Source: a virus. From it: a stretch of 64,000 nucleotides of DNA. The stretch's first letter is position 1. Each line of letters opens with the position of its first letter. The stretch is from positions 1 to 64,000 of IMG/VR virus record IMGVR_UViG_3300042555_002918. One strand, written 5' to 3'. The position numbers and the translations under genes are program-made. Positions 1 to 64,000 of the stretch are shown here, piece by piece. Under the pieces are notes generated by a model. That model was not told the origin of the DNA. It worked only from the letters and a program-made list of their open reading frames with translations, and searched no databases.

Positions 1-2
1 TG

Positions 3-965
3 AAAGAGCTTGCTGACGCTATTGGAGAGGATCCAAACTTCTCGGCAACTATCTCTGGAATGGTTGGGACGGTATCTGCTGACCTCGCTGCTGAGGTAAC
101 TCGTGCTCAAGGTGCTGAGGCTGGACTGGCTTCCGACATCACAGCCGAAGAGACCCGCGCAATGGCTGCTGAGGCTGGACTTGCCTCCGACATCACAGCC
201 GAAGAGACCCGCGCAATGGCTGCTGAGGCTGGACTTGCCTCCGATCTCGCTGCTGAGGTAACTCGTGCTCAAGGTGCTGAGGCTGATCTCGCTTCGGATA
301 TCAGTGCTGAAGAGACCCGTGCTGTCGCTGCTGAGGCATCTCTTGCTTCAGACATCGCTGCTGAGGTAACTCGCGCTCAAGGCGTAGAAGCCGGACTCGC
401 TTCCGACATCGCAGATGAAGAGACTCGTGCTCTCGCTGCTGAGGGAGTTATAGCTTCGGATCTTGCTGCTGAGGTAACTCGTGCTGTCGCTGCTGAGGCC
501 GGACTCGCTTCTGACATCGCTGCTGAAGAGACTCGTGCTCTCGCTGCTGAGGGTGCGTTGGATACAAGAGTTTCGACTCTTGAAAGCGGTGTACTGGTAG
601 TTCGTGAAGCTCCAACCGGAGTCATCAACGGAAGCAATACCGTATTCACGCTTGCATCAACTCCTAACGCAGGTTCGGAGCAGGTGTTTGTGAACGGTGT
701 ACTTCAAGAGCCAGGATCATCGGCTGATTATACCATCTCAGGTGGCACGATTACCTTTAATTCGGCTCCTCAATCACCATGGACTGTATTTGTTAATTAT
801 ACGACTGGAGGCTTTGCTCCAATAGTAACAGGCGGTTCTAAAGTTGCAGTACCAGCTTCAGCTTCTTCAGCTGGACAGGTTGGCAATATTGCCTGGGATT
901 CGTCCTACTTCTATGTGTGTGTAAGTACAAACACATGGGTACGTTCGTCTCTTTCAACTTGGTAA
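3..965 (+). CDS. Tail fibre protein, 3' part (5' end outside window)
   Basis: The reading frame is open from the first base of the window, so the gene is cut at its 5' end. The first residues (KELADAIGEDPNFSATISGM) match a segment of the next fibre gene, so the visible part begins inside a shared fibre module. It is followed by alternating units of about 18 residues of the type AAEETRALAAEAGLASDI, which predict a long trimeric coiled-coil shaft. A small beta-rich tip begins near VREAPTGVINGSNTVF, also shared with the downstream paralogue, and the protein ends in a unique segment of about 60 residues with no S74 chaperone. The role in host adsorption is inferred from composition and location. 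Confidence 0.85.
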   Translation, partial: KELADAIGEDPNFSATISGMVGTVSADLAAEVTRAQGAEAGLASDITAEETRAMAAEAGLASDITAEETRAMAAEAGLASDLAAEVTRAQGAEADLASDISAEETRAVAAEASLASDIAAEVTRAQGVEAGLASDIADEETRALAAEGVIASDLAAEVTRAVAAEAGLASDIAAEETRALAAEGALDTRVSTLESGVLVVREAPTGVINGSNTVFTLASTPNAGSEQVFVNGVLQEPGSSADYTISGGTITFNSAPQSPWTVFVNYTTGGFAPIVTGGSKVAVPASASSAGQVGNIAWDSSYFYVCVSTNTWVRSSLSTW

Positions 966-981
966 TTGATTGATAACGGCC

Positions 982-1024
982 CTCCCCGCTCTGCCCCATA
1001 GGTAAGCGGGGAGCCCAGGTTTTT
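982..1024 (+). terminator. Intrinsic terminator after the first fibre gene
   Basis: A 9-bp perfect stem (CTCCCCGCT at 982-990 with AGCGGGGAG at 1005-1013) is followed by CCCAGG and a run of five T at 1020-1024. The gap between stem and T run makes it weaker than the terminator after the next gene. Confidence 0.6.
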
Positions 1025-1039
1025 AAATTTAGGTTAAAT

Positions 1040-4000
1040 ATGTCAAATTTTTTCAAAACTAAAATTGCCGGAGAGCAAATTCTCGATGGCGCAGTAAAAC
1101 GTCAAAATCTCGAAACATCTATCGTTTCAGACATTGACACACTCAAGGAGAACGATGTCACTAAAGCGGGAGATATCGCTCAGCTACAGACCGACCTCAC
1201 CGCTGAGGAGACCGCTCGTGTTTCAGGCGATACCGCTCTTGGTATTCGTGTCGATGGAGTCGAGGGAGATCTTAGCGCCGAGGTTACCCGAGCTCAGGCT
1301 GCTGAGGCTCAGGTTCTTTCCGATGCAAATAGCTATACAGACACGAAGGTTGCTGACCTTGTTAATTCGGCTCCAGCAGTTCTTGATACACTCAAAGAAC
1401 TTAGCGATGCCTTAGGCTCCGATCCATCATTCGCAACTACCGTTGCTAACAACATCGGTGAAGTGGCTGCTGACATCGCCGCTGAGGAGACTCGCGCTCT
1501 CGCTGCTGAAGGAGTTCTCCAAGGAAACATCGACGCTGAAGAGACTCGTGCTGTCGCTGCTGAGGGAGTCATCGCTTCCGATCTCGCTGCTGAGGTAACT
1601 CGCGCTACCGGCGTAGAGGCTGATCTCGCTTCCGACATTGCGGCTGAAGAGACCCGTGCTCTTGCTGCTGAGGCAGGACTTGCCTCCGACATCACTGCTG
1701 AGGTAACTCGTGCTCAAGGCGCCGAGACCCAACTTTCTAACAGCATTTCATCTGAGGTAACTCGTGCTCAAGGTGCTGAGGCTGATCTCGCTTCGGATAT
1801 CAGTGCTGAAGAATCCCGTGCAATGGCCGCCGAAGGAGCTCTTGGAGTTCGCATTGACGAAGTAGAATCCGACATCGCTGCTGAAGAGACTCGTGCTGTC
1901 GCTGCTGAGGGAGTTATCGCTTCCGATCTCGCTGCTGAGGTAACTCGCGCTACCGGCGTTGAGGCTGGACTTGCTTCAGACATCGCTGCTGAAGAGACCC
2001 GTGCTCTTGCTGCTGAGGCTGATCTCGCTTCAGACATCGCTGCTGAGGTAACTCGCGCTCAAGGCGTAGAAGCCGGACTCGCTTCCGACATCGCAGATGA
2101 AGAGACTCGTGCTCTCGCTGCTGAAGGCGCTCTTTCGAGTCGTCTTAATGTCCTTGAGCAGGATCCAACCACAAAGACCTATGTAGACCAACAGGTTGCG
2201 GGTCTGGTTGACTCTGCCCCAGAGGTTTTAAACACCCTTAAAGAGCTTGCTGATGCAATTGGCGCAGACGCAAACTTTTCAGCCACAATATCTGGAATGG
2301 TAGGCGAAGTAGCATCTGACCTTGCTGCTGAAGAGACCCGTGCCCTCGCTGCTGAGGCTGATCTCGCTTCTGACCTTGCCGCCGAGGTGACTCGTGCTCA
2401 AGGTGCTGAGGCTGATCTCGCTTCCGACATTGCGGCTGAAGAGACTCGTGCTGTCGCTGCTGAGGGAGTTATCGCTTCCGATCTCGCTGCTGAGGTAACT
2501 CGCGCTACCGGCGTAGAGGCTGATCTCGCTTCCGACATCGCGGCTGAAGAGACCCGTGCTCTTGCTGCTGAAGGCGCTCTTGGAGTTCGAATTGATGCAG
2601 TTGAAGCAGATATCGCTGCAGAGGAAACTCGTGCTCTCGCTGCTGAGGCCGATCTCGCTTCCGACATCGCTGCTGAAGAGACCCGTGCTGTCGCTGCTGA
2701 GGCCGGACTCGCTTCTGACATCACTGCTGAGGAAACTCGTGCTCTCGCTGCTGAGGCTGCTATTGCTGCGGACCTCATATCAGAGACCAGCAACCGCGAA
2801 ACCGCCGATTTAGCTCTTGGAGTCAGAATCGACGGCGTTGAAGCAGATCTGGCTGCTGAGGTTACAGATCGAACAAGCGCAGATAGCGCCCTTTCGACTC
2901 GTATCTCTGCACTTGAGGCAGATGCAACAACTAAGAGCTACGTAGATCAAAAGTTTGCTGAGGTAGTTGATAATGCTCCTGCGGTACTCGATACACTTAA
3001 CGAGCTGGCTCAGGCAATAGGCGACGATCCTGCATTTATTACGAACATCAGCTCAACCATCGATGCAGTAGAAGCAAGCGTAAGTGCTGAGGTAACTCGC
3101 GCTCAAGGCGTTGAGGCTGGACTTGCTTCAGACATCGCTGCTGAAGAGACCCGTGCTCTTGCTGCTGAGGCTGGACTTGCTTCCGACATCGCAGATGAAG
3201 AGACTCGTGCTCTCGCTGCTGAGGCTGGACTTGCTTCAGACATCGCTGGCATTGACAGTCGTGTTACAACTCTTGAGGAAAGTGCTTATATAATTCGAGA
3301 AGTTCCATCAGGACTTATCAATGGCACTAACACCGTCTTCCAACTTGATTCTGTTCCTTCCACGGGAACCGAGCAGGTATATTTGAACGGTCTTCTTCAA
3401 GAGGCTGGCGCTTCTGGTGACTACACGATCTCAGGAGACACTATTACGTTTGGTGTAGCCCCAAGCACCGGATATTCTTTGGTAGTCAGCTATGTGACTG
3501 GAGCCCCAGTCTTTAACAGCGTAGGTTCTGGAAGTTCTTCTGGATTCAGTGGTGATTACAACGACCTGGTCAACAAGCCTAGCTTGTTTAGCGGCTCCTA
3601 CACGGACCTTTCAAACAAGCCACAATTGTTTAGTGGTTCTTATACGGACCTCTCAGACAAGCCAAGTTTGTTCAGTGGAGATTACAATGACCTGATCAAC
3701 AAGCCTACAATCCCAAGTCTCACATCGGTTGAGTCGCGAATCTCCTCATTGGAAGCTGACGCTACGACTAAGACCTATGTAGACCAACAGGTTAGTGGTC
3801 TTGTGAACTCGGCTCCTGCAGTTCTTGATACTCTCAAAGAGCTTGCTGATGCTTTGGGATCCGATCCAGCTTTTGCGACAACGGTCTCAAATTCGATTGG
3901 TGCGATTTCAAGCCGAGTTACTTCACTTGAGAGCGTTACTCTTGCTAGCGTAGCTACAAGCGGTTCGTATGCAGATCTGACAAATAAGCCAACTTTGTTT

Positions 4001-5176
4001 AGCGGAGCTTACGCTGACCTAACTGGCACCCCGTCCTTGGCTAGCGTAGCTACAAGCGGTTCGTATGCAGATCTGACAAATAAACCAACTTTGTTTAGCG
4101 GTTCGTATGCAGATCTGACAAATAAGCCAACTTTGTTTAGCGGAGCTTACGCTGACCTAACTGGCAAGCCTTCTTTAGCTAGCGTAGCTACAAGCGGTTC
4201 GTATGCTGACCTCAGTAACAAGCCAACTCTTGCAAGTTTTACGACATTAACTTCACCAGCTTCGGGTCATCATTTAAGATACAACGGAACTTCTTGGGTT
4301 AATGCTGCTATTCCTGCATCCGACTTACCTGTAGCTCAACAAAGCTCTGGAATTATTGACACTGGGTTTCAGATATTCTCTGGTGACAAACGATTCAATG
4401 GCATTATTCAAGCATATGGTGGAGTTGCGGCTAAAGCACCTGCTATCAATCAGCCTGCACTTCGTGTTCAACCAGCCGGAGTATCGCAAAGTATTCCACT
4501 CATCTACCTGGAAAACACTTCGGGCGGTGGAGCATTTACTGTCAGCACATCTGGTGCAACAACAATTGCTCTTGCCAGCGCAAGTGCAAAAGGCATGGTC
4601 ATTACGGCTGCTGCTTCACAAACAGGGAACTTGTTTGAGGTGCAAAACAGTGCGGGAACTGCGAAGACTAGCATCACAAAAGATGGTACGATCGTATTGA
4701 ACGCACTTGGCAACACTACAACCTATGGAATTGGAGTAAGTTACGACTTAAATGGCGGAACCTGCTTGTCCATTCAGCACTCGGGAACTGCTGGTCGGTT
4801 TTTGGCGTCATTCTATAATTCAGCTGCACAGATGGTGGGGTCTATTACCCACGATGGTTCAACTACATCATATGCAACGACCTCTGACCACCGCCTCAAG
4901 GAAAATTTTGTTCCTCTGACCGGTGCTCTTGATAGAGTTGGTAGTTTGCCAATCTACCGTTTCAATTTCAAAGCTAATCCAAGCAAAGTAGTTGATGGAT
5001 GTAAGGCACATGAAGTTGCTGCGGTTTGTCCAGAGGCAGTAAATGGGGATAAAGATGCTACAGATGCTGATGGGGGAATTATTCCTCAGTCAGTTGACTA
5101 TAGTAAGTTAATCCCACTTCTCGTCGCATCAATTCAGGAGCTTAAGGCTAAAGTTGCCGCTCTTGAGAGTAAGTAA
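1040..5176 (+). CDS. Long tail fibre with C-terminal peptidase S74 chaperone
   Basis: This 1378-residue protein is built from modules: coiled-coil units (AAEETRALAAEAGLASDI type); recurring TTKTYVDQQ / APAVLDTLKELADALGSDP segments; an INGTNTVF beta domain like the tip of the upstream fibre; and a series of SGSYADLTNKPTLF repeats at about residues 830-1060. The last ~110 residues contain TSDHRLKENF and DYSKLIPLLVASIQELK, the hallmark of the peptidase S74 intramolecular chaperone, which helps trimerise the fibre and then cleaves itself off. The Ser of TSDH is the expected nucleophile by family knowledge. It is likely the main host-recognition fibre. Repeats shared with the upstream gene make recombination between the two likely. 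Confidence 0.93.
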   Translation: MSNFFKTKIAGEQILDGAVKRQNLETSIVSDIDTLKENDVTKAGDIAQLQTDLTAEETARVSGDTALGIRVDGVEGDLSAEVTRAQAAEAQVLSDANSYTDTKVADLVNSAPAVLDTLKELSDALGSDPSFATTVANNIGEVAADIAAEETRALAAEGVLQGNIDAEETRAVAAEGVIASDLAAEVTRATGVEADLASDIAAEETRALAAEAGLASDITAEVTRAQGAETQLSNSISSEVTRAQGAEADLASDISAEESRAMAAEGALGVRIDEVESDIAAEETRAVAAEGVIASDLAAEVTRATGVEAGLASDIAAEETRALAAEADLASDIAAEVTRAQGVEAGLASDIADEETRALAAEGALSSRLNVLEQDPTTKTYVDQQVAGLVDSAPEVLNTLKELADAIGADANFSATISGMVGEVASDLAAEETRALAAEADLASDLAAEVTRAQGAEADLASDIAAEETRAVAAEGVIASDLAAEVTRATGVEADLASDIAAEETRALAAEGALGVRIDAVEADIAAEETRALAAEADLASDIAAEETRAVAAEAGLASDITAEETRALAAEAAIAADLISETSNRETADLALGVRIDGVEADLAAEVTDRTSADSALSTRISALEADATTKSYVDQKFAEVVDNAPAVLDTLNELAQAIGDDPAFITNISSTIDAVEASVSAEVTRAQGVEAGLASDIAAEETRALAAEAGLASDIADEETRALAAEAGLASDIAGIDSRVTTLEESAYIIREVPSGLINGTNTVFQLDSVPSTGTEQVYLNGLLQEAGASGDYTISGDTITFGVAPSTGYSLVVSYVTGAPVFNSVGSGSSSGFSGDYNDLVNKPSLFSGSYTDLSNKPQLFSGSYTDLSDKPSLFSGDYNDLINKPTIPSLTSVESRISSLEADATTKTYVDQQVSGLVNSAPAVLDTLKELADALGSDPAFATTVSNSIGAISSRVTSLESVTLASVATSGSYADLTNKPTLFSGAYADLTGTPSLASVATSGSYADLTNKPTLFSGSYADLTNKPTLFSGAYADLTGKPSLASVATSGSYADLSNKPTLASFTTLTSPASGHHLRYNGTSWVNAAIPASDLPVAQQSSGIIDTGFQIFSGDKRFNGIIQAYGGVAAKAPAINQPALRVQPAGVSQSIPLIYLENTSGGGAFTVSTSGATTIALASASAKGMVITAAASQTGNLFEVQNSAGTAKTSITKDGTIVLNALGNTTTYGIGVSYDLNGGTCLSIQHSGTAGRFLASFYNSAAQMVGSITHDGSTTSYATTSDHRLKENFVPLTGALDRVGSLPIYRFNFKANPSKVVDGCKAHEVAAVCPEAVNGDKDATDADGGIIPQSVDYSKLIPLLVASIQELKAKVAALESK

Positions 5177-5195
5177 TTTACTTGACTGACCTACC

Positions 5196-5231
5196 GGGCC
5201 GCCGTCTTAAAAGAGATGGCGGCCCTTTTTT
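5196..5231 (+). terminator. Strong intrinsic terminator after the fibre gene
   Basis: GGGCCGCC (5196-5203) pairs perfectly with GGCGGCCC (5218-5225) around a 14-nt loop, followed at once by six T. It lies between the convergent fibre and gp4 genes. Confidence 0.92.
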
Positions 5232-5691
5232 ATGCCTTTGCTCTGGAAATGATAACGACACCGAGAGATTTTAAGGTCACTTCATCCCACACCTGGAATT
5301 TATATCCCATAGAGTTCGCATACTGCTCCGCTGCTTGCCATTTAGCAGTGTTTTGGGCGTAGGTCCTAGCCTCAGCTTCTACTAGCTGCTTCCGCCTCCC
5401 CTTGCCCGTTTTAGGAGGTATACACTCTTTCTGCGGCTTGACCTCCACCAGAAAGATTCCGGCAGTTGTTTCAATCATGAAATCTATGATGTACCGGTGA
5501 ACCCGGTCGTCTACAGGCGATACGTATGGAACGACCACGCTTTCGGACGACCACTTGAGAACCTTGTCGTTCATATCGAGCCAGTACATAACAGCCGCCT
5601 CCCAAGATGAGCGATACACGATTTTAGAGAGGTCACCTCGATATTTTTGGGGATTTTTGGGTCGATAGAGGCCCTGATGGAACGTTTTCAC
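5230..5691 (-). CDS. 4: Head completion protein, T4 gp4 family (TnsA-like nuclease fold)
   Basis: The 153-residue product matches T4 gp4 throughout: an N-terminal YRPKNPQKYRGDLSKIVYRSSWE segment, then WSSESVVVPYVSP, HRYIIDFMIE and FLVEVKPQKE. The D of IIDF and the ExK of VEVKP correspond to the PD-(D/E)XK-type catalytic residues of TnsA-like nucleases. In T4 gp4 (also called gp50/gp65 in older work) acts late to complete DNA-filled heads before tail joining. Translation appears to begin at a GTG. It is divergent from the baseplate operon and convergent with the fibre gene. Confidence 0.9.
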   Translation of the reverse strand: MKTFHQGLYRPKNPQKYRGDLSKIVYRSSWEAAVMYWLDMNDKVLKWSSESVVVPYVSPVDDRVHRYIIDFMIETTAGIFLVEVKPQKECIPPKTGKGRRKQLVEAEARTYAQNTAKWQAAEQYANSMGYKFQVWDEVTLKSLGVVIISRAKA

Positions 5692-5728
5692 AGTCGCCCA
5701 CTAAATAGATCATTGAATTTCAACGAAC

Positions 5729-5736
5729 TATTTAGA
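5729..5736 (-). promoter_or_regulatory. T4-type late promoter (TCTAAATA) for gp4
   Basis: TCTAAATA on the minus strand, one mismatch from TATAAATA, lies about 38 nt upstream of the gp4 start. A weaker ACTAAATA on the plus strand at 5700-5707 may serve the divergent baseplate operon. Confidence 0.5.
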
Positions 5737-5747
5737 GGCACCTATAA

Positions 5748-6644
5748 ATGTCGGGCTACCTTGAATACATGCGGAAAATCTATGGAGACCGCGCCCTTGA
5801 GCTAATCAATAAGGCTGGTCAAGGGTTCTTGCCTCCGGACGGGAATACCGAGGTAGACCAAATGGTGTACCCACAAGACCTATTCTCTCCTGACGCATCC
5901 CCTTTCATCCTCTTCTTTGCGGTACATCCAACAAACACCAACGTGATCTTAGACAAAATCGCTCTATACATGCCCCGAGAAGTCTCCGTGAACTATGGGA
6001 TAAATTTCAGCGAGGCGACCAACTTGTTTGAGTATAACAACATGATGAGCGACAAGTCGGTGCAAGACTACTTTGCTGGCACTGCCATGGCTACTGCAGT
6101 ATACGGAGCATATCGAGGCGCCTCAGGAGCACCAGGAATTGGTGGGAAGATACTTGGAGCTGGCGCTGGAGCATTAACGGCTGCTGGAAACGTTGCCAGC
6201 CGCTCAAACTCTATCGGACAAACTCTCTCTATTCAGAAAAAGAAGACCCTTAACCCTCACCTTGCTGCTTCGTTTGAGGGTGTAAGCTTTAGGCGACATC
6301 CTTTCTTTTTTGACCTAGTAGCCCGTAATAAAGAAGAAACAGAGACAATCAATCAAATCATTTACAAATTTAAGTACCATGCACACCCAGAAGCAGGCGA
6401 CCCCGACTCCACAGCTACCTTCTGGCAATGGCCGTCTGCCTGGCAAATCGGTCTTTTTTCTCCGGCCCGAAAGTACCTACACAGTATTTCAACCTGTCAC
6501 ATTACCAACATGAACGTAAGTTACTCGGGAGGAGGAACCCGAGCGTTTTTCTCTGATACCGGAGCTCCCGTTTCAGTTCGTCTGTCATTAGAGTTTATGG
6601 AAACCGAGTTGATAACACGCGGTCGCATACGCCAAGGATTTTAG
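5748..6644 (+). CDS. 54: Baseplate tail-tube initiator, T4 gp54/gp48 family
   Basis: This 298-residue protein has the tube-initiator layout. An N-terminal segment has LDKIALYMPREVSVNYGINF; a central Gly/Ala-rich stretch (about residues 105-150) is followed by the conserved SFEGVSFRRHPFFFDLVARNKEET and IIYKFKYHAHPE motifs; the C-terminus is beta-rich. In T4, gp48 and gp54 sit on the hub and nucleate polymerisation of the gp19 tube. It heads a tightly spaced operon with gp53, gp27-like and gp26-like genes. Whether gp54 or gp48 is the closer relative cannot be decided by eye. Confidence 0.82.
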   Translation: MSGYLEYMRKIYGDRALELINKAGQGFLPPDGNTEVDQMVYPQDLFSPDASPFILFFAVHPTNTNVILDKIALYMPREVSVNYGINFSEATNLFEYNNMMSDKSVQDYFAGTAMATAVYGAYRGASGAPGIGGKILGAGAGALTAAGNVASRSNSIGQTLSIQKKKTLNPHLAASFEGVSFRRHPFFFDLVARNKEETETINQIIYKFKYHAHPEAGDPDSTATFWQWPSAWQIGLFSPARKYLHSISTCHITNMNVSYSGGGTRAFFSDTGAPVSVRLSLEFMETELITRGRIRQGF

Positions 6645-6646
6645 GC

Positions 6647-7153
6647 ATGAAGTACTTTCAGTATCTTCCTACATTTGATTACTCCAACCTCACTGTAACC
6701 AACATTCTTGCGCGGGCAAAAGTGCGAGAGTTTGTACTGAACAATGCATCTGTTTATTACAAACATCGCATTGCCGACGGAGAGCGCCCAGATATTCTGG
6801 CTAGCAAATATTACGGAAACTCCAACTATACCTGGCTTATTTTTTACGCCAACGACATCTTTGACCCGATATTTGACTGGCCTTTGACTGGAGATGCACT
6901 TGAGGCGCACATGTCCAACACCGTTGGGTCACTTGAAGTAGCTCAACAGACCCCACATCACTACTTGCTGGACGGTCAATATATAATTGACCGAGAGACA
7001 TACATGGACATAAACCTCCCGGCCAACCGAAAGAGGGTAGTCTCTGTCTATGAACATCATGTGAATGAGAACGAAAAGAAGAGAGAGATCAAGCTTATTG
7101 ACCAAGCGTACGTGCGACAGATCGTAAACGAGATGCAGAGGTTATTCATCTAG
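6647..7153 (+). CDS. 53: Baseplate wedge protein, T4 gp53 family
   Basis: The 168-residue product resembles gp53. It begins with MKYFQYLPTFDY, followed by IADGERPDILASKYYGNSNYTWLIFYANDIFDP, the typical segment of this family with a LysM-like wedge domain. In T4, gp53 is the last wedge component and lets wedges join around the hub. It starts 2 nt after the gp54-like stop, so translation is probably coupled. Confidence 0.85.
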   Translation: MKYFQYLPTFDYSNLTVTNILARAKVREFVLNNASVYYKHRIADGERPDILASKYYGNSNYTWLIFYANDIFDPIFDWPLTGDALEAHMSNTVGSLEVAQQTPHHYLLDGQYIIDRETYMDINLPANRKRVVSVYEHHVNENEKKREIKLIDQAYVRQIVNEMQRLFI

Positions 7154-7159
7154 GGGTTT

Positions 7160-8554
7160 ATGTCTGATACTAGCCTTAGTCCAGAAGTCCTTCGTAGGGA
7201 ACGAGACTACTACATTAACTACCTGAAAATTGTCGCCTACAATGGCAAAGAGTACTCTATCGCGTCTCAAATGATAGAGTTTACTTTTCACGAAAACATT
7301 GCGACCCCGTGCGTTTACTGTTCAGTTACTCTGTACGATGCGGTTGACTTCCCCACTCTTCTTCCAATGATTGGCGAAGAGCGCCTTAAAGTTAGCTTTA
7401 CCCGACAAGATGAACACGCAGCAAAAAATGAGGGAGGATTTAAGAAGCCAATCGTTCTCGACATGCCCATCTATAAGATATCAGGTAGGTCACCGGAGAA
7501 CACAAGCAGAAAGGGGCAGGTTTACACTCTTCACGCCACTTCGGATGAGATGCTTCAGTCACTGAAAAGCAAAGTACGCCTAGGCCTTAAAGGAATGACC
7601 TACTCGGAGATGGTCGACAAGGTGTTTAACGAATACGTAAAGGTTTCAAAACCCGTTGAGGTTGAACCTACAAAGCACCTCCACGATTTCTGCATATCAA
7701 ACATGAACCCATTTAGGTTTATTACGCATGTGTCGGGCAAATCAATCAGTCCGAAATACGGAGGATGCCTGTACTTTTTCTATGAGGACCGAGACAAATT
7801 CAACTACAAGAGCCTAGGAAGCCTCTTCGAGGGGAATAAGAGCCTAGACATAAACTTTGCGGTAAAAAACACCCTCAAGCAGGGAGGAGATAAGGCTGGT
7901 CCAAAGGAACGCATATTTGAAAGGGACATGTATGCAGTTGAGGCTCTTGAGCATAAGGGCAGTTTTGACCTGATTAAAACTATTGTGTCAGGCGGCTACT
8001 CCCAAAAAGCGATTTTTTTCGACCCAGTTCGGCAACTTATAACAACTAAAGACTTTGACATTGAACAGGAATGGGACTCCTTACCCCATATCGATAAGGT
8101 AAAGCCATTCACAGAAGGCAACAAAGCAAAGGCGGCCCCCGATTCACGAATAACAGTCCAATGGACGAACGCCGAGCACGACAGTGTTGAGCATATTTCA
8201 GGGAAAGAGCCAGGTATTAACCCGTTTAGAGCGGAAGATTTCAGCCTTCGGGTAAACGCTCAGATGGACGGAATGATCAGAAACTCCATTGACGTGGTTA
8301 TACCCGGAACACCCGATTTGGTGGCAGGGCAAGTCATTAACTTTCACCTACCAGAGCACCTAGGAAAAGTCAGTAAAGAAGAGCCCGAGGAACCTGACGC
8401 ATATCTGCAGGGTAAATACCTTGTAGTCAGCGTGATGCATCGACTCTCAACTACAGAGTACACGTGCAGTGCAACTATAGTTAAGGACTCCTTCTACTCG
8501 AACATCAAACATCGCAACCCCGAGGAAGAGTACCCAATCAATAAGATTTACTAA
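7160..8554 (+). CDS. 27: Baseplate hub protein, gp27-like
   Basis: The 464-residue product starts with a strand-rich domain (SQMIEFTFHENIATPCVYCSVTLYDA followed by LLPMIGEERLKVSF), typical of the tube-like domains of gp27/gpD hub proteins. An IYKISGRSPENTSRKGQVYTLH segment and a C-terminal INFHLPEHLGKV region also fit. The hub forms the trimeric base of the cell-puncturing device and connects to the tube. It overlaps the next gene at the stop/start (TAATG). The separate spike or lysozyme protein (gp5) is not in this window. Confidence 0.72.
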   Translation: MSDTSLSPEVLRRERDYYINYLKIVAYNGKEYSIASQMIEFTFHENIATPCVYCSVTLYDAVDFPTLLPMIGEERLKVSFTRQDEHAAKNEGGFKKPIVLDMPIYKISGRSPENTSRKGQVYTLHATSDEMLQSLKSKVRLGLKGMTYSEMVDKVFNEYVKVSKPVEVEPTKHLHDFCISNMNPFRFITHVSGKSISPKYGGCLYFFYEDRDKFNYKSLGSLFEGNKSLDINFAVKNTLKQGGDKAGPKERIFERDMYAVEALEHKGSFDLIKTIVSGGYSQKAIFFDPVRQLITTKDFDIEQEWDSLPHIDKVKPFTEGNKAKAAPDSRITVQWTNAEHDSVEHISGKEPGINPFRAEDFSLRVNAQMDGMIRNSIDVVIPGTPDLVAGQVINFHLPEHLGKVSKEEPEEPDAYLQGKYLVVSVMHRLSTTEYTCSATIVKDSFYSNIKHRNPEEEYPINKIY

Positions 8555-9216
8555 TGACGGATTTACGAGACACCAAACGAAAGAAGTCAGCCCGGTCTCC
8601 GGAGGATATCTTCGAGATAGGTATCCAGGAAGCTCAGACTGCCGGAGTCTTCCGTAAACGCACCCAGAGCGCAATTAAATGGTACCTTGGCCTAATCCGC
8701 CGCCTTGCCCCATCCCCAATCAACAGGGCAGGATTTACCAAACGAGAGCGGCTTCAGCAGGGACTGCGCTTCGGGAGCCTCTACTGCTACGTGTATGACG
8801 CAAAAACTAAAGACGACCTACCATACTGGGATAGGTTTCCATTGGTATTCCCGATAACCCCTACAAAGAATGGAAATGGCTGGTACGGCCTTAACTTACA
8901 CTACGTTCCACTCGAATACCGGGCAAAACTTCTATCTGTGCTCTATCGCGTAGCAAACAATAAGCGATACGACGAGACAACCAAATTGAAGCTCTCATAC
9001 GAATATTTGAAAGACCTAGGCGGGATGAACAAAGCCTTGGCTATGGTTGCCTTCAAGCAATACCTAACAAGCCACGTCCGAAGCCGTTTCATTTATATCA
9101 CCCCGGATGAGTGGCCCATCGCCTTATTTCTACCCATGGAACAGTGGCAAAAGAAGAGCTTTGGGGAGGTCAATTTTGACATACAGGGCCAGATTAAACG
9201 GCTCAGGGATAAATAG
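8554..9216 (+). CDS. Conserved T4-like virion or assembly protein of unknown role
   Basis: This 220-residue basic protein has the motifs GSLYCYVYDAKTKDDLPYWD, RFPLVFPITP and GLNLHYVPLEYRAKLL. I associate these with an uncharacterised family found near baseplate genes in many marine T4-like phages; one recollection is the DNA end-protector gp2, but I am not confident and do not assign it. It lies inside the baseplate operon, overlapping the hub gene, so a structural or assembly role is likely. Confidence 0.6.
   Translation: MTDLRDTKRKKSARSPEDIFEIGIQEAQTAGVFRKRTQSAIKWYLGLIRRLAPSPINRAGFTKRERLQQGLRFGSLYCYVYDAKTKDDLPYWDRFPLVFPITPTKNGNGWYGLNLHYVPLEYRAKLLSVLYRVANNKRYDETTKLKLSYEYLKDLGGMNKALAMVAFKQYLTSHVRSRFIYITPDEWPIALFLPMEQWQKKSFGEVNFDIQGQIKRLRDK
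9208..9215 (+). promoter_or_regulatory. Possible late promoter GATAAATA, 8 nt before the next start
   Basis: GATAAATA overlaps the stop codon of the preceding gene and lies 8 nt before ATG 9224. The spacing is the same as at many minus-strand late genes here and would give a transcript with almost no leader. Confidence 0.4.
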
Positions 9217-9223
9217 TCAGTAT

Positions 9224-9877
9224 ATGCCTATCTCAATCGACATTCTGAAAGCGGCTCTTGACCTGGGAAATGGTCCTACCATGGCATCCCAGTTCCAGGT
9301 CATTTTTAGCCTACCCTCGGCACTTAGAACAGGAAGCGAGGGATTTAACTCTACTTCACTTTCGATTCTTTGTCAGAGTGCTACCTTGCCAGGAACCCAA
9401 GTAGCAACAACCGAGCTTCCGGTTTATGGACCAGGAGTAAAAATGCCATATGGCCTGATTTATCAGGACTTGAACATCACCTTCCTGTGTACCAATTCAA
9501 TGGCACAGAGGAAGATATTTGAGGAGTGGCGCCGGATTATAATCGACCCCACGTCAAACTACGTAAATTACTACGATACATATGTAGGAGAGATACTTGT
9601 ACAGAAGCTGAATCAAAGTGGCCAAGCATCACATAGCGTGCTCTATGAAGAGGCTTTCCCTATTGCCATTTATGAACAAGAGCTTGCCTCTACCAATAAC
9701 GATTGGTTGAAGTTATCCGTACAGTTCTCTTATAGACGATGGAGAACCAAACTGGATCTCACTGCTGCATCAACGGCGGGTTTTGGATCTGTAGAGATAC
9801 CCGAGGCGCCGGGTGAAGTTGGTAATCCAAGTGACATATTTAAAAACACACCAGTACCAAAGGTACCTAGTTTTTAG
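9224..9877 (+). CDS. Tail-tube-like baseplate protein
   Basis: I start this 217-residue protein at MPISIDILKAAL because a longer upstream extension would overlap the preceding gene and is not tube-like. The pattern is that of the tail tube fold: ASQFQVIFSLPS, then LCQSATLPGTQV, LIYQDLNITFLCTN, and FEEWRRIIIDP before YYDTYVGE. A second tube protein (18700-19257) lies next to the sheath gene, so this copy, within the hub genes, is more likely a baseplate-proximal tube paralogue, as T4 gp48/gp54 are. No strong ribosome binding site is visible. Confidence 0.68.
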   Translation: MPISIDILKAALDLGNGPTMASQFQVIFSLPSALRTGSEGFNSTSLSILCQSATLPGTQVATTELPVYGPGVKMPYGLIYQDLNITFLCTNSMAQRKIFEEWRRIIIDPTSNYVNYYDTYVGEILVQKLNQSGQASHSVLYEEAFPIAIYEQELASTNNDWLKLSVQFSYRRWRTKLDLTAASTAGFGSVEIPEAPGEVGNPSDIFKNTPVPKVPSF

Positions 9878-9900
9878 AAGTGTTTTGAGGAGTAGCAACC

Positions 9901-10641
9901 ATGCAACGGATAACCCCAATCGTACATCCAACATTCGAAATTGCCATTCCATCATCAGGAAAGAAAGTCACTTCTCGCCCTATCGTTACACGAGAGCGAA
10001 AAGCTCTCCTTACCGCCCTACAATCTGCAGACAGTGTAACAATAGGCCGAAGCGTCAAAGACATTATTAAGTCATGTGTAAACGACATCACGGTTGATGA
10101 CCTGACCACTTTTGACTTCGAATGGATCTTCCTACAACTAATTATCAATTCAATAAAAGAAACGCTCGACTTGGAGGTACGTATTCCGAACCGCGAGGAA
10201 GAGTGCCAGGAGTGTGGGCGTACTCGAATCATGAGAGTAAATTTACGAGACGCGCAAGTTGAGGGAATCAAGCGAGAAAAATCAGACTTTTTGATTGAAA
10301 TCTCTGCTGGAGTCGGCTTGAAGCTGCGGTATCCAACGGAGAAGACACTAGAGGCCCTAGCAGAAAACTCGACCAACAAGAGTCACATAGAGAAATTAAC
10401 GGACCTTATTGCTCTATCTATAGAATCGGTATTTGACGAGTCAGGAACAAAGCTGTTTTCTGAATTTGATTATAAGTCTCAGATTGAATTTTTGGACTCA
10501 CTCCCAATACCGGTAACGGATAGGTTAGAGGCATTTGTTGAATCAGTTCCGAGAGTTGAATTGAATGTGGTCGTAGAGTGCCCCAAGTGCAAATTCAAAG
10601 CCTATCATCAGATGTCGGGGCTAGCTGATTTTTTCGTCTGA
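9901..10641 (+). CDS. 26: Baseplate hub/tail assembly protein, gp26 family, zero-frame product
   Basis: The 246-residue product fits the T4 baseplate protein family of gp26 (Pfam T4_baseplate). Two Cys pairs (CQECGR near residue 100 and CPKCKF near 232) could bind one zinc ion. The frame stops at TGA 10639-10641, but directly before it is T_TTT_TTC followed by a hairpin, so a fraction of ribosomes probably shifts into the -1 frame and adds about 58 residues. The order shifted gene then tape-measure-like gene mirrors gpG/gpGT and the tape measure of lambda, suggesting a tail-assembly chaperone role. Confidence 0.75.
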   Translation: MQRITPIVHPTFEIAIPSSGKKVTSRPIVTRERKALLTALQSADSVTIGRSVKDIIKSCVNDITVDDLTTFDFEWIFLQLIINSIKETLDLEVRIPNREEECQECGRTRIMRVNLRDAQVEGIKREKSDFLIEISAGVGLKLRYPTEKTLEALAENSTNKSHIEKLTDLIALSIESVFDESGTKLFSEFDYKSQIEFLDSLPIPVTDRLEAFVESVPRVELNVVVECPKCKFKAYHQMSGLADFFV

Positions 10642-10664
10642 CGCTAGGTGATGAAAACCTAGCG
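10629..10664 (+). promoter_or_regulatory. Candidate programmed -1 frameshift signal
   Basis: The slippery heptamer T TTT TTC occupies 10629-10635 in the zero frame. A 6-nt spacer (10636-10641) includes the zero-frame stop. An 8-bp perfect stem follows: CGCTAGGT (10642-10649) pairs with ACCTAGCG (10657-10664) around a 7-nt loop. All three elements are in canonical order and spacing. Confidence 0.85.
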
Positions 10665-10811
10665 GGATACTACAGCGTTTGCTTCGACCTAATGCATATT
10701 CACAAATGGAGTCTTTATGACATTGAGAATATGTACCCATACGAGCTAGAGGCCTACAAGATAATGCTACTGAACCACCTAAGCGATTTGAAGAAGAGCT
10801 CACAGCGATAA
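10629..10811 (+). CDS. C-terminal extension reached by -1 frameshift
   Basis: This frame is open from just after a TGA at 10626 to TAA at 10811 and has no suitable start codon near its beginning. Its peptide (GDENLAGYYSVCFDLMHIHK, then IENMYPYELEAYKIMLLNHL) looks like real protein: amphipathic, with aromatic residues, and ending 3 nt before the next gene. Joined at 10635 to the upstream gene it gives a product of about 303 residues. A separate small gene starting at an internal ATG (10692) is the alternative, but it would leave the open first ~20 codons unexplained. Confidence 0.75.
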   Translation, partial: FFRLTLGDENLAGYYSVCFDLMHIHKWSLYDIENMYPYELEAYKIMLLNHLSDLKKSSQR

Positions 10812-10814
10812 ACT

Positions 10815-13289
10815 ATGGATACCAAAAAAGCATCTGCCGAGAACAGGGCATATTTCGAGTTCATTGATGAGCTTAGAAAGAGTTCACGCCAGGATTCACC
10901 TACCGCTGAAATTTCCAGGATGTATAAGGAGGTTGCCGACATCCTCGCTGAAGCATTTGACGAGTTTAACCCAGAAGACCTCCCTAAATATCAAGATAGA
11001 CTTGAAGGCATCATTAACCTTCAGGAGACTCAGCCCTCTCTGTCAGATCCTCTTTTCAAGGAAGATATTCAAAAAGCCAAAGCCCTTCTTGACCAAAAAG
11101 TAAGGCAGAGGTTTGGTGCCATCCAAAAGATCTCAAGGATTGCCTCGGGTACGCTCCGTACTTTTGGGGATATAAGCTCTCATGTACGAGATTTCATTTC
11201 TATTGGTGACCAATCCGCCGATGCTGGAAGAAGGTTTAGTCAGATAAATTTCGGATTTGGTAAAAGGCGTCTGGACCCGGAAGAAGAACGTCGACAGTAC
11301 GATATCCTTAAGGGAAATGATTCACCTGAAGGGACCAATCAGCCAAACATTCAAACTCCCGTCCCCCTTAACAGCTCAACTATTGGTAATGGCAAACAGA
11401 TCTTGCCAGTCAAAGATGACAAGCTGATCGGGACTAACACCCAACAGAACAAGGTACTGTTACAGCTCTTTCACGTCACAAAGGATTCAAACTCTGACAT
11501 CAAGCAAATTAAGGCCCTGATTAAGGCGGATACGGCAAAAGCTGCAAAGATACGCAACAAAGACGAACTGAATCAAAAAGAAGATAAACAGGAAGCTAAA
11601 GCGTCGGTAAAGCCAACAGATAAGGGAATACTTACTGACTTGGTTTCAATTTTCGGCGGAAGGCAAGCTTCCAGTGATTCTCCAAGCGAACAGGCCGCAC
11701 CAACAACACTGCCGCAGGATACCACGGGGCTACTTGGAAGGGTTGGGGTAATCACATCGGCATTACTCTCCAAAACCGCTGGCGTACTAGGAGGAACGAT
11801 ACTGGGCGGCGTAGGTGGAAGTAACTTTTGGGGACCAAAAGCTAAGCCAATAAGGAGCAAGATCCAGTCAGCCGCAAACAAAACAGGAGAGATGATCAGA
11901 GGAGAGGACTACTATAAAGACCTCCTTCAATCACAGAGTCATGATCTCATGTCTCAGGACAAAGCTGAAGAGGCGGCCCTCGCGTACCTTGAAAAGATTG
12001 CCAAGCAGAAAAGGGACCTGTGGAGAAAGGCTTTTAGTAATGGTTCGCGGTTTGGTGATGGTAGCTACACCATGGGCGGTAAACCTTTGGATATTGACGA
12101 GGCAGTCGCAGACGCCCAAGGCGCTGAGGAAAAGGCAAAAGAGTACAAAGCGTATATCGAGGCAAAGAGAAAGAAAAACCATAATTTGTCATCAACTGCC
12201 AAGTTTAATCTTGATGGAAAGGAGTATAGGAATCCTATCTACTCAGAACAGGAAAGAAGCAAGATTGATGAGTCAAATAGGACCGTTCCGAATGACGGTG
12301 GATTGTTCGATTCTGAAAACTTTTGGTCCAGTGTATACGAAAAAGGTATGGGGCTGTTTTCTTCTCGGTCGTCAGACAATACAAGTGACGGAGAAGAACT
12401 TTCAGCAGACGTTTCAACACTCAATCAAGGTCAAAACTCACAACTAAACTTTTCCCAAGGCGGACCTGGGCTATTATCAGCTAAAGAGACCTCAGGGAGA
12501 GAGAAGGTTGGCGCAACAAGTGTACCCAAAGACGAACTAGATACGGTGATGCGAGGAATTGCAGCAGCCGAGACCGGTCCAGTAACTGATGACAGAGACC
12601 TTAACGACAGAACTCGGGCTATACGGACAACGGGAGGGGCAAATTCCAGTGCTTATGGTAGTTATCAGATTACCTATCGCCTTGCTAAAGCACATTTGGA
12701 AAAAGGATTATTCGATAGCGACCCGGAGCTAAAGAAGTGGACAAAAGAGCGATTTGTGCCACATGGAAAGAAGCTACTTAAATCCTCATATAGCGACCCC
12801 CAATACGGTGCTGGCGGAGAGGGAGACCTCAACGGCGACAAGGACCGTGAAATGTATCAGAAAATGTCCCGAGCAATCATCGGGGAGAACTACGCTCGAA
12901 ACAAGGGAGACATGCTCTCGGTACTGGGGGAGCATAGATTTGGTCAGTCTGAGAGGCATAAGTTGCTTCAGGCAGATCCTCAATATGCACAAAGAGCCAT
13001 GGCTCAATGGAAGAAGGATCAGCAGACTATGATGGCTAGTGCCAACCAGAAGGCCAATGTGAATCCTGTTTCACAAGCTGGTACCCAAGTTGCGCTCAAT
13101 CAGCTTTCGAAGGAACAGGAAGCCGCTCGCTCGGCCCCAATAGTTGTTGCCGTGCCTGCCCCACAGCCAGTTTCGCATCAGACCCAACCGGCAGGTGGAG
13201 TATCCACTAAGTCATTTGGAGCTTCCCCAAATGGGGCCTCAGACTCTAGCTTGATGCTTGGGATACGCCAGTCTGTCTCTCCAATCTAA
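10815..13289 (+). CDS. Tape-measure-like tail protein with lysozyme/transglycosylase-like domain
   Basis: The 824-residue protein has an N-terminal half rich in charged helices, and a hydrophobic Gly-rich stretch near residue 310 (GLLGRVGVITSALLSKTAGV). From about residue 575 it has a globular domain: GIAAAETG, then SSAYGSYQITYRLA and a later GEHRFGQSERHKLLQ. The Glu in AAETG followed by GSYQ is the pattern of lytic transglycosylase/lysozyme folds. Its place right after the frameshift gene is where tape measure genes sit. Tail length control plus local peptidoglycan cutting during DNA entry is inferred; T4 gp29 is the nearest functional counterpart. Confidence 0.6.
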   Translation: MDTKKASAENRAYFEFIDELRKSSRQDSPTAEISRMYKEVADILAEAFDEFNPEDLPKYQDRLEGIINLQETQPSLSDPLFKEDIQKAKALLDQKVRQRFGAIQKISRIASGTLRTFGDISSHVRDFISIGDQSADAGRRFSQINFGFGKRRLDPEEERRQYDILKGNDSPEGTNQPNIQTPVPLNSSTIGNGKQILPVKDDKLIGTNTQQNKVLLQLFHVTKDSNSDIKQIKALIKADTAKAAKIRNKDELNQKEDKQEAKASVKPTDKGILTDLVSIFGGRQASSDSPSEQAAPTTLPQDTTGLLGRVGVITSALLSKTAGVLGGTILGGVGGSNFWGPKAKPIRSKIQSAANKTGEMIRGEDYYKDLLQSQSHDLMSQDKAEEAALAYLEKIAKQKRDLWRKAFSNGSRFGDGSYTMGGKPLDIDEAVADAQGAEEKAKEYKAYIEAKRKKNHNLSSTAKFNLDGKEYRNPIYSEQERSKIDESNRTVPNDGGLFDSENFWSSVYEKGMGLFSSRSSDNTSDGEELSADVSTLNQGQNSQLNFSQGGPGLLSAKETSGREKVGATSVPKDELDTVMRGIAAAETGPVTDDRDLNDRTRAIRTTGGANSSAYGSYQITYRLAKAHLEKGLFDSDPELKKWTKERFVPHGKKLLKSSYSDPQYGAGGEGDLNGDKDREMYQKMSRAIIGENYARNKGDMLSVLGEHRFGQSERHKLLQADPQYAQRAMAQWKKDQQTMMASANQKANVNPVSQAGTQVALNQLSKEQEAARSAPIVVAVPAPQPVSHQTQPAGGVSTKSFGASPNGASDSSLMLGIRQSVSPI

Positions 13290-13290
13290 T

Positions 13291-13322
13291 AAAAAAGCCC
13301 GCCTAGCGGATGCTAAGCGGGC
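13291..13322 (-). terminator. Intrinsic terminator for the gp32 operon
   Basis: On the minus strand GCCCGC (13322-13317) pairs with GCGGGC (13302-13297), with further inner pairs, followed by six T. On the plus strand no T run follows, so it mainly ends minus-strand transcription. Confidence 0.88.
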
Positions 13323-13343
13323 ACGAACACTAGATAAACGAAT

Positions 13344-14270
13344 CTATTCGTTAAACATGGCGTCGACTGCGTCGTCACTTGAGAGAGCTTCGGTTCCGCT
13401 AACCAAATCCTCAAAGATCTTATCCGGATCATCGGAAAGGTCATCCTCTCGTGGACTTTCAGCCTTTGCTGCACGAGGTGATGTCTTAGCCGGTGCCTTA
13501 CCGGAGGTAGCGGCCTTCGATTGGACGAGGTCATCCCCTACTACGTCTGCTAAATGACGAGCGAGTTCGTCATAGCTCTTGAACGTATCGGCAGCTATAA
13601 GTGGCTTAAGCTTATGAGCCGTCTTCCAAGCTGCCTCAATCTTATCAAGGTCACCGTTAAACAACGAAGACTGCCCCATGAACTGCGACTCATCGTAGTT
13701 GTTCTGTCCACCCTGCTTAGTAACTACAAGCTTGAAGTTGGCTCCTTCGAGAGGATCGAGGACATTTACAGGCTCCCTAGGATCAATAGGGTCATCCGAG
13801 CCGTTCATAACGGCGGTAATCTTCTTCATGATCTTATTACCGAACTCAAGCAAAAACACCCTTCCGTTGTTCTCTGGCTTATTTCCGTCCTGAATGACGA
13901 GAACATTTGCCACAAATCTGGGGGTCCGTCCGTATTTGAGGTACACGTCCTTGTTCCCTCCACCTAATCGCTTCGCTAGCTCCTCGGCCGGATCGGCTTC
14001 TCCAAGAGTCGTTCGGCAACGCTCAATATACTTCTTGTTACCTTGACCTCGAATGAAGTGGGTATAGAACTTTGCAAAATCCTCCGTCTCTCCATCCGGG
14101 GCAGGAAGAAATCGAACGATAGCCTTTGACTCTTCTCTGCCGTCTTTGTTTTTGGCAAAGGTGGGACTCCAGAACCTGGGGTCACTCACATAGTTTGACT
14201 GCACTTTATTCACAATGCTTTTAATCGCATCCTTCTTCTTCATGCGATCCATCATATCCCTGAATGACAT
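13344..14270 (-). CDS. 32: Single-stranded DNA-binding protein, T4 gp32 family
   Basis: The 308-residue protein has the gp32 layout: a basic N-terminal cooperativity segment (MSFRDMMDRMKKKDAIKSIV), an OB-fold core with SKAIVRFLPAP, FVANVLVIQDGNKPENNGRVFLLEFGNKI and LEGANFKLVV then NYDESQF, and a strongly acidic C-terminal tail (EDDLSDDPDKIFEDL to MFNE) that in T4 recruits replication partners. The zinc-binding loop of T4 gp32 (His plus three Cys) is not conserved: only one Cys remains in this region (YIERCRTTLGEADP). It is followed by gp59 upstream in the same operon, as in T4. Confidence 0.93.
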   Translation of the reverse strand: MSFRDMMDRMKKKDAIKSIVNKVQSNYVSDPRFWSPTFAKNKDGREESKAIVRFLPAPDGETEDFAKFYTHFIRGQGNKKYIERCRTTLGEADPAEELAKRLGGGNKDVYLKYGRTPRFVANVLVIQDGNKPENNGRVFLLEFGNKIMKKITAVMNGSDDPIDPREPVNVLDPLEGANFKLVVTKQGGQNNYDESQFMGQSSLFNGDLDKIEAAWKTAHKLKPLIAADTFKSYDELARHLADVVGDDLVQSKAATSGKAPAKTSPRAAKAESPREDDLSDDPDKIFEDLVSGTEALSSDDAVDAMFNE

Positions 14271-14275
14271 GCCGA

Positions 14276-14953
14276 TTACTCCTTGGTTATTCTCTTAAGC
14301 GTTTCTTTTGCTTTTTCAATGTTTAATTTTGGCCTCAGAAATTTCATGTATTTCCCAACCTTGAACTCAAAATCCGCCCATAGCGAATCATCGAGTAGAA
14401 AAGGCTGGTATACCTTCCCGAGATCCAGTGCTATCGAGAGTAACAAGTATGACTCGATGCCAAACATTCCCCCCCAAACAAACCTCAGAACTAGCGGGTG
14501 GCTGTCCGATGGCTTACGAACCAATAACTTCAGGGCGTCTCTTGGACCGACGCCCTTTCGTGTTTGAATTTCACCCAGGGAGTTTTTTAGGTCTTCCTCA
14601 AATTGGTAATCAATTCGGGTAATTCTGCCCTTCCAGTCATTCCAAACATCAATACAGTTATCCGCCAGCAATTCGCCTATCCAAAGGTGTTTATTGTAGA
14701 CGAAATTGGCGAGAAAAATTTGGTTTCGCTCGATCCCCGAGTACCGCTTCTGTATGATTTGAAAGAATTTCTTATCCTTACGGCGTTCATACGCCTCTCG
14801 CGGGATAGTTACCCTTCCCTCGTATCTGTTCCAGTCGTAAGCCTTTTTGTTGAAGTGATTCTTTAAGCTTACGTAGTTACAAAAAGAGTCGTACCCATCC
14901 CCTAGGTCGAGGTCCGAACATTCATCATCCGTAGTTTCTTTGATGTCGCTCAT
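14276..14953 (-). CDS. 59: Helicase loader, T4 gp59 family
   Basis: The 225-residue product aligns by eye with T4 gp59. Shared features are the FNKKAYDWNRYEGRV region, YERRKDKKFFQIIQKRY, and LANFVYNKHLWIGELL, plus an all-helical C-terminus ending LKRITKE. In T4 gp59 loads helicase gp41 onto gp32-coated forks. It sits 5 nt upstream of gp32, the same pairing as in T4, which supports the call. Confidence 0.88.
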   Translation of the reverse strand: MSDIKETTDDECSDLDLGDGYDSFCNYVSLKNHFNKKAYDWNRYEGRVTIPREAYERRKDKKFFQIIQKRYSGIERNQIFLANFVYNKHLWIGELLADNCIDVWNDWKGRITRIDYQFEEDLKNSLGEIQTRKGVGPRDALKLLVRKPSDSHPLVLRFVWGGMFGIESYLLLSIALDLGKVYQPFLLDDSLWADFEFKVGKYMKFLRPKLNIEKAKETLKRITKE

Positions 14954-14961
14954 ATAAACGA

Positions 14962-15321
14962 CTAATCCCAGGATACAGGCTCGCCTTTAAGATACGCCTT
15001 CCATGCATCGTAATCGCAAGGGTAATAGCCGTCCTGCTCCTCATACGGCACCCCCTTGAGAAAGGGGCAGGTCTGCCCCATGAGCCACTTGGAGAACTCT
15101 CGCTGCTCATCTGGAGAGAGGTTCCTAATACGTGGGAATTTGGTGATTTGATGTTCAGCTAATGCCACCGCGCTTCGGTGGGATTCGCGTTCAAGCGTGC
15201 TGATGTACTGCTCGGCGGCTGCTAAAACTGCGGCAGTCTCTACAGGAGGATTTGTCTGATACTTGAGCTTAAGGTACTGGTTACGCGTCTGTTCAATGGT
15301 AGGTTCGAATTTCTCAGCCAT
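14962..15321 (-). CDS. Hypothetical protein, 119 aa
   Basis: I do not recognise this protein. It is largely helical with a C-terminal segment TCPFLKGVPYEEQDGYYPCDYDAWKAYLKG that has two Cys and several aromatics. It ends 8 nt before gp59, in the same operon as the replication and late-transcription genes. Confidence 0.75.
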   Translation of the reverse strand: MAEKFEPTIEQTRNQYLKLKYQTNPPVETAAVLAAAEQYISTLERESHRSAVALAEHQITKFPRIRNLSPDEQREFSKWLMGQTCPFLKGVPYEEQDGYYPCDYDAWKAYLKGEPVSWD

Positions 15322-15403
15322 AATGCCCCAATGAAGGTTTTGTTGGTAAACCTTACAATAGCTGACACTGAGACCTCTCTAGCATTACATTTCCGACCAG
15401 GAC

Positions 15404-15646
15404 CTAGTCGTCAAACTTAACTTTTTGATTGTAGGACCTAAACATGTTGAGGTCCAAAGCCTCTTTATGGAGCAGCGCTTTAAACTCATTTGTGAGCAAG
15501 GAGGAGACGTCCTCAGTTTCAATCCCCTTTGTAACGCAGTACTCCGCAAGCCCGTCCAGTAATGACAGTTCATTTTGCTTTGCAAAGTACAAAACCTTCT
15601 CTGAAAACGAAGCCTTAGTCTCTAGCATGTCTTGTATACCGTTCAT
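15404..15646 (-). CDS. 33: Late transcription coactivator, gp33-like
   Basis: This 80-residue protein has the gp33 pattern: a helix ending in LLDGLAEYCVTKGIETEDVSSLLTNEFKALLHKEALDLNMF. T4 gp33 shows the equivalent MSYLEATTAFLEENSIPE and KIQSEAIDENLL arrangement. gp33 bridges RNA polymerase and the sliding clamp to activate late promoters. The many TATAAATA promoters in this window imply that such a coactivator and a gp55-type sigma exist; gp55 is outside the window. It overlaps the phoH stop (ATGA-type overlap). Confidence 0.75.
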   Translation of the reverse strand: MNGIQDMLETKASFSEKVLYFAKQNELSLLDGLAEYCVTKGIETEDVSSLLTNEFKALLHKEALDLNMFRSYNQKVKFDD

Positions 15647-16413
15647 AAGCCCAAAAGCTTTTTGGCAGTTAAAAACTCTTTTACCAGCGCACTACGGAGA
15701 ACATCCTGTACGCCAAATTCCACAACATCGAAGCAACTCATATTATGGCAAACTCGGATCATGCTCTCCAATCCACTTTGCTCTGTTTTTCTGTGCTGAC
15801 TCAAATCGTTCTGTTCTCGGTCACCGAGCAACACCAAACGTGAACCTTCACCCATGCGAGTAACGAGGCTGGTAATCTCGTGCCAAGTGCAGTTTTGAAT
15901 TTCATCCGCAATAACAAGAGCGTTTGCCCATGAGACTCCACGAAGGAAGGAGGTACACTTGAATTGTAAGACCTCATCTCTCTTCAATTCCTCATATGCG
16001 CCTTTACGTCCAAGAATATCATCTACGATTTCCGCGTAGGGCTCTTCATACATGGCTATTTTCTCTTGGAGCGTTCCGGGTAGAAATCCAACATCGCGTG
16101 TAGGAACTATGGACCGAACGATTATGATCTTGTCGTACCGACCCTCGAAAAGCTCCTTAAGAGCCAGAAAGAGAGCACAGTAACTCTTACCGGTACCGGC
16201 ACACCCATGCAGCAAGATGTTCTTTTCGTTGAAGAATGAATGAAACAACTGCTCTTGGTTGGAAGTCTTGGGCGAAACGTGTTTCAGCTTTACGAGATGA
16301 TTTTCAAATCTCTTTTGCCTTCGGCGTCGCGCACGTTCCTCTTTGCGCTCCTTTTCATAGGCTGCCTGAAGGTCTTTAAGTGCGGATTCAGAGTCTTTTA
16401 CATCATCCATCAA
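15643..16413 (-). CDS. phoH: PhoH-family ATPase
   Basis: The 256-residue protein has Walker A GCAGTGKS (residues 70-77), the PhoH signature VRSIVPTRDVGFLPGTLQEK (about 99-118), Walker B NALVIADEIQN (D170/E171) and GSRLVLLGDREQNDL. A basic N-terminus (KERKEERARRRRQKRF) is a phage-type addition. PhoH proteins are ATPases linked to RNA metabolism, sometimes with RNase; the function in phages is unsettled. It overlaps both neighbours by a few bases. Confidence 0.93.
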   Translation of the reverse strand: MMDDVKDSESALKDLQAAYEKERKEERARRRRQKRFENHLVKLKHVSPKTSNQEQLFHSFFNEKNILLHGCAGTGKSYCALFLALKELFEGRYDKIIIVRSIVPTRDVGFLPGTLQEKIAMYEEPYAEIVDDILGRKGAYEELKRDEVLQFKCTSFLRGVSWANALVIADEIQNCTWHEITSLVTRMGEGSRLVLLGDREQNDLSQHRKTEQSGLESMIRVCHNMSCFDVVEFGVQDVLRSALVKEFLTAKKLLGL

Positions 16414-16679
16414 AAATCCGGGATATTGGCTCGCTTATCCTTACTCAACCCCTTCTTGATCTGCTGCATCCTTTCGATGAAGTCACCCTGCGGTTTTGAA
16501 GACGAAGTTCCACTTACTCTATGAGATGAGCATATCGCAGGAGCCGCCATCTGGAGCATTACCGTTTTTTCTGAACACTCTGGGCAGGGTAATGTTTGGG
16601 GTCCGTGGCGGTCGTCTACACTCTTTATAAGCTCAAACTCATGGGCACATGAGTCACAGCGATAGTTGTAAGATGGCAT
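16410..16679 (-). CDS. FmdB-like zinc ribbon protein
   Basis: I start at MPSYNYRCDSC because GAGGA-like sequence (AGGAA) is placed 8 nt before that ATG; a longer form would begin within a few bases of the late promoter. The 89-residue product has two CxxC pairs (CDSC and CPEC) 23 residues apart, the layout of FmdB/putative regulatory zinc ribbons. A second such gene lies at 25624. Its binding target is unknown. Confidence 0.8.
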   Translation of the reverse strand: MPSYNYRCDSCAHEFELIKSVDDRHGPQTLPCPECSEKTVMLQMAAPAICSSHRVSGTSSSKPQGDFIERMQQIKKGLSKDKRANIPDF

Positions 16680-16709
16680 AAGGATTCCTATCAATTTGGC
16701 TCCCATCTC

Positions 16710-16717
16710 TATTTATG
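16710..16717 (-). promoter_or_regulatory. Late promoter (CATAAATA) for the zinc ribbon / phoH / gp33 operon
   Basis: CATAAATA on the minus strand lies 30 nt before the zinc ribbon start. It leaves room for a short leader carrying a ribosome binding site. Confidence 0.6.
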
Positions 16718-16813
16718 GCGGCAAAAATGACGGTAATTCGGAGGTTTTGTGAAACTTGATATGAGAAATACACCCTCGGATCTTCGGGCTGGTGTCACAT
16801 TTCCCCACGGCCA

Positions 16814-16821
16814 GATAAATA
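16814..16821 (+). promoter_or_regulatory. Late promoter (GATAAATA)
   Basis: GATAAATA is followed six bases later by the predicted mRNA start, then GGAG and ATG 16838. This spacing decided the start chosen for the next gene. Confidence 0.55.
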
Positions 16822-16837
16822 GAGTATGGAGATGCTC

Positions 16838-17182
16838 ATGATGACAGGCCCAGATGACTCAACAATTTCATCACCTTCGCTGATAGAAATGGCTGTCATT
16901 GTCAGATCTGAGTTCAATAAGAGCTCAAAACTGGGGATGCTAAACCACCGAGTCATCCTCAAGGCGGAGGACGTAGCTAAGATCTACTACTCGAATAACG
17001 AGAAAGTATCCGCCAATGAGCTTGATGTTCTGTACGAGGTTCTTCGAGAGTTCGGTATTATCGCAGCGCACGTCCCTCCTGACTTTCATGTACACGTTGG
17101 GAATGTCATGAAGTTTTTAGAGGTAGGAGATAAGACTGTTACCAAAAGCCATGTGGCTGGCCTGATTTTTTCAAGGATGTGA
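16838..17182 (+). CDS. Hypothetical protein, 114 aa
   Basis: I do not recognise the family. ATG 16838 is preferred over the upstream in-frame ATG 16826 because the late promoter ends at 16821 and GGAG (16828-16831) is well placed for the later ATG. The sequence is helical, with VILKAEDVAKIYYSN and HVHVGNVMKFLEVG segments. It ends 1 nt before the HslV-like peptidase and is probably co-transcribed. Confidence 0.7.
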   Translation: MMTGPDDSTISSPSLIEMAVIVRSEFNKSSKLGMLNHRVILKAEDVAKIYYSNNEKVSANELDVLYEVLREFGIIAAHVPPDFHVHVGNVMKFLEVGDKTVTKSHVAGLIFSRM

Positions 17183-17183
17183 C

Positions 17184-17759
17184 ATGACTTGTGTAGTTGG
17201 ACTCATTACAGACTCAGGATTGATGTTTGGGGCTGATTCTTTGGTAACTACGGAGTCGGGCTCCAAGATAACCCTCCTCGATAAGAAAGTCTTTGTTAAG
17301 AACAACATGATCTTTGGATTTTGCGGAGACCTGCGCTTTGGTCAGCTGATAAAGCATCGATTCAACCCTCCCTCTCCTGGGCGCAATAAAGACATTGAAC
17401 TGTTCATACATACCAAATTCATTCCCGACCTTCAGAAATTCTTCATGGACTTGGGGTTCTCAAAATTAGAGCCAGGCTCCTTTGACTTGATGGTTGGGGT
17501 GCATCGAAGCATCTTTACTGTCTCAGATGACCTAGCTGTAGTTGAGACCCCAGCTAGGTATCAGGCGATAGGCAGCGGGGCCGACTACGCTCTCGGGGTT
17601 ATGTACGCCACGAAGTCAATTTCAAGCCCAACCCAGCGGATAACTCTTGCCCTTGAAGCTTCAAGTCAGTTTTGCCAGACGGTATCAAAGCCGTTCAATT
17701 TTGAGTTTTTGCCGTCATCAACAAAGCGACAGGTCAGCCCCAGAAGGGGTAAGCGGTAA
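17184..17759 (+). CDS. Proteasome/HslV-like N-terminal-nucleophile peptidase
   Basis: After removal of Met the 190-residue chain starts T1-C-V-V-G, with D17 in FGADS and K33 in LLDKK. This is exactly the T1/D17/K33 catalytic triad of 20S beta subunits and HslV. A later YQAIGSGADYALGVMYA matches the conserved GSG-A segment near S129. The fold normally forms rings that degrade or process protein in a chamber. No unfoldase gene is adjacent, so it may act alone or with a host ATPase. Possible roles are host protein degradation or virion maturation. Confidence 0.82.
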   Translation: MTCVVGLITDSGLMFGADSLVTTESGSKITLLDKKVFVKNNMIFGFCGDLRFGQLIKHRFNPPSPGRNKDIELFIHTKFIPDLQKFFMDLGFSKLEPGSFDLMVGVHRSIFTVSDDLAVVETPARYQAIGSGADYALGVMYATKSISSPTQRITLALEASSQFCQTVSKPFNFEFLPSSTKRQVSPRRGKR

Positions 17760-17821
17760 TCTGCCCTGCAGTACACCAGCAATCGCAAACTCCTGTCATC
17801 CTGTCCATAAACATCAACCTG

Positions 17822-17836
17822 TCACATAATGTGTGA
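17822..17836. promoter_or_regulatory. Palindrome upstream of the PEBP gene
   Basis: TCACATAATGTGTGA (TCACA-5-TGTGA) lies in the 259-nt gap before the PEBP gene. It is followed by TTTGACG and TACTAT, which may form promoter elements. A hairpin-prone segment (TGCCAATGCT and AGCATGAAGGCA, about 17937-17963) is in the predicted leader. The regulator is unknown. Confidence 0.35.
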
Positions 17837-18018
17837 AACTCAAAATGATTGAAGTTTGACGTTTTCACATACTATTTTGCGTACCCAGAGTTTAAATAAC
17901 AATACTTCATTAAGACACACCTATTTCGCGTCGACTGCCAATGCTGTGCGGAGCATGAAGGCAATCGTTTAGGTCAGTGAAGGCTACTCCGGGGTCTTTA
18001 CGTTATTTGGGAGAGACT

Positions 18019-18636
18019 ATGAAAATAAGACACACACTTTCTTTGCTTGGGGCCGTGCTTACAATTGCAACCTCAGCTTTTGGTGCACCACAGAAGCTCT
18101 CTGTTACGACTTCAAGCTTTCCAAAGGGAGGAACCATTCCGAGCGCTTTTACGTGCCAGGGCATGGATATCAGCCCTCAACTATCATGGACTAAAGTTCC
18201 ACCAAAAACAAAATCATTTGCTGTGGTCTTATCTGATCCCGATGCTCCAGGCGGGACCTTTTATCATTGGGGAGTCTATAACATTCCATCGACCGTCACC
18301 TCCTTTATCGAGAATGTTGCCGTAGTAGGCGCTCAGCAGGCTACTAACGACTTCCGATACAAGGGATACAACGGGCCATGCCCACCCAGCGGAAAGGCCC
18401 ATAGGTACATCTTTACAGTGTATGCGCTATCTAAAGCTTCTATTAAAGCTACATCTGCAGGGGCGCTTCTGAAGAACCTTACAAAGGGCAGTTTAAAGAA
18501 GTTTGTGCTAGCGTCAGGAACAGTAAATGGCAAGTATAAGCTTCAGGCATCCGAAGAAGAGCAATGCTACGACAACGGAGGTACTTGGTCCTGTAGCACC
18601 TTTGGCGAACAAACATCATGCACCTGTCGCTTGTAA
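18019..18636 (+). CDS. Secreted PEBP/YbhB-family protein with Cys-rich tail
   Basis: The chosen ATG follows GGGAGAG and begins a typical signal peptide (MKIRHTLSLLGAVLTIATSA then FGA). The mature part has the bacterial PEBP signatures LSDPDAPGGTFYHW and GYNGPCPPSGKAHRY. An added C-terminal tail with four Cys (CYDNGGTWSC and SCTC) is not part of the family core and may form disulfides. Bacterial YbhB-type proteins are poorly understood ligand-binding proteins. Export in the infected host is inferred from the signal peptide. Confidence 0.88.
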   Translation: MKIRHTLSLLGAVLTIATSAFGAPQKLSVTTSSFPKGGTIPSAFTCQGMDISPQLSWTKVPPKTKSFAVVLSDPDAPGGTFYHWGVYNIPSTVTSFIENVAVVGAQQATNDFRYKGYNGPCPPSGKAHRYIFTVYALSKASIKATSAGALLKNLTKGSLKKFVLASGTVNGKYKLQASEEEQCYDNGGTWSCSTFGEQTSCTCRL

Positions 18637-18652
18637 TCAAACAGTAAACATG

Positions 18653-18680
18653 AAAAAGGCACCTCAAGGGGTGCCTTTTT
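18653..18680. terminator. Bidirectional terminator between convergent PEBP and tube genes
   Basis: An 11-bp perfect inverted repeat (18653-18663 with 18670-18680; core AAGGCACC/GGTGCCTT) is flanked by A and T runs, so it can end transcription from both sides. Confidence 0.93.
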
Positions 18681-18699
18681 CAATTATGCAAGGGGCCGA

Positions 18700-19257
18700 T
18701 TACGTTCGAACCGTAGCTTGAGGGGCTACCGAGTCAACCGCAAAGGTTACCTGGAATCGCTCAATTTGATTCGAAGCCTCCCATCCAAGGGTGATCTCCG
18801 ATACGTTAGTTGGGAAGATTCCCATACATTTCCAGGTCTTAATTAACGACTCATCCTGACCATATTGATGAATCATCGCCTGAGACTTGTATTGCGAAGG
18901 ACGGCTAGTGAACCCGCTATTTCGAACGTTATCGACGGGCTCGTTCAAAGCAGCAAGCCACGCAATGAACGCATCATAGACGGCGAAATCCTCATCATTG
19001 ATCACTTCGATTGTCCAGGGCGAGTATGTTCTGTTTCCGGAGAAGTTCACCGAACGTCCCTGAAAGAATACCGGTATTGCATCTACCGTTGAGGCTGGGA
19101 TCTGGGTAGCCGTAGCCTTAACCGGCACATCTCGTGAGAAGTTTGAGCCTGATGAGTTGATGAGCGATATAGGGAGAGACATCTCAACTTGAAAGAGATG
19201 AGGTCGTGCGCCGCCGTAGCGCATGGTCTCTGTAAATTCGTCGATTTTAAATGTCAT
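18700..19257 (-). CDS. 19: Tail tube protein, T4 gp19 family
   Basis: The 185-residue product has tube features: MTFKIDEFTETMRYGGARPHLFQVEM at the start, VPVKATATQIPASTV, FQGRSVNFSGNRTYSPWTIEVINDEDF and GIFPTNVSEITLGWE. It polymerises into the inner tail tube in T4-like phages. It is directly downstream of the sheath gene in the same direction, matching the T4 order 18-19. A hairpin in the 78-nt gap and its own late promoter suggest independent expression. Confidence 0.92.
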   Translation of the reverse strand: MTFKIDEFTETMRYGGARPHLFQVEMSLPISLINSSGSNFSRDVPVKATATQIPASTVDAIPVFFQGRSVNFSGNRTYSPWTIEVINDEDFAVYDAFIAWLAALNEPVDNVRNSGFTSRPSQYKSQAMIHQYGQDESLIKTWKCMGIFPTNVSEITLGWEASNQIERFQVTFAVDSVAPQATVRT

Positions 19258-19292
19258 ATCTTGATATCGAGAAAAAGCTATGTCCTAGCGTA

Positions 19293-19300
19293 TATTTATG
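19293..19300 (-). promoter_or_regulatory. Late promoter (CATAAATA) for the tail tube gene
   Basis: CATAAATA on the minus strand lies 35 nt before the tube start, between a hairpin and the gene, allowing the tube to be expressed in excess of the sheath. Confidence 0.7.
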
Positions 19301-19305
19301 TTTTA

Positions 19306-19331
19306 CGAAGGGAGGCTCTCGCCCCCCTTCG
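19306..19331 (-). terminator. Hairpin between sheath and tube genes
   Basis: CGAAGGG (19306-19312) pairs with CCCTTCG (19325-19331), and GGC/GCC extends the stem past one mismatch, with a TCTC loop. No T run follows on the minus strand, so it may stabilise the sheath mRNA end rather than terminate strongly. Confidence 0.5.
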
Positions 19332-19335
19332 CTTA

Positions 19336-21243
19336 TTAGAATTTACCTACGACCTCGTTAAATGCGACACCGGAGCGTGTTGCTACAAAATTGAGGGTGA
19401 TAAAGTTAATGGATTTGGCAGGCTTGACGTATATGTCACCTACAAACTCATTGCGATCCACCACCTCAGCCGTATTGTTTGTGCCATCACAAACCACCTT
19501 CGAATCATAGATACCACGCCGCGCCTGAACGTTCTTCAGGAACGGCTCTACCTGGTTCTTGAAGTTATTACGAGTAACCTCATCGTTGATCTCATGTATG
19601 AGAGTCTTAGCAATAATCGAAATCGACTTTCTAAGAACGATAAAGAGACGTCGCACATTGATTCGGTCAAATGCCGATGGTCGAGCAAGGAGAGTCTTGT
19701 CACCAATCCAAACTGGGCCACTTCCCGCTTGAGAAACAACAAAGTTAATTCCAGCCAGGTACAGATCATCTCGGGCCGCCTTGCGTGGATTCCACGCAAG
19801 CTTTACGACCTCACGAAGAATACCTCTGTTATAACCAGCTGGAGACACCCATGGGTGACTTTGGGTATCGGCTCTGGCAACAATACCACCAAGATCCCCG
19901 TTATCTGGAATCCAGACGAACGTATCGCGGTACTTATCGTAGATGTTAAGCCAGTTGGATGACATCACTCCATACGAGGTTGAAGTCAGTGTATTTCGGA
20001 ACTCAATTACGTTTGAGGCCTCTCGTCCTACGGCAGCTACCACGTCATCTTTTTCTGGGGACACTAGGGCAATACAGTCCTGACGACTTTCAGCAATACC
20101 CAGCACATGAAGAGCAACCGCAGTTGAGGCTTCACCACAAAGTAGAAGAGCCACATCTACAGACTCAGTATCGGCAAACAAATCATACCCAAGGTTGCGA
20201 GATGCGTCGATGTCAGAGCCAGTATTGGCATCCTCCCCGCCACTTAACCTTACCGTTGTAGGCTTGTATACCTGAGTAAACGCAGTTCCCGACGAGGAAT
20301 TGCCCCAGTTAAGGCCAGCTGGCAGATGGTCCGTCCAGTAAACATAAGCGCTGTTACGGTTGAGCTTGTTTACGTAGTAGTTTGACGTACCGTCCTCATC
20401 CATTGCATCCGACGCCTTGGACATAAACGCATGGCGCTCAAGCACCGTACCTGGAATATTAGTAAATTCCCCACCACGGTCGATAACCACAACATGTACC
20501 TGGTCGTGAGAGCCACCTTTGTTCAGAACATACTCCGAAGTTCCGGGAGCTACACCAATTGCATCTGCAAACTCCCATTTGGCAACAAGAGTGGAGCTAT
20601 TAAGAGACGGAGAGAATGGTCGGTCCACAACAAGACTAGTATCGTCTTCAACAGCGACTACCTTTCTCTCTTGACCGCTTGTAAGGTCCTTGAGAATGGT
20701 ACCAACGGTTACTCTGGATGTGAACTCACACTCCTCGCTTCCCGATACTGCAGTGCCCGATGACGAAACTGTGCCTTCCAACGTTTGACTAAATGCGGCG
20801 GACGAAGGGCAAATTGAAACCTCAATCGAGTTTCCAAGGGCACCAGGGCATCTTGCGGCAAATGGACCAACATCAGAGAGTCCGTTTGAAAAATCAGACT
20901 CATAGTGAGCATCGTTCTTAATAAGAACGCCAACTCCCTGGTTTCCAGTACCTGTACCATCTTCTGCAGTCGCATTTAAAGCACCATTACCCGCAGCGCG
21001 AACTACTCGAAGAGCATCTGCATAGGATAGGAACCGAGCTGCAGTAAAAAATGAGGTAGCTGTGTCAAGGTTTGGTTTACCAAACCGTTTAACGAGATCA
21101 CCTTCATTTGAAATTGTGATAATTTCGTCTAAAGGTCCCCATTGAAACACGCCACAAAAAGCTCCAACCGTCGTATTGACGCCTGGAACATAGCTTGAGA
21201 GGTCAACCTCTCGTGTGATAACACCTGGTGAAATTTGCGTCAT
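19336..21243 (-). CDS. 18: Tail sheath protein, T4 gp18 family
   Basis: This 635-residue protein begins MTQISPGVITREVDLS and continues GVNTTVGAFCGVFQWGP and LVKRFGKPN, the standard opening of contractile sheath proteins. The C-terminal domain includes NVQARRGIYDSKVVCDGTNNT and KPAKSINFITLNFV, the conserved strands that link neighbouring subunits. It forms the contractile outer tail. A late promoter lies just upstream and an AAGGGA ribosome binding site precedes the ATG. Confidence 0.97.
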   Translation of the reverse strand: MTQISPGVITREVDLSSYVPGVNTTVGAFCGVFQWGPLDEIITISNEGDLVKRFGKPNLDTATSFFTAARFLSYADALRVVRAAGNGALNATAEDGTGTGNQGVGVLIKNDAHYESDFSNGLSDVGPFAARCPGALGNSIEVSICPSSAAFSQTLEGTVSSSGTAVSGSEECEFTSRVTVGTILKDLTSGQERKVVAVEDDTSLVVDRPFSPSLNSSTLVAKWEFADAIGVAPGTSEYVLNKGGSHDQVHVVVIDRGGEFTNIPGTVLERHAFMSKASDAMDEDGTSNYYVNKLNRNSAYVYWTDHLPAGLNWGNSSSGTAFTQVYKPTTVRLSGGEDANTGSDIDASRNLGYDLFADTESVDVALLLCGEASTAVALHVLGIAESRQDCIALVSPEKDDVVAAVGREASNVIEFRNTLTSTSYGVMSSNWLNIYDKYRDTFVWIPDNGDLGGIVARADTQSHPWVSPAGYNRGILREVVKLAWNPRKAARDDLYLAGINFVVSQAGSGPVWIGDKTLLARPSAFDRINVRRLFIVLRKSISIIAKTLIHEINDEVTRNNFKNQVEPFLKNVQARRGIYDSKVVCDGTNNTAEVVDRNEFVGDIYVKPAKSINFITLNFVATRSGVAFNEVVGKF

Positions 21244-21281
21244 TGTACTAATCCCTTGTTATTTGGATTCGCTGATACGTC

Positions 21282-21289
21282 TATTTATT
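21282..21289 (-). promoter_or_regulatory. Late promoter (AATAAATA) for the sheath gene
   Basis: AATAAATA on the minus strand lies 38 nt before the sheath ATG, leaving a leader with an AAGGGA ribosome binding site. Confidence 0.75.
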
Positions 21290-21384
21290 GTGCATTAGAC
21301 GACCCCAAAGGGTTATAGCTCGCCCTTACCAGCGAATATTCATATCGAGATTCGATAATCCAACGTTAATAAGAAGGATCAGGA

Positions 21385-22998
21385 TTAGCTCATCTTCTTC
21401 CAGAGCAGCCCATGAGCTTCAAACTGCTCAACTCCGTTGAGTTTTTGCATGAAATTCAATATTTGATAGGTCTCTGCCTTTGCTCGGACGCTTTCCTCAC
21501 TGAGGGTTGCGTTATCTAAGATAAGCTTGAACTCGCGAAGAGTATGCAGCCAACCGAAAAGCATCAGAGCAGTAACAAGGTCGTCATTGTTGCCTTCTTC
21601 AGCAGCATAGACGGCCCCCTGTCTGGAGTAGCTTTCGAGCTCGTCAATTGTCGCTCGGTCGTTTAGAATCAGTAGGTCATTCTCTATAAGTCGCTTGAGC
21701 TCAGTGCAACCTAACAGTTTTACTGGTAGCGTTGTCTTTCCCCCAAATCTCCCCTTCCCATTTCGACCGAGTAAGACCTTATGCTGTTCCTTACCTTTGA
21801 TCTTTTCCAGTGTAAGTAGATTCTTGTAATCCGCAGCATACAGCCCTTCCGCCACTAATGGGCCAGTTGAAGCATCCTCAATGAAAACCATCGCCTGATT
21901 ATAAAGGTCGGCGATTTGCTTAATGAACAATGCTAACTCATGGGGCTTAATCTTGTTGTCGCGATACGACGCAACCTGCCGAAATATCTTCTCGGAAACG
22001 TCTAGTACTTGAATTGCTGAATAGTCGAGCCCAACCCCCTCGCCACAATCGCAGATCATGACGTACTGTTTACCGTCTTCCGGCTGTTTATAAATGTTAA
22101 GCGGAACGGTTGTGAGTGGCTTTTGAGCTACAAGAGCCATAAGCTTGTCTGGGTGAATGAGGGTTTGAGTCGAGCCCACGAAGGAATTGAGGTGCTCCTG
22201 CCTGAACATGTCATAGCCGAGCTCTTTTATCTGAGCGTCCACCCACTCTTTGGTATCTCGCGCCGGATCTGCCCTGTAATCAGCTTTGATTAAGTGCCAG
22301 TTATTTCCAGCCTCAGCTTCCTGGACAAGTTTGTAGAAGTGGTTCTTTCCTTGAGGAGTAGACGTAACAAACAGTTTTGTCTCAGTACCGGCTGCTATAG
22401 TCGGAATAATTGATGCCTTAAACTTCTCTGCCACGGTTCTCTTTACAGCAGCAAATTCGTCAAGGAATACAATAGAGAAAGATCTACCTCGACCGGCGTT
22501 AATCGTAGTGGCTGATACTTGCACTGATGAGCCGTTCTCCAGCTTAATAGACTTAACGTTCCACTTACTAAACCCGTGCTTTAACCAATGCGGAAGGTTT
22601 TCGTATCCAAGCTTTAGACGATCATGAATTTCGATTGCAGTTTCTTGCTTGTCAGCAAGAACTCCGACTGAGACGTTGGAGTGGAAGTTAATGAACCATC
22701 CGATGAACGCGGCAGTGCAACTAGTCTTTCCAATCTGCCTCGAACATAGCATTGCAATCATTCGATGTTCGACGTAGGCCTTAATTGCCTCTTTCTGGAA
22801 CGACCTTAATGGAAATAGGATCAGTCCTCTATCCGGATGAGTGATTTTCCAGTACTTCTCAATAAAGTAGATAGGGTCTTGTGCACACTTGATCCACTCT
22901 TCCTTCTGCTCATCCGTGTACGGAGGAATGTGCCCAGCTTTTCTGAGCCCGGGTCCTTCCCAGTCAATAACCTCTTCTAGGTCTTTCCTATTTGACAT
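21385..22998 (-). CDS. 17: Terminase large subunit, T4 gp17 family
   Basis: The 537-residue packaging motor has an ATPase domain with a Walker A-type CSRQIGKT (85-92), Walker B SIVFLDE (175-181) and coupling motif VTSTPQGK (211-218). The C-terminal RNase H-fold nuclease has acidic residues D317 (ICDCGEG), E374/D375 (FIEDAS) and D471/D472 (NNDDLVTA). It cuts concatemers and pumps DNA into proheads. It overlaps the small subunit gene by 11 nt. Confidence 0.97.
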   Translation of the reverse strand: MSNRKDLEEVIDWEGPGLRKAGHIPPYTDEQKEEWIKCAQDPIYFIEKYWKITHPDRGLILFPLRSFQKEAIKAYVEHRMIAMLCSRQIGKTSCTAAFIGWFINFHSNVSVGVLADKQETAIEIHDRLKLGYENLPHWLKHGFSKWNVKSIKLENGSSVQVSATTINAGRGRSFSIVFLDEFAAVKRTVAEKFKASIIPTIAAGTETKLFVTSTPQGKNHFYKLVQEAEAGNNWHLIKADYRADPARDTKEWVDAQIKELGYDMFRQEHLNSFVGSTQTLIHPDKLMALVAQKPLTTVPLNIYKQPEDGKQYVMICDCGEGVGLDYSAIQVLDVSEKIFRQVASYRDNKIKPHELALFIKQIADLYNQAMVFIEDASTGPLVAEGLYAADYKNLLTLEKIKGKEQHKVLLGRNGKGRFGGKTTLPVKLLGCTELKRLIENDLLILNDRATIDELESYSRQGAVYAAEEGNNDDLVTALMLFGWLHTLREFKLILDNATLSEESVRAKAETYQILNFMQKLNGVEQFEAHGLLWKKMS

Positions 22999-23467
22999 TC
23001 TTTGCCTTCTTCACCTGCGAAGCAATGAAGTCGCCGAACTGAGCGGAGGTCACGTTGAGGTGTAGGTGATTACTTCGAGATCCTCCACGGGTCTCCTCTT
23101 TTGCTTTGGAAGCGGGACCACCTTCGAGGGCAGCAAGCATGTTTGCTCCCTCAATTCGTGTTTTGGCCAGAGTTGCGGCGCACTGAAATAGGAAGCCTTG
23201 CTGTGAGGCCGGGGCCAATTCTTTTAAATCATCAAGGAGCCCTTTCAAGGTAGTGAGCGTATCCTTAATATGATCCACTGCGGCTTTCCGATTCTCATCA
23301 TTAAGAGTTATTACTTGCTCTTCGGCTATACGAGGACTGTGCCCCTCGACTTCCGGAATGACTACGGCGGAATCAGCCCCATTGTCATCAGTCCTGGCAA
23401 TTGCGGGCTTTGCAAGAGCCTCAACAACTGATGGCTCAGGCTTATAATCGTTATTCTGTTCACTCAT
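22988..23467 (-). CDS. 16: Terminase small subunit, gp16-like
   Basis: The 159-residue product has an acidic disordered N-terminus, a central coiled-coil region (AAVDHIKDTLTTLKGLLDDL and AATLAKTRIEGANMLAAL) and a basic C-terminus. T4 gp16 has the same length and central oligomerisation coiled coils. The overlap with the large terminase gene is the T4 arrangement. The call rests mainly on position and architecture. Confidence 0.8.
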   Translation of the reverse strand: MSEQNNDYKPEPSVVEALAKPAIARTDDNGADSAVVIPEVEGHSPRIAEEQVITLNDENRKAAVDHIKDTLTTLKGLLDDLKELAPASQQGFLFQCAATLAKTRIEGANMLAALEGGPASKAKEETRGGSRSNHLHLNVTSAQFGDFIASQVKKAKNVK

Positions 23468-23497
23468 ATGGATTCACTCGGTTTGAGTTATATCGAG

Positions 23498-23505
23498 TAT
23501 TTATG
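23498..23505 (-). promoter_or_regulatory. Late promoter (CATAAATA) for the terminase genes
   Basis: CATAAATA on the minus strand lies about 30 nt before the small terminase ATG. Confidence 0.65.
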
Positions 23506-23547
23506 ACCAAACTATTGGCCACATTTTGAGGCGACGGGCGGAAGGGA

Positions 23548-23892
23548 CTACCCGTTCTTTTTCTGCTTGGCCAAAAGCTCCGCACGCTTACGCTCTCGCT
23601 CGGCCTTCCAGGCAGCATCCGGGTCATTTTGAACGGCAGTGGACTGAGCGCGGTCGGTGCTAGGAGTCTCGACTACGTCAGGGGCAGAATCCTTCAATCG
23701 GCTGTATGCGGCATTTATCCTTTTCATGAGTTCTGGATTGCCAGTGGGTGAGTCTGGATGATGAGTCTTTGCTGCTTTGTAGTAGGCAACCTTAAGCTGC
23801 TCCGGCGAATAGCCAATTTTAAGGCCAAGCAGGGACCTTGCCTCGTCGTCGTCGAGAGACTGCTCAAGTAGAAATTCATCAAACGTCAACAT
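23548..23892 (-). CDS. J-domain protein with capsid-targeting-like N-terminus
   Basis: The 114-residue protein opens with MLTFDEFLLEQ, close to the T4 internal-protein tag MKTYQEFIAE and ending in a gp21-type L-x-E site. It is followed by a J-domain (DEARSLLGLKIGYSPEQLKVAYYKAAKTHHPD, with the HPD motif that stimulates DnaK) and a charged C-terminal helix. I infer packaging in the head, removal of the tag and delivery into the host, where it could redirect DnaK. TATAAATA lies only 6 nt before the ATG. Confidence 0.75.
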   Translation of the reverse strand: MLTFDEFLLEQSLDDDEARSLLGLKIGYSPEQLKVAYYKAAKTHHPDSPTGNPELMKRINAAYSRLKDSAPDVVETPSTDRAQSTAVQNDPDAAWKAERERKRAELLAKQKKNG

Positions 23893-23898
23893 GCCCTC

Positions 23899-23906
23899 TA
23901 TTTATA
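23899..23906 (-). promoter_or_regulatory. Late promoter TATAAATA, 6 nt before ATG 23892
   Basis: A perfect T4 late -10 element. Expected initiation 6-7 nt downstream falls on or next to the start codon, giving a leaderless or nearly leaderless mRNA. Confidence 0.8.
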
Positions 23907-24048
23907 GGACCTGGATATCGCATCGGCGGGGATGTGAACCCTAATTAAAACCAGGCACCCAGGGGCATCTACCCCCACAATTTGGCACAAATTCATCCGC
24001 CTTCAATAACTGCCTGAAATCACTAGCGACAAAACATCAAGAAAACTG

Positions 24049-24079
24049 TTTGAAGGCGGAACCGGCGCTATGGTAGAAT
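24049..24079 (+). promoter_or_regulatory. Probable early promoter, TTTGAAGGCGGA box with TAGAAT
   Basis: TTTGAA (24049-24054) is followed after 19 nt by TAGAAT (24074-24079). The box is one of a repeated family in this window. An inverted copy (TCCGCCTTCAA) lies about 40 nt upstream at 23999-24009. Confidence 0.55.
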
Positions 24080-24108
24080 AAGGTGACGGTTGATTAAGAG
24101 AGGTGTGT

Positions 24109-24681
24109 ATGAAAGGTTGCAGGCCACTTACAGAGACTGAGAAAACTCAGGTTTTAAATTCCATCAGCGGTCGCCATCAGCTTCGCGATAAGCTAATTGT
24201 CACTTTTGGTATCTATGCCGGATTTCGAATCTCCGAGATCTTGTCTCTTCGGGTCAAAGACGTATTCCAGAATGGAGTTGTCCCCAACCACGTCACGGTA
24301 CAGCGACGGAACGTCAAAGGTCGGCGTGAGGGACGAACGGTTGTAATGCATCAGATGATAAAGGATGCGGTTATTCAGTACCTCCTTGCTAACCTGGGGT
24401 TATCCTCAGACTCTCCACTGTTTCTGAATCAGGGCGGCAAAAAGGCTATTAGCCGACAGCAAGCTTGGAACATTGTTGAAAGTGCTTTTAGTGCATGTGG
24501 ATTAACGGGAACTCTGGGTACCCACTCTCTACGAAAGACTTTTGCCCTCAATGCATATCAGAAGTCCGGACACTGCCTACTCAAGACGAAAAAGGCTTTG
24601 GGGCACACCGATATTCGAACTACCGAGAAATACTTAAGTTTTGCTGAAAGTGAGGTCGAAGACCTTATTCTCAGTGCGTGA
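24109..24681 (+). CDS. Tyrosine recombinase, catalytic domain only
   Basis: I start at ATG 24109, which has AGAGAGG six bases upstream. The 190-residue protein contains the tyrosine recombinase catalytic residues: R40 (GFRISE), H139-x-x-R142 (THSLRK), H166 (LGHTD) and Y175 (TEKYLSF). The N-terminal core-binding domain of phage integrases is absent, so it resembles short XerC/D-like or solo-domain recombinases. It could resolve genome concatemers, invert a segment or integrate. No matching att core is evident. Confidence 0.88.
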   Translation: MKGCRPLTETEKTQVLNSISGRHQLRDKLIVTFGIYAGFRISEILSLRVKDVFQNGVVPNHVTVQRRNVKGRREGRTVVMHQMIKDAVIQYLLANLGLSSDSPLFLNQGGKKAISRQQAWNIVESAFSACGLTGTLGTHSLRKTFALNAYQKSGHCLLKTKKALGHTDIRTTEKYLSFAESEVEDLILSA

Positions 24682-24732
24682 ACGTCCATTAAGTTTGAAC
24701 AATTCAGTGCCAAAATGGCAGGTCGCCTTCCT

Positions 24733-24740
24733 AATAAATA
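24733..24740 (+). promoter_or_regulatory. Late promoter AATAAATA, 6 nt before ATG 24747
   Basis: AATAAATA followed by CGGGGG and ATG. Same short spacing as the minus-strand internal-protein genes. Confidence 0.7.
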
Positions 24741-24746
24741 CGGGGG

Positions 24747-25619
24747 ATGAAGACCTACCTGGAGTTTATCAGTGAGTCAATTATCGACCCCCATCATGAT
24801 GGGTTAGCTCCGGCTGTGTTTGAGAGCGATCACCCTGCCCGTCTGAAGCCTATGGTACGGTCTCAAATTGAACGCGGGATTGACCACATCAACACCCATG
24901 CCGGAGTTAGGGTCCAGGATTACAGATTGATAGGGAGCATTTTAACTCATCGATACTCGGACGATTCGGACCTAGACATAAACGTACTTATCGACGGGAG
25001 TCTTGACCAGGCAGTAAAGGTCGCCTCTCAGATCAGCGGACAGCCAATACCGGGCTCCCCCTATGTCGTCAACTTTCATGTTCTTAATCACAGGGACATT
25101 TGGGATGCTGCAAATAGGGATGCGGACGGAGTGTTTGACGTTGAAAAGAATCGATTCGAGAGGGTACCAAAAGACCTCCCGTTTGATGTTACTCTCTACT
25201 GGAAAGATTTCTCTCGCGTCGCTAGCACAATTGAAAGCTTGTCAAAGAGGCTAAAAGAACTAACTCTCGACTATGATTCACTAAGAAAGGCAGGCCCAGA
25301 CGAGCTAAAGCATCTTCGAACTCTAACTATAGAGAAACTACGTACACTCAAAAAGACAGCAGTGTCACTGGTGGACATATACAAAATCATCAAGAACTAC
25401 CGTAACAAGGTTTTTGCACATGAGCTCACCCAAAGTGACATCATCAGGTACGGAGATAAAAATCGGATGCCTGCAAATGTCATCTACAAGCTGCTTGAGA
25501 AGTACCACTACATGAAACTTCTCGACAAAATCTCAAATATAATTGGACACGACGGCTCCCTGTCGGCTTCCGAAGTCAGGGAGCTTCAAGACATCTTCCG
25601 ACCAACGCACCCTAAATAA
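24747..25619 (+). CDS. Nucleotidyltransferase-fold protein with capsid-targeting N-terminus
   Basis: The first ten residues, MKTYLEFISE, differ from the T4 IPIII capsid targeting sequence MKTYQEFIAE at only two positions and end in the I-x-E cleavage motif. The following domain has the NTase signature IGSILTHRYSDDSDLDINVLI (about residues 62-83): a GS pair and a DxD-type metal site. A helical C-terminal half (from about 150) may be a partner or effector domain. Substrates of this superfamily range from tRNA to proteins and cyclic nucleotides and cannot be read from sequence. Injection into the host is inferred from the tag. Confidence 0.75.
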   Translation: MKTYLEFISESIIDPHHDGLAPAVFESDHPARLKPMVRSQIERGIDHINTHAGVRVQDYRLIGSILTHRYSDDSDLDINVLIDGSLDQAVKVASQISGQPIPGSPYVVNFHVLNHRDIWDAANRDADGVFDVEKNRFERVPKDLPFDVTLYWKDFSRVASTIESLSKRLKELTLDYDSLRKAGPDELKHLRTLTIEKLRTLKKTAVSLVDIYKIIKNYRNKVFAHELTQSDIIRYGDKNRMPANVIYKLLEKYHYMKLLDKISNIIGHDGSLSASEVRELQDIFRPTHPK

Positions 25620-25623
25620 CAAT

Positions 25624-25839
25624 ATGCCGCTTTACGAATATAAGTGCGAAACGTGTGACAACATTTTTGACTCCTACGTGAGCAAAGCCACCTCATGTAG
25701 TGAAGACCAGGGTTGTAAGTGCCCAGCTTGCTCCTCGTTAGCAAAACGCGTTGAAATTTCAACTACATCAGAGCCTGTTTTTAAAGGCACAGGCTTTTAT
25801 ACTACTGATTACAAGGGGAAAAAGACCTACTCGGGGTAA
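25624..25839 (+). CDS. FmdB-like zinc ribbon protein, second copy
   Basis: The start is placed at MPLYEYKCETC because this is the standard beginning of the family. Cys pairs CETC and CPAC form the zinc site, with an insertion (CSEDQGCKC) between them. The C-terminus FKGTGFYTTDYKGKK is typical of FmdB proteins. CCTAAATA (25611-25618) five bases upstream may be a late promoter. Confidence 0.8.
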   Translation: MPLYEYKCETCDNIFDSYVSKATSCSEDQGCKCPACSSLAKRVEISTTSEPVFKGTGFYTTDYKGKKTYSG

Positions 25840-25981
25840 TGTGCGACGGGATAGGCGCTTTGGGATACTTTATCCAAGCGCTGGCCCGAGGTGACTGTTT
25901 AGCCTATGTCCCGCCAGGCGTATACTGGAGTCCCCAGTTACTTCGGGCGAGTGCTTTTACTGTTCAACTAAGGCGCCGAAC

Positions 25982-26128
25982 ATGAAAGAGCTATGGACCA
26001 TAATCGGCAAAGTAATGGTCGACTTTCTCAGTGACCTATTATCAATGGCCGTGATCTTTACCGTCATTGTTTCCTTGATGATTGCATTAAAGCATCTGGC
26101 CTTGTGGTTTCTAGGTCCCCTCTCCTGA
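25982..26128 (+). CDS. Small single-span membrane protein, 48 aa
   Basis: ATG 25982 opens a 48-residue frame, MKELWTIIGKVMVDF followed by a hydrophobic stretch of about 20 residues (AVIFTVIVSLMIAL) and a short tail ending LGPLS. Small phage membrane proteins of this type include lysis and superinfection-exclusion factors, but no specific function is supported. AAGG lies about 10 nt upstream. Confidence 0.5.
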   Translation: MKELWTIIGKVMVDFLSDLLSMAVIFTVIVSLMIALKHLALWFLGPLS

Positions 26129-26247
26129 CATTATTCACCAATACCAACTATAGGGCACACTTACTCATCTTAGCCGGTATATGGCTTAGAGCCTTCCCAC
26201 CCTGCTTATAAGCCAGGGCCTATCATGCTACGTCATGTCCGGATTAC

Positions 26248-27960
26248 CTAATACCAAGGGGTCGGCGTCCGAGTTGCAGTTGGGGTCGGAGTCCGAGTCG
26301 GCGTTCGTGTTGGAGTCGCAGTAAACGTCGGGGTCGGCGTCCTGGTAGCAGTTGCAGTCCGAGTCGGCGTTCGTGTTGGAGTCCGAGTCGGCGTTCGTGT
26401 TGGAGTCGCAGTAAACGTCGGGGTCGGCGTCCTGGTAGCAGTCGGTGTGGCAGTTACCGTGATTGTTGGGATTGCCGTTCTTGTTGGAGAAGGCGTCGCT
26501 GTTAAGGTCGCAGTCGGAGCCTGCGTCGGTGTGGCAGGCACTACTGTTGGTATGGTCGTAGGTACGGCCGTTTGGTCCACCACAGGCGTAGCAGTTGGAC
26601 TCGGAGTTAAAATGGCATCACCTATCTGTTTACATTCAGCTTGAGCCTCGAACGTGGACAGGTCCATGTTCACAATAGATGACGTTATGACCTTTCCAGT
26701 CAGCGATGATGCAAAGGTACCATTATTCAATAAGATGTCTTTTACCTTCGATACCGGAAACAATCCTCCGCACATAGATTGAATGGCAAGCACTACCCCA
26801 GCGACATGAGGAGTTGCCATAGAGGTCCCGCTCATTCCGATGTAGAACTTATCCTTATATGTGCTAATAACGTTTGAACCCGGCGCTGCAATATGAACGG
26901 TCTTAGCCCCATAGTTTGAAAACGGAGACAGGGTCCCCGAGCTAGTCACAGACGCTACAGACACAATATTGCTGCTTGCATATCCTGCCGGATAGACGGG
27001 TAATCGATCGTTGCTATAGGAAGAGTTACCAGCAGCCGCCGCAAACAAAATCCCCTGATCCCCCGCAGTCTTAATTGCTGCTAAAAGTGCTGAACTGAAA
27101 CCAGTCCCTCCCCAAGAGTTATTACTTACGACAACTTTATATCCTGCCTTACGAAGCGCTGTTCCGTAATTGATTGCCTTGATAGCATTAGCAAGACTTC
27201 CGTATCCATTCTTGTCCAAAAACTTGGTGGCTACCAGTTTGACATTCCAAACAATCCCGGGGATGCCGATTAAATTATTCCCTTTTGCGCCAATGATTCC
27301 AGCAACGTGCGTACCGTGCCCATTATCATCAAGGGGATCTCCAGAGTTTCTGATTGCATTGTAGCCATATACGTCATCAACGACGCCGTTACCATCATCA
27401 TCAATCCGATTACCTGGAATCTCTCGCGGGTTTCTCCACACATTAGGGTTAAGATCTGGATGGTTGTAAGAGATACCGGTGTCGACGAGTACAACTAACA
27501 GTTCGTCACTACCCTTCGTTCGCTCCCATGCTAATGGGGCCTTGATCATTTCCTGGGCATATAGCTGAGAGTAAAGGGAATCGTTTGGAATCTCGGACTT
27601 AGAGTATGCAAAGTTAGGCTCGCACTTTACCCTCTTACCAAGCTTAGCCAAAGCCTTTCGAACCTTAGGCGACTTACATGCATTATTTTTTCTCGTGAGA
27701 ACTATTGGTTTTGAGTCTGAAACGAGAGAAAGAGCGGTCAGTCCGGACGTCTTCTCATCAAAGAACAGAGTCTTTGATGATATCGAACTAATGCGAAACC
27801 CAGATGGTGCACTTGCCACCATTGACGATAAACTTTCGGAGGATACGGACCTAGGAACGGTCACTACGGCCCCCGGATACACTAGTTGATCTCCATAGAC
27901 CATACCAATGCGAGTGATATACAGCGCAAGACTAACCACAACAGCAACAACATTCTTCAT
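26248..27960 (-). CDS. Secreted subtilisin-like serine protease with Thr-Pro tail
   Basis: The 570-residue protein has an N-terminal signal-like hydrophobic segment, a propeptide region, and an S8 peptidase domain with Asp160 (VVLVDTG), His215 (GHGTHVAGI), oxyanion Asn281 (NSWGG) and Ser380 ([14 protein letters not shown]). Residues from about 455 are a low-complexity T-P-x-R/A-T tail ([13 protein letters not shown]), common as linkers in bacterial exoproteins. A phage with this enzyme may digest cell-surface or extracellular protein during lysis or release. A proregion ending [11 protein letters not shown] suggests zymogen activation. Confidence 0.93.
26253..26520 (-). repeat. Tandem repeats encoding the Thr-Pro tail
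   Basis: Short repeats (GGAGTCGCAGTAAACGTCGG, GGCGTTCGTGTTGGAGTC and GGTCGGCGTCCTGGTAGCAG) recur two to four times, the larger unit of about 100 bp being duplicated. Length change by slippage is expected. Confidence 0.75.
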
Positions 27961-28004
27961 ATCACTCCATATCGGCAGCCTTCAATCAGGGCTTGAGGTT
28001 TTAT

Positions 28005-28018
28005 GTTCCACCTTCAAA
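28005..28018 (-). promoter_or_regulatory. TTTGAAGGTGGAAC box upstream of the subtilisin gene
   Basis: A minus-strand variant of the repeated TTTGAAGGCGGAC element 45 nt before the protease start. A second variant (ATTGAAGGCTGCC) lies closer, at about 27974-27986. Confidence 0.45.
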
Positions 28019-28120
28019 CATTTCCTTACTTTCTCAAACCTTAATCCGTGCGTCTAGGGGATTCTCTTGCGCATATGCACCAGAGATGCACGAATCCGAC
28101 GGTCGGGTGATGGACCTTAG

Positions 28121-28693
28121 TTAGTGGGCTACCCCAAAACTCAGAGAGAATCCGGCTTTCCCAAAACTGTTCTTGAGAACTCCCAGAGTATATGTGTTGT
28201 GGTGAAACTCCTGAATGTCCATTGCTACATCAGACATGCGGAGCAGCTTTACTATATCGTTCTCGGGGAATATCCCCACACCAGCAACAATAGCTTTGCT
28301 ACACATCATCGCCGACACTCGTAAGTTGTGAAGCACGCTAACGGCCTCGGCATTAAACTGAAAACAGTCAATCTGGCTAAGGTCATCGATAACTATGAGG
28401 TCAGAACTTAGTCCGGCTATGGCTAATTGAAGAGTTTCAAGCTTTGTCTTTGGCTCTAAATATGTCAGCTTTGCGTAGGGGTTCACAATTTTCTCGGCAA
28501 GGACCTCAGTGTCATCTTCGAACGAGATGAACGCAACGTTACTTCCGGAGTCCACTGCCTTATTAGCAAGGTAGGTCAAGGTGGTAGTTTTACCTGACAT
28601 TTCCCCTTCGCCGATAATAATCGACAGGCTTCCTTTCTCAAACCCTCCACATAATGTTCTGTCTAGCTCGGGGATACCGGATCGCAATTTCAT
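28121..28693 (-). CDS. KaiC/RadA-like RecA-fold ATPase
   Basis: The 190-residue protein starts KLRSGIPELDRTLCGGFEKGSLSIIIGEGEMSGKTTT, the KaiC/RadA opening with Walker A GEGEMSGKTT (about 30-39), then FISFEDD and Walker B SDLIVIDDLS. It lacks extra domains, so it could be a phage recombination mediator or a replicative helicase-like ATPase remnant. It is driven by a GGTAATGCTC-type promoter with a 33-nt leader and GCGAGG ribosome binding site. Confidence 0.85.
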   Translation of the reverse strand: MKLRSGIPELDRTLCGGFEKGSLSIIIGEGEMSGKTTTLTYLANKAVDSGSNVAFISFEDDTEVLAEKIVNPYAKLTYLEPKTKLETLQLAIAGLSSDLIVIDDLSQIDCFQFNAEAVSVLHNLRVSAMMCSKAIVAGVGIFPENDIVKLLRMSDVAMDIQEFHHNTYTLGVLKNSFGKAGFSLSFGVAH

Positions 28694-28732
28694 AGAACCT
28701 CGCTAACTGGTTTTCACACTCTGTTGAAACAA

Positions 28733-28767
28733 AATCTAACAGATGCCCAACAGCCGCGAGCATTACC
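28733..28767 (-). promoter_or_regulatory. GGTAATGCTC-N19-TAGATT promoter
   Basis: Box at 28767-28758, -10 TAGATT at 28738-28733, predicted +1 at 28726. One of nine sites with invariant 19-nt spacing. Confidence 0.75.
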
Positions 28768-28834
28768 CCCAACAAAATGTTTGAAGTTTTTTGTACTGTA
28801 CAAGTAGCTGAATGAGATTGAGAAATTACCGATG

Positions 28835-29209
28835 CTAAACAAAGGACTTGATGGTTCGTTTTGCTGGGGTTGTGTAATCAATCACCAATGCCAACGTTTG
28901 TTTTCCCGAGCCGGTTCGGCACGCAAAGGCTTTCAAGACTTCAATGCGTGTAAATTTGATCCCTTGAACTGAGTCTTTCTTAAGAAACTCAGTAAAGTGG
29001 CTAATACCCTTGTCGATTATAGCCTGTGCGGCAAGGTGATCTGGCATCCCTTGATCTACCTCAAGGTCACAAAAGAATGTGGAGGTTACGTCCCGAGTCT
29101 GGGGTCCAACTGGCTGACGAACAAAGTCATAAGTTCTCTGGAGATTTGCATGGAGCCCCGAGGTAAATTGAGTTTCTGCAAAAATATAATCAAGGCTATA
29201 GAAGTCCAT
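28835..29209 (-). CDS. Hypothetical protein, 124 aa, from a leaderless mRNA
   Basis: I do not recognise this mixed alpha/beta protein. Motifs include TSTFFCDLEVDQGMPDHLAAQAIIDKG, suggesting a small globular domain. The promoter at 29216-29250 predicts +1 exactly at the A of ATG 29209. It lies 4 nt after a Cys-rich small gene. Confidence 0.75.
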   Translation of the reverse strand: MDFYSLDYIFAETQFTSGLHANLQRTYDFVRQPVGPQTRDVTSTFFCDLEVDQGMPDHLAAQAIIDKGISHFTEFLKKDSVQGIKFTRIEVLKAFACRTGSGKQTLALVIDYTTPAKRTIKSFV

Positions 29210-29213
29210 TATA

Positions 29214-29411
29214 TTAACCTACCAACCCTCCAGCACTCTTGAGCATTACCACCAAGCGAACATCTCCCTGAGTTCGATTTCCTCCTAGGTATTTATCGGA
29301 GCATTTTTTACAGATTGCGGACACCATCCCTGGTACATGCGGTACGTCTACCAGTACACGGCAACATTTGCAGCTTATCCTCACCTCGTTGGGCTTTTGT
29401 GCACAATTCAT
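29214..29411 (-). CDS. Small Cys-rich (zinc finger-like) protein, 65 aa
   Basis: The sequence contains CKCC and CKKC about 20 residues apart, fitting a small zinc-binding domain. Its promoter is positioned so that transcription starts at the A of the ATG, and the only purine-rich sequence (GAAAGG) lies upstream of that +1. Its 3' end overlaps the promoter box of the next gene. Confidence 0.7.
   Translation of the reverse strand: MNCAQKPNEVRISCKCCRVLVDVPHVPGMVSAICKKCSDKYLGGNRTQGDVRLVVMLKSAGGLVG
29216..29250 (-). promoter_or_regulatory. GGTAATGCTC-N19-TAGGTT promoter, +1 at the ATG
   Basis: Box 29250-29241, -10 29221-29216; six bases later is 29209, the first base of the start codon. Confidence 0.75.
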
Positions 29412-29417
29412 CCTTTC

Positions 29418-29452
29418 ACAATAACCAAGTCGTTCAGGTGCCGAGCATTACC
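29418..29452 (-). promoter_or_regulatory. GGTAATGCTC-N19-TATTGT promoter, +1 at the ATG
   Basis: Box 29452-29443, -10 29423-29418; +1 falls at 29411, the first base of the start codon. Confidence 0.78.
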
Positions 29453-29561
29453 TAATAGAGAGCTGACTACATCTGGCAAGAGGAAAGGCTCAAGAGTGGG
29501 TCTGATTACCTATAATCGGTCCAAATCAATAAAGGCGACTGCCTCCCTTATAGATAGGTAA

Positions 29562-30230
29562 ATGGACAACATCATCGCCAAAATAAACAAAATGCTTGAA
29601 CTTGCGAGACGCGGCGGCACTCAGGCGGAGTCCCAAACCGCACAAAAAATGGCCGATGAGTTATTGTCAAAGTACAGCCTCCTAATCGCCAATATAAACA
29701 CCGCGACTACCTCAGAAGACTATATGTTTGATGGGTTGATGGTTGGGGCATTAAGAGCAACGTGGCAGGACTCAATCTACGTTGCCATATCAAAGCTTTA
29801 CGGTTGCACCTATACGAAGCGATATGACAGTAACGACCGCGCAGTACGAACCATCGTCGGCTCTCCGGGCGATGTTGAAACAGCCAAGAAGGTCGCTGCT
29901 CATATTGTGGTGATTGCTATTACCTTGGCCAAGGAAGCAGGGAAAAGCCAAACCTTCATGCGCTCCTTTAAAAAAGGATTTGCATGTCGAATCTGGGCCA
30001 GGGTCGATGAACAAATGATTGCTGATAATCGCGGTTCACTAACTGACTCCATTCCGGAAATGAAGAAGGCTTCAGAGAGCCAATCTTCAGATCCGAGTGA
30101 AAAGGAAGCTAACCCATCGGGCCAATCCACCAAATCCTCGAATGGCGAAATTGACAGGCGGGCATTTCATCGCGGATCCGCTGCGGCAGGCTTGGTCAGC
30201 CTTGAACTCCACGACTTTCTTAAAAAGTAA
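29562..30230 (+). CDS. DUF2786-domain protein
   Basis: The N-terminus, IIAKINKMLELARRGGTQAESQTAQKMADELLSKYSL, matches the DUF2786 helical domain found in many phage and bacterial proteins, followed by a segment with LYGCTYTKRYD and IVGSPGDVETAK as in its usual partner domain. The C-terminal 60 residues are Ser/Lys-rich and disordered. No biochemical function is known for the family. Confidence 0.8.
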   Translation: MDNIIAKINKMLELARRGGTQAESQTAQKMADELLSKYSLLIANINTATTSEDYMFDGLMVGALRATWQDSIYVAISKLYGCTYTKRYDSNDRAVRTIVGSPGDVETAKKVAAHIVVIAITLAKEAGKSQTFMRSFKKGFACRIWARVDEQMIADNRGSLTDSIPEMKKASESQSSDPSEKEANPSGQSTKSSNGEIDRRAFHRGSAAAGLVSLELHDFLKK

Positions 30231-30241
30231 GCATAGGTCAG

Positions 30242-30520
30242 ATGAACGTCATATTAGTAACAGTGCTTCAGGAGGGTAAGGCTATCTTTGAACTCGAAGA
30301 GGAAGATCGACTTGTCCGCCGACAAATCGAAACTGATAGCGCCGGTAGCTTTTCATTTTGTGTTCGTCCAAATGTAGAAGTCGCGGAACTGCACGACATG
30401 CCAAACCGCATCTTCACGGAAATACTTATCGAAGCGGAGCAGAGAGGATTTAAATACTTTGGCGACGACTTTAGGGTACTAAGATTCGCTTTTTGGGGAT
30501 TTTCCCGGTGCTTTTGGTAG
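30242..30520 (+). CDS. Hypothetical protein, 92 aa
   Basis: Starts 11 nt after the DUF2786 gene and is probably co-transcribed. The acidic-strand pattern KAIFELEEEDRLVRRQIE is unremarkable. An antisense frame of the same length exists, so coding is supported mainly by position. Confidence 0.5.
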   Translation: MNVILVTVLQEGKAIFELEEEDRLVRRQIETDSAGSFSFCVRPNVEVAELHDMPNRIFTEILIEAEQRGFKYFGDDFRVLRFAFWGFSRCFW

Positions 30521-30556
30521 CAGAACCACCTTGGATAGGGCCTCAATATCTGAATC

Positions 30557-30564
30557 TATAAATA
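30557..30564 (+). promoter_or_regulatory. Late promoter TATAAATA
   Basis: Perfect consensus 53 nt before ATG 30617, giving a short leader with CGGAG ahead of the start. Confidence 0.7.
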
Positions 30565-30616
30565 CCATGACACCACCATGTATCTGATTCGGGCTATGTT
30601 TTACTCGGAGTGATTT

Positions 30617-30823
30617 ATGCGGGAATTGATTGTTACGTTATTGGTTCTACTGCCACAAGCCTCGCGGCACCCATCCGTCGCTCATCAGCATAAGCCAAAA
30701 GCAGCGGTATCGGCCCAGCAAACTAGCTCCTCACATTCTAACGGCGTGAAGAAATCCCAAACAAAGACAAAAAGAGTTGGGCGAAGTAAGTCCCCCCATC
30801 TTCAACGCAAAGGTCTAGTGTGA
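30617..30823 (+). CDS. Small basic protein, 68 aa
   Basis: A short hydrophobic N-terminus (MRELIVTLLVLLPQ) is followed by a Ser/Lys/Gln-rich basic stretch. It could be exported or DNA-binding; nothing more specific is visible. A perfect late promoter and a ribosome binding site support expression. Confidence 0.5.
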   Translation: MRELIVTLLVLLPQASRHPSVAHQHKPKAAVSAQQTSSSHSNGVKKSQTKTKRVGRSKSPHLQRKGLV

Positions 30824-30915
30824 AATGTTCCTAACCTCAAACGAAAGAGCGCAGTGACCTCTTCTCTTGGCCGACAGCCCCCTACATCCACGGACGAAAT
30901 CGGAAATCTTTATTA

Positions 30916-30950
30916 GGTAATGCTCGGCGCCTCCCCAATATCGCTACAGT
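30916..30950 (+). promoter_or_regulatory. GGTAATGCTC-N19-TACAGT promoter of the sigma factor gene
   Basis: Box 30916-30925, -10 30945-30950, +1 near 30957. It gives a 48-nt leader with GGAGG before ATG 31005. Confidence 0.75.
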
Positions 30951-31004
30951 GAACAAGCATTGAGAGCTTTTTCGTTCTGTTTTGTAGTTTGGAGGCAGGG
31001 TTAC

Positions 31005-31601
31005 ATGTCAAAGGGCCAAAGCGACTTCGATTTAGTGCAAGGATTAGTACAGCGCGGCGACGAAGCATGTTTCCTTGAGCTTTTTAATCGACACAGCCCG
31101 AGAGTGTACCGGGTCGCTTACCGAATCCTTAACAATCAAGCCGATGCTGAGGACATCGTACAAGAGGTCTTTATTAAGGTACTGACCAAAGTCGGAGAGT
31201 TTAAATTCCAGTGTAAATTTACAAGCTGGATACACAGAGTAGCCGCAAATGTGGCTCTGATGCGTCTTCGCTCAGTCAAACGACGCCCATCGACTTCTAT
31301 GGAGGACCTCTCAGGAACAGATTTTAACTCGTTGGTGGCTCATCGGTCAGATTCTACAAACATCGACTACATGACTTGCCAGCATGAGATACGGGCGATC
31401 CTGCAAGAGGCAATTGACAGCCTTCCAATAGCGTATCGTGAAATATTCTGCCTTCGAGATATTGACGGTCTCAGCAATAAAGAAGCTAGCAACTTGCTTC
31501 ATCTCACGGAAACGTCCGTAAAAAACCGGATTCTTCGTGCGCGTTACCTAGTTCGGGAGAAGGTGGAGGAATATTTAAAAGAGTGCGAGCTCGCAGCGTG
31601 A
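31005..31601 (+). CDS. ECF-type RNA polymerase sigma factor
   Basis: The ATG at 31005 is preferred since GGAGGCAGGG precedes it and family homology begins here. The 198-residue protein has sigma region 2 (HSPRVYRVAYRILNNQADAEDIVQEVFIKV, then KFTSWIHRVAANVALMRLRS) and region 4 (IDSLPIAYREIFCLRDIDGLSNKEASNLLHLTETSVKNRILRARYLV). Region 1 and 3 are absent, as in RpoE-type ECF sigmas. No anti-sigma gene is obvious next to it, although a small lipoprotein overlaps its stop. It may direct host polymerase to phage or host promoters. Confidence 0.92.
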   Translation: MSKGQSDFDLVQGLVQRGDEACFLELFNRHSPRVYRVAYRILNNQADAEDIVQEVFIKVLTKVGEFKFQCKFTSWIHRVAANVALMRLRSVKRRPSTSMEDLSGTDFNSLVAHRSDSTNIDYMTCQHEIRAILQEAIDSLPIAYREIFCLRDIDGLSNKEASNLLHLTETSVKNRILRARYLVREKVEEYLKECELAA

Positions 31602-31825
31602 TGATACGCATAGCTCTACTTCTGTTATTTACTTACGTATCGTGTGCATTTTCAGGATGCTGCGTTGGAACGCCAAAGCATCCAGGATGCCTCGACGTCA
31701 GAATCGAAGGGCTTGGCGGGGACTCGATTCAGCGAGACGTGCCTATTGGTGTGGATGGCGTACGCGGTCAGTCGCCCCAAAGTAGGGGTGGATTCCTGCG
31801 AGGCATTTTATGGATGAACATTTGA
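31601..31825 (+). CDS. Putative small lipoprotein, 74 aa
   Basis: The ATG overlaps the sigma factor stop codon (TGATG). The N-terminus IRIALLLLFTYVSCAFSGC ends in a lipobox-like FSGC, so Cys21 could be lipidated. The rest is Gly-rich. Candidates are an o-spanin-like or surface protein, or a partner of the sigma factor; none is proven. Confidence 0.5.
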   Translation: MIRIALLLLFTYVSCAFSGCCVGTPKHPGCLDVRIEGLGGDSIQRDVPIGVDGVRGQSPQSRGGFLRGILWMNI

Positions 31826-32016
31826 GGAAGCAGTACCTCCAAGACATCCTTAATAGGGCGTGTCAGGCAGGAGACATCACTCCTTTTATTCATGAGCGTA
31901 TCGCCTATCATAGGGACAGGCGTGATACATTGAGAAAGCTCGGTCAACATGAGCGGGCAGATCATCATAGCGAGATTGTTAGAGCGCTTGAGCTATCTCT
32001 CCTCTCTAAAGGGTGA
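31810..32016 (+). CDS. Hypothetical protein, 68 aa
   Basis: Overlaps the end of the lipoprotein gene by 16 nt. A helical His/Arg-rich sequence (FIHERIAYHRDRRDTLRKLG and HERADHHSEIVRALE) with no recognised family. Confidence 0.6.
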   Translation: MDEHLRKQYLQDILNRACQAGDITPFIHERIAYHRDRRDTLRKLGQHERADHHSEIVRALELSLLSKG

Positions 32017-32123
32017 TCATAGGGTTAGCTTTTAAAGAGAACCCACTTACGGCACATATTTAATTATTTCAATCGTATTGTGGGACAGTTACGCGCTTTC
32101 AGTCAATTTTCACTTAAGCATTG

Positions 32124-32150
32124 TTTGAAGGCTGCCGATTGCGGTATAAT
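32124..32150 (+). promoter_or_regulatory. Promoter with TTTGAAGGC box and perfect TATAAT
   Basis: TTTGAA (32124-32129) and TATAAT (32145-32150), 15 nt apart, ahead of the gene at 32183. Confidence 0.55.
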
Positions 32151-32182
32151 TGATATCAGAGTTATACCGGGGGTCTACCGAC

Positions 32183-32503
32183 ATGAACTACACCAAAGAA
32201 GAAAGACTTCAGATCGCTAGCACAATAATTGAACAGCTTGGAGGTGCGCAGTTTCGGGCCATGACCGGAGCAAAGGACCTAATTGCCCTTGAAACCGGTT
32301 TGCAGTTCTCTCTCCCCTCCCGTCTGGCAAAGAACGGGATCAACAAGGTAAGGATTCAACTGACCCCATCGGACACGTACAAAATTGAGTATCTGAGTGT
32401 ACGGGGAACAAGCGCAAAGACAGTTACCGTTGATGAGGATATCTACTGCGATGGCTTAAGGGAGAGCTTCTGTGCAGCCACTGGCCTGTATGTAAGTCTC
32501 TAA
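32183..32503 (+). CDS. Conserved hypothetical protein, 106 aa
   Basis: Start placed at MNYTKEERLQ, after the promoter region. The pattern LGGAQFRAMTGAKDL, LQFSLPSRLAKNGINKVRIQL and F-x-x-x-TGL near the C-terminus is shared by an uncharacterised family common in bacteria and phages. The function is unknown. Confidence 0.75.
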   Translation: MNYTKEERLQIASTIIEQLGGAQFRAMTGAKDLIALETGLQFSLPSRLAKNGINKVRIQLTPSDTYKIEYLSVRGTSAKTVTVDEDIYCDGLRESFCAATGLYVSL

Positions 32504-32522
32504 CAAGGGCGTTTGGATACTA

Positions 32523-32530
32523 TATAAATA
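32523..32530 (+). promoter_or_regulatory. Late promoter TATAAATA
   Basis: Perfect consensus 20 nt before ATG 32551, with AGGGGAG between them as a ribosome binding site. Confidence 0.78.
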
Positions 32531-32550
32531 GACGTAGGGGAGATTATTCC

Positions 32551-33327
32551 ATGTCAGATGCTAGATTTGAGAAACTTCTTGAATACATTCAAGAGCTTAA
32601 CATCACAGCCCTTTCAGAGGCTGCCAAGCGTTCGCTTAATCGCGTCAATCAGCATTTGAGTACGCGCAGTGTTGGCTTCATTACGGCTAATCGCCTCAAG
32701 AAGCCAGGTTCAGTCGACGGGAAAGAGAGTGAGGTCAGAGTCTCTACTGCTGAGAACCGATCAAATAACAAATCCCTGGAACATGACATTCGTAAGGCCG
32801 GGTACAGCTTCATTCGAGTAAAGGGCGGCTATCCCGAGGTCGATAAGGACGGCAAAAAACAAGCTGGCGCGAGTAAGTACGAGCCATCTTACATCGTAGT
32901 AGGACCAAAGGGAGACGACGGTGGAAAACTGAAGAGCTTCCTTACCCAACATGGCAGCAAGTATAGCCAGGACGCAGTGCTATATAAGCACCACTCCAGC
33001 CCGCACATCCATTCGATCTCGACATCAGACCGAGATAAAGAGTTCCCAAGAGGACAGGAACAACCACTAGGTGGATTCAAGGCGGGTAAATTTGGGGAAT
33101 ATTTTACGGCCCTTCACGGGGACGCAGACTCATCAAAGCCTCGGGCAGAAATGTCCCCGGAAGAGCGCGAAGCTCACAAGCAGGCTAGTCTTCGAAAAAA
33201 ATCGTTTGTTTTTGAATCTTTTGAGTTTGAGTTCTCGGAGGATGAGGACTCCCCAGTTCCGCGAGAGAGCCTCACCTACTACGCACGACTCAGTGAGCAC
33301 GAGCGCAATAAAAAGACGAAAGACTAG
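32551..33327 (+). CDS. DUF3293-like protein, possible internal protein
   Basis: The 258-residue protein contains VGFITANR, then a LEHDIRKAGYSFIRVKGGYPE segment and YEPSYIVVGPK, which together resemble DUF3293. The N-terminus, MSDARFEKLLEYIQELNITALSE, has an L-x-E site and a helical character like the internal-protein tags, but it is not a clear match. The C-terminus is acidic then basic. It has a perfect late promoter. Confidence 0.6.
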   Translation: MSDARFEKLLEYIQELNITALSEAAKRSLNRVNQHLSTRSVGFITANRLKKPGSVDGKESEVRVSTAENRSNNKSLEHDIRKAGYSFIRVKGGYPEVDKDGKKQAGASKYEPSYIVVGPKGDDGGKLKSFLTQHGSKYSQDAVLYKHHSSPHIHSISTSDRDKEFPRGQEQPLGGFKAGKFGEYFTALHGDADSSKPRAEMSPEEREAHKQASLRKKSFVFESFEFEFSEDEDSPVPRESLTYYARLSEHERNKKTKD

Positions 33328-34140
33328 CTAGTTATAAACCGACATAAGGCCACCACGGATCGCATAGATCCGCTGAGTATTATTTGAACTAACAAGCGTG
33401 CCAGGTAAATTGTCAGTCTGCTGCTTCCACATGACTATTCTTGAAACATTAGAGGCAGGAGATACACCATCGCTAAAGATGGTCAGATTCCCAAACGCTC
33501 TATAGGTTGCAGCTATCCTTTCCGGATCATCGAGTGGCGTTACTGTTCTGTCAGCGTCCGTTGGCTTCTTCCAGTAGGACCCCTTTCCTTCCATGGGCTT
33601 TCGACCTGCCCATATTTTCTCAAAATCACCCAGTAACTGCTTGGTGAGCTTACCAGACATGTAAACCATCTTCGATATTAGAGAGTCCGAATCATCCGTG
33701 TCGGAGACTTCAATCTTCTCCTGCAAGACTATCTCACCAAAATCCCACTTATCAGTCATGGTATGTAGGGTCATCCCCGCTGCCTCGGGGTGCCGCAAAA
33801 GAACGTGAGGGGAAGGCCATGGACCTCTCCCCTCAGGGAGCAATGTCCCGTGAACGTTTATACTCTTTAGGCTACCGTCTTGAGGAACAGGGACCTTGTA
33901 ATCATATGCAGCTGAAATGAGCAGGTCGACCCCATCATCTTTCATGCGTGCAATATGTTCTTCAGTGACAGCACCAACGGCGAACTGCGACCTCATTTCT
34001 TTTGCAAACTCGGCGGTTTTAAGACTCCACCCACTATCTAGGTCACAGGATGTAAAGACGTGAGAAACCTCATGGCCAGTATCTCTGATACTTTGATGAA
34101 CGGGAGCGTAAAAGTCTGAGGTGCAAAGTGCTATCTTCAT
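33328..34140 (-). CDS. Formyltransferase-fold protein
   Basis: The 270-residue protein has the N-x-H-x-LLP-x-x-RG catalytic loop (N95, H97 in INVHGTLLPEGRGPWP) and catalytic D133 (DKWDFGEIV) of methionyl-tRNA and sugar-amine N-formyltransferases. The Rossmann-type N-terminus KIALCTSDFYAPV also fits. The substrate is unknown: it lacks the C-terminal OB domain expected of Fmt. It is the last gene of a four-gene operon with an Actinobacteria-type regulator. Confidence 0.85.
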   Translation of the reverse strand: MKIALCTSDFYAPVHQSIRDTGHEVSHVFTSCDLDSGWSLKTAEFAKEMRSQFAVGAVTEEHIARMKDDGVDLLISAAYDYKVPVPQDGSLKSINVHGTLLPEGRGPWPSPHVLLRHPEAAGMTLHTMTDKWDFGEIVLQEKIEVSDTDDSDSLISKMVYMSGKLTKQLLGDFEKIWAGRKPMEGKGSYWKKPTDADRTVTPLDDPERIAATYRAFGNLTIFSDGVSPASNVSRIVMWKQQTDNLPGTLVSSNNTQRIYAIRGGLMSVYN

Positions 34141-34141
34141 G

Positions 34142-34972
34142 TTAAAATTCGCCTTCTTTCTCTAACTCGTTAACGACTCGCTTTATAAACTCCTTACTTG
34201 CAGCCGGAGATAGGGATGCAGATATCAGGTAGTTCATGGTTTCAATGTAGTACGAGACATCTTCCCCAGTCCACAGGTCCAACTCTCCCTTAAGGACCTC
34301 AATATTCACAGTCCTTTCGTCGTAAAGAATAAAGGAATCCATAATAAAACGATTCAGCACCTTTTGCCACGGAAGAACGCGGATCTCTACTGAAGGCGAT
34401 GTATTGATGATATCAATTAGCCGCTTAAGCTGGTCTATCAAAACAGACCTAGAACCAAAGCATGTCCGAATAGCTCCCTCTCCCAACACAAACGTCAGCG
34501 CAGTTCGCTTACTGTGAAGTATGTTCTGTCTTTTTAATCGGGTCTTTACGAGCCTATTCAGGTTATCCTTTTCGGAGCCTACTAGGTGCTGAAACACAAC
34601 TCGCATGTACTCCTGCGACTGCAGAAGACCGGGGATTATCTGATTGTAGAAAACTCTAATATTCTTGGAGTTTTTTTCCCTGAGTCCAATGTTAATTTGG
34701 TTGTTTGTGACTTGATTTTGACTCAAGGTCCATCTAGCAAACTGCGAATTTACGAAAGCGGAGAGTTCGCGTAGTGCGTACGCCTCAGATGATGAGAGAT
34801 TGAGAGCTGCGATAGTGGCTTCGATGAAATTTTCAGTGGGTCGAAGCAGCCCATTTTCAAACTTTGATACAGCTGCCGCCGATAGACCTGTCTTTTCAGC
34901 TAAGTCCTTTCCTGTAAATCCTCGTAGTTTTCGCAGTGCCTTTATTCTGGCACCTACGCTTTCCCGGTCCAC
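34142..34972 (-). CDS. XRE-family regulator with DUF5753 domain
   Basis: Residues 8-62 are a helix-turn-helix (ARIKALRKLRGFTGKDLAEKTGLSAAAVSKFENG). The rest matches DUF5753: YNQIIPGLLQSQEYMRVVF, a series of strands, and FILYDERTVNIEVLKGELDLW before the C-terminal helices. This domain pair is characteristic of Streptomyces-type WhiJ-like regulators and is rare outside Actinobacteria. It lies 1 nt upstream of the formyltransferase. Confidence 0.88.
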   Translation of the reverse strand: MDRESVGARIKALRKLRGFTGKDLAEKTGLSAAAVSKFENGLLRPTENFIEATIAALNLSSSEAYALRELSAFVNSQFARWTLSQNQVTNNQINIGLREKNSKNIRVFYNQIIPGLLQSQEYMRVVFQHLVGSEKDNLNRLVKTRLKRQNILHSKRTALTFVLGEGAIRTCFGSRSVLIDQLKRLIDIINTSPSVEIRVLPWQKVLNRFIMDSFILYDERTVNIEVLKGELDLWTGEDVSYYIETMNYLISASLSPAASKEFIKRVVNELEKEGEF

Positions 34973-34982
34973 TTTTACCTGA

Positions 34983-35654
34983 CTACAGTTCTATACCAGT
35001 GTGGGTTTTATAAAATTCCCTAAATGGCACTCCAATGCCCCAGAGCTTTTGATCGACACTTGAATAGTACGCCACCGCTTTTAGATCTGTTGTAATACGA
35101 GCTTGGTAGAGCGCACCTGTAGGATCGTAGTCGTTAACCACGACAGTTGAGCCGTCAAGGAACCAGAAATCCTCTTGAGTAATCTTTAAGAGCTCAGGAG
35201 AAAGATTGACCCTGTCCAACAGTCGAATATCTTCCCCAGCTAAACCTGTATCTTTGTAACAACACTCTATTTCAAACTTCATGTATTCGCTGAGCGGAAG
35301 GTCAACAATGTGAACTCTTCGCATGGACCGACCCGCGTCTACGTGCCCCTTTACTAGACTGCACCAGTCGGCCATGAATGATGGATCTGGACGTGTTCCT
35401 CTTCGGTACTGATTGAATGGTGAGGACTCCGATGGTTCAGCATAAGCTTGAAGAGTCTCAAGTCGGTAAGCCGACTGCTTGAACGACTGGAACATTGCAC
35501 TCCACTCGTCGCCTATTGGGATAGTGCGCCATGATACCTGTGGAATAGCTGTTCCTTGCTCTCTCTGTGTCTGCATCATGGTTGATATCTCATTATTCAA
35601 ATAGAGCGAATAACCAAGGGGCGCATATTTCAGCGCCCCTTGGTAACTTGTCAA
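34983..35654 (-). CDS. DUF6879-family protein
   Basis: The 223-residue product has the DUF6879 pattern: FKQSAYRLETLQAYAEPSE, WCSLVKGHVDAGRSMRRVHIVDLPLSEYMKFEIECCY, then AGEDIRLLD, EDFWFLDG and a final SVDQKLWGIGVPFREFY. In Actinobacteria such genes accompany XRE/DUF5753 and DUF397 genes. Biochemical function unknown. It is 3 nt from the preceding small gene. Confidence 0.85.
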   Translation of the reverse strand: MTSYQGALKYAPLGYSLYLNNEISTMMQTQREQGTAIPQVSWRTIPIGDEWSAMFQSFKQSAYRLETLQAYAEPSESSPFNQYRRGTRPDPSFMADWCSLVKGHVDAGRSMRRVHIVDLPLSEYMKFEIECCYKDTGLAGEDIRLLDRVNLSPELLKITQEDFWFLDGSTVVVNDYDPTGALYQARITTDLKAVAYYSSVDQKLWGIGVPFREFYKTHTGIEL

Positions 35655-35657
35655 AAC

Positions 35658-35873
35658 TTACTTCGAATCTTTCGCGTAAGCCTTGAGCTGCGTCCAAAAG
35701 CTTGCTGGCACTCGAACTAGGTCCTCATGCCCTGGACACTTGGTCTCTTCGCGAACGCCTGTTTCCACCTTGTATCCCTGGAAGAAAAAATCTCCAGTCT
35801 CTTCATCCACCCAGAAAGCAGGTGAACCGGCGCCGCCGCTTTGATCCCAATGAACAAGTTCCTTAAGCTTCAT
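35658..35873 (-). CDS. Small protein with DUF397-like layout, 71 aa
   Basis: The pattern WDQSGGAGSPAFWVDEETGDFFFQG, then PGHEDLVRVPASFWTQLKAY, recalls DUF397 (W-x-x-S, a strand pair, then a final helix beginning near a Trp/Phe). In Streptomyces DUF397 proteins pair with XRE/DUF5753 regulators, often as antagonists. Assignment is by layout and neighbours, not by strong identity. First gene of the operon. Confidence 0.6.
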   Translation of the reverse strand: MKLKELVHWDQSGGAGSPAFWVDEETGDFFFQGYKVETGVREETKCPGHEDLVRVPASFWTQLKAYAKDSK

Positions 35874-35990
35874 ATATCATCCCCTTAACAAAATGGGTTT
35901 GCTAGACAGGATGAAATACTACCAAGATTTCAGAAACTATCTAGCGGAATATGTCTTTAGTCTCATGATCGTTAATACATTAAGACACCT

Positions 35991-36025
35991 AGGTATTCAA
36001 TACCTGATTAACCGGTTCGGTTAAT
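35991..36025. promoter_or_regulatory. Two adjacent palindromes, candidate operators
   Basis: AGGTATTCAATACCT (35991-36005, perfect 7-1-7) and ATTAACCGGTTCGGTTAAT (36007-36025, perfect 7-5-7) lie side by side between the divergent XRE operon and the gene at 36041. They are natural candidates for binding of the XRE regulator. Confidence 0.5.
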
Positions 36026-36040
36026 TTCTGCTTGTAGGTC

Positions 36041-36682
36041 ATGCGGCTCAGTGTTAATGGTGTACTCGAAGTTAAAAAGCGGTTCGATCTGTTACGTCTA
36101 AACGAGTACAAGGAGCCTATGAAGAGAGCATTTGAGATCCACTTCTTTAATACTAAAAGCGGCTACGAGCTTGCAGAGACCAAATTTACCTCTTTTAGTG
36201 GGGAGCCCTTGCGTTGCATTAGGGGCAAGACGCCTGGGGCGTTTCGAGGAGCAGGAAGCTTTCAATGGACTTCAGCGGTTCGAGCAATTTCATCCCTGTT
36301 CATTAGGCACCTAATTTCACAGCAGATCCAGTCAGTTGAGAATCAGATATCAGGCGGACACTCCTCCCTGGCTTCATCGCTCGACTATGCCCTTTCAAAG
36401 GCCCCACGATGGCTTTGTGAAATGTTTGGTACCTACCAAAACGGACAAATAACAGCCAAAAGACTCTTTCTGGTTACCAATCCGAATCAGAAGCGACCAG
36501 GCCCAGTCACTATCGCCATAAACGACTCTGCAATAGCTCCCGGAGATGTAAGGGTTATGATAAACGGACGAGAGGCATATGACCTGAACGCTCTTCTTAC
36601 CCTTCTGAATGACGTTGAGCGAATGGATCAGGAGCTTCCAGAGGAGAAGGCCTGTGAGGCCGCTTCAATTGAAGTTGCCTAG
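36041..36682 (+). CDS. Hypothetical protein, 213 aa
   Basis: I do not recognise it. It is alpha/beta with GGHSSLASSLDYALSKAPRWLCEMFGTY near the middle and an acidic C-terminus. It is divergent from the XRE operon with the palindromes just upstream. An internal ATG (36119) follows AAGGAG, so a shorter 187-residue product is possible. Confidence 0.65.
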   Translation: MRLSVNGVLEVKKRFDLLRLNEYKEPMKRAFEIHFFNTKSGYELAETKFTSFSGEPLRCIRGKTPGAFRGAGSFQWTSAVRAISSLFIRHLISQQIQSVENQISGGHSSLASSLDYALSKAPRWLCEMFGTYQNGQITAKRLFLVTNPNQKRPGPVTIAINDSAIAPGDVRVMINGREAYDLNALLTLLNDVERMDQELPEEKACEAASIEVA

Positions 36683-36775
36683 GCTGCAGCTGCGGGGAAG
36701 ACGTCGACCTATTTGAAACCGAACCCTAAATACATGGCACCCACCACCAACGTTTAGGTCATTTGGTTAAAGGTT

Positions 36776-37039
36776 ATGACTCTTTCACACTCACGTACTG
36801 AGGTTATCGCGTATCGTGCCGATGATCTTCCCCGACTGGCCGACAATGAGCTTAAAGAAGCTCTTACCGCACGCCCTCACTATGCCCTTACGTCTCTTAT
36901 GGGCGATAAGGACTCTCGCAAAAGAACATTCTGCCCTAGCCTTCAGGTGCCATCAATAAAAGTAACCGAGGCTCTTAAGGAGCGAGTTCGCAACGCTTTC
37001 GTAAAAGCAGGCTGTCCAGTCCTGTTTACTTGGATCTAA
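36776..37039 (+). CDS. Hypothetical protein, 87 aa
   Basis: Unrecognised. AAAGG precedes the ATG. The C-terminal half (LKERVRNAFVKAGCPVLFTWI) is helical then hydrophobic. Confidence 0.6.
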   Translation: MTLSHSRTEVIAYRADDLPRLADNELKEALTARPHYALTSLMGDKDSRKRTFCPSLQVPSIKVTEALKERVRNAFVKAGCPVLFTWI

Positions 37040-37092
37040 GCCGCACACGCCCTAACTGCCTGTTACCAGGCTTCAAACAATCAAAAAAAGGG

Positions 37093-37123
37093 TTTGAAGG
37101 CGGACTGTTAAACAGGTTACAAT
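37093..37123 (+). promoter_or_regulatory. Promoter TTTGAAGGCGGAC with TACAAT, +1 at ATG 37130
   Basis: TTTGAA (37093-37098), 19 nt, TACAAT (37118-37123), then ATGGGC and ATG 37130. Initiation six bases after the -10 coincides with the second ATG. Confidence 0.6.
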
Positions 37124-37129
37124 ATGGGC

Positions 37130-37561
37130 ATGACAAACACATACTGCCCAAAAACAGAGCTCGATCAATTCATCGAAACCCTCTCAAACGCAGGCGACGT
37201 AACCCTCGTGGGACTGTCCGATTTTGGATATGCCTATGTGACTCCTATCTCAGTCAAAGAGGTCACTCGGTGCAGCTATGCTCAGTATGACGAAGCGGTA
37301 AAGGTGACATTTAGACAGAAGCGAAAGCGAAGTGATTCGTACGACTATTACTACGCAAGTCACAGCTTCTCGAAGCTCCCGGCAATCATAAAAGGACACC
37401 CGAGCCTCAAAGCAGAAATTCAGTTTAATGAGCCTAAGCAGGTCGCTGGTGGGATTGCTGCGGTCTCGCAAGCCAAGTATCGCTCAAGCGATCCACGAAA
37501 CGTCACGGACATCCTGGACGGGGTAAGGGATGCTGTAATTTTTAAGCCTTCCAGGTTTTAA
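37130..37561 (+). CDS. Hypothetical protein, 143 aa
   Basis: Start placed at the second ATG because the promoter's -10 element touches the first one. The sequence contains a Tyr/Ser-rich basic segment (RQKRKRSDSYDYYYASHSFSKLP). No family recognised. Confidence 0.7.
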   Translation: MTNTYCPKTELDQFIETLSNAGDVTLVGLSDFGYAYVTPISVKEVTRCSYAQYDEAVKVTFRQKRKRSDSYDYYYASHSFSKLPAIIKGHPSLKAEIQFNEPKQVAGGIAAVSQAKYRSSDPRNVTDILDGVRDAVIFKPSRF

Positions 37562-37572
37562 CGGGGTGAGCC

Positions 37573-37776
37573 ATGAACCGATTTCGGGCCTATGAGATAT
37601 ATCAGCAGTACCTATCGTCATCCAAGTATCAGCCTTCCATATACGATTTTATGAACGAAGCCGAGATTCTATATGTCAATCGGGTCTGGGCGGATATGCC
37701 AACTTCGACCTCATTTTTTGATGCGTTTCTGTCAGTAGTAGAAGGCAACATACCCGCCGAGATAGGGAGCAGGTAA
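37573..37776 (+). CDS. Hypothetical protein, 67 aa
   Basis: Follows the preceding gene by 11 nt with GGGGTGAGCC upstream of the ATG. Tyr-rich helical N-terminus (FRAYEIYQQYLSSSKYQ). Function unknown. Confidence 0.65.
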   Translation: MNRFRAYEIYQQYLSSSKYQPSIYDFMNEAEILYVNRVWADMPTSTSFFDAFLSVVEGNIPAEIGSR

Positions 37777-37782
37777 AGCAAG

Positions 37783-37876
37783 AAGGGGAAAGAGAGAGGA
37801 GCCGAGCGCTGGTTGGGTCTGGGATGTGTGTTGCTTGTGAAGATGCGACATCTCCACACTCCCCCCTCTTTCCCTT
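37783..37876. terminator. Long-loop hairpin between convergent genes
   Basis: AAGGGGAAAGAG (37783-37794) pairs with CTCTTTCCCTT (37866-37876) with one bulged G. It occupies the gap between two convergent genes but lacks a T run, so its terminator function is uncertain. Confidence 0.4.
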
Positions 37877-37888
37877 GGATAAGGCTAC

Positions 37889-38377
37889 TTACAATTGATA
37901 CCTGAAGAAATCCCCTAAATCACGTCTATCAAAAATAGCCAGAGGAGCGCGTGTGATACCGTCTTTCTCCTCACTTATAACGATCCAAAACGGGCTTACC
38001 TTGAAGTTAAACCGTTTAAGCTTATGAGACTCTTCCCATGTCGCCTGCTCCTCAATGATGTCGTGTTGGGAGTAGAGGATTGTGTATTTTTCAACGTAGA
38101 CATGCCCGAAGTTCAGCACTAATTCCAGGAGCTCTTCCCTCTTTTCATCCAGCCAATGATCAAGCGCTGACACAACCCTTACGATAGTATCTTGGTCCGC
38201 CACCCTGTTGTGCCATAGATAGGTCGCGACTAGTTGCTGACCGTCCTTCCATGAGGCCAGATCTCGTCGCATCACAATATTCTGAGCCATTGCTCCTTGT
38301 TTACAGTACTCAACGAGAACAAAAGGGTTGGTCGTATTTCCTGCTTCTATCCCGGTTATAAGCGTATCTATGAACAT
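37889..38377 (-). CDS. Hypothetical protein, 162 aa
   Basis: I start at ATG 38377 because an upstream in-frame ATG (38392) overlaps the TATAAATG late promoter and GAGGGAG lies just before 38377. The sequence is alpha/beta with a hydrophobic FNFKVSPFWIVISEEKDG strand pair. No family recognised. Confidence 0.65.
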   Translation of the reverse strand: MFIDTLITGIEAGNTTNPFVLVEYCKQGAMAQNIVMRRDLASWKDGQQLVATYLWHNRVADQDTIVRVVSALDHWLDEKREELLELVLNFGHVYVEKYTILYSQHDIIEEQATWEESHKLKRFNFKVSPFWIVISEEKDGITRAPLAIFDRRDLGDFFRYQL

Positions 38378-38389
38378 ATCTCCCTCTGG

Positions 38390-38397
38390 CATTTATA
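38390..38397 (-). promoter_or_regulatory. Late promoter-like TATAAATG
   Basis: TATAAATG ends in an ATG in frame with the gene below; the true start is probably 15 nt further on. Confidence 0.45.
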
Positions 38398-38566
38398 TGC
38401 TTAACCCGACAGCAGCTGCCGTCGATGGGATATCTTTCTCACACTTTTATTGACGTTTTAACAGGCAAAGTGAATGGTTGAAAACTCATCCGGGTTCTCT
38501 TATTCGGGATGTGTTTCAGAATCAGGTAGCAACCTTGAATCCGGAGAGAAGTGCAATTTGGCCCCT

Positions 38567-38797
38567 TTAGGCGGACTCGGGCACCATCTTCTTGAATTTC
38601 GCCAAGAGGGGCTTTTGCTCAACAACTGTGTCTTTTGAAAACGTAACCGAATCCCCGGTAATTGTAAGTGTAATGGAGAATGAATCGCGCCTGTAAACGT
38701 TGCACAGTAGTCTTCCCAGCATGATTGCTCGGGTCATAGTGGAGCAGAAGCTCTTCGTGTCCCCAACCTGCACAATAAAGCCAACATGTTTAGTCAT
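38567..38797 (-). CDS. Hypothetical protein, 76 aa
   Basis: I start at MTKHVGFIVQVGDTKSF since the longer frame would be translated through the promoter box. Beta-rich (DSFSITLTITGDSVTFSKDTVV). Function unknown. Confidence 0.6.
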   Translation of the reverse strand: MTKHVGFIVQVGDTKSFCSTMTRAIMLGRLLCNVYRRDSFSITLTITGDSVTFSKDTVVEQKPLLAKFKKMVPESA

Positions 38798-38837
38798 ACA
38801 TACCCACGTTCGTGTGAGATGGCTATTATCACAGGAA

Positions 38838-38851
38838 GTTCCGCCTTCAAA
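38838..38851 (-). promoter_or_regulatory. TTTGAAGGCGGAAC box with GATAAT
   Basis: Minus-strand TTTGAA followed after 15 nt by GATAAT, about 50 nt before the gene at 38797. Confidence 0.55.
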
Positions 38852-38954
38852 CACAATTCTTAACCTTCCTTGAGCGTCGATTCAGAACACTTTTTAGGAG
38901 TTTGAAAACGCAAGCGGATTCAACAGCTTGTTCGAAGGCTGACGCTTTAAGGGT

Positions 38955-39707
38955 TTAGGCTTTGAAAGCACCGCGCCGCCGAAGGTGGTCGATTGCAAGC
39001 TTTCGTACATCTTCGTCCTCATCGTGAAGGCCTTTTTCGATGTGTCCAATGTGAACCTTGGGATGCTCCATTGCCGCGAACCTCACGAAGCTACTGTCAT
39101 CGTTAAGCGCCTGGTCAATGTGCCCTTCGTGGGAGTTAGGATGTCGAATTGCGTCCTCTCTTACGGACTCGTCCTCATGACGAAGCCCCTTAGAGATATT
39201 GTCATGGGTTGCGTTTGGATGCTCCATAGCGGCATTTGCTACCATTGAGTCTTTATCATCAAGGGCTTTGTCGATGTGATGAGGTTGAGCATTAGGATGA
39301 GAGACGGCCTTTAACCTTACCCAGTAGTCATTATCATTCAAAGCATGGTCGATATGATGATGCTGCACGTTAGGATGCTGAATTGCATTTGCTCTTACGT
39401 CAGAATCAGGATGCCTGAGTTTGTTGAAGATTGGGTCTCCTCCTTGGTCAGCATGGAAATGCCCACCGGCTCCCTTTAATTTCTCATACGCAGCATTTAC
39501 ATGCTTCATTGCTTCAGGACTTCCACCTAGGTCAGGATGATGTCGTTTTGATGCTGCCCGGAAGGCAGTCTTCAATTCATCCTCGGAGTGATCAGGTTCC
39601 AGACCAAGGACAGACCTTGCCTCATCGTGGCTCATACTCTCAACGAGGGAACGGAAATCCTTATCTATTTGCTCTTGTATTAAATCTTGAAGCGTCTTCT
39701 TGGACAT
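38955..39707 (-). CDS. Capsid-targeted J-domain / HEAT-like repeat protein
   Basis: The 250-residue protein combines three modules. Residues 1-13 (MSKKTLQDLIQEQ) resemble the EQDIIAE-type tag. Residues 26-75 are a J-domain (DEARSVLGLEPDHSEDELKTAFRAASKRHHPD) with an intact HPD. From about residue 95 there are seven repeats of about 21-24 residues of type HPNAxxxHIDKALxDxDxxVRxxA, a HEAT/leucine-variant solenoid also present at 51645 and 58850. I infer a packaged protein that recruits host DnaK, with the solenoid as a binding surface. Confidence 0.82.
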   Translation of the reverse strand: MSKKTLQDLIQEQIDKDFRSLVESMSHDEARSVLGLEPDHSEDELKTAFRAASKRHHPDLGGSPEAMKHVNAAYEKLKGAGGHFHADQGGDPIFNKLRHPDSDVRANAIQHPNVQHHHIDHALNDNDYWVRLKAVSHPNAQPHHIDKALDDKDSMVANAAMEHPNATHDNISKGLRHEDESVREDAIRHPNSHEGHIDQALNDDSSFVRFAAMEHPKVHIGHIEKGLHDEDEDVRKLAIDHLRRRGAFKA

Positions 39708-39753
39708 ATGCGAGTAGCGTTCAATAGAGAGACCTTTCTGGTCGTAACGAGTC

Positions 39754-39761
39754 TATTTATA
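39754..39761 (-). promoter_or_regulatory. Late promoter TATAAATA
   Basis: Perfect consensus 47 nt before the J-domain/HEAT gene start. Confidence 0.72.
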
Positions 39762-39784
39762 GAAGTGCCGCCTCGCTCCCCGGA

Positions 39785-40033
39785 TCAATTCCCCGTGGTA
39801 CCATCAAATCGTTTTCGTAGGAGATCAAAAGCACCGTTAATTGTAGCCCAAGCCAGCCGGTTACCTCCAAGATTAGGATGATGTTTTGACACAAGTGCCC
39901 GGTACGCCACGTGCAGGTCCCATTCGGTGTACTTTCGGGGAAGTCCCAAGACCCTTCTCGCCTGACGTTCTACGTAGGCCATGTGAAGTGTCCTTATCGG
40001 GTGTGTAATGATGGATATAACCTTTGATCTCAC
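39785..40033 (-). CDS. J-domain-like protein with HPN in place of HPD
   Basis: The 82-residue protein is mostly one J-domain (RQARRVLGLPRKYTEWDLHVAYRALVSKHHPN), closely related in sequence to those at 23548 and 38955. The catalytic Asp of HPD is replaced by Asn, which in other J-proteins abolishes DnaK stimulation. It has no capsid-targeting tag. It could be a J-like competitor or decoy. Confidence 0.7.
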   Translation of the reverse strand: MRSKVISIITHPIRTLHMAYVERQARRVLGLPRKYTEWDLHVAYRALVSKHHPNLGGNRLAWATINGAFDLLRKRFDGTTGN

Positions 40034-40067
40034 TCATGCCTCGTGCATCTGACTAGAGTAAACAAAG

Positions 40068-40143
40068 CGGGCGCATCCGACTCGAACGGATTCGACGCGA
40101 GGAGCCTTAAGAGCCATTAGGTCCACTCCCCAACAAGCGCCCA
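40068..40143 (-). other. tRNA-like element, possibly a decayed tRNA
   Basis: On the minus strand TGGGCGC (40143-40137) pairs with GCGCCCG (40074-40068) as a 7-bp acceptor-like stem. Directly before the 3' strand is a perfect T-arm: ATCCG-TTCGAGT-CGGAT. A D-arm-like segment is present, but no 5-bp anticodon stem with a normal loop can be drawn, so I do not call a functional tRNA. It lies downstream of a GGTAATGCTC promoter in a 254-nt gap. Confidence 0.35.
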
Positions 40144-40257
40144 ATGAAACCTTTCCGGGAAAAAAGGCTTAGCTCAAGCACTCACGGGTACTACTGCGGT
40201 CGCGCTGGTCGGCTTATTGAGGGCTGGCTACCTCCCTGCCCCGACACCCATTATCCT

Positions 40258-40292
40258 ACGGTACTAGAGTGAGTGATGCGGCGAGCATTACC
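40258..40292 (-). promoter_or_regulatory. GGTAATGCTC-N19-TACCGT promoter facing a non-coding gap
   Basis: Box 40292-40283, -10 40263-40258, +1 near 40251. The transcript would cover the gap with the tRNA-like element; a short hairpin followed by six T at about 40162-40180 could end it early. Confidence 0.7.
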
Positions 40293-40581
40293 CTCTCAAA
40301 GGTTCTTTTTTCGATTCGTTGAAATGAGTAGCTGTAATATCAGCAAGAGCCCCATCTAATGTCAGAAATTCACCTAGGCATCTGGTGATAAATTGTGAGC
40401 TGGTTTTGTAAATCTGAACCAGAGCTAGGAAGCGAACATGCTCGCCAGTTTCAGCGGAGGTAATGTAGAAAATTGATCCTACCTGCTTCCCTCTGTAATG
40501 AACCTGTCTACCGTGGGCAGTCTCCGGCCCTAATTCGTAATCGGTATTTGCGATGATAACCTTGTCTGTCTGAGCGGCCAT
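40288..40581 (-). CDS. Hypothetical protein, 97 aa
   Basis: Unrecognised beta-rich protein (VIIANTDYELGPETAHGRQV and GSIFYITSAETGEHVRFLALV). The late promoter GATAAATA lies only 7 nt before the ATG. Its 3' end overlaps the promoter of the next transcript. Confidence 0.7.
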   Translation of the reverse strand: MAAQTDKVIIANTDYELGPETAHGRQVHYRGKQVGSIFYITSAETGEHVRFLALVQIYKTSSQFITRCLGEFLTLDGALADITATHFNESKKEPLRG

Positions 40582-40588
40582 AGCCAGG

Positions 40589-40596
40589 TATTTATC
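40589..40596 (-). promoter_or_regulatory. Late promoter GATAAATA, 7 nt before ATG 40581
   Basis: Spacing predicts initiation at the start codon. No ribosome binding site lies between. Confidence 0.68.
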
Positions 40597-40657
40597 TTAA
40601 TAAAAGATAAATTTCGTGCGCAATTTGCGTATTTTTCATTGGAACGCTAAAGTGACG

Positions 40658-40684
40658 TTTGAAGGCGGACGATGGTCTTAGTAT
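40658..40684 (+). promoter_or_regulatory. TTTGAAGGCGGAC box with TAGTAT
   Basis: TTTGAA (40658-40663) and TAGTAT (40679-40684), 15 nt apart. The -10 overlaps ATG 40683, so either this box is an operator or the transcript starts elsewhere. Confidence 0.45.
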
Positions 40685-40886
40685 GAGACGAAAATATACC
40701 ATCAAAACTATTACATCAGACGGCCAAGAGACAACCCAGACTTTTACCTCCAAACGAGAGGCAAAGCTCTATTGCCAGCAGACCGGACTTCGCCCGGAGC
40801 GCCTGGACGTCGAGATTACAGTCCAAGGTGGTGGAGCTATACAGTCTGAGAGGTTTGTGAAGGAGGCTCGGTCTTATGACGCATAA
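40683..40886 (+). CDS. Small protein, 67 aa
   Basis: MRRKYTIKTITSDGQETTQTF then KREAKLYCQQTGL: a basic alpha/beta protein of unknown function. It overlaps the next gene by 11 nt. Confidence 0.6.
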   Translation: MRRKYTIKTITSDGQETTQTFTSKREAKLYCQQTGLRPERLDVEITVQGGGAIQSERFVKEARSYDA

Positions 40887-41082
40887 AAAGCCTAAGTCCC
40901 TCTGGGGCCTAAAACGTATTTCAGGGCTATGGGAGCACATTCGCGACGTTTCTCCAGAGACCGAAGCTCAGTGGCTGAAAACCTTTCAAGAGGATGAGGA
41001 CTACAAAGGAGCTAAGCGAGATTATATAGAATTTAAGGTTTCAAGCTTGCGGCCCAGGTACCAGTCAATCTTGTCTAACTAG
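40876..41082 (+). CDS. Hypothetical protein, 68 aa
   Basis: Basic helical protein with Trp residues (SLWGLKRISGLWEHIRDV). GGAGG precedes the overlapping ATG inside the previous gene. No family recognised. Confidence 0.65.
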   Translation: MTHKKPKSLWGLKRISGLWEHIRDVSPETEAQWLKTFQEDEDYKGAKRDYIEFKVSSLRPRYQSILSN

Positions 41083-41097
41083 ACACGGAGGATGAAT

Positions 41098-41301
41098 ATG
41101 ACTAACCGACTCACGTTGAAAGAAGCAGCCCAAAAGTCAATTCAAACCAGCGACCTGGTAATGTTTTCCAAGGTAGTCGACCAGCTACGGTCTATGGGCT
41201 TTAACTACGAAGACACCCAAGCCTTCTTTTTTAAGACGACAGGGATCGATGCCAATACCTTTGAAGACCTGTGCTATGAGTCGGACAGGCAATCTCTCTA
41301 G
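41098..41301 (+). CDS. Hypothetical protein, 67 aa
   Basis: GGAGG is directly before ATG 41092, too close for use, and 6 nt before ATG 41098, so the later start is chosen. A helical sequence with FNYEDTQAFFFKTTGID. Function unknown. Confidence 0.68.
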   Translation: MTNRLTLKEAAQKSIQTSDLVMFSKVVDQLRSMGFNYEDTQAFFFKTTGIDANTFEDLCYESDRQSL

Positions 41302-41741
41302 TTAGCCTTTAGGTGCTTCTTATATCCTTTCCAGAAAAGCTTTCCCTTCTCGCTTTGGTCACTTGATGGTTTAATCGCTAGCCCCTTCTCTCGGGCATGG
41401 TCATACATTGCCGTGGCGACCCCTCTTCGCTGCCACCCATAGTCAGTATGAAGCTTATGTGCCCGGAAACCCTTTCCCCTAGGGTCCTTGTGAAATATTG
41501 CAAATCCTATCCCATGCTGAGGCCCCATTCCCGCTGGGTGCTCCTTAGCATGTTTTACAATCTCACTCCTGGCATAGCTTGTGTCGTCGGTTGAGGCGTC
41601 GGGATGGTAGGCTACTACCATATGGGCTTTTCTGCCTCGGTCAGATGGGTGGTCAATCTCCTGCATGTGGAGAACGGTACCGCTTGGGAGCTTCTCAGGC
41701 AGCCCAAGGCGCTCAACTATGAATTGTAAGAAGGTCTTCAT
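41298..41741 (-). CDS. GNAT-like acetyltransferase with capsid-targeting N-terminus
   Basis: The N-terminus MKTFLQFIVER matches the T4-type tag, ending in I-x-E. The C-terminal half carries HTDYGWQRRGVATAMYDHAREKG: the Q/R-x-x-G-x-A acetyl-CoA loop of GNAT enzymes, followed by a helix. The final KGKLFWKGYKKHL also fits. The N-terminal acceptor domain is divergent, so the substrate is open. I infer delivery into the host with the DNA. Confidence 0.72.
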   Translation of the reverse strand: MKTFLQFIVERLGLPEKLPSGTVLHMQEIDHPSDRGRKAHMVVAYHPDASTDDTSYARSEIVKHAKEHPAGMGPQHGIGFAIFHKDPRGKGFRAHKLHTDYGWQRRGVATAMYDHAREKGLAIKPSSDQSEKGKLFWKGYKKHLKAN

Positions 41742-41750
41742 GACGGGAGG

Positions 41751-41758
41751 TATTTATC
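41751..41758 (-). promoter_or_regulatory. Late promoter GATAAATA, 9 nt before ATG 41741
   Basis: Near-leaderless arrangement as in other tagged genes. Confidence 0.65.
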
Positions 41759-41783
41759 TCCCGTCGAAGACGACCCATTTTAG

Positions 41784-42224
41784 CTACTTGATCCGCTTGC
41801 ATTTCGACCCACACGCCTTTCGGAGCTTTTTCTCCAAGGTAATACGGGCCTTGTTGTCCGCAGTTGCTGCGTTAAGGTTAGCAGTTGCTGCGTTATAGTT
41901 ACCGGTTAAAGCTTGGTGATCTGCCAGGAGGGAGTTATGAGCCCCCATACAGGCATTAAGGTCTTGGTAATCTGCGTAAAGGATGGCTTCGACGGCTGGA
42001 CCATAGAAAACGCTCATCTCGGTTCGGCCATATTGGTTGTGAGTAAACCAGTTGTAATAGTTGTCCGATGCGACAAAGCACCTCGGAACGTAACCAAAAG
42101 TCTGCCCAAATAAATTCCTTTCCGAATCCGTGATGTAGCACCCAGGAGGGATGCCCTCCGACTGAGCTACGGGAGCCCCTATGACGCAGAAAAGGATTGT
42201 GGCAAGAGTAGTGAGCTTTTTCAT
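41784..42224 (-). CDS. Secreted coiled-coil protein, 146 aa
   Basis: A clear signal peptide (MKKLTTLATILFCVIGAPVAQS) is followed by a domain with paired Cys (CYITDSE, RCFVAS) and aromatic residues, then a C-terminal alanine/asparagine coiled coil (TGNYNAATANLNAATADNKA) and two Cys near the end. Export is predicted; function unknown. AAGGGGG ribosome binding site. Confidence 0.75.
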   Translation of the reverse strand: MKKLTTLATILFCVIGAPVAQSEGIPPGCYITDSERNLFGQTFGYVPRCFVASDNYYNWFTHNQYGRTEMSVFYGPAVEAILYADYQDLNACMGAHNSLLADHQALTGNYNAATANLNAATADNKARITLEKKLRKACGSKCKRIK

Positions 42225-42407
42225 ATTTCCCCCTTAAATGAGCCGGTAGACCTATGGTAGGGCACCCCAACATTTGAAATCAACGGCGTTTGCGCATATT
42301 GTTTGAAGGCTGATCGCTAAGTCATTGAAAGGTAATGTTTGACGATCAAACTTTTTCGTTAGAGTCACTTCGAAACGTATACAATTCCAGGTTTCCCTTA
42401 TTGATAG

Positions 42408-42430
42408 TTTGAAGGCGGACTGCGTATACT
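42408..42430 (+). promoter_or_regulatory. TTTGAAGGCGGAC box with TATACT
   Basis: Box at 42408-42420 followed by TGCG and TATACT (42425-42430), 7 nt before ATG 42438. A variant TTTGAAGGCTGA copy lies at about 42301. Confidence 0.5.
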
Positions 42431-42437
42431 TGACGTT

Positions 42438-43184
42438 ATGACGACACAATGGTTTTTTGCTGACGGAAGAAGCTACGAGGGACAGGCCCCGACGGGTGAC
42501 GCTGCGACGGCTACCATCTCGTACATCGATACATGCCCCCGCTGTAATGGAAGCGGTAGATACCCGTCTATCGCATGGGAGGGGAAATGTTTGAAATGCA
42601 ATACAGCAGGCCGCGTCAAGATTACCGCTAGGATTTTCACCAGCGAAGCACTTTCGCGTTTGCAAGCCTCTAAGCAAAAGCGCCAAGCCGCTAAAGAGGC
42701 AAAGCGTCAGGCAGAGAGAGCCGCAAAGGTAGCTGCACTGGAGGAGACTAAAGCGCAATTCACAGCTCAGAACCCAGGGCTTATTGAGAACTTACGCTCT
42801 CACACGGACTCCTTTGCCACTTCGCTTGTTGAGCAGTTTGACCGAAAAGGTACCCTGACTGCAGCCCAGATAGCTGCGGGACAGCGTAAGATTGATCAGA
42901 TTGCAAATGAGCTTCCAAGCGCTCACCTCGGGACAGTCGGGGAACGCCGAGAGTTTACCCTCACGGTGACTTTTACCAAGCTGTCTGAGGGCCGCTTTTG
43001 TAGTACCTTTATTGCCTTTAAGGACAGCGCAGGAAACCGCGTGACATGGAAGGCTTCCGGCTGCTCAGCCCTCCAGGCGGGTGATGTTGTAACCGGCCTC
43101 GCTACCGTCAAGGAGCACTATGAGTACCAAGGTAAGAAACAGACCGCTATCACACGGGCTCAGTTTAGCCTGAAACGGGAGTAG
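42438..43184 (+). CDS. DnaJ-type zinc finger protein, 248 aa
   Basis: Residues 33-56 have two CxxC pairs (CPRCNGSG and CLKC) as in the DnaJ Cys-rich domain. It continues with a long basic-alanine helix (KQKRQAAKEAKRQAERAAKV) and a beta-rich C-terminal domain (LTVTFTKLSEGRFCSTFIAF, VTWKASGC). There is no J-domain. Likely an RNA- or protein-binding phage factor. Confidence 0.78.
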   Translation: MTTQWFFADGRSYEGQAPTGDAATATISYIDTCPRCNGSGRYPSIAWEGKCLKCNTAGRVKITARIFTSEALSRLQASKQKRQAAKEAKRQAERAAKVAALEETKAQFTAQNPGLIENLRSHTDSFATSLVEQFDRKGTLTAAQIAAGQRKIDQIANELPSAHLGTVGERREFTLTVTFTKLSEGRFCSTFIAFKDSAGNRVTWKASGCSALQAGDVVTGLATVKEHYEYQGKKQTAITRAQFSLKRE

Positions 43185-43209
43185 GCGAGAAATCCGCCGA
43201 GCGCCCTTT

Positions 43210-43467
43210 TTACTCTTCGTCGTCTAGCTTTATGGTATGCACCCCGCGTACTTCTAATATGTCGCGCAAGGTTGTTTCATTTTCGTGCAGGTAATCGCAA
43301 AGCTTTTCAAGAAGCTCTTTCTGCCCCGCCAGGAACGCCTTGTAGAACTCGCCTGTCTTAGATGTGTCCTCGGTAAGCTTGTCGTCTAGCCTAGTCGATG
43401 TCTCATCGACCCAAAACCAAAGGTTTTCGGCGCTTGTGTACTTGTGCTCTTTCCAGTGTCTACTCAT
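43210..43467 (-). CDS. Hypothetical protein, 85 aa
   Basis: Helical acidic protein (AGQKELLEKLCDYLHENETTLRDIL). It lies 5 nt after the ART-like gene and is probably co-transcribed. Confidence 0.7.
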   Translation of the reverse strand: MSRHWKEHKYTSAENLWFWVDETSTRLDDKLTEDTSKTGEFYKAFLAGQKELLEKLCDYLHENETTLRDILEVRGVHTIKLDDEE

Positions 43468-43472
43468 GACAA

Positions 43473-43991
43473 TCAGTCCTCATCCTTTGGGTCATACCCC
43501 CACTCGTGAATGGAGTCCCCGTTCGTGAAAACGTGCTTCGCTGGAACTCTCATACTGGCGACTTTGTAATCTCCGTTTAGAGCGCCTTCCCCATGGTCGT
43601 GTGCGTACTCTTTCGAAATAGTGACCCAATCTCCCTTTTGAATCATGTGATGGAGGGGAGACTTGCCGCTCTTCTTAGCTTCCTTGAAAGCGTTTTTATA
43701 GACGTCTGTCGGGATAGCCCGGTGAATCCACACCTTGTCGTCTGGCTTATGTCTCATAGTAGTCACTTTAAAATGAGACTTTGAGTCATACCCATTTCCG
43801 TAATCTGAATAGTACCTAAAGCCTTTATGGGAGTAGAAATCATCCGGGTATGTGCCCTTAGCCGTAACATCGTGCAGGGGTGAGCCATCGGTAGAGTCAG
43901 GTGCGGTATGCTCCCCTCGGTACTCCTTTTCGTTAAGGAATGACCGGATCGCCTCGGCGATAATGTCAGTTTCGGTTCTCTTCTTAGCCAC
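43473..43991 (-). CDS. Probable ADP-ribosyltransferase fold with internal-protein tag
   Basis: Translation starts at GTG. The tag KKRTETDIIAEAIRSFLNE carries I-I-A-E. The body shows R-S-E-type ART features: VWIHRAIP (Arg), GDWVTISKEYAHDHGE (STS-like strand) and DSIHEWGYDP near the end. T4 itself injects the ART Alt, which carries such a tag, so the parallel is strong. The catalytic assignment is by pattern only. Confidence 0.58.
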   Translation of the reverse strand: MAKKRTETDIIAEAIRSFLNEKEYRGEHTAPDSTDGSPLHDVTAKGTYPDDFYSHKGFRYYSDYGNGYDSKSHFKVTTMRHKPDDKVWIHRAIPTDVYKNAFKEAKKSGKSPLHHMIQKGDWVTISKEYAHDHGEGALNGDYKVASMRVPAKHVFTNGDSIHEWGYDPKDED

Positions 43992-43998
43992 AGAGGGC

Positions 43999-44006
43999 TA
44001 TTTATA
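43999..44006 (-). promoter_or_regulatory. Late promoter TATAAATA, 7 nt before GTG 43991
   Basis: Perfect consensus. CCCTCT lies between it and the start; no ribosome binding site. Confidence 0.8.
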
Positions 44007-44022
44007 GAGAGCCGATTCTCAT

Positions 44023-44220
44023 CTATTCCTGAACAGCCGGAGGACTAGGTAACTCCATCCAGAAATCGACCCATGAGAGCTCAGACCCAAGGGCTGAGTA
44101 CTTAAAAGCTCCCCCCACAAAGCACACGATCTGAAAGTTCTCCCCAAAGGCTACAAGGTAAGTGCCCCCTTCGGTGGGGTGCGTAGCCCGGTCATCTTTA
44201 TCGAATTTGTTCCAGTTCAT
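44023..44220 (-). CDS. DUF551-like small protein, 65 aa
   Basis: The pattern GGTYLVAFGENFQIVCFVGG and SWVDFWMELPSPP matches the DUF551 layout (a strand pair and W-x-x-[LM]P). Two related genes lie at 54079 and 54390. Ahead of it is a leader hairpin (CTCACAT/ATGTGAG). Function unknown. Confidence 0.7.
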   Translation of the reverse strand: MNWNKFDKDDRATHPTEGGTYLVAFGENFQIVCFVGGAFKYSALGSELSWVDFWMELPSPPAVQE

Positions 44221-44261
44221 ACACCCTCACATGGCCTTGGGAATAAGGTCCTATGTGAGTG

Positions 44262-44296
44262 AGTGTACCTGAGATAGTGACCCGTCGAGCATTACC
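44262..44296 (-). promoter_or_regulatory. GGTAATGCTC-N19-TACACT promoter
   Basis: Box 44296-44287, -10 44267-44262, +1 near 44255. The 35-nt leader folds into CTCACAT...ATGTGAG, then GAGGGTGT and ATG. Confidence 0.75.
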
Positions 44297-44522
44297 CCTT
44301 TGCTAACTGACGCAAGGCTTCACTCTTTGAAAACTCATTAAAACTGTCCCAGTCCTCTCTCAAATAAGTGAGAACGTGGCTTAGGACCTTGGCGTCCTCT
44401 GCTCCGACCACTAGGGAGTGACCTTTGAGTGCCCCACCCTTAGCCACAATCGATTTAATTGATTCGGTGATGTCAGTCAGTACATCATGAACAGTCTCTG
44501 CCGATGGTACGCCAGTCTTCAT
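44292..44522 (-). CDS. Hypothetical protein, 76 aa
   Basis: Start at ATG 44522, with GAGG about 8 nt upstream. A helical protein (TVHDVLTDITESIKSIVAKG, DAKVLSHVLTYLRED) without recognised family. Its stop region overlaps the promoter of the next gene. Confidence 0.65.
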   Translation of the reverse strand: MKTGVPSAETVHDVLTDITESIKSIVAKGGALKGHSLVVGAEDAKVLSHVLTYLREDWDSFNEFSKSEALRQLAKG

Positions 44523-44603
44523 CTCCAATCCTCATAAAGGTAAATCGCCCGAGGGTAGAGTATGAAATGTGAACAATCGGGGAACATTCCCCTATCGAGT
44601 AAA

Positions 44604-45212
44604 TTATTTGGGGAAATATATCCCGATGCCTTCAGCGATGATGTCCTGTTCCGACACGCTGTCTATGGTGAGGCTCTCGTTAACATTGCCCGAGCGAGCG
44701 TTTATCTTATTTAAAAGATTCTTAGCTGCGCCTAAAAGCTTTGGATGAGCTTTATCAAGAATTTGCAACGTCTCCCCTTTCTCTTTGAAATACGTCTTAG
44801 AGAACTTAGGGTCGTGCTTTGCAATAGAATGACTGTTCGAGATAAGGTCCGCAGCTTTCACTGTATGAGCGATGTGACTCCCAGACTTTATCTTGTCATT
44901 ATAGGCGGCTTTCCGCGTTGCCCTATTTCCATCTACCCCAGGCTTACCCCTGTCCGTTAAGGTTTCAACATCGTCCGCAACTCGCTTCCCGAAATGATGA
45001 TGAATCTCATCATAGGTCGTAGGGGTGTCTTCTAAGGTATCATGGAGCCATGCTACGGCCTTGGCGTGCTCAGTTTCCTGTGGAGTATCCGCCATGGACA
45101 TTGCAGCAACGTCCCGTAGGTGATGCCAGTAGGGTTCCCCGGTGTACTTTCTCTTTTGTTCCCCGTGACGCTCGATAGCAAACTGACGGGCTCTTTTTAC
45201 CAAGTCTGACAT
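44604..45212 (-). CDS. SpoT/MESH1-type HD hydrolase with C-terminal internal-protein tag
   Basis: The 202-residue protein has H31, H57-D58 (AWLHDTLEDT) and E61-D62, followed by TTYDEIHHHFGKRVADDVETLT and a later KAADLISN (D122). This is the metal-binding pattern of the ppGpp hydrolase domain of SpoT/RSH proteins; no synthetase domain is present. The C-terminus SVSEQDIIAEGIGIYFPK is the same tag found at the N-termini of neighbours. The substrate is inferred to be (p)ppGpp or a related nucleotide. Confidence 0.78.
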   Translation of the reverse strand: MSDLVKRARQFAIERHGEQKRKYTGEPYWHHLRDVAAMSMADTPQETEHAKAVAWLHDTLEDTPTTYDEIHHHFGKRVADDVETLTDRGKPGVDGNRATRKAAYNDKIKSGSHIAHTVKAADLISNSHSIAKHDPKFSKTYFKEKGETLQILDKAHPKLLGAAKNLLNKINARSGNVNESLTIDSVSEQDIIAEGIGIYFPK

Positions 45213-45237
45213 ACACTCTAATCTACTTAGACGAGTG

Positions 45238-45245
45238 TATTTATG
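45238..45245 (-). promoter_or_regulatory. Late promoter CATAAATA
   Basis: 25 nt before the HD hydrolase start, so this gene has a longer leader than its neighbours. Confidence 0.65.
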
Positions 45246-45255
45246 AGGAAGATTT

Positions 45256-45711
45256 CTAATCTTCCCGAGCGGGTACGTGCCTCTTTACAAAGAAGCTATG
45301 CCCTACGTCCTTGGACCCCTCTTCGTCTTTTTCAATATCCGGAACGTGGCTTTTGTGAATCCTCACCACTGCTACCGGTGGAGGGTCATCGTGAGAGTGA
45401 AACAGGTGGTCTTCGACCTTATCGGCCCAGGCCTTCGCCGAGGAGCGACTAGAGAGAAATGCTCTTCCCTTGGAATGAGCCGGATACGCCCCAGCAGTAA
45501 ACATGGACTTTGTGCCAGTTCCGCCCGGCTTTAGCCCATGTTGCACTATGGCCTTTGCCGCCGGTTCACTTGTTGCGTGATACAGGTAGTCATCCTCGTC
45601 ATCGCGGTACTTAAGCGAGTCGTATGGGACAAGCTCAAAGCGGGATTTGGGAGAGGTAGCCTCTGTAAACGTCGATATGGCTTCCGCTAATAGGTCATGG
45701 TCTTTTCCCAT
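45256..45711 (-). CDS. PARP/Tpt1-like ADP-ribosyltransferase fold with tag
   Basis: The tag GKDHDLLAEAISTF ends in L-L-A-E. The body has YLYHATSEPAAKAIVQHGLKPG (the His of H-Y-E-type ART folds), GRAFLSSRSSAKAWADKVE and a C-terminal FFVKRHVP strand. This resembles PARP/Tpt1-like domains used as toxins or RNA 2'-phosphotransferases. Assignment by motif; catalysis not proven. Confidence 0.55.
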   Translation of the reverse strand: MGKDHDLLAEAISTFTEATSPKSRFELVPYDSLKYRDDEDDYLYHATSEPAAKAIVQHGLKPGGTGTKSMFTAGAYPAHSKGRAFLSSRSSAKAWADKVEDHLFHSHDDPPPVAVVRIHKSHVPDIEKDEEGSKDVGHSFFVKRHVPARED

Positions 45712-45717
45712 GAGCCA

Positions 45718-45725
45718 TATTTATG
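45718..45725 (-). promoter_or_regulatory. Late promoter CATAAATA, 6 nt before ATG 45711
   Basis: Spacing predicts a leaderless transcript. Confidence 0.7.
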
Positions 45726-45782
45726 ACCGGCGGAAAGAGTACTGGGTCGGCTGAGTACTAAGGTTTTACAAGACGGAGTAAC

Positions 45783-45873
45783 GAAAAAGCCAGCCGCCCT
45801 CCCCTCTGACACCGTTCTGCTTCGAGGTGGAGTGCGTGGCAGGAAACGGTAAAAACACCCCCTAGCGGCTGAC
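45783..45873 (-). ncRNA. Candidate small RNA from a late promoter, ending in a terminator
   Basis: The 302-nt gap 45712-46013 holds no gene. Its minus strand reads GATAAATA, then a predicted +1 near 45873, CAGCCGC (45871-45865) pairing perfectly with GCGGCTG (45797-45791), and GC plus five T at the end. Inside, ACCGTT pairs with AACGGT (45850-45845 with 45816-45811). This gives an RNA of about 90 nt with a closed structure and an intrinsic terminator. Confidence 0.5.
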
Positions 45874-45879
45874 TGCAGG

Positions 45880-45887
45880 TATTTATC
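45880..45887 (-). promoter_or_regulatory. Late promoter GATAAATA of the candidate small RNA
   Basis: Not near any start codon; it directs transcription into the non-coding gap. Confidence 0.5.
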
Positions 45888-45962
45888 ACCTACGAAATAC
45901 TGGGAATGTGAGGGGAAAGGTCAACTTTTGTAGAAAAGTAGTGTCTAAGCTGTTAAGCTATG

Positions 45963-45990
45963 TTTGAAGGCGGACGATAGGCTCTATGTA
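45963..45990 (+). promoter_or_regulatory. TTTGAAGGCGGAC box with TATGTA
   Basis: TTTGAA (45963-45968) and TATGTA (45985-45990), 16 nt apart, before the plus-strand gene cluster at 46014-48006. Confidence 0.5.
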
Positions 45991-46013
45991 AGCAGTTTAT
46001 AGCGAGGTTCACT

Positions 46014-46283
46014 ATGGCAAAGCAAGTTTACGCACGAGCGACACAGACTGGGAAGCTCTTCCTTGAGCTTGCAACCGTACACTCAAACGAAACGAGCTTT
46101 AAAGAGACCGCTACCTACCTAGGCGACTATGGCTACGTGATTAACCTTAAACGCGGCATGGACAAGATTCAAACCATCCGCTGCAAGCGCCTTAAGGCCT
46201 TCATCTCAGAGGTCGAAGGGGCCGCAAAGGAGCGCTTTGGGTCTCACTATCGGATTCGCGAATTTGTCCTTATTGGCCACTAA
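46014..46283 (+). CDS. Hypothetical protein, 89 aa
   Basis: First gene of a short plus-strand cluster; GCGAGG precedes the ATG. Basic alpha/beta protein (LGDYGYVINLKRGMDKIQTI). Function unknown. Confidence 0.7.
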   Translation: MAKQVYARATQTGKLFLELATVHSNETSFKETATYLGDYGYVINLKRGMDKIQTIRCKRLKAFISEVEGAAKERFGSHYRIREFVLIGH

Positions 46284-46319
46284 CCCCCTTTCTCACGTCT
46301 AGCTTTTAAGAGGTACACC

Positions 46320-46856
46320 ATGGCAACGAACACTCCTTGGGGCAAATCACAAAATTCAACTCAGTTCGCTCGTGGGCTCACCTTCCATACGACCGCCGGG
46401 CACGGTGGGTTCTTGGTTAGTAAGGGCTACGCTGAAAAGCACCTTACCCCAAGTGCCCTTAAACGAGCCGAGGTCTGGGGCGGCTACTATGCCTTCGAGG
46501 AAGATTGCGCCGCTGCAATCGTCGAATTTGAACTCCCCTACACTCGTGTCCTCTACACGAACTTCCAGGAGGTCACCGACGAAAAGGTCTTTAAGACCCT
46601 CTCGCGCTGGTACCCCGACTATCTCATCGAGCGTGGGTTCTCCCCGGAAGCCTCCCTCTACGCTCAGTGGCTTGTCTCTAAAGAAGACCAGAGGCTTAGG
46701 GCTGAGCGCTCCCCGGATCTGATTGTCTGTGCCGAAGGCGTTGATTCCAACACTGTCCGGGTCACAACGGCAGACCGCAAGGAGCACCTGGTTACCTATG
46801 AATCATACCAGCGCCGCGAAGGCCTAAACCTTCTTTCAAAGTGTGTATTAGCCTAA
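46320..46856 (+). CDS. DUF7007-like protein, 178 aa
   Basis: The pattern TPWGKSQNSTQFARGLTFHTTAGHGGFLVSKGYA then VWGGYYAFEEDCAAAIVEFEL matches the DUF7007 domain of phage and plasmid proteins (TPWG, T-x-x-HGG, EED). Function unknown. Confidence 0.7.
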   Translation: MATNTPWGKSQNSTQFARGLTFHTTAGHGGFLVSKGYAEKHLTPSALKRAEVWGGYYAFEEDCAAAIVEFELPYTRVLYTNFQEVTDEKVFKTLSRWYPDYLIERGFSPEASLYAQWLVSKEDQRLRAERSPDLIVCAEGVDSNTVRVTTADRKEHLVTYESYQRREGLNLLSKCVLA

Positions 46857-46868
46857 AGGGAGATGAAT

Positions 46869-47156
46869 ATGAGTAAGTACATAAACGTTCACGTTAATAG
46901 CACCCTCTTCCTTGACGCTAAGCACGCTGGGCGAATCGACCACGTGAAATACCGGGAACTGGATAGGACCCCGAGTGCAGGGAAGGCTTTTCAGTTTAGG
47001 AGCAAAGTGGCTGCTCTCAACTTCATAAATGCCCTTGTCGCCTTTGCCACTGACTACCCTTCGACGGTCACCGACCCCGCCTGTAACGGGCATAGGTGGA
47101 TATACGACTTAGGGAATACCCATGGGTTTAAGATCGACTTTCCGACTCACCGGTAA
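46869..47156 (+). CDS. Hypothetical protein, 95 aa
   Basis: GGGAG is too close to ATG 46863 and 6 nt before ATG 46869, the chosen start. Small alpha/beta protein. Function unknown. Confidence 0.65.
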   Translation: MSKYINVHVNSTLFLDAKHAGRIDHVKYRELDRTPSAGKAFQFRSKVAALNFINALVAFATDYPSTVTDPACNGHRWIYDLGNTHGFKIDFPTHR

Positions 47157-47196
47157 AGAAAGTTGAAAAATTCCAAGATTCCCCTATTCAGCTATG

Positions 47197-47227
47197 TTTG
47201 AAGGCTGACGATACTTATTCTTACAAG
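47197..47227 (+). promoter_or_regulatory. TTTGAAGGCTGAC box with TACAAG
   Basis: TTTGAA (47197-47202), 19 nt, TACAAG (47222-47227), then AAGGAG and ATG 47248. Confidence 0.5.
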
Positions 47228-47247
47228 GGCAAAGGATAAGGAGCACT

Positions 47248-47742
47248 ATGTACCAGTACAAAATCCGAGGTATCAGCGACGACCAGACAGAGTGCGATTG
47301 CTGTGGGCGCAAGGGCCTTAAGCGCACGGTCGCTCTTGAAGTGTTCAAAGATGGGGAGTCGCTCCTGGAAGTTACTCGCGTAGGGGTCGACTGCGCAAGT
47401 GTGCTTTTGTCCAGGTCAGGAAAGCCCAAGTCGGCCCGTGCCATTAAGGCTGAAGCGGAGGCCTTAAAGTCCCACGAGGAGCGCCAAAAGGAGATGCTTG
47501 AGCAGGGCTACCAATGGAAGCTCCAGAACAGGATCTCGTCCGATAAGGGCCAGGCGAACCTCTCCTACCATCGCCAATGGAAGACTCCCGATTACCGTAA
47601 CGCCGACACGGGCGTACTGCTTACGGACGGTGTGTCCTATGCACGAATCCCAAGTGACTCGACTCCAGTTCAACCGGAGAGCCCTGAAGGGAGATTCATA
47701 CGGGAGCTTTCAGCTAGGGGCTTTGCTCCGGTAGAGGGATAA
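47248..47742 (+). CDS. Zinc finger-like phage protein, 164 aa
   Basis: Begins YQYKIRGISDDQTECDCCGRKGLKRTV, a CxCC-type metal site, with VGVDCASVLL completing a possible zinc knuckle. The rest is charged and helical (KAEAEALKSHEERQKEMLEQ). AAGGAG precedes the ATG. Function unknown. Confidence 0.7.
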   Translation: MYQYKIRGISDDQTECDCCGRKGLKRTVALEVFKDGESLLEVTRVGVDCASVLLSRSGKPKSARAIKAEAEALKSHEERQKEMLEQGYQWKLQNRISSDKGQANLSYHRQWKTPDYRNADTGVLLTDGVSYARIPSDSTPVQPESPEGRFIRELSARGFAPVEG

Positions 47743-47760
47743 CAACAAAAGGAGATATGT

Positions 47761-48006
47761 ATGACAGTTGAACGACTTGTGCTCTCGCTCGATATCCCAG
47801 TGCGCCTTCAGATAGTAGCCTGGGTCACTATCACTGAGGCTCAAGCGTACATTAAAGCATGTAAGACTGAAGCCCCAGAGCTCCCAACGGAAAGGGCAGC
47901 ATACGACTTTTTAAAGATCATAAGCGCCCTCTCCATGCCAAGTGAGGATTACCGAAAGGTGAAAGACTTTCTATTTGCCGATAGTGAATTACTCGCCGAT
48001 GCGTGA
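47761..48006 (+). CDS. Hypothetical protein, 81 aa
   Basis: AAAGGAG precedes the ATG at good distance. Helical, no recognised family. Last gene of the cluster. Confidence 0.65.
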   Translation: MTVERLVLSLDIPVRLQIVAWVTITEAQAYIKACKTEAPELPTERAAYDFLKIISALSMPSEDYRKVKDFLFADSELLADA

Positions 48007-48011
48007 CGGGG

Positions 48012-49472
48012 TTACTTCTTAGCTCTCTGCCCAGTGGAGATGCCGCGAAATGCGGCATAGGCCCTATTGGAGAGGCGTGCATGACGGGACCTCTTATCCC
48101 CAAGCTCATGGTATCGTGTGTACTCGGGCGTCCCTGGCTTTGCGCCATCGAGCTTGTCCATTTCCCGACCGAGTGAATCGGCTATCTCACTGTGTCGCTG
48201 ATGGACGCTGTAGAGCTTATCCCTAAGGCCGCTTGCCGAACCTGGGTCAGCCGTACCTATTGATTTCCCCGTCGTATAAGAGGGGTGTGAGAGAAAAGAG
48301 GAGTTTCCGTACCAGGCTTCTTTAAGAGCGCCCTTATCGGTTAGGAACTTCTCAACTCGCGTGAGGTGTTGAGAAACGTGACGCCGTCCAGTGCGCTTAT
48401 CCTTGATGGTGTATTTGAAATCTTTGCCTGGATCGGCTTTGGGTCTGGCCTCAATTTCATAATCGGGATGGTCAAATCGGTACACGCCACTAAGTCCATC
48501 TTTTGTCTGGGCTGGGATCTGTTCCGAAAAGCCTAACTTTTTAAGCCGTGCTTTGTAGTTTTCCTCGATGAGGGACTCGGTACCTTCGGAGACGGTACCC
48601 TTAGCGTGCTTTTTCACAAGGTCAGATGCCCACGAGACAACCTTCTTGGGAAAGAACTCGGGGTTATCAAATCCGACTCGGTCAGTGTGGGAGTAATGGA
48701 CGGGATAGTCCGATCTCCAATCGTCCGAGAGGTGATAGAAGGAGTGGTTATCCTTAAGCCGGGTCACGTGAGAGAGGGTGTGCTTACCCTTAGTGCCAAG
48801 CTTTACCTTTTTGAAATCCTTAGACGGAAAAGGCTCATGCTCGGATTCCGCAGCCTCACTCAGGCCGCCGTATTGGCTTGCAGCCCGCTTGGCCTTTTCG
48901 ATCTGGTCTTGGGCTTTCTCCTCTGCGTCCTGGTGAGGTCTAACTGAGGCATAACGACTGAGGTTATGTTTGAATTTTTTGAATTGCTTATCAAACTCTT
49001 CCTCATTACCCGCTTCCTTTGCGCGACCGCCCTTGAGCATGTTTTTCATGCTGTTTCTCATGGTCTTTTGCATGATTCGGTTTAACTTGGTGATCTTTGA
49101 GTCACCGATCTGCTCTTGAAGGTGAGTATCGATAGCTTCAGTGATAATGTCACCTTCGCTCTTCTTCGTAGGCACAGAAACGCCCTCTTCAATCTTGTGA
49201 AACTTCTTAACAGCCGCTACGGCCTCGTCATGTGTGTTAAATTCGCCCAGGCGACGGGTAACATAGTGTGAGATGCCATGTTTGCCTTTTCGCTTAGAGA
49301 CGGCGTAGGCATGGTGGCCCTCTCCCTTGTCGGCCATGGTGGTGACATCCACTCGTGGGATGACGTCAACGTGTCCTACAAGGTCCCCGGCCTCTTTCCC
49401 CTTCATGAGAATGGTACGATTGCCGTGAGCTTTGATCTGATTGATGCCCTCTGCGAGTGTCTGCTTTGCCAT
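48012..49472 (-). CDS. Multi-module internal protein, possible polyprotein
   Basis: The 486-residue protein contains several x-x-E sites that fit gp21-type cleavage: QTLAE (4-8), GDIITE (107-112), YGGLSE (~201-206), SLIEE and GALKE. Residues 1-100 resemble the product at 50796 (T-x-DEA-x-AA pattern). Residues 103-210 (KKSEGDIITEAIDTHLQEQI, GDSKITKLNRI, QYGGLSEA) resemble the first 110 residues of the product at 52525. It looks like several tagged proteins joined in one chain. No enzyme domain recognised. Confidence 0.7.
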   Translation of the reverse strand: MAKQTLAEGINQIKAHGNRTILMKGKEAGDLVGHVDVIPRVDVTTMADKGEGHHAYAVSKRKGKHGISHYVTRRLGEFNTHDEAVAAVKKFHKIEEGVSVPTKKSEGDIITEAIDTHLQEQIGDSKITKLNRIMQKTMRNSMKNMLKGGRAKEAGNEEEFDKQFKKFKHNLSRYASVRPHQDAEEKAQDQIEKAKRAASQYGGLSEAAESEHEPFPSKDFKKVKLGTKGKHTLSHVTRLKDNHSFYHLSDDWRSDYPVHYSHTDRVGFDNPEFFPKKVVSWASDLVKKHAKGTVSEGTESLIEENYKARLKKLGFSEQIPAQTKDGLSGVYRFDHPDYEIEARPKADPGKDFKYTIKDKRTGRRHVSQHLTRVEKFLTDKGALKEAWYGNSSFLSHPSYTTGKSIGTADPGSASGLRDKLYSVHQRHSEIADSLGREMDKLDGAKPGTPEYTRYHELGDKRSRHARLSNRAYAAFRGISTGQRAKK

Positions 49473-49479
49473 AGAGGTC

Positions 49480-49487
49480 TATTTATA
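49480..49487 (-). promoter_or_regulatory. Late promoter TATAAATA, 7 nt before ATG 49472
   Basis: Perfect consensus; GACCTCT lies between it and the ATG, identical to the gene at 54033. Confidence 0.82.
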
Positions 49488-49620
49488 AAGCCCTCTTTGC
49501 CCTGAGCGACCTTTGCAATTTGACGTTTAGCAAATGTACCCACTGTCCCCCTTTGGGTGCATTTGCTCAGTGTGTACGACTAGCGAGAGCGCTCTTTCCC
49601 TACGGAGATCTGTGATTTAC

Positions 49621-49639
49621 GGAATGTAGAAAAGGTCAA
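49621..49639. repeat. 19-bp direct repeat, left copy, flanking the methyltransferase
   Basis: GGAATGTAGAAAAGGTCAA recurs exactly at 50741-50759 in the same orientation. Confidence 0.85.
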
Positions 49640-49658
49640 ATTGGAGGGATCACTAAAG

Positions 49659-49693
49659 GGTAATGCTCTAGCCTTGCCCAGTTTTCGTATCGT
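49659..49693 (+). promoter_or_regulatory. GGTAATGCTC-N19-TATCGT promoter, +1 two bases before ATG
   Basis: Box 49659-49668, -10 49688-49693, +1 at 49700; ATG begins at 49702. No ribosome binding site. Confidence 0.78.
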
Positions 49694-49701
49694 TTATCGA
49701 T

Positions 49702-50697
49702 ATGAAAGACCAAATCCTGATTGGCGATGCCTTAGAGATCTTAAAGACCCTACCAGACGGCATCATTAACACCTGTGTTACGTCTCCACCTTATTTTGGC
49801 CTCCGGGACTATGGCGTTGATGGTCAAATAGGATTGGAGCAAGGCCCAGAGCAGTTCATTCAAAAATTGGTAGAGGTGTTTCGTGAGGTCCGTCGTGTTC
49901 TAAGGGACGATGGGACACTGTGGGTCAACATCGGGGATAGTTATGCAACGATGCAGCGCAGTGGAAAAAAAGAATCTCCAGGGGTTGGAGCCAAACAAGC
50001 GATGCCTCCCATTAGAACAAAAATTAGGTGGGGGAAGGGTGGCGGTACAAATTTCTGGTGGCGTATTCCAACTGAAAAGTACGGGGATTTAAAACCCAAA
50101 GACCTCATAGGAATCCCTTGGATGCTTGCCTTTGCGCTTCGTGCGGATGGCTGGCACTTAAGGCAAGACACCATCTGGCATAAGCCAAACTCAATGCCTG
50201 AGAGTGTTAAAGACCGCTGCACCAAGGCGCATGAGTACATATTTCTACTAAGCAAATCTCCAAAGTATTACTTTGATAGCGAAGCTATACAAGAGCCGTC
50301 CGTTTCCACTCATCCTTCAGGTAATGGGTTTAAGAGAGAATGTCGGCTTTCGTACAAAGATAAAAATGGCGCAAGAGGAAATGATCAGCCATGGCAAGTA
50401 AAGCCTACTCGTAATCGCCGCTCGGTGTGGAGCGTAAATACAAAACCTTTCAAGGAGGCACATTTTGCAACATTTCCGGAGAAGCTAGTAGAGCCTTGTA
50501 TTCTAGCAGGCTCCCCGAAGGGTGGCTTGGTGCTTGATCCCTTTTTTGGGGCGGGGACTACGGGACTTGTAGCAAAGAAGCTTGGGCGAAATTACCTCGG
50601 TGTAGAGATCAATCCAAAGTACGCACAAATTGCAAGTGAGAGAATTGACAAATGGTTAATCTCAAACGTCTTGCCGGTAGATCACATTTTTGAATGA
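49702..50697 (+). CDS. DNA methyltransferase (N4-cytosine or N6-adenine, beta class)
   Basis: The 331-residue enzyme has catalytic motif IV TSPPYFGLRDYG (27-38) near the N-terminus and the S-adenosylmethionine motif DPFFGAGTTG (about 277-286) near the C-terminus, the beta-class order. TSPPY suggests N4-cytosine methylation but N6-adenine cannot be excluded. No restriction gene is adjacent, so it probably protects phage DNA. The gene is flanked by 19-bp direct repeats. Confidence 0.93.
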   Translation: MKDQILIGDALEILKTLPDGIINTCVTSPPYFGLRDYGVDGQIGLEQGPEQFIQKLVEVFREVRRVLRDDGTLWVNIGDSYATMQRSGKKESPGVGAKQAMPPIRTKIRWGKGGGTNFWWRIPTEKYGDLKPKDLIGIPWMLAFALRADGWHLRQDTIWHKPNSMPESVKDRCTKAHEYIFLLSKSPKYYFDSEAIQEPSVSTHPSGNGFKRECRLSYKDKNGARGNDQPWQVKPTRNRRSVWSVNTKPFKEAHFATFPEKLVEPCILAGSPKGGLVLDPFFGAGTTGLVAKKLGRNYLGVEINPKYAQIASERIDKWLISNVLPVDHIFE

Positions 50698-50740
50698 TAA
50701 CTCATTGGACAGCGGGGCGAGCCCATCGAGCACTGGTCGC

Positions 50741-50759
50741 GGAATGTAGAAAAGGTCAA
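50741..50759. repeat. 19-bp direct repeat, right copy, flanking the methyltransferase
   Basis: Exact copy of 49621-49639, 1120 bp away; the segment between contains only the methyltransferase gene and its promoter. Confidence 0.85.
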
Positions 50760-50795
50760 GTTTGTCGAAGGATTAGGGACTTTCGTATCTACCCT

Positions 50796-51116
50796 TTAAG
50801 GCTTGATTGCTTGTGCGTGGGGCAATACTCGATTTTGATGGCGGGTGATTTTAGCCGCACCTATTCGGTGGTGAAACCTGATAGCGGCCAATGCCTCGTC
50901 TTCTGTGTCGTAACTCCCTTTATGAACACTAATGTCATCATCTGTCACGGAAGAGTGAAATTTGCCGTTTAACTGAGTGTATGAACCAAGAAGTTTCCCT
51001 TTAGTCTCAACATCCACTGAGCTACCCCTATGAACAAGGTCCATAGGAGTCTTTTGCTCAATGAGATGAGCATCAATCTCTTCCGTGATAATGTCTTGTT
51101 CGGTCTTCTTGCTCAT
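50796..51116 (-). CDS. Small internal protein with EQDIITE tag, 106 aa
   Basis: Starts MSKKTEQDIITEEIDAHLIE. The body (GSYDTEDEALAAIRFHHRIG) resembles the N-terminal module of the product at 48012. Function unknown; capsid packaging inferred. Confidence 0.72.
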   Translation of the reverse strand: MSKKTEQDIITEEIDAHLIEQKTPMDLVHRGSSVDVETKGKLLGSYTQLNGKFHSSVTDDDISVHKGSYDTEDEALAAIRFHHRIGAAKITRHQNRVLPHAQAIKP

Positions 51117-51124
51117 AGAGAGTC

Positions 51125-51132
51125 TATTTATA
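51125..51132 (-). promoter_or_regulatory. Late promoter TATAAATA, 8 nt before ATG 51116
   Basis: Perfect consensus; no ribosome binding site between it and the ATG. Confidence 0.8.
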
Positions 51133-51200
51133 GAGAGTGAGAAGGAGCGGTGTTAAGCAGTTACATGGGCTTATGCCCCTAGAAAGTGCTTCGGGGTGAG

Positions 51201-51225
51201 GGTATAATTATGGTATAATTATGGT
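51201..51225 (+). promoter_or_regulatory. Tandem -10 repeat upstream of the BrnT-like gene
   Basis: GGTATAATTAT occurs twice in tandem (51201-51211, 51212-51222 region), giving two perfect TATAAT hexamers just before ATG 51226. Confidence 0.55.
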
Positions 51226-51402
51226 ATGGCGTTTGAGTTCGACCCCGCTGCTGTCATTTATGGCGAGGAGAGATTCCTCCCTATTGGTAAGGTCGGACCG
51301 TTTTACTGGACAGATGTTATCACTTACCGTTTCGGTAAGGTGAGATTTATATCGGTTAGGAGATCACGTGACACAGAGAAAAAGCTCCACCAAAGCACTT
51401 AA
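51226..51402 (+). pseudogene. brnT: Shortened BrnT-like toxin
   Basis: The 58-residue frame begins AFEFDPAAVI, skips the central part of BrnT, and continues YGEERFLPIGKV and KVRFISVRRSRDTEKK, which match the C-terminal half of BrnT (E-R-x-x-x-I-G, then RFIS-x-RR). About 30 residues normally between these parts (KHGVSFEEA region) are missing, so ribonuclease activity is doubtful. It overlaps the antitoxin start by 35 nt, as in brnTA operons. Confidence 0.65.
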
Positions 51403-51634
51403 GCCCATTACGGCAAAAGAGTTTGATGAAAAGTTTGACGCCGGAGAGGACGTCTCGGAACACATTCAGTGGGACAAGGCCGTTCGGCATGAGCCAAACA
51501 AGGTAAGACGGGTCAACATCGATTTCCCTGAGTGGATGATTAGAGAGCTTGACGTAAAGGCGGATCGTCTTGGGATCGCCAGACAGTCACTTGTAAAGAT
51601 GTGGGTAGCTGAGAAGTTAAAGGCGGAGAAGTGA
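51368..51634 (+). CDS. brnA: BrnA-family antitoxin
   Basis: The 88-residue protein has the BrnA layout: PITAKEFDEKFDAGEDVSEHI followed by a CopG-like RHH (RRVNIDFPEWMIRELDVKADRLGIARQSLVKMWVAEKL). Translation starts at GTG with AGGAG upstream. BrnA binds BrnT and represses the operon. With a damaged toxin partner it may neutralise host BrnT. Confidence 0.85.
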   Translation: MTQRKSSTKALKPITAKEFDEKFDAGEDVSEHIQWDKAVRHEPNKVRRVNIDFPEWMIRELDVKADRLGIARQSLVKMWVAEKLKAEK

Positions 51635-51644
51635 GCCTTGTAAA

Positions 51645-52238
51645 CTAATCCCTTCTAGCTGCCGCTCGAACTGCCCAGTGTGGGTCCTTAGCAGCTTTTT
51701 CTAAGTGTGATGGTTTGGCGCTTGGATTCTCTGCCGCTCCCATACGGACCATGTAGTCATTATCTGAGAGAGCCTTCTCAATGTGGTGGTCTTTAGCAAC
51801 AGGGTTCTTTGCCGCAGCGTGTCTTACTACCCAATCCTCATCGGAAAGTCCTTTTTCAATGTGGTGGTCTTGAGCCTTTGGGTGACGGGCTGCCATGAAG
51901 CGTCGCTCTGAATCGTGGTCACCGATTGCACGGTCTAAATCGATCTCAAACCCGTGGTTATCAACCTTAGTTGAAATGGATTCGGCGATGATATCTTGTT
52001 CGGTCTTTTTCCCCTCTAAGAGCTTAGCTATCTCTTGGTCGGTATGCCCGGATTGTTTCAAAGACTTTACCGCGTGCTCCCTTCCTTTATGTCGGGCGAT
52101 GAGCTTTGCTGCTTCAGACTTTGACATGCCACCAAGGAGCGATGCTCCGGCGTCACTCATTTTGAGTGTTGATGCTGCAATTTTTAACTGATGCTTAACT
52201 GCATCTTCAGTAAGCGATAGTGTGGTCTTTTTGGACAT
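51645..52238 (-). CDS. Internal protein with mid-chain tag and HEAT-like repeats
   Basis: The 197-residue protein has an N-terminal helical segment with a helix-turn-helix-like pattern (KSLKQSGHTDQEIAKLLEG), then KKTEQDIIAESI at about residue 76, then three to four repeats (HHIEKALSDNDYMVRMGAAENP) related to those at 38955 and 58850. The tag inside the chain suggests cleavage into two products. Last gene of a four-gene late operon. Confidence 0.7.
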   Translation of the reverse strand: MSKKTTLSLTEDAVKHQLKIAASTLKMSDAGASLLGGMSKSEAAKLIARHKGREHAVKSLKQSGHTDQEIAKLLEGKKTEQDIIAESISTKVDNHGFEIDLDRAIGDHDSERRFMAARHPKAQDHHIEKGLSDEDWVVRHAAAKNPVAKDHHIEKALSDNDYMVRMGAAENPSAKPSHLEKAAKDPHWAVRAAARRD

Positions 52239-52241
52239 ACC

Positions 52242-52484
52242 CTATTCCTTTTCGCGCTCTACTTTATGCTCAGGTACTTTTATAGACTCGTATTCACCGA
52301 CGTCCACAACGTAGAAGGGGCTTCCGTGGCGGTAGCCTTGGTCATATCGGACAACTTTGCCTGATGTCATTTTGCCCTTATGCGGCACTCTCACCTTGGT
52401 TCCTTCTGGGTGACCACGTAAAGCCTCTCCAAGGTAGGTCTCAATTGACTCAGCAATAAGGTCCTGTTCTGACTTTTTGGACAT
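52242..52484 (-). CDS. Small internal protein with EQDLIAE tag, 80 aa
   Basis: Start at MSKKSEQDLIAESIETYL by comparison with its neighbours. The body (TKVRVPHKGKMTSGKVVRYD, FYVVDVGEYESIKVPEHKV) looks like a small SH3-like beta barrel. Function unknown. Confidence 0.7.
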   Translation of the reverse strand: MSKKSEQDLIAESIETYLGEALRGHPEGTKVRVPHKGKMTSGKVVRYDQGYRHGSPFYVVDVGEYESIKVPEHKVEREKE

Positions 52485-52524
52485 AGTGAGCCCTTTCATT
52501 GGGGGATGATTCTTAAATTACTTG

Positions 52525-53232
52525 CTACTTAGTCTCATCGTCCAGAAAGTCAGAGAAGTGACCCCAACCGTCCTTTTTAAGAAGACCTCTTTCGTAGGCC
52601 GCTTTTCTAAGTCCGCTCTGTACCCGTTGAGATGCCCAGTGGGTTTTATGAGCTTTGCCTGCTGGTCCGCTACTTTCTCGGTACGCGCTTCGCTGCTCTT
52701 CAGACCATTCACCTGGGTGTGCAGGAAGGTCTCTCGTTCTTGTCTGATGCGCCGCAATCAATTCCTGATATTTCTTCTCGGACCTTTGATGAATGTCATC
52801 AACGCGCTTTACTCTCTGCTTAAGCTCCTCGGGGCTAATCTTCATGCCATGCTTATATGCAAGCTGCTCAGGAGCCCACGCTTTCTTAGCCCTGGCCTTG
52901 TCGTCAGAGATAGCCTCACTCACACCGCCGTATCGTAAGGCTGCATGTTTGGCCTTTATCCCCTCCAACTCGGCCTTCTCCTCAGCGGCCCTATCTGCCA
53001 TGAGCACCGTCTGGAGATCGTGGTGACGCCCAAACTTGCTAGCGTTCTTTTCAAATCCTGCCTTGTCGCCCTTAGCCTTTGCGGCCTCGGCGGCCTTGTC
53101 GCTCTTTGCGATGCTTTTATCCGCTTTTTGAATAATGCGATTTATCTTGGCGAGCTTTGAGTCACCAATCTTTTCCTGAAGGTCAGAGTCGATAGCTTCA
53201 GCGATTAACTCTTGTTCGGTTTTCTTGGTCAT
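52525..53232 (-). CDS. Internal protein with EQELIAE tag, 235 aa
   Basis: Starts TKKTEQELIAEAIDSDLQEK and shares its first 110 residues with the middle of the product at 48012, ending in YGGVSEAIS. The remainder is helical and charged. No enzymatic motif found. Confidence 0.72.
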   Translation of the reverse strand: MTKKTEQELIAEAIDSDLQEKIGDSKLAKINRIIQKADKSIAKSDKAAEAAKAKGDKAGFEKNASKFGRHHDLQTVLMADRAAEEKAELEGIKAKHAALRYGGVSEAISDDKARAKKAWAPEQLAYKHGMKISPEELKQRVKRVDDIHQRSEKKYQELIAAHQTRTRDLPAHPGEWSEEQRSAYRESSGPAGKAHKTHWASQRVQSGLRKAAYERGLLKKDGWGHFSDFLDDETK

Positions 53233-53244
53233 AATTATCTCAAA

Positions 53245-54033
53245 TTAAAACCCGCCATTGTTGTCCCAGTCATCCTTTGCACTGTGCATCCCGTGAGCAA
53301 ACGCTCGAAGGCGCGAGGAAAGGTGTTTGTAGTGCTCCTTTTTGGCAGGGTCAGATTCTTTTGATGATCGCTCTTGGTAGGTATCAGAGTGGCTGTTGAG
53401 CTTGTCGATGTAGCGGGTGTGATGGAAGTCATCACCTTTGGACTGTTTGAGCATCTTCTTTCCAAACTCATACCCTAAGTCCATAGGGCGGCTAACGCGC
53501 TTAGAGAACCCTTCAGGCTCACCTGTAATGTGCCCAAGTTTTCCAGGGAGCTTATGCTTTGCTGCGTAGTCTCTGACTTTACCGTAGACGTTTACGGCCT
53601 TGGCCACATTAGCGTCTTTTTGGTCTTCAAGGTCGTCAAACTCTTTATGGCTAATGTAGGGGTCATCCTTTTGAGCTTGGGTGAGGTCTCGGTTCTTATC
53701 CTGGAGGTCAAGGTACGCCTTTGTAAAGACGCGCTCTGCCTTCTTGGCTTTGTCGTCAGAGATAGCCTCTTTGAGACTCTTTTTAATTTCAATGGTGGGC
53801 TTTTTGTCCTCTCCACCGCGCATAAAAGGCTCTTTGGTCCGATGCTTCCAATCAAAATCAAGTTGCTTCAGGCGTTTCTTTGCATCCTCTTCGGAGGAAT
53901 GTGAGCTTTCAAGCTTCCCGTCTATGAACACTTGATGAACCTCTCTAGCTTCGGCGATTAGTTCACGCACGAGGGAGGTCTCAGTGAGGTCGATGGCTTC
54001 CGCGATTAACTCTTGTTCGGTTTTCTTGCTCAT
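53245..54033 (-). CDS. Internal protein with duplicated LIAEA tag, 262 aa
   Basis: Starts SKKTEQELIAEAIDLTETSL and repeats VRELIAEAREV at about residue 22, so two I-x-E sites are close together. A further LKEAISDDKAKKAE near residue 88 resembles a site in the neighbouring protein. The rest is helical and charged. First gene of the four-gene operon; function unknown. Confidence 0.72.
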   Translation of the reverse strand: MSKKTEQELIAEAIDLTETSLVRELIAEAREVHQVFIDGKLESSHSSEEDAKKRLKQLDFDWKHRTKEPFMRGGEDKKPTIEIKKSLKEAISDDKAKKAERVFTKAYLDLQDKNRDLTQAQKDDPYISHKEFDDLEDQKDANVAKAVNVYGKVRDYAAKHKLPGKLGHITGEPEGFSKRVSRPMDLGYEFGKKMLKQSKGDDFHHTRYIDKLNSHSDTYQERSSKESDPAKKEHYKHLSSRLRAFAHGMHSAKDDWDNNGGF

Positions 54034-54040
54034 AGAGGTC

Positions 54041-54048
54041 TATTTATA
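54041..54048 (-). promoter_or_regulatory. Late promoter TATAAATA, 7 nt before ATG 54033
   Basis: Perfect consensus, drives the four-gene operon down to 51645. Confidence 0.82.
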
Positions 54049-54078
54049 GAGAGTTACAAGGTGCTATCTCGATTTGAC

Positions 54079-54351
54079 CTACTCATCAGTAGGCCCCTCT
54101 GGCATCTCCATCCAATGAGTCACGGTGTTTCCGTAGATAAGCCCTGACCACGCAGCTTGATAGGGATTCCAATAGAGAGCTTCCATGTATTTAATCTGCC
54201 CGTTGGTCACGTGAACCAAGTACTGTGAATAGGTTGATGGGAGATGATCCTTGACGTTTACCCATTTGGGCGTTGCCGCAATGTACCCGGCCAAAAAGTA
54301 CACATTGGGATCAGGTGGTGATATGGACTCAACAGGCGGCGTTTCACTCAT
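54079..54351 (-). CDS. DUF551-like protein, 90 aa
   Basis: Start at MSETPPVESI, after the previous gene's stop. The pattern PKWVNVKDHLPSTYSQYLVHV and VTHWMEMPEGP is that of DUF551 (WI-x-V-x-x-x-LP ... THWMPLPEPP). Function unknown. Confidence 0.7.
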   Translation of the reverse strand: MSETPPVESISPPDPNVYFLAGYIAATPKWVNVKDHLPSTYSQYLVHVTNGQIKYMEALYWNPYQAAWSGLIYGNTVTHWMEMPEGPTDE

Positions 54352-54389
54352 GGTCACTACTCTAGTTAAGACAAGGCACTGAGTAACAT

Positions 54390-54683
54390 TCACCTTTGAC
54401 CAAAAGGAGCCTTAGGCAGCACAGTCCAATACACGGGCGCTTGAGTCCTCACCTCATAGGAGAACTCATTAAGTGTGCCTGATATCACCCCTAACGATGG
54501 AATAGACCACAGTACATCCCTTTCAGGTTCCGGGGTCTCCTCTCTAAGACTCACCCACTCGGGAGCTCGTCCCATTTGGTACCCCAACGCAAAGCACTGG
54601 TGGCAGTCGGTCCATTCATGGGGAGAAAGGTCATAGACATTCTCTAGGGTCTCACGCGCAAGGTCTTTAATGCTCTTTTTCAT
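54390..54683 (-). CDS. DUF551-like protein, 97 aa
   Basis: AGGGGA decides the start at MKKSIKDLAR. The pattern PEWVSLREETPEPERDVLW and APVYWTVLPKAP follows DUF551. Adjacent and related to the gene at 54079. Confidence 0.65.
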   Translation of the reverse strand: MKKSIKDLARETLENVYDLSPHEWTDCHQCFALGYQMGRAPEWVSLREETPEPERDVLWSIPSLGVISGTLNEFSYEVRTQAPVYWTVLPKAPFGQR

Positions 54684-54949
54684 ATCCATTCCCCTATCCA
54701 ATTCTATCCACAAAAGTGTTGAAAACTTTGATTAGCCGAGACCGTACATGGTAAGCTCTCCCCTACAACATTCCCCTATGGGAATACTTCGTATGGGTAG
54801 AAGGCTTCATGTCACCTCGTCTTAAGAGGAACTTGGAATTTGTTTGACGTTTTCCAGATTTCGTAAATCAGAGGATCTTGGATTTTGGCGCTGGAGGCTA
54901 AAGTTTTGTTTGAAAGGTGACGATGTAAGAGAGGACGTGTTTGTCTGGC

Positions 54950-55279
54950 TTACTTCCCTTTAAGGCGCGCCGCGTCTCGGTCCGCTCGAATCTCACTCTT
55001 AAACTTCTTGGTGAAGGACTGATTGAAAGTCTGGAGGCGCTTAAAGGCGATATCAAAGTTCTGCTTGTGAGCTTTGAAGTCGGGCGAGTTTCTTACATGG
55101 TCAGGGGTGAGTCCGTTCTCTAACTTTGGGAACTTCGACAGTTCAGCTTTATGTCGAGAGACGTCCGCCTCAAGTGAATCTCTCGCCTGCTTCGCCCGTG
55201 CGTAGAGGTCATCTTGGCTTTCTGTCACGAATGACCTAATAGCCTCTGCGATAATCTCCCTGGCATCTTTTTTGCTCAT
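54950..55279 (-). CDS. Small internal protein with REIIAE tag, 109 aa
   Basis: Starts MSKKDAREIIAEAIRSFVTES; the remainder is a helical coiled-coil-like chain (ARAKQARDSLEADVSRHKAEL). Function unknown. Confidence 0.72.
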   Translation of the reverse strand: MSKKDAREIIAEAIRSFVTESQDDLYARAKQARDSLEADVSRHKAELSKFPKLENGLTPDHVRNSPDFKAHKQNFDIAFKRLQTFNQSFTKKFKSEIRADRDAARLKGK

Positions 55280-55285
55280 GCCATC

Positions 55286-55293
55286 TATTTAGA
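55286..55293 (-). promoter_or_regulatory. Late promoter TCTAAATA, 6 nt before ATG 55279
   Basis: One mismatch to consensus; near-leaderless spacing. Confidence 0.68.
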
Positions 55294-55399
55294 GTGGGCG
55301 AATGAGATAATCGCCTAGGGCGCGAATAGGCTCCTTTAAATCCACAACGGGGAGGGGTAGCAATCTTTCAAACACACCGTCAGTCCGGATCTAGCCTTC

Positions 55400-55412
55400 G
55401 TCCGCCTTCAAA
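55400..55412 (-). promoter_or_regulatory. TTTGAAGGCGGAC box, minus strand
   Basis: Perfect copy in the 285-nt gap 55280-55564. No convincing -10 at the usual distance; on the plus strand TATAAT at 55498-55503 may serve the gene at 55565. Confidence 0.45.
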
Positions 55413-55564
55413 CAACCAGCGTTCTATTCAATCGCTCACCATCCGCAAAGGGCGATTTTGAGACTATGAAAAATTACGAGAAGTAGAGTAAGTAGCTTAT
55501 AATACTCGGAAACTAGGCGGCCAAGGCCCTAATTTCATTCACCTTTCTTTGATATCGAGAACAT

Positions 55565-55882
55565 GTGCCCCGTGGTAATTCTCACAAAGTAACTCTTTGG
55601 GAAGGTTTTACGTGTGACGATACCTTTTATGGCATGAGGTTACCTCTTCCCCCATCTGATAAGGCACTTGTCCATGAAGCTTTAGGTCCACAGGGCTCTC
55701 TGGCGTCTCATATCACACATTCACAGTGGCTCACCGCGTATCTCTTATGTGACGGGCTCGGGCGTATCGATTTGAAAACTGCACTTGAAGCAGACTTTGA
55801 TTGGACCCATGTCAGGGACTCTTCCCCTAAAGGATTAAAGAGAGATGCTAGCTACCTTCGTTCTCTGAGTGGAAAGGATTAA
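55565..55882 (+). CDS. Hypothetical protein, 105 aa
   Basis: GTG start; TATAAT lies about 60 nt upstream. A helical sequence without recognised family. It overlaps the 3' end of the convergent gene by 35 nt, so coding is moderately supported. Confidence 0.55.
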   Translation: MPRGNSHKVTLWEGFTCDDTFYGMRLPLPPSDKALVHEALGPQGSLASHITHSQWLTAYLLCDGLGRIDLKTALEADFDWTHVRDSSPKGLKRDASYLRSLSGKD

Positions 55883-56309
55883 GCCTTAACACTGGTGGTT
55901 CATAGTGAGAGGTTTCAAGTCCAAGGATAGCTCTTACCTCCTCTATCGTTTGAGCCTTAGCTATTTGTTCTAGGAGATGTTTTAACTGTTTAATCTCTTC
56001 CGCCTTTGAAATCTTTCTCTCTAAGCTTGGTGTGGTTGGGTCAGCTTCCCAAACATAGGCAATCTTTCCCGTGACTCGACATGGACGCTTTGCAGTGGGC
56101 TTTATGAGCCCGTCCTCTTCAAGGGCTGAGAAGCGACACCGAAGCATGAGATATGACCCCGTTGTGCGTTCATAGTGAGCCTCTATTTCCCTCTGTGTGG
56201 ATGGACCTAACTCTTTTAAGAGCTTGTACACGATCCCTTTTTGAGTCTGGAGGAACCCGTTTGATACAAGGTCCTCGTAGGCTTCGTTGCTTGTGTCTTT
56301 TCGTCCCAT
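55848..56309 (-). CDS. Winged-helix DNA-binding protein, 153 aa
   Basis: Residues 20-95 form a predicted winged helix (QKGIVYKLLKELGPSTQREIEAHYERTTGSYLMLRCRFSALEEDGLIKPTAKRPCRVTGKIAYVWEA), with the wing at the end. The C-terminus is a charged helix. Likely a regulator. The promoter predicts +1 one base before the ATG. Confidence 0.75.
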   Translation of the reverse strand: MGRKDTSNEAYEDLVSNGFLQTQKGIVYKLLKELGPSTQREIEAHYERTTGSYLMLRCRFSALEEDGLIKPTAKRPCRVTGKIAYVWEADPTTPSLERKISKAEEIKQLKHLLEQIAKAQTIEEVRAILGLETSHYEPPVLRLNPFHSENEGS

Positions 56310-56316
56310 GCCCCTT

Positions 56317-56351
56317 ACCTTAAGGAGTTAGGGGATCGCCCGAGCATTACC
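56317..56351 (-). promoter_or_regulatory. GGTAATGCTC-N19-TAAGGT promoter, +1 one base before ATG
   Basis: Box 56351-56342, -10 56322-56317, +1 at 56310; ATG begins at 56309. Confidence 0.75.
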
Positions 56352-56362
56352 TTTTAAAAGCG

Positions 56363-56375
56363 TTTGAAGGCGGAC
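56363..56375 (+). promoter_or_regulatory. TTTGAAGGCGGAC box
   Basis: Perfect copy 29 nt before ATG 56392. GATACC lies at 56385-56390, 16 nt after TTTGAA and just before the ATG. Confidence 0.45.
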
Positions 56376-56391
56376 TAGGGGACATGATACC

Positions 56392-56592
56392 ATGGGGGAT
56401 ATGAGAGCTAGTGTCGCTTTTGAAAAGCTAAGGGCAGAGGAGCCAAGGGCCAATTACCGAAAGCTCTTTGGGACCATTGTTCTCTTTACGGTCCTTGTCG
56501 TAGTAGCGATTACCCTAAAGCTCTTTACCCATGTGCTTGATAGGGCTCTTGGGTTAGACAAAAAGGGTAAGGGGTTATTCAATCCCTTTTGA
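56392..56592 (+). CDS. Single-span membrane protein, 66 aa
   Basis: A charged N-terminus is followed by a hydrophobic segment LFGTIVLFTVLVVVAITLKL (about 25-44) and a basic tail. Possible lysis or membrane-modifying protein. An ATG at 56401 is an alternative start. Confidence 0.6.
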   Translation: MGDMRASVAFEKLRAEEPRANYRKLFGTIVLFTVLVVVAITLKLFTHVLDRALGLDKKGKGLFNPF

Positions 56593-56901
56593 TTGAGCCA
56601 GAGCTTTCCATCTCTCTTTAAACCGTGCCTGCCGCTCAATTATTGCGGTTATCTCTTCCCGTGTCTTAGTGGTATGGAGAGGGGTTAAGAGGAACTGAAG
56701 CCTTATTTCATCTTTTAAATGGGCAAGAGATGCTGTCTCGATATGGGACTCATTCTTCTCGCACTCCTGCAGGGCATCAAAGAGCTGCTTAGTCTTTTCC
56801 TCATAGACCGTATAGAGCGCATAGCGAAGGAAGCTCTTTTGAGAGTTTGAGAACCCTTCGGTTATCGTATCAAGCATCTCGTTAAAGAATGTTTCAAACA
56901 T
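56575..56901 (-). CDS. Hypothetical protein, 108 aa
   Basis: Helical protein (FSNSQKSFLRYALYTVYEEKTKQLFDALQECE). No recognised family. Overlaps the end of the convergent gene by 18 nt. Confidence 0.65.
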   Translation of the reverse strand: MFETFFNEMLDTITEGFSNSQKSFLRYALYTVYEEKTKQLFDALQECEKNESHIETASLAHLKDEIRLQFLLTPLHTTKTREEITAIIERQARFKERWKALAQSKGIE

Positions 56902-56990
56902 GTTTCACACATATTTCGTTGCCTAGTTCTATTTAGGTTTAGGGAGTAGTCCAAACAAACGCTGTGGCGTCTGACCTTGTAAGAGGTCAA

Positions 56991-58253
56991 ATGCAGTTCA
57001 CGTTTGCAAAATGGGTGAGACGGTGGCAGCTACTAGTGGTGGTTGTGTTACTTTTCACACTCACCTCTTCTGCTCGGTGTGAGAGCGTTACATTTAGAGT
57101 ACGAGAGCTCGGGCGCGTTAGGGCCTCTTTGTCAGTAAAAAGAGACTTCCCTGGGCTTAATCTTTCTAAAGACTTCTTCCAAGGTCAGGTACGGTTCACC
57201 TCTCATAGGTTTCCCCTTGCAGCATCAAAGGATTTAGAGACTTTGACACTTACCTTCCCTGGGAAGGCCACAGGGAGTGAAGGGAGAAGACAGAGGCTCT
57301 ATACGGTTAAGGTAACGGGGAAAAGGGTAAAGGTTACAAGTATCCCTCGCTCATATCTACCTCCCGCCTCGTGCGCTGAAGCTCATGAGAGTGGGATAGA
57401 GGAACACAGACCAACTGTTAAGGAATTTTCAGATGTTCAGGCGAAAGAGACCGTACGAGTCATTTCGTTAAGAGCTTTTACAGACCCCGAGTGGCAAAGT
57501 ATCCATGGAGGGAACTCCTCATCTGATGTAGCAAGCGCTATCAATGTGGCAGAAAGCATTTACAACAGGCAGCTTGGGATTCGGTTTAAGGTGTTAAGCA
57601 TTACCTCTCTTCTTGATTCTTTCTTAAACTCTTCCCCCTCTCCCCTTCTCAATGAGTTTAGAGTGAGTCCATCAGCAGAAGGGGAAGCAAACCTAAAGGC
57701 TCTCTTTACAGGGAAAGACATGGACGGAAGCACCATTGGAATAGCCTATGTGGGAGTTGTCTGCTACGCGCCAGAGTACTCATTCAGCGTTACTCAAAGC
57801 TATGGGGCACTTTCAGGAGCCATATTCGCTCATGAGGTTGGACATAACCTTGGCGCCTCTCACGACTTCTATAACCCCGATACGCTCATGTACCCGTCCA
57901 TTGGGACTAACCAATCAGGCTTTAGCCCTTTAAGCCTAGGACAGATTGAAAGCCACCTAAGCTACTTTGGGGAGTGCTTGGGGAGAGACTCAATGACTCC
58001 CCTTCTCTCTGGTGCAAAGCTTAGCGTGAATAGGGGGAAAAAGAGCTTTATCCTTACCCTTCGCTCAACTCGGGGGACGCTTTTGGATGGGGTCTTAGTG
58101 AGATACGCCGTAAATGGGAAAACGGCATCAAAGGTAACTTCTTCTCGTGGGTCTATCGTAATCCCAGTTAAAAGTAAGGGCGTCTTTACAATAGCCGCTC
58201 ATGTCGCAACCGAAACCACAATCACCGCTCGGGCTCGGATACGGTTCAAATAG
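56991..58253 (+). CDS. Secreted metzincin metalloprotease
   Basis: I start at MQFTFAKWVRRW, which has AAGAGG upstream and begins a signal peptide (LLVVVVLLFTLTSSARC). The catalytic zinc site HEVGHNLGASHD (281-292) has the extended H-E-x-x-H-x-x-G-x-x-H-D form of metzincins of the ADAM/reprolysin type, followed by a Met-turn TLMYPS. A propeptide-like region precedes it and an immunoglobulin-like domain (about 330-420) follows. A single Cys in the proregion could act as a cysteine switch. Secreted protein degradation is inferred. Confidence 0.9.
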   Translation: MQFTFAKWVRRWQLLVVVVLLFTLTSSARCESVTFRVRELGRVRASLSVKRDFPGLNLSKDFFQGQVRFTSHRFPLAASKDLETLTLTFPGKATGSEGRRQRLYTVKVTGKRVKVTSIPRSYLPPASCAEAHESGIEEHRPTVKEFSDVQAKETVRVISLRAFTDPEWQSIHGGNSSSDVASAINVAESIYNRQLGIRFKVLSITSLLDSFLNSSPSPLLNEFRVSPSAEGEANLKALFTGKDMDGSTIGIAYVGVVCYAPEYSFSVTQSYGALSGAIFAHEVGHNLGASHDFYNPDTLMYPSIGTNQSGFSPLSLGQIESHLSYFGECLGRDSMTPLLSGAKLSVNRGKKSFILTLRSTRGTLLDGVLVRYAVNGKTASKVTSSRGSIVIPVKSKGVFTIAAHVATETTITARARIRFK

Positions 58254-58257
58254 GGAA

Positions 58258-58509
58258 TTACTTCTTTTTACTTGGAGCTTTCTTTTTAGCGGAAGCCTTC
58301 TTCACGGGGCGTTTTGCGCTGTAAGCGTTCTTAATACACTCAATAAGAGCCTCTGGCTCCGAGTCAGATAGGACGAAGTTATAGCCTAATCCCCTCTCGT
58401 CTATCCCGATAATGGAAAGGGTAATCCCAAACGGAAAGAGCTCTTCCATCTTAGAGATCCCTTCCTGGAGTCCGTCCTCGATTTGCTGAATGGTTAATTG
58501 TTTGCTCAT
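58258..58509 (-). CDS. Hypothetical protein with Lys-rich tail, 83 aa
   Basis: Start at ATG 58509 with AAGG upstream. Alpha/beta body (GLGYNFVLSDSEPEALIECI) and a basic C-terminus (KKASAKKKAPSKKK), suggesting nucleic acid binding. Function unknown. Confidence 0.7.
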   Translation of the reverse strand: MSKQLTIQQIEDGLQEGISKMEELFPFGITLSIIGIDERGLGYNFVLSDSEPEALIECIKNAYSAKRPVKKASAKKKAPSKKK

Positions 58510-58534
58510 CAAAGGACCTTTTACAAATTAAAGA

Positions 58535-58795
58535 GGGCGCTAGTCGGATTCCCGATTCGTCCACCGACACCTGCCACGTGACCTCTTAGAGTCCTCTTAA
58601 CGGCCGCGAGACCGCCTCTCTTGCTCTCTAAGCGTCACAACAAAACCAGTTGCTGTGCTATTTATTTCAATCGTTTCTCCACTTAAAGGCACGAAAACCG
58701 ACAATGGGACCTGCAAACCTAAACGGTGTTCAAGAAGAAGCACCAACACGCAAGCCGCCGAACCCTTTAAGCTACGATCTTACACCATAGCGCCC
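58535..58795 (-). ncRNA. Candidate 261-nt structured RNA
   Basis: The 337-nt gap 58513-58849 has no gene. Its minus strand begins, at the predicted +1 of a GGTAATGCTC promoter (58795), with GGGCGCTA, which pairs perfectly with TAGCGCCC at the other end (58542-58535), followed by TCTTT. The closing 8-bp stem joins the exact 5' end to the 3' end, as in tmRNA and other closed RNAs. Further local hairpins are present. No tRNA-like T-arm or tag reading frame is evident. A weak AATAAATA lies within. Confidence 0.5.
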
Positions 58796-58801
58796 ACTAT
58801 A

Positions 58802-58836
58802 GTTTTATCAGGGTAGGCAGTACTTAGAGCATTACC
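58802..58836 (-). promoter_or_regulatory. GGTAATGCTC-N19-TAAAAC promoter of the structured RNA
   Basis: Box 58836-58827, -10 58807-58802, six bases, then +1 at 58795. Confidence 0.7.
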
Positions 58837-58849
58837 CTTTTGAGAGTTA

Positions 58850-60202
58850 CTATTCGGGGTTGACTTGTCTTTTCGTCATTGCGGAAAGCGCAGCCTTACG
58901 GACATATGTTTTTTTATCAGCAAGCGCTTTAGTAATGTGCTCGTGTGTAGCATTTGGATGTGAAACGGCTTTAGCCCTTACATAATCGTCTTCATCAGCA
59001 AGCGCTTTAGTAATGTGCTCGTGTGTAGCATTTGGATGTGAAACGGCTTTAGCCCTTACATAGTAATCTTCATCAGCAAGCGCTTTAGTAATGTGCTCGT
59101 GTGTAGCATTTGGATGTGAAACGGCGCTCCCCCTGATTGGCGCACTTCCATCCGCAAGCGCTTTAGTAATGTGCTCGTATGTAGCATTTGGGTGGGAAAT
59201 TGCGGCATCTCTTACCGGCGGCTGTGCATCAGCAAGCGCTTTAGTAATGTGCTCGTGTGTAGCATTTGGATGACGAATTGCATTGACCCTTACGAGGGGA
59301 TTTCCATCAGCAAGCGCTTTAGTAATGTGCTCGTGTGTAGCATTTGGGTGGGAAATTGCGGCAACTCTAACATCTATCGAATGATGACCAAGGGCAGCAC
59401 CAATTTCATGGGACCTAACGTGAGCAACTGTACGCCCCGAGCCATCATCGTAAATATTTTCATTCTTATGATAAGCCCCCATCGGCTGATGATGATTATG
59501 ATGGGTATCGAGAATGTGCTTGACCTGATCTTCGAATCCTTTTGGTGCATCACCATATATACTTGGCTCAGGGACCAAGATAGAGTTTTGGTTCTCATCA
59601 CTGTGTTTTTTTATAGCAATCCGAGCAAGTGGCTTTTGAGGATGCCCCTGGTCATCAGCATGAACAAGATAGGCAACGTGCGTGCCGTGCTTTAGGTCTT
59701 GTTGAAGATTATGCCTGTTTTTACCACTCTCAAAGTTCATACACGAGCTGTTTTCCCAAGAGTGTCCACAGCTCGTCATTCCTGCGACATCATGTGGGTG
59801 TCTGGAAATGAGGACTCTGAGGTTTTGTTTGTTTTTCTGAGCACGAACAGGATCCTCAGCGAACTTCTTTACAAGGTTTGGCTCAGCCTTAGTCTGACCG
59901 AGAGCCTTACCAATCCGCACGTCTCGTCCGTGCTTATCCTTTGCTAAACCTGCCTTGTAGTCGTGAACCTTATATCCGTGCTTTGAAAGGTGTCCTTCTA
60001 TCGCTTCCTTCGCCGGGGAATCCGCATGGGCGGTTGAGTCAAAGTCAAAGTATCGCCGTTGGTGGGTTTCTTTATCCGTATCGGGGCCGCCAAAAAGCTT
60101 GTCACTAAACTCATTATTTCCCTTCCTCCAGGCATTTACGTCGGCCTTTTGGTCATTCCTAAGGGCTTCTTGGAGCATTTTGAATTGCTTAAAGGTCAGC
60201 AT
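58850..60202 (-). CDS. Internal protein with FKMLQE tag and HEAT-like repeats
   Basis: The 450-residue protein begins MLTFKQFKMLQEALRN, a T4-type tag ending L-Q-E. Residues 120-250 form a domain with LRVLISRHPHDVAGMTSCGH, SCMNFES and THVAYLVHADDQGHPQKPLARIAI, recurring in large phages but of unknown function. From about 280 there are seven near-identical repeats of about 24 residues (HPNATHEHITKALADxxxxVRxxAxS). The DNA of the repeats is also highly conserved, indicating recent expansion. Confidence 0.78.
   Translation of the reverse strand: MLTFKQFKMLQEALRNDQKADVNAWRKGNNEFSDKLFGGPDTDKETHQRRYFDFDSTAHADSPAKEAIEGHLSKHGYKVHDYKAGLAKDKHGRDVRIGKALGQTKAEPNLVKKFAEDPVRAQKNKQNLRVLISRHPHDVAGMTSCGHSWENSSCMNFESGKNRHNLQQDLKHGTHVAYLVHADDQGHPQKPLARIAIKKHSDENQNSILVPEPSIYGDAPKGFEDQVKHILDTHHNHHQPMGAYHKNENIYDDGSGRTVAHVRSHEIGAALGHHSIDVRVAAISHPNATHEHITKALADGNPLVRVNAIRHPNATHEHITKALADAQPPVRDAAISHPNATYEHITKALADGSAPIRGSAVSHPNATHEHITKALADEDYYVRAKAVSHPNATHEHITKALADEDDYVRAKAVSHPNATHEHITKALADKKTYVRKAALSAMTKRQVNPE
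58910..59345 (-). repeat. Tandem 72-bp DNA repeats in the HEAT-like gene
   Basis: AGCAAGCGCTTTAGTAATGT recurs every 72 bp on the plus strand with nearly identical flanks (GCTCGTGTGTAGCATTTGG), six copies in all. Copy number is likely variable. Confidence 0.85.
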
Positions 60203-60210
60203 AGACTGAC

Positions 60211-60218
60211 TATTTATA
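60211..60218 (-). promoter_or_regulatory. Late promoter TATAAATA, 8 nt before ATG 60202
   Basis: Perfect consensus; no ribosome binding site between it and the ATG. Confidence 0.8.
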
Positions 60219-60234
60219 GCTCATCATGGGAATA

Positions 60235-61065
60235 CTATTTAGGGATTTCTTCGTCTTCCCCTGTCACTGGATTGTAGCGTTTGTTGTCGCTAAACCTTTC
60301 CCAGGTGTCGCTGTATCCAAAGTCATCTTGCGGCCCAGCAGACGCTGGCTCGGTGACAGTTGTGTTACGAGCAATACGCGGGGTCTTCTCCATCTTTTCC
60401 TGAGTAAGGTCACTCGGAGTATAGAGGTCGACCTGAACCTTCTTAATAATCTTGGCGGTCTCGACCGGACCGTGGAAGTTCATCTTGGCCGAAAAGCTCA
60501 GGTCATACCGCACCTGGCGCGGTTGCATGTCTAGCTCAGCTTCGTAGTTATCCGAAGGGGAAATAGAGTTAAGCTCAATTGGGATGTTCTCCTCGTACCC
60601 CATGGCAGGTACGGTTACTATCTTAAGGGTAAAGCTTGGAGTGAAATACGGAAGAATCTGCTCTAAAATCTGATTTGCATCCACTACATGCTTTGCAACG
60701 ATGGTAAGGGAGAAATCAATCGTATAGGCAACTGATTGATATGCGGCAAACTTTTCCCCGTCTGTAGCATTATCGGTTGAGTGTCGATGAATGGTGTTGA
60801 ACTTGCGAGAAGGGTCGTAGGTAATGGCTGAAATCTCAAATGCCATACGCGGGAACGTTTGCTCCACGTACACTGAATCCTCAAGGTCTGGATTGGCTGC
60901 AAGCCGTGCGATATACGCATGACGGTTTGCGTAGTTTATTGGAACTAGGTTCTTCTCGACCACATTACCGTTCTCGTCGTATTTGGCGACATAGATGCCA
61001 TTAAAGAGCGACCCAAACGCCTTAGTGACCTTCTCTAAAATGCCGTGGTAGAAATAGGTAAACAT
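60235..61065 (-). CDS. 15: Tail sheath stabiliser / tail completion protein, T4 gp15 family
   Basis: The 276-residue product starts MFTYFYHGILEKVTKAFGSLFNGIYVAK, close to T4 gp15 MFGYFYNSSFRRY, and has LEQILPYFTPSFTL as in gp15 VEQILPYFQPHF. gp15 caps the tail and joins it to the neck. The start overlaps the gp14 stop. Confidence 0.92.
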   Translation of the reverse strand: MFTYFYHGILEKVTKAFGSLFNGIYVAKYDENGNVVEKNLVPINYANRHAYIARLAANPDLEDSVYVEQTFPRMAFEISAITYDPSRKFNTIHRHSTDNATDGEKFAAYQSVAYTIDFSLTIVAKHVVDANQILEQILPYFTPSFTLKIVTVPAMGYEENIPIELNSISPSDNYEAELDMQPRQVRYDLSFSAKMNFHGPVETAKIIKKVQVDLYTPSDLTQEKMEKTPRIARNTTVTEPASAGPQDDFGYSDTWERFSDNKRYNPVTGEDEEIPK

Positions 61066-61925
61066 TACAATTTACCCTTATCGAATGGATTACGTGAGTT
61101 TTTAAGAACAACCCCAGAAGCTTCCGTTTGAATGAGAGAGTTCTGAGCGGAGATATCGTTAAGGATCTCTTCCTTGTCGGCCCCTACACTACGAGAGGCC
61201 CCGGAGGTGTTCCCAAGAAGCTCAGCCGTGTCTTTGATGTTACCGTTAATGTTGGTTAGGTAGATTGTTGTACCTTCTATTCGGTTTACGACAGCTTTGA
61301 AGGTTGAATTTGCAAATGAATTACCTTGGTAGACAACCTCACCAGGGACAAATTCCCCTGCCCCTGACCCAACCTCAATCTCAAGACGTTGCTTAATCTC
61401 TTGCTCGATGGCGTCAATCTCGGGAAGCCCCGTCTTAATGCTCTCGTTCCCATAGGTAAAGATGCGGCAGTCAATCTCGTAAATGTAATCGCGACCAAGC
61501 TCGATGAATGGAATGTTGTCGTTTACGTACTTAATCTCAAGGAGATATTGGCCAGGGACACCGTACGGGAAATAGATAAGGTCTCCCTCGCGGGGCCTAT
61601 TAACTGCACCAAGCTCGCCGCCAACTTGTTTCGTGAACTCGGTTTTACCAATTTGAATGGTGATGGACTGCTCCATCGTAATGCCCCACTTCTGCATTGC
61701 AGCTCGGCCTGTGAAACCGTCAGCGCTTTTGATGTACGACACCATCTCAAACCACTTGTCGAACTTAGCAAGCGGGTCCTCGCCGTAGAAAAGGTCAACG
61801 GGGCCTGAGCGGGAGATGTAAAAGCAGTTTACCCCATGGATCTCAATAACCTCGTTCATGAGGTCATCCATGAGGTCCTGCTCTGGCTTGTTCTTGAAGA
61901 GGTTAAAGTACTTATTGGAAGTCAT
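61065..61925 (-). CDS. 14: Neck protein, T4 gp14 family
   Basis: The 286-residue product has EQDLMDDLMNEVIEIHGVNCFYISR, GFTGRAAMQKWGI, NRPREGDLIYFPYG and FIELGRDYIYEIDCRIFTYGNE, typical of gp14. It forms the head-tail neck with gp13. Flanked by gp13 and gp15 in T4 order. Confidence 0.9.
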   Translation of the reverse strand: MTSNKYFNLFKNKPEQDLMDDLMNEVIEIHGVNCFYISRSGPVDLFYGEDPLAKFDKWFEMVSYIKSADGFTGRAAMQKWGITMEQSITIQIGKTEFTKQVGGELGAVNRPREGDLIYFPYGVPGQYLLEIKYVNDNIPFIELGRDYIYEIDCRIFTYGNESIKTGLPEIDAIEQEIKQRLEIEVGSGAGEFVPGEVVYQGNSFANSTFKAVVNRIEGTTIYLTNINGNIKDTAELLGNTSGASRSVGADKEEILNDISAQNSLIQTEASGVVLKNSRNPFDKGKL

Positions 61926-61939
61926 GCTTTCCTCCGCTC

Positions 61940-62926
61940 TTATCCTATCTTGAACGGAGTCTTCATCTCATAGGTCGAACGAAGCTCAATTTCTGCCTCT
62001 TCTTTGTCCTTCAGGCCAAGCTCAAGGATCTGTTGTCCGTTAAGCACGATTCCGCCGGGAAGCGTTACGTTGTTGTATTTGGTAAGGTTTCGTCCCCACT
62101 GAACCTGTAAGAGCGCGGTGAGATACTTCCTGACCCATTTGTCGCCGTACACCTTTGGGAAATCTTCTGGCTTAACGGCACCCCAGAACTTAAGAACGAT
62201 GTACTCACCCAACCGGAACTCTTCAGGCCAGTTTGTGGCGATGTAGAGACGGTTTTGCTTACGAGAGTGCCAGTGTGGTTTCACCCCAACGAACATCTGG
62301 TTCCATAGCTGAATATCCTGCTGGTACATGTAGTACGTCATGACATCAGCGTTAAGGAACGTTTGAATGGTTACCTGCTGAGCGAGCTGATACTGAAGGT
62401 CGAACGGGTTAATTGGATGTGAACCAAAGGAGCTTCTGGATTTAAGCACCTCAATTACTCCAACGACCGAGTCTGGAAGGTCGATGTACTTGTTGTCCAT
62501 CATGCCGAGAGTCTGAGCGTGACAATTTGTCAGAGTTGTTGTTGCACCAGACGTGAGGCCGGTAATTATTTCCCCATCCATGAAATGAACAGGGGCAAGC
62601 CTATCGGTAAAAGTGAATTTTATCGTGCGTGTGCTTTTGTCATACGCCTCAACGCGTGCCTGGGCACCGGAGACTCCGCCCTGGATAATCTCATGAACCT
62701 TAAAATCCTTGCCGGGAATACCAGCAAGAACAAGGGACGAAGCAGTTACCTTGAAAGCTTTATAAAAGACTGCCGTACCATCGATGTGGTACTCCTTGAA
62801 AAGCTCTAGCGCCTTGTCTACCTGATTCTCAATCTGTCCTTCGTCAAGATTGATCTGAATGACAGGGGCACCAAGCTCTTGGAGGCAAAACTTTATAAGA
62901 CTATTTCTGTCTGTTGGAAGGGCCAC
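61940..62926 (-). CDS. 13: Neck protein, T4 gp13 family
   Basis: A GTG at 62926 preceded by AAAGGAG begins ALPTDRNSLIKFCLQELGAPVIQI, the usual gp13 opening, so this start is chosen over an ATG 63 nt upstream inside the holin gene. Other motifs: DKALELFKEYHIDG, WGAVKPEDFPKVYGDKWVRKYLTALLQVQWG and LPGGIVLNGQQIL. It binds the portal and connects the tail. Confidence 0.92.
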   Translation of the reverse strand: MALPTDRNSLIKFCLQELGAPVIQINLDEGQIENQVDKALELFKEYHIDGTAVFYKAFKVTASSLVLAGIPGKDFKVHEIIQGGVSGAQARVEAYDKSTRTIKFTFTDRLAPVHFMDGEIITGLTSGATTTLTNCHAQTLGMMDNKYIDLPDSVVGVIEVLKSRSSFGSHPINPFDLQYQLAQQVTIQTFLNADVMTYYMYQQDIQLWNQMFVGVKPHWHSRKQNRLYIATNWPEEFRLGEYIVLKFWGAVKPEDFPKVYGDKWVRKYLTALLQVQWGRNLTKYNNVTLPGGIVLNGQQILELGLKDKEEAEIELRSTYEMKTPFKIG

Positions 62927-63482
62927 GCTTTTTCTCCTTTTTCTTTCCCGCCTTCTTATTTTCGGTGGGCTTGGATTCCTCAGTGTCAATCGTTCGAACT
63001 ACAGAGGTAGCAGCATCGAGGCGATCCGCAACTTGAGAGGAATCAGAGGCGATGCGGTCAATGAGAAATTGTAAAAACGGTTGCTTTTGAACTTTGTGAA
63101 GGTTCTCAAAGATGGACTTAAGCTCCGTGAGCGCGATAAACGATATAATCAGGCTGTCCAGAGGGAGAGAGAAATCCCCGGCCGATAAGAGGAACTTATT
63201 AGCAACGTGAACTACACAGACAGTGGTCAGGTAAACGAACGTTTTAACAATGGTTCTGGCAAGCCTGCGCGAAGAGATGGGACTTTTCGTGTGATATGCA
63301 GCCCATATTCCGGTAAGAAAATCCGCAGACACCAAGAACAAAAGCGCCACCATCATTTTTTGAAGGGGCGCAAAAACAGCAAGGAGGGAAAGCGCAAACG
63401 TAACAATACTGTCAAGGGAGAATGAGTCTCCAGTTGTAACCGAAGTGCTGTGTGGAGGAGCCTGAAACATCGTATATCTCAC
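62901..63482 (-). CDS. Phage holin, family 4-like
   Basis: The 193-residue protein has three or four hydrophobic segments and the motifs LLFLVSADFLTGIWAAYHTKSPISSRRLARTIVK and FIALTELKSIFENLHKV, the pattern of the holin_4/toxin-secretion holin family. The C-terminus is basic (KKAGKKKEKKRG). It would permeabilise the inner membrane for endolysin. It overlaps the gp13 start by 26 nt. Confidence 0.85.
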   Translation of the reverse strand: MRYTMFQAPPHSTSVTTGDSFSLDSIVTFALSLLAVFAPLQKMMVALLFLVSADFLTGIWAAYHTKSPISSRRLARTIVKTFVYLTTVCVVHVANKFLLSAGDFSLPLDSLIISFIALTELKSIFENLHKVQKQPFLQFLIDRIASDSSQVADRLDAATSVVRTIDTEESKPTENKKAGKKKEKKRGPSNRQK

Positions 63483-63610
63483 ATCAAATCTGCCGACCTA
63501 CGATGAATTATTAAGCAACCGTTACCCATTCAGTGCTCAGTCCGGCGGCCCTTCCTTGTATCAAAAGTGGCGACACGAGCTTTTTGAGCCCGCTTGATAT
63601 CTAACGAAGA

Positions 63611-63638
63611 GGTTCATATCGATACGTCGATATGAACC
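63611..63638. repeat. Perfect 12-bp inverted repeat
   Basis: GGTTCATATCGA (63611-63622) pairs with TCGATATGAACC (63627-63638) with a TACG loop. It lies between a late promoter (63711-63718) and the holin gene in a 231-nt gap. No T run; it could be an operator, an RNA processing site or a structured leader. Confidence 0.55.
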
Positions 63639-63710
63639 CCCGAAGTCGTAGGTCTTACGCCAGAAGATTGAGTGAAATTCATCGAAAGCAATCTCTGTAG
63701 TCTATGTGAC

Positions 63711-63718
63711 TATTTATG
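63711..63718 (-). promoter_or_regulatory. Late promoter CATAAATA for the holin/neck operon
   Basis: CATAAATA on the minus strand overlaps the stop of the upstream gene and gives a leader of about 220 nt before the holin. Confidence 0.6.
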
Positions 63719-63983
63719 CTTCCGTGTTGTCCGATGGCTGGCTTGCGTTGGCCTCTTCACTATTGGAAGCGGCACTTAAAGCCTCTTCATTCGGGTCCTG
63801 AGCAGACGAGTCTTTCTGGAGCTTTTCATCAACGAATTTTTTGACTTCGGTGAGTACCGACGTGGTTATAGCAAATTCCTGAGCTCGGGCAGCAGGGATG
63901 TTTAATTGATTAAACAGCAATAGGACGATATCCAACGCTATTGCAACATCGCTAAAAAGCACCTCTTTCCTACCATCAGTCAT
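63714..63983 (-). CDS. Hypothetical protein, 89 aa
   Basis: A helical N-terminal part with a hydrophobic face (FSDVAIALDIVLLLFNQLNIP) and an acidic, Ala/Ser-rich disordered C-terminus. Function unknown. It lies upstream of the holin/neck operon. Confidence 0.65.
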   Translation of the reverse strand: MTDGRKEVLFSDVAIALDIVLLLFNQLNIPAARAQEFAITTSVLTEVKKFVDEKLQKDSSAQDPNEEALSAASNSEEANASQPSDNTEA

Positions 63984-64000
63984 GATTGATATCTCCCTTT

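Follow-up and report, generated by a model that had tools for sequence, protein, structure and literature searches.

The slip site of the lambda tail assembly chaperone is G_GGA_AAG. Lambda gpG/gpGT and other tail assembly chaperones with a -1 frameshift are made as a short form and a rare -1 extended form (Xu, Hendrix & Duda 2004). Both gp26 and gp51 of T4 have been classed as hub assembly chaperones; assembly requires gp51, and the particle lacks it (PMC3004832). The tail assembly chaperones of T4-like phages were identified by Vladimirov, Gautam & Davidson (Virology 2022, doi 10.1016/j.virol.2021.11.003), whose work is described here as later papers cite it. According to these papers, some T4-like phages have a short chaperone gene and a longer fusion copy instead of frameshifting (Vladimirov et al. 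2022 as cited by PRFect, PMC10885494), and poly-T -1 signals occur in the TAC-N genes of T4-like phages (Vladimirov et al. 2022 as cited in PMC12846349). As these citations convey it, the principle of chaperone frameshifting in T4-like phages is already published, so that the gain here lies mainly in breadth and in detail of the mechanism. I found no literature report of the breadth, of the Phe-Phe recoding control or of the lineage-specific hairpins given below, which is weak evidence, most subscription journals being outside the search. The chaperone locus of Vandenendeviridae/Andersonviridae has a conserved GTTTTT slip motif and a -1 extension before the tape measure, and this extension is often mis-annotated as a separate gene (PMC12846349).

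The window analysed here is a stretch of 64,000 nucleotides from the IMG/VR virus record IMGVR_UViG_3300042555_002918. It has a locus comparable to all of these. As in lambda, a short form with a putative rare -1 extended form is encoded between a tail-tube-type gene and a long gene, and the slip site lies near the stop of the short form. Unlike in lambda, the heptamer is T_TTT_TTC and the setting is the baseplate hub of a contractile tail; the likeness described here is one of arrangement. The T4-like chaperones of Vladimirov et al., as cited, share with the window virus the short and fusion forms and the poly-T -1 signals. The Vandenendeviridae/Andersonviridae locus shares the T-rich slip motif and the -1 extension, whereas the virus families differ, and the likeness described is again one of arrangement.

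The locus and its neighbours

The features of the locus are as follows.

9107..9877, + strand: upstream tail-tube-type gene (phrog_45, E=9.1e-38)
9901..10641, + strand: gp26-type gene, short form (G-like), 246 aa (PF12322 T4_baseplate / phrog_150)
10629..10635, + strand: slippery heptamer T_TTT_TTC at the 3' end of gp26, in frame
10635..10811, + strand: -1 frame extension, 58 codons and TAA, matching the gp51 C-terminal domain; T-like part of the putative long form (phrog_634)
10636..10641, + strand: 6-nt spacer GTC TGA, which holds the zero-frame stop
10642..10664, + strand: candidate stimulatory hairpin, 8-bp stem and 7-nt loop (RNA folding; similar covarying hairpins in two other lineages)
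10815..13289, + strand: downstream 824-aa gene, tape measure by position and length only

The gp26 ORF starts with ATG and stops with TGA at 10639-10641. Its final codons are GAT TTT TTC GTC TGA; thus, T_TTT_TTC is in the right phase for tandem -1 slippage by two tRNA-Phe, and the heptamer has the X_XXY_YYZ form of a programmed -1 frameshift site in the zero frame. In the -1 frame, a TGA at 10626-10628 lies just 5' of the heptamer; from there this frame is open to TAA at 10809-10811, and the ATG of the next gene follows at 10815, 3 nt past the end of the extension. The initial annotation had described the heptamer, the 6-nt spacer with the stop, a perfect 8-bp hairpin, the 58-codon -1 frame and its end 3 nt before the next gene, and all of this proved exact to the base. 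The same arrangement was found in L001, a contig from another metagenome, and in an 80%-identical relative (L002/L003), so it is not an assembly error. The bare string TTTTTTC is not rare in the window (13 observed, 18.7 expected). By sequence comparison, the significance of the heptamer lies in its position, its frame, the homologous extension and its conservation, not in its bare occurrence.

In a profile search, the window gp26 matched PF12322 (E=6.8e-42; 144 bits, with a curated cut-off of 24.5) and phrog_150 (E=3.1e-44), and it belongs to the family. A PDB sequence search with the gp26 profile gave nothing relevant. The AlphaFold2 model of gp26 (pLDDT 91.8) matched T4-like hub proteins in BFVD with E down to 7e-20. 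When the model was compared with the PDB by Foldseek, the highest probability among the matches listed was that of the HK97 tail assembly chaperone 2OB9 (0.66), a weak match below significance (E=0.79, TM 0.39 over 60 columns). The extension matched phrog_634 ("baseplate hub assembly catalyst", E=4e-16, positions 58-112 of 121), while pairwise BLASTP of the extension with T4 gp51 gave nothing significant. Judged from profiles and alignment, by which the link was made, the extension is the C-terminal domain of T4 gp51. PF12322 and phrog_634 each occur once in the entire virus record of 145,388 bases, both at this locus. The signal, the identity of the domains and the single gene copy are thus directly established. 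The short and long forms would have a common N-terminal domain, as read from the sequence only.

Between the window and the 80%-identical L002, the extension has 31 base differences, 25 of which lie at third positions of the -1 frame, and 22 codons changed synonymously versus 6 non-synonymously. By this pattern, purifying selection acts on the extension as read in the -1 frame. Together, the phrog_634 match and the third-position bias mark a conserved -1 coding frame.

The order of a tube-type gene, a chaperone pair and a long gene is lambda-like. The initial annotation had compared it to lambda G/GT followed by the tape measure; the tube-type gene, the pair and the long gene are in place, but the tape-measure label has no family match. 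Profile searches with the 824-aa protein gave no confident family match and none to tape-measure families, phrog_1283 (gp29) had no match anywhere in the virus record, and BLASTP found no similarity to the corresponding KVP40 and Bellamy genes. Thus, the gene is tape-measure-like by position and length only, and on these grounds it would be the tape measure. Its C-terminal stretch SSAYGSYQITYRLAKAHLEKG looks lysozyme/transglycosylase-like by eye, with no support from a family search. Other neighbours matched a baseplate tail-tube cap, gp53 (wedge), a hub-like tail protein, a DNA end protector and a head closure protein, which places the record in the T4 superfamily.

Two further observations were made in the window. 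As called, the gp2-type ORF (DNA end protector, 8554-9216) and the tail-tube-type ORF (9107-9877) share 110 nt, read in different frames; the latter probably starts downstream of 9107. At 1040-5176, a fibre-like protein of 1378 aa has many AEVTRA/LASDI-type repeats and no NCBIfam match; its C-terminus resembles what I take to be an intramolecular chaperone, S74-like.

Conservation of the slip site and folding downstream

From IMG/VR and named phages, 99 loci were assembled, of which 71 were left at <80% identity, the window included. The named phages and groups sampled were Kyanoviridae, KVP40 and Vibrio D484, Aeromonas 65 and AsFcp_2, Xanthomonas X1, Pseudomonas Milchi, Stenotrophomonas Mendera and Vibrio 1.255. 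Most loci were found in the main scan by peptide patterns in the N-terminal half of gp26, so the slip site was not selected for. Of the 71 non-redundant relatives, sampled outside the T4 group, 70 have T_TTT_TT[C/T/A] in the zero frame, no more than 60 nt away from the stop of gp26, and their -1 frame encodes the gp51 domain. The last letter of the heptamer is C in 57 of the 70, T in 12 and A in one, and exactly one sense codon separates the heptamer from the stop in 56. In 1000 synonymous-codon shuffles, the heptamer was present in a mean of 33 loci and a maximum of 45, and of the 58 Phe-Phe pairs at other places in these genes, only 2 are spelled T_TTT_TT. The conservation of the signal, like the -1 coding constraint, is directly established. 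The lone exception is Vibrio phage 1.255 (Ackermannviridae), which has no heptamer and has a TAATG overlap (L099 3040-3075), suggesting stop-start coupling instead of frameshifting.

By tblastn, the window-type gp26 was found in 564 phage records, the window-type extension in 542 and a T4-like gp51 in 1339. In many public phage genomes, the gp51 extension is unannotated or called as a truncated ORF with an internal start (for example, L004 2507-2692, L008 2507-2686, L100 3217-3384 and L102 2600-2695), and in none of the records inspected is it joined to gp26. The present analysis addresses this systematic annotation gap: most of the frameshift-type records examined have no gp51 or a truncated one.

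In the window, the hairpin has the arms CGCTAGGT (10642-10649) and ACCTAGCG (10657-10664), a perfect 8-bp stem and the loop GATGAAA. It lies 6 nt 3' of the heptamer, within the 5-9 nt range for a downstream stimulator. The predicted minimum free energy is -13.9 kcal/mol for a 42-nt segment (z -3.25) and -16.6 for a 55-nt segment (z -2.15). When positions between 240 nt upstream and 90 nt downstream were sampled, the predicted folding was strongest right after the heptamer (mean -7.4 kcal/mol), with a position 30 nt upstream nearly as strong (-7.1 kcal/mol); directly 3' of the heptamer, the mean z is -1.65 (n=70 relatives).

Hairpins lie 4-8 nt 3' of the heptamer in three lineages, and their register is lineage-specific, with i+j = 34 in the group of the window and 40 and 39 in two other groups. 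In the latter two, 91% and 100% of the cells are paired, compared with 25-67% in slid controls, and both sides of the stem have changed together (G-U to U-A and U-G, U-A to A-U and G-C, C-G to G-C); the covariation of the 39 group is modest since few of its pairs vary. A simple stable hairpin just 3' of the heptamer was not found in about half of the relatives, among them some whose heptamer is perfect. Thus, of the two elements whose conservation the initial annotation had proposed to check, the heptamer is kept in 70 of 71, while the hairpin is missing in about half and has compensatory changes in the two lineages tested. L012, L020, L024, L026, L031 and L048 have a perfect slippery run and no simple downstream hairpin; several of them share a pyrimidine-rich CCTCTCTCAC-like stretch after the heptamer, and four of these hairpin-less relatives have 8 sense codons ahead of the stop. 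No Rfam family was found at the locus. A Shine-Dalgarno-like upstream stimulator is weakly enriched (55 of 70 compared with 50.3; 1 of 300 shuffles) and is not claimed.

How the extension may be expressed

Is the extension a separate small gene, a stand-alone gp51 with its own start, translated by re-initiation or translational coupling at the gp26 stop? Many GenBank records do show a separate gp51 ORF of 31-60 aa (S-RSM4, ACG-2014g, Bellamy, Mendera, KVP40), but the annotated starts vary from record to record. In the window virus, the earliest in-frame ATG of the extension is codon 20 (10692), which has no Shine-Dalgarno-like sequence, as the initial annotation had recognized in giving the extension no good start, and the -1 frame is closed just 5' of the heptamer. 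Conserved residues come right after the slip site, ahead of any possible start, and 44 of the 70 relatives have no ATG within the first 10 codons past the site. In some relatives, including KVP40 and L010, an ATG in the -1 frame overlaps the gp26 stop, so separate initiation is possible there; some relatives have TAATG at this stop. The initial annotation had named relatives with an independent start as the case against its reading; most of the 70 have no ATG near the site, and an independent start is possible in KVP40, L010 and Vibrio phage 1.255. Moreover, T4 gp51 has the extension only fused to a gp26-like domain, and re-initiation leaves the conserved heptamer unexplained. I therefore regard a separate gene as quite improbable.

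Slippage of RNA polymerase on the T run, rather than of the ribosome, could also produce the fusion, the slip site being a run of six to seven T. Six T are short for RNA polymerase slippage, however. Ribosomal slippage agrees with the phase of the heptamer, the nearby stop, the compensatory changes in the downstream hairpins and the fact that T_TTT_TTC is preferred to longer runs; transcriptional slippage seems slightly less probable still. A chance heptamer combined with a sequencing or assembly frameshift in one continuous gene would agree with the bare TTTTTTC not being enriched in the window. However, cultured phages with finished genomes and independent contigs have the same break, in the same frame and at the same site, and this explanation is hardly credible, already refuted by the heptamer being kept in 70 of 71.

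With programmed -1 ribosomal frameshifting, the majority of ribosomes would end at TGA 10639-10641 and give the short gp26 of 246 aa. A minority would pause at the hairpin 10642-10664 with tRNA-Phe in both ribosomal sites on T_TTT_TTC, slip back by one base and read 58 more codons, giving a gp26-gp51 fusion of roughly 302 residues. If the pair works as lambda gpG/gpGT does, the domain common to both forms would coat the tape measure, and the rarer form would use its gp51 C-terminal domain to recruit subunits of the tube or hub. For the window virus, I infer the occurrence of slippage, its efficiency and the chaperone role.

T4-type phages as a natural control

The same two domains are found in T4, where gp26 is PF12322 alone and gp51 is PF12322 followed by the C-terminal domain. 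In T4 gp51, residues 1-201 form a complete PF12322 domain (E=3.9e-52), and a phrog_634 domain follows (147-246); thus, this protein is the gene-encoded equivalent of the frameshift product. In contrast to the one gene and frameshift signal of the window virus, T4 has two genes, on opposite strands, and its gp26 lacks the slippery site. T4 has two PF12322 genes, whereas each of the 13 phages of the other type that were tested has exactly one; the heptamer is missing from only one of these 13. In T4-type gp26, the C-terminal Phe-Phe is kept, while the heptamer is absent in 27 of 27 genes and TTC-TTY is used in 26 (these 27 were not redundancy-filtered).

Because of the signal, its conservation in 70 of 71, the T4-type control and the lineage hairpins, a programmed -1 frameshift giving a lambda G/GT-like pair is very likely. 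I hold with high confidence that, from a single start, the locus encodes two forms of a tail (baseplate-hub) assembly chaperone, as the comparisons of sequence indicate. The short and long pair proposed in the initial annotation is strongly supported by this comparative evidence (the heptamer, the gp51 domain and the T4-type control). Its recasting of the gp26 family as a chaperone pair is also supported comparatively but is not new, since the recasting of the T4-like proteins as tail assembly chaperones is published (Vladimirov et al. 2022, as cited). Its statement that it knew of no such standard T4 feature is right in that T4 has no frameshift, but the same pair is still made there, from two paralogous genes.

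Thus, the T4 superfamily probably has one chaperone pair with two interchangeable solutions. Most lineages (cyanophages, KVP40-like phages, Aeromonas phages and the window virus) would use a near-invariant T_TTT_TT frameshift, while in the T4-type lineage a duplicated, fused gp51 would have replaced it and the slippery site of gp26 would have been lost by synonymous Phe-Phe recoding. That the frameshift came first is suggested by its spread over more divergent lineages, considered without a rooted tree. If the reading of two solutions is true, it explains the long-standing "catalyst" label of gp51 as that of the rare GT-like form, and the frameshift and the duplicated gene offer a clean comparison for asking why the ratio of short to long chaperone has to be fixed in phages.
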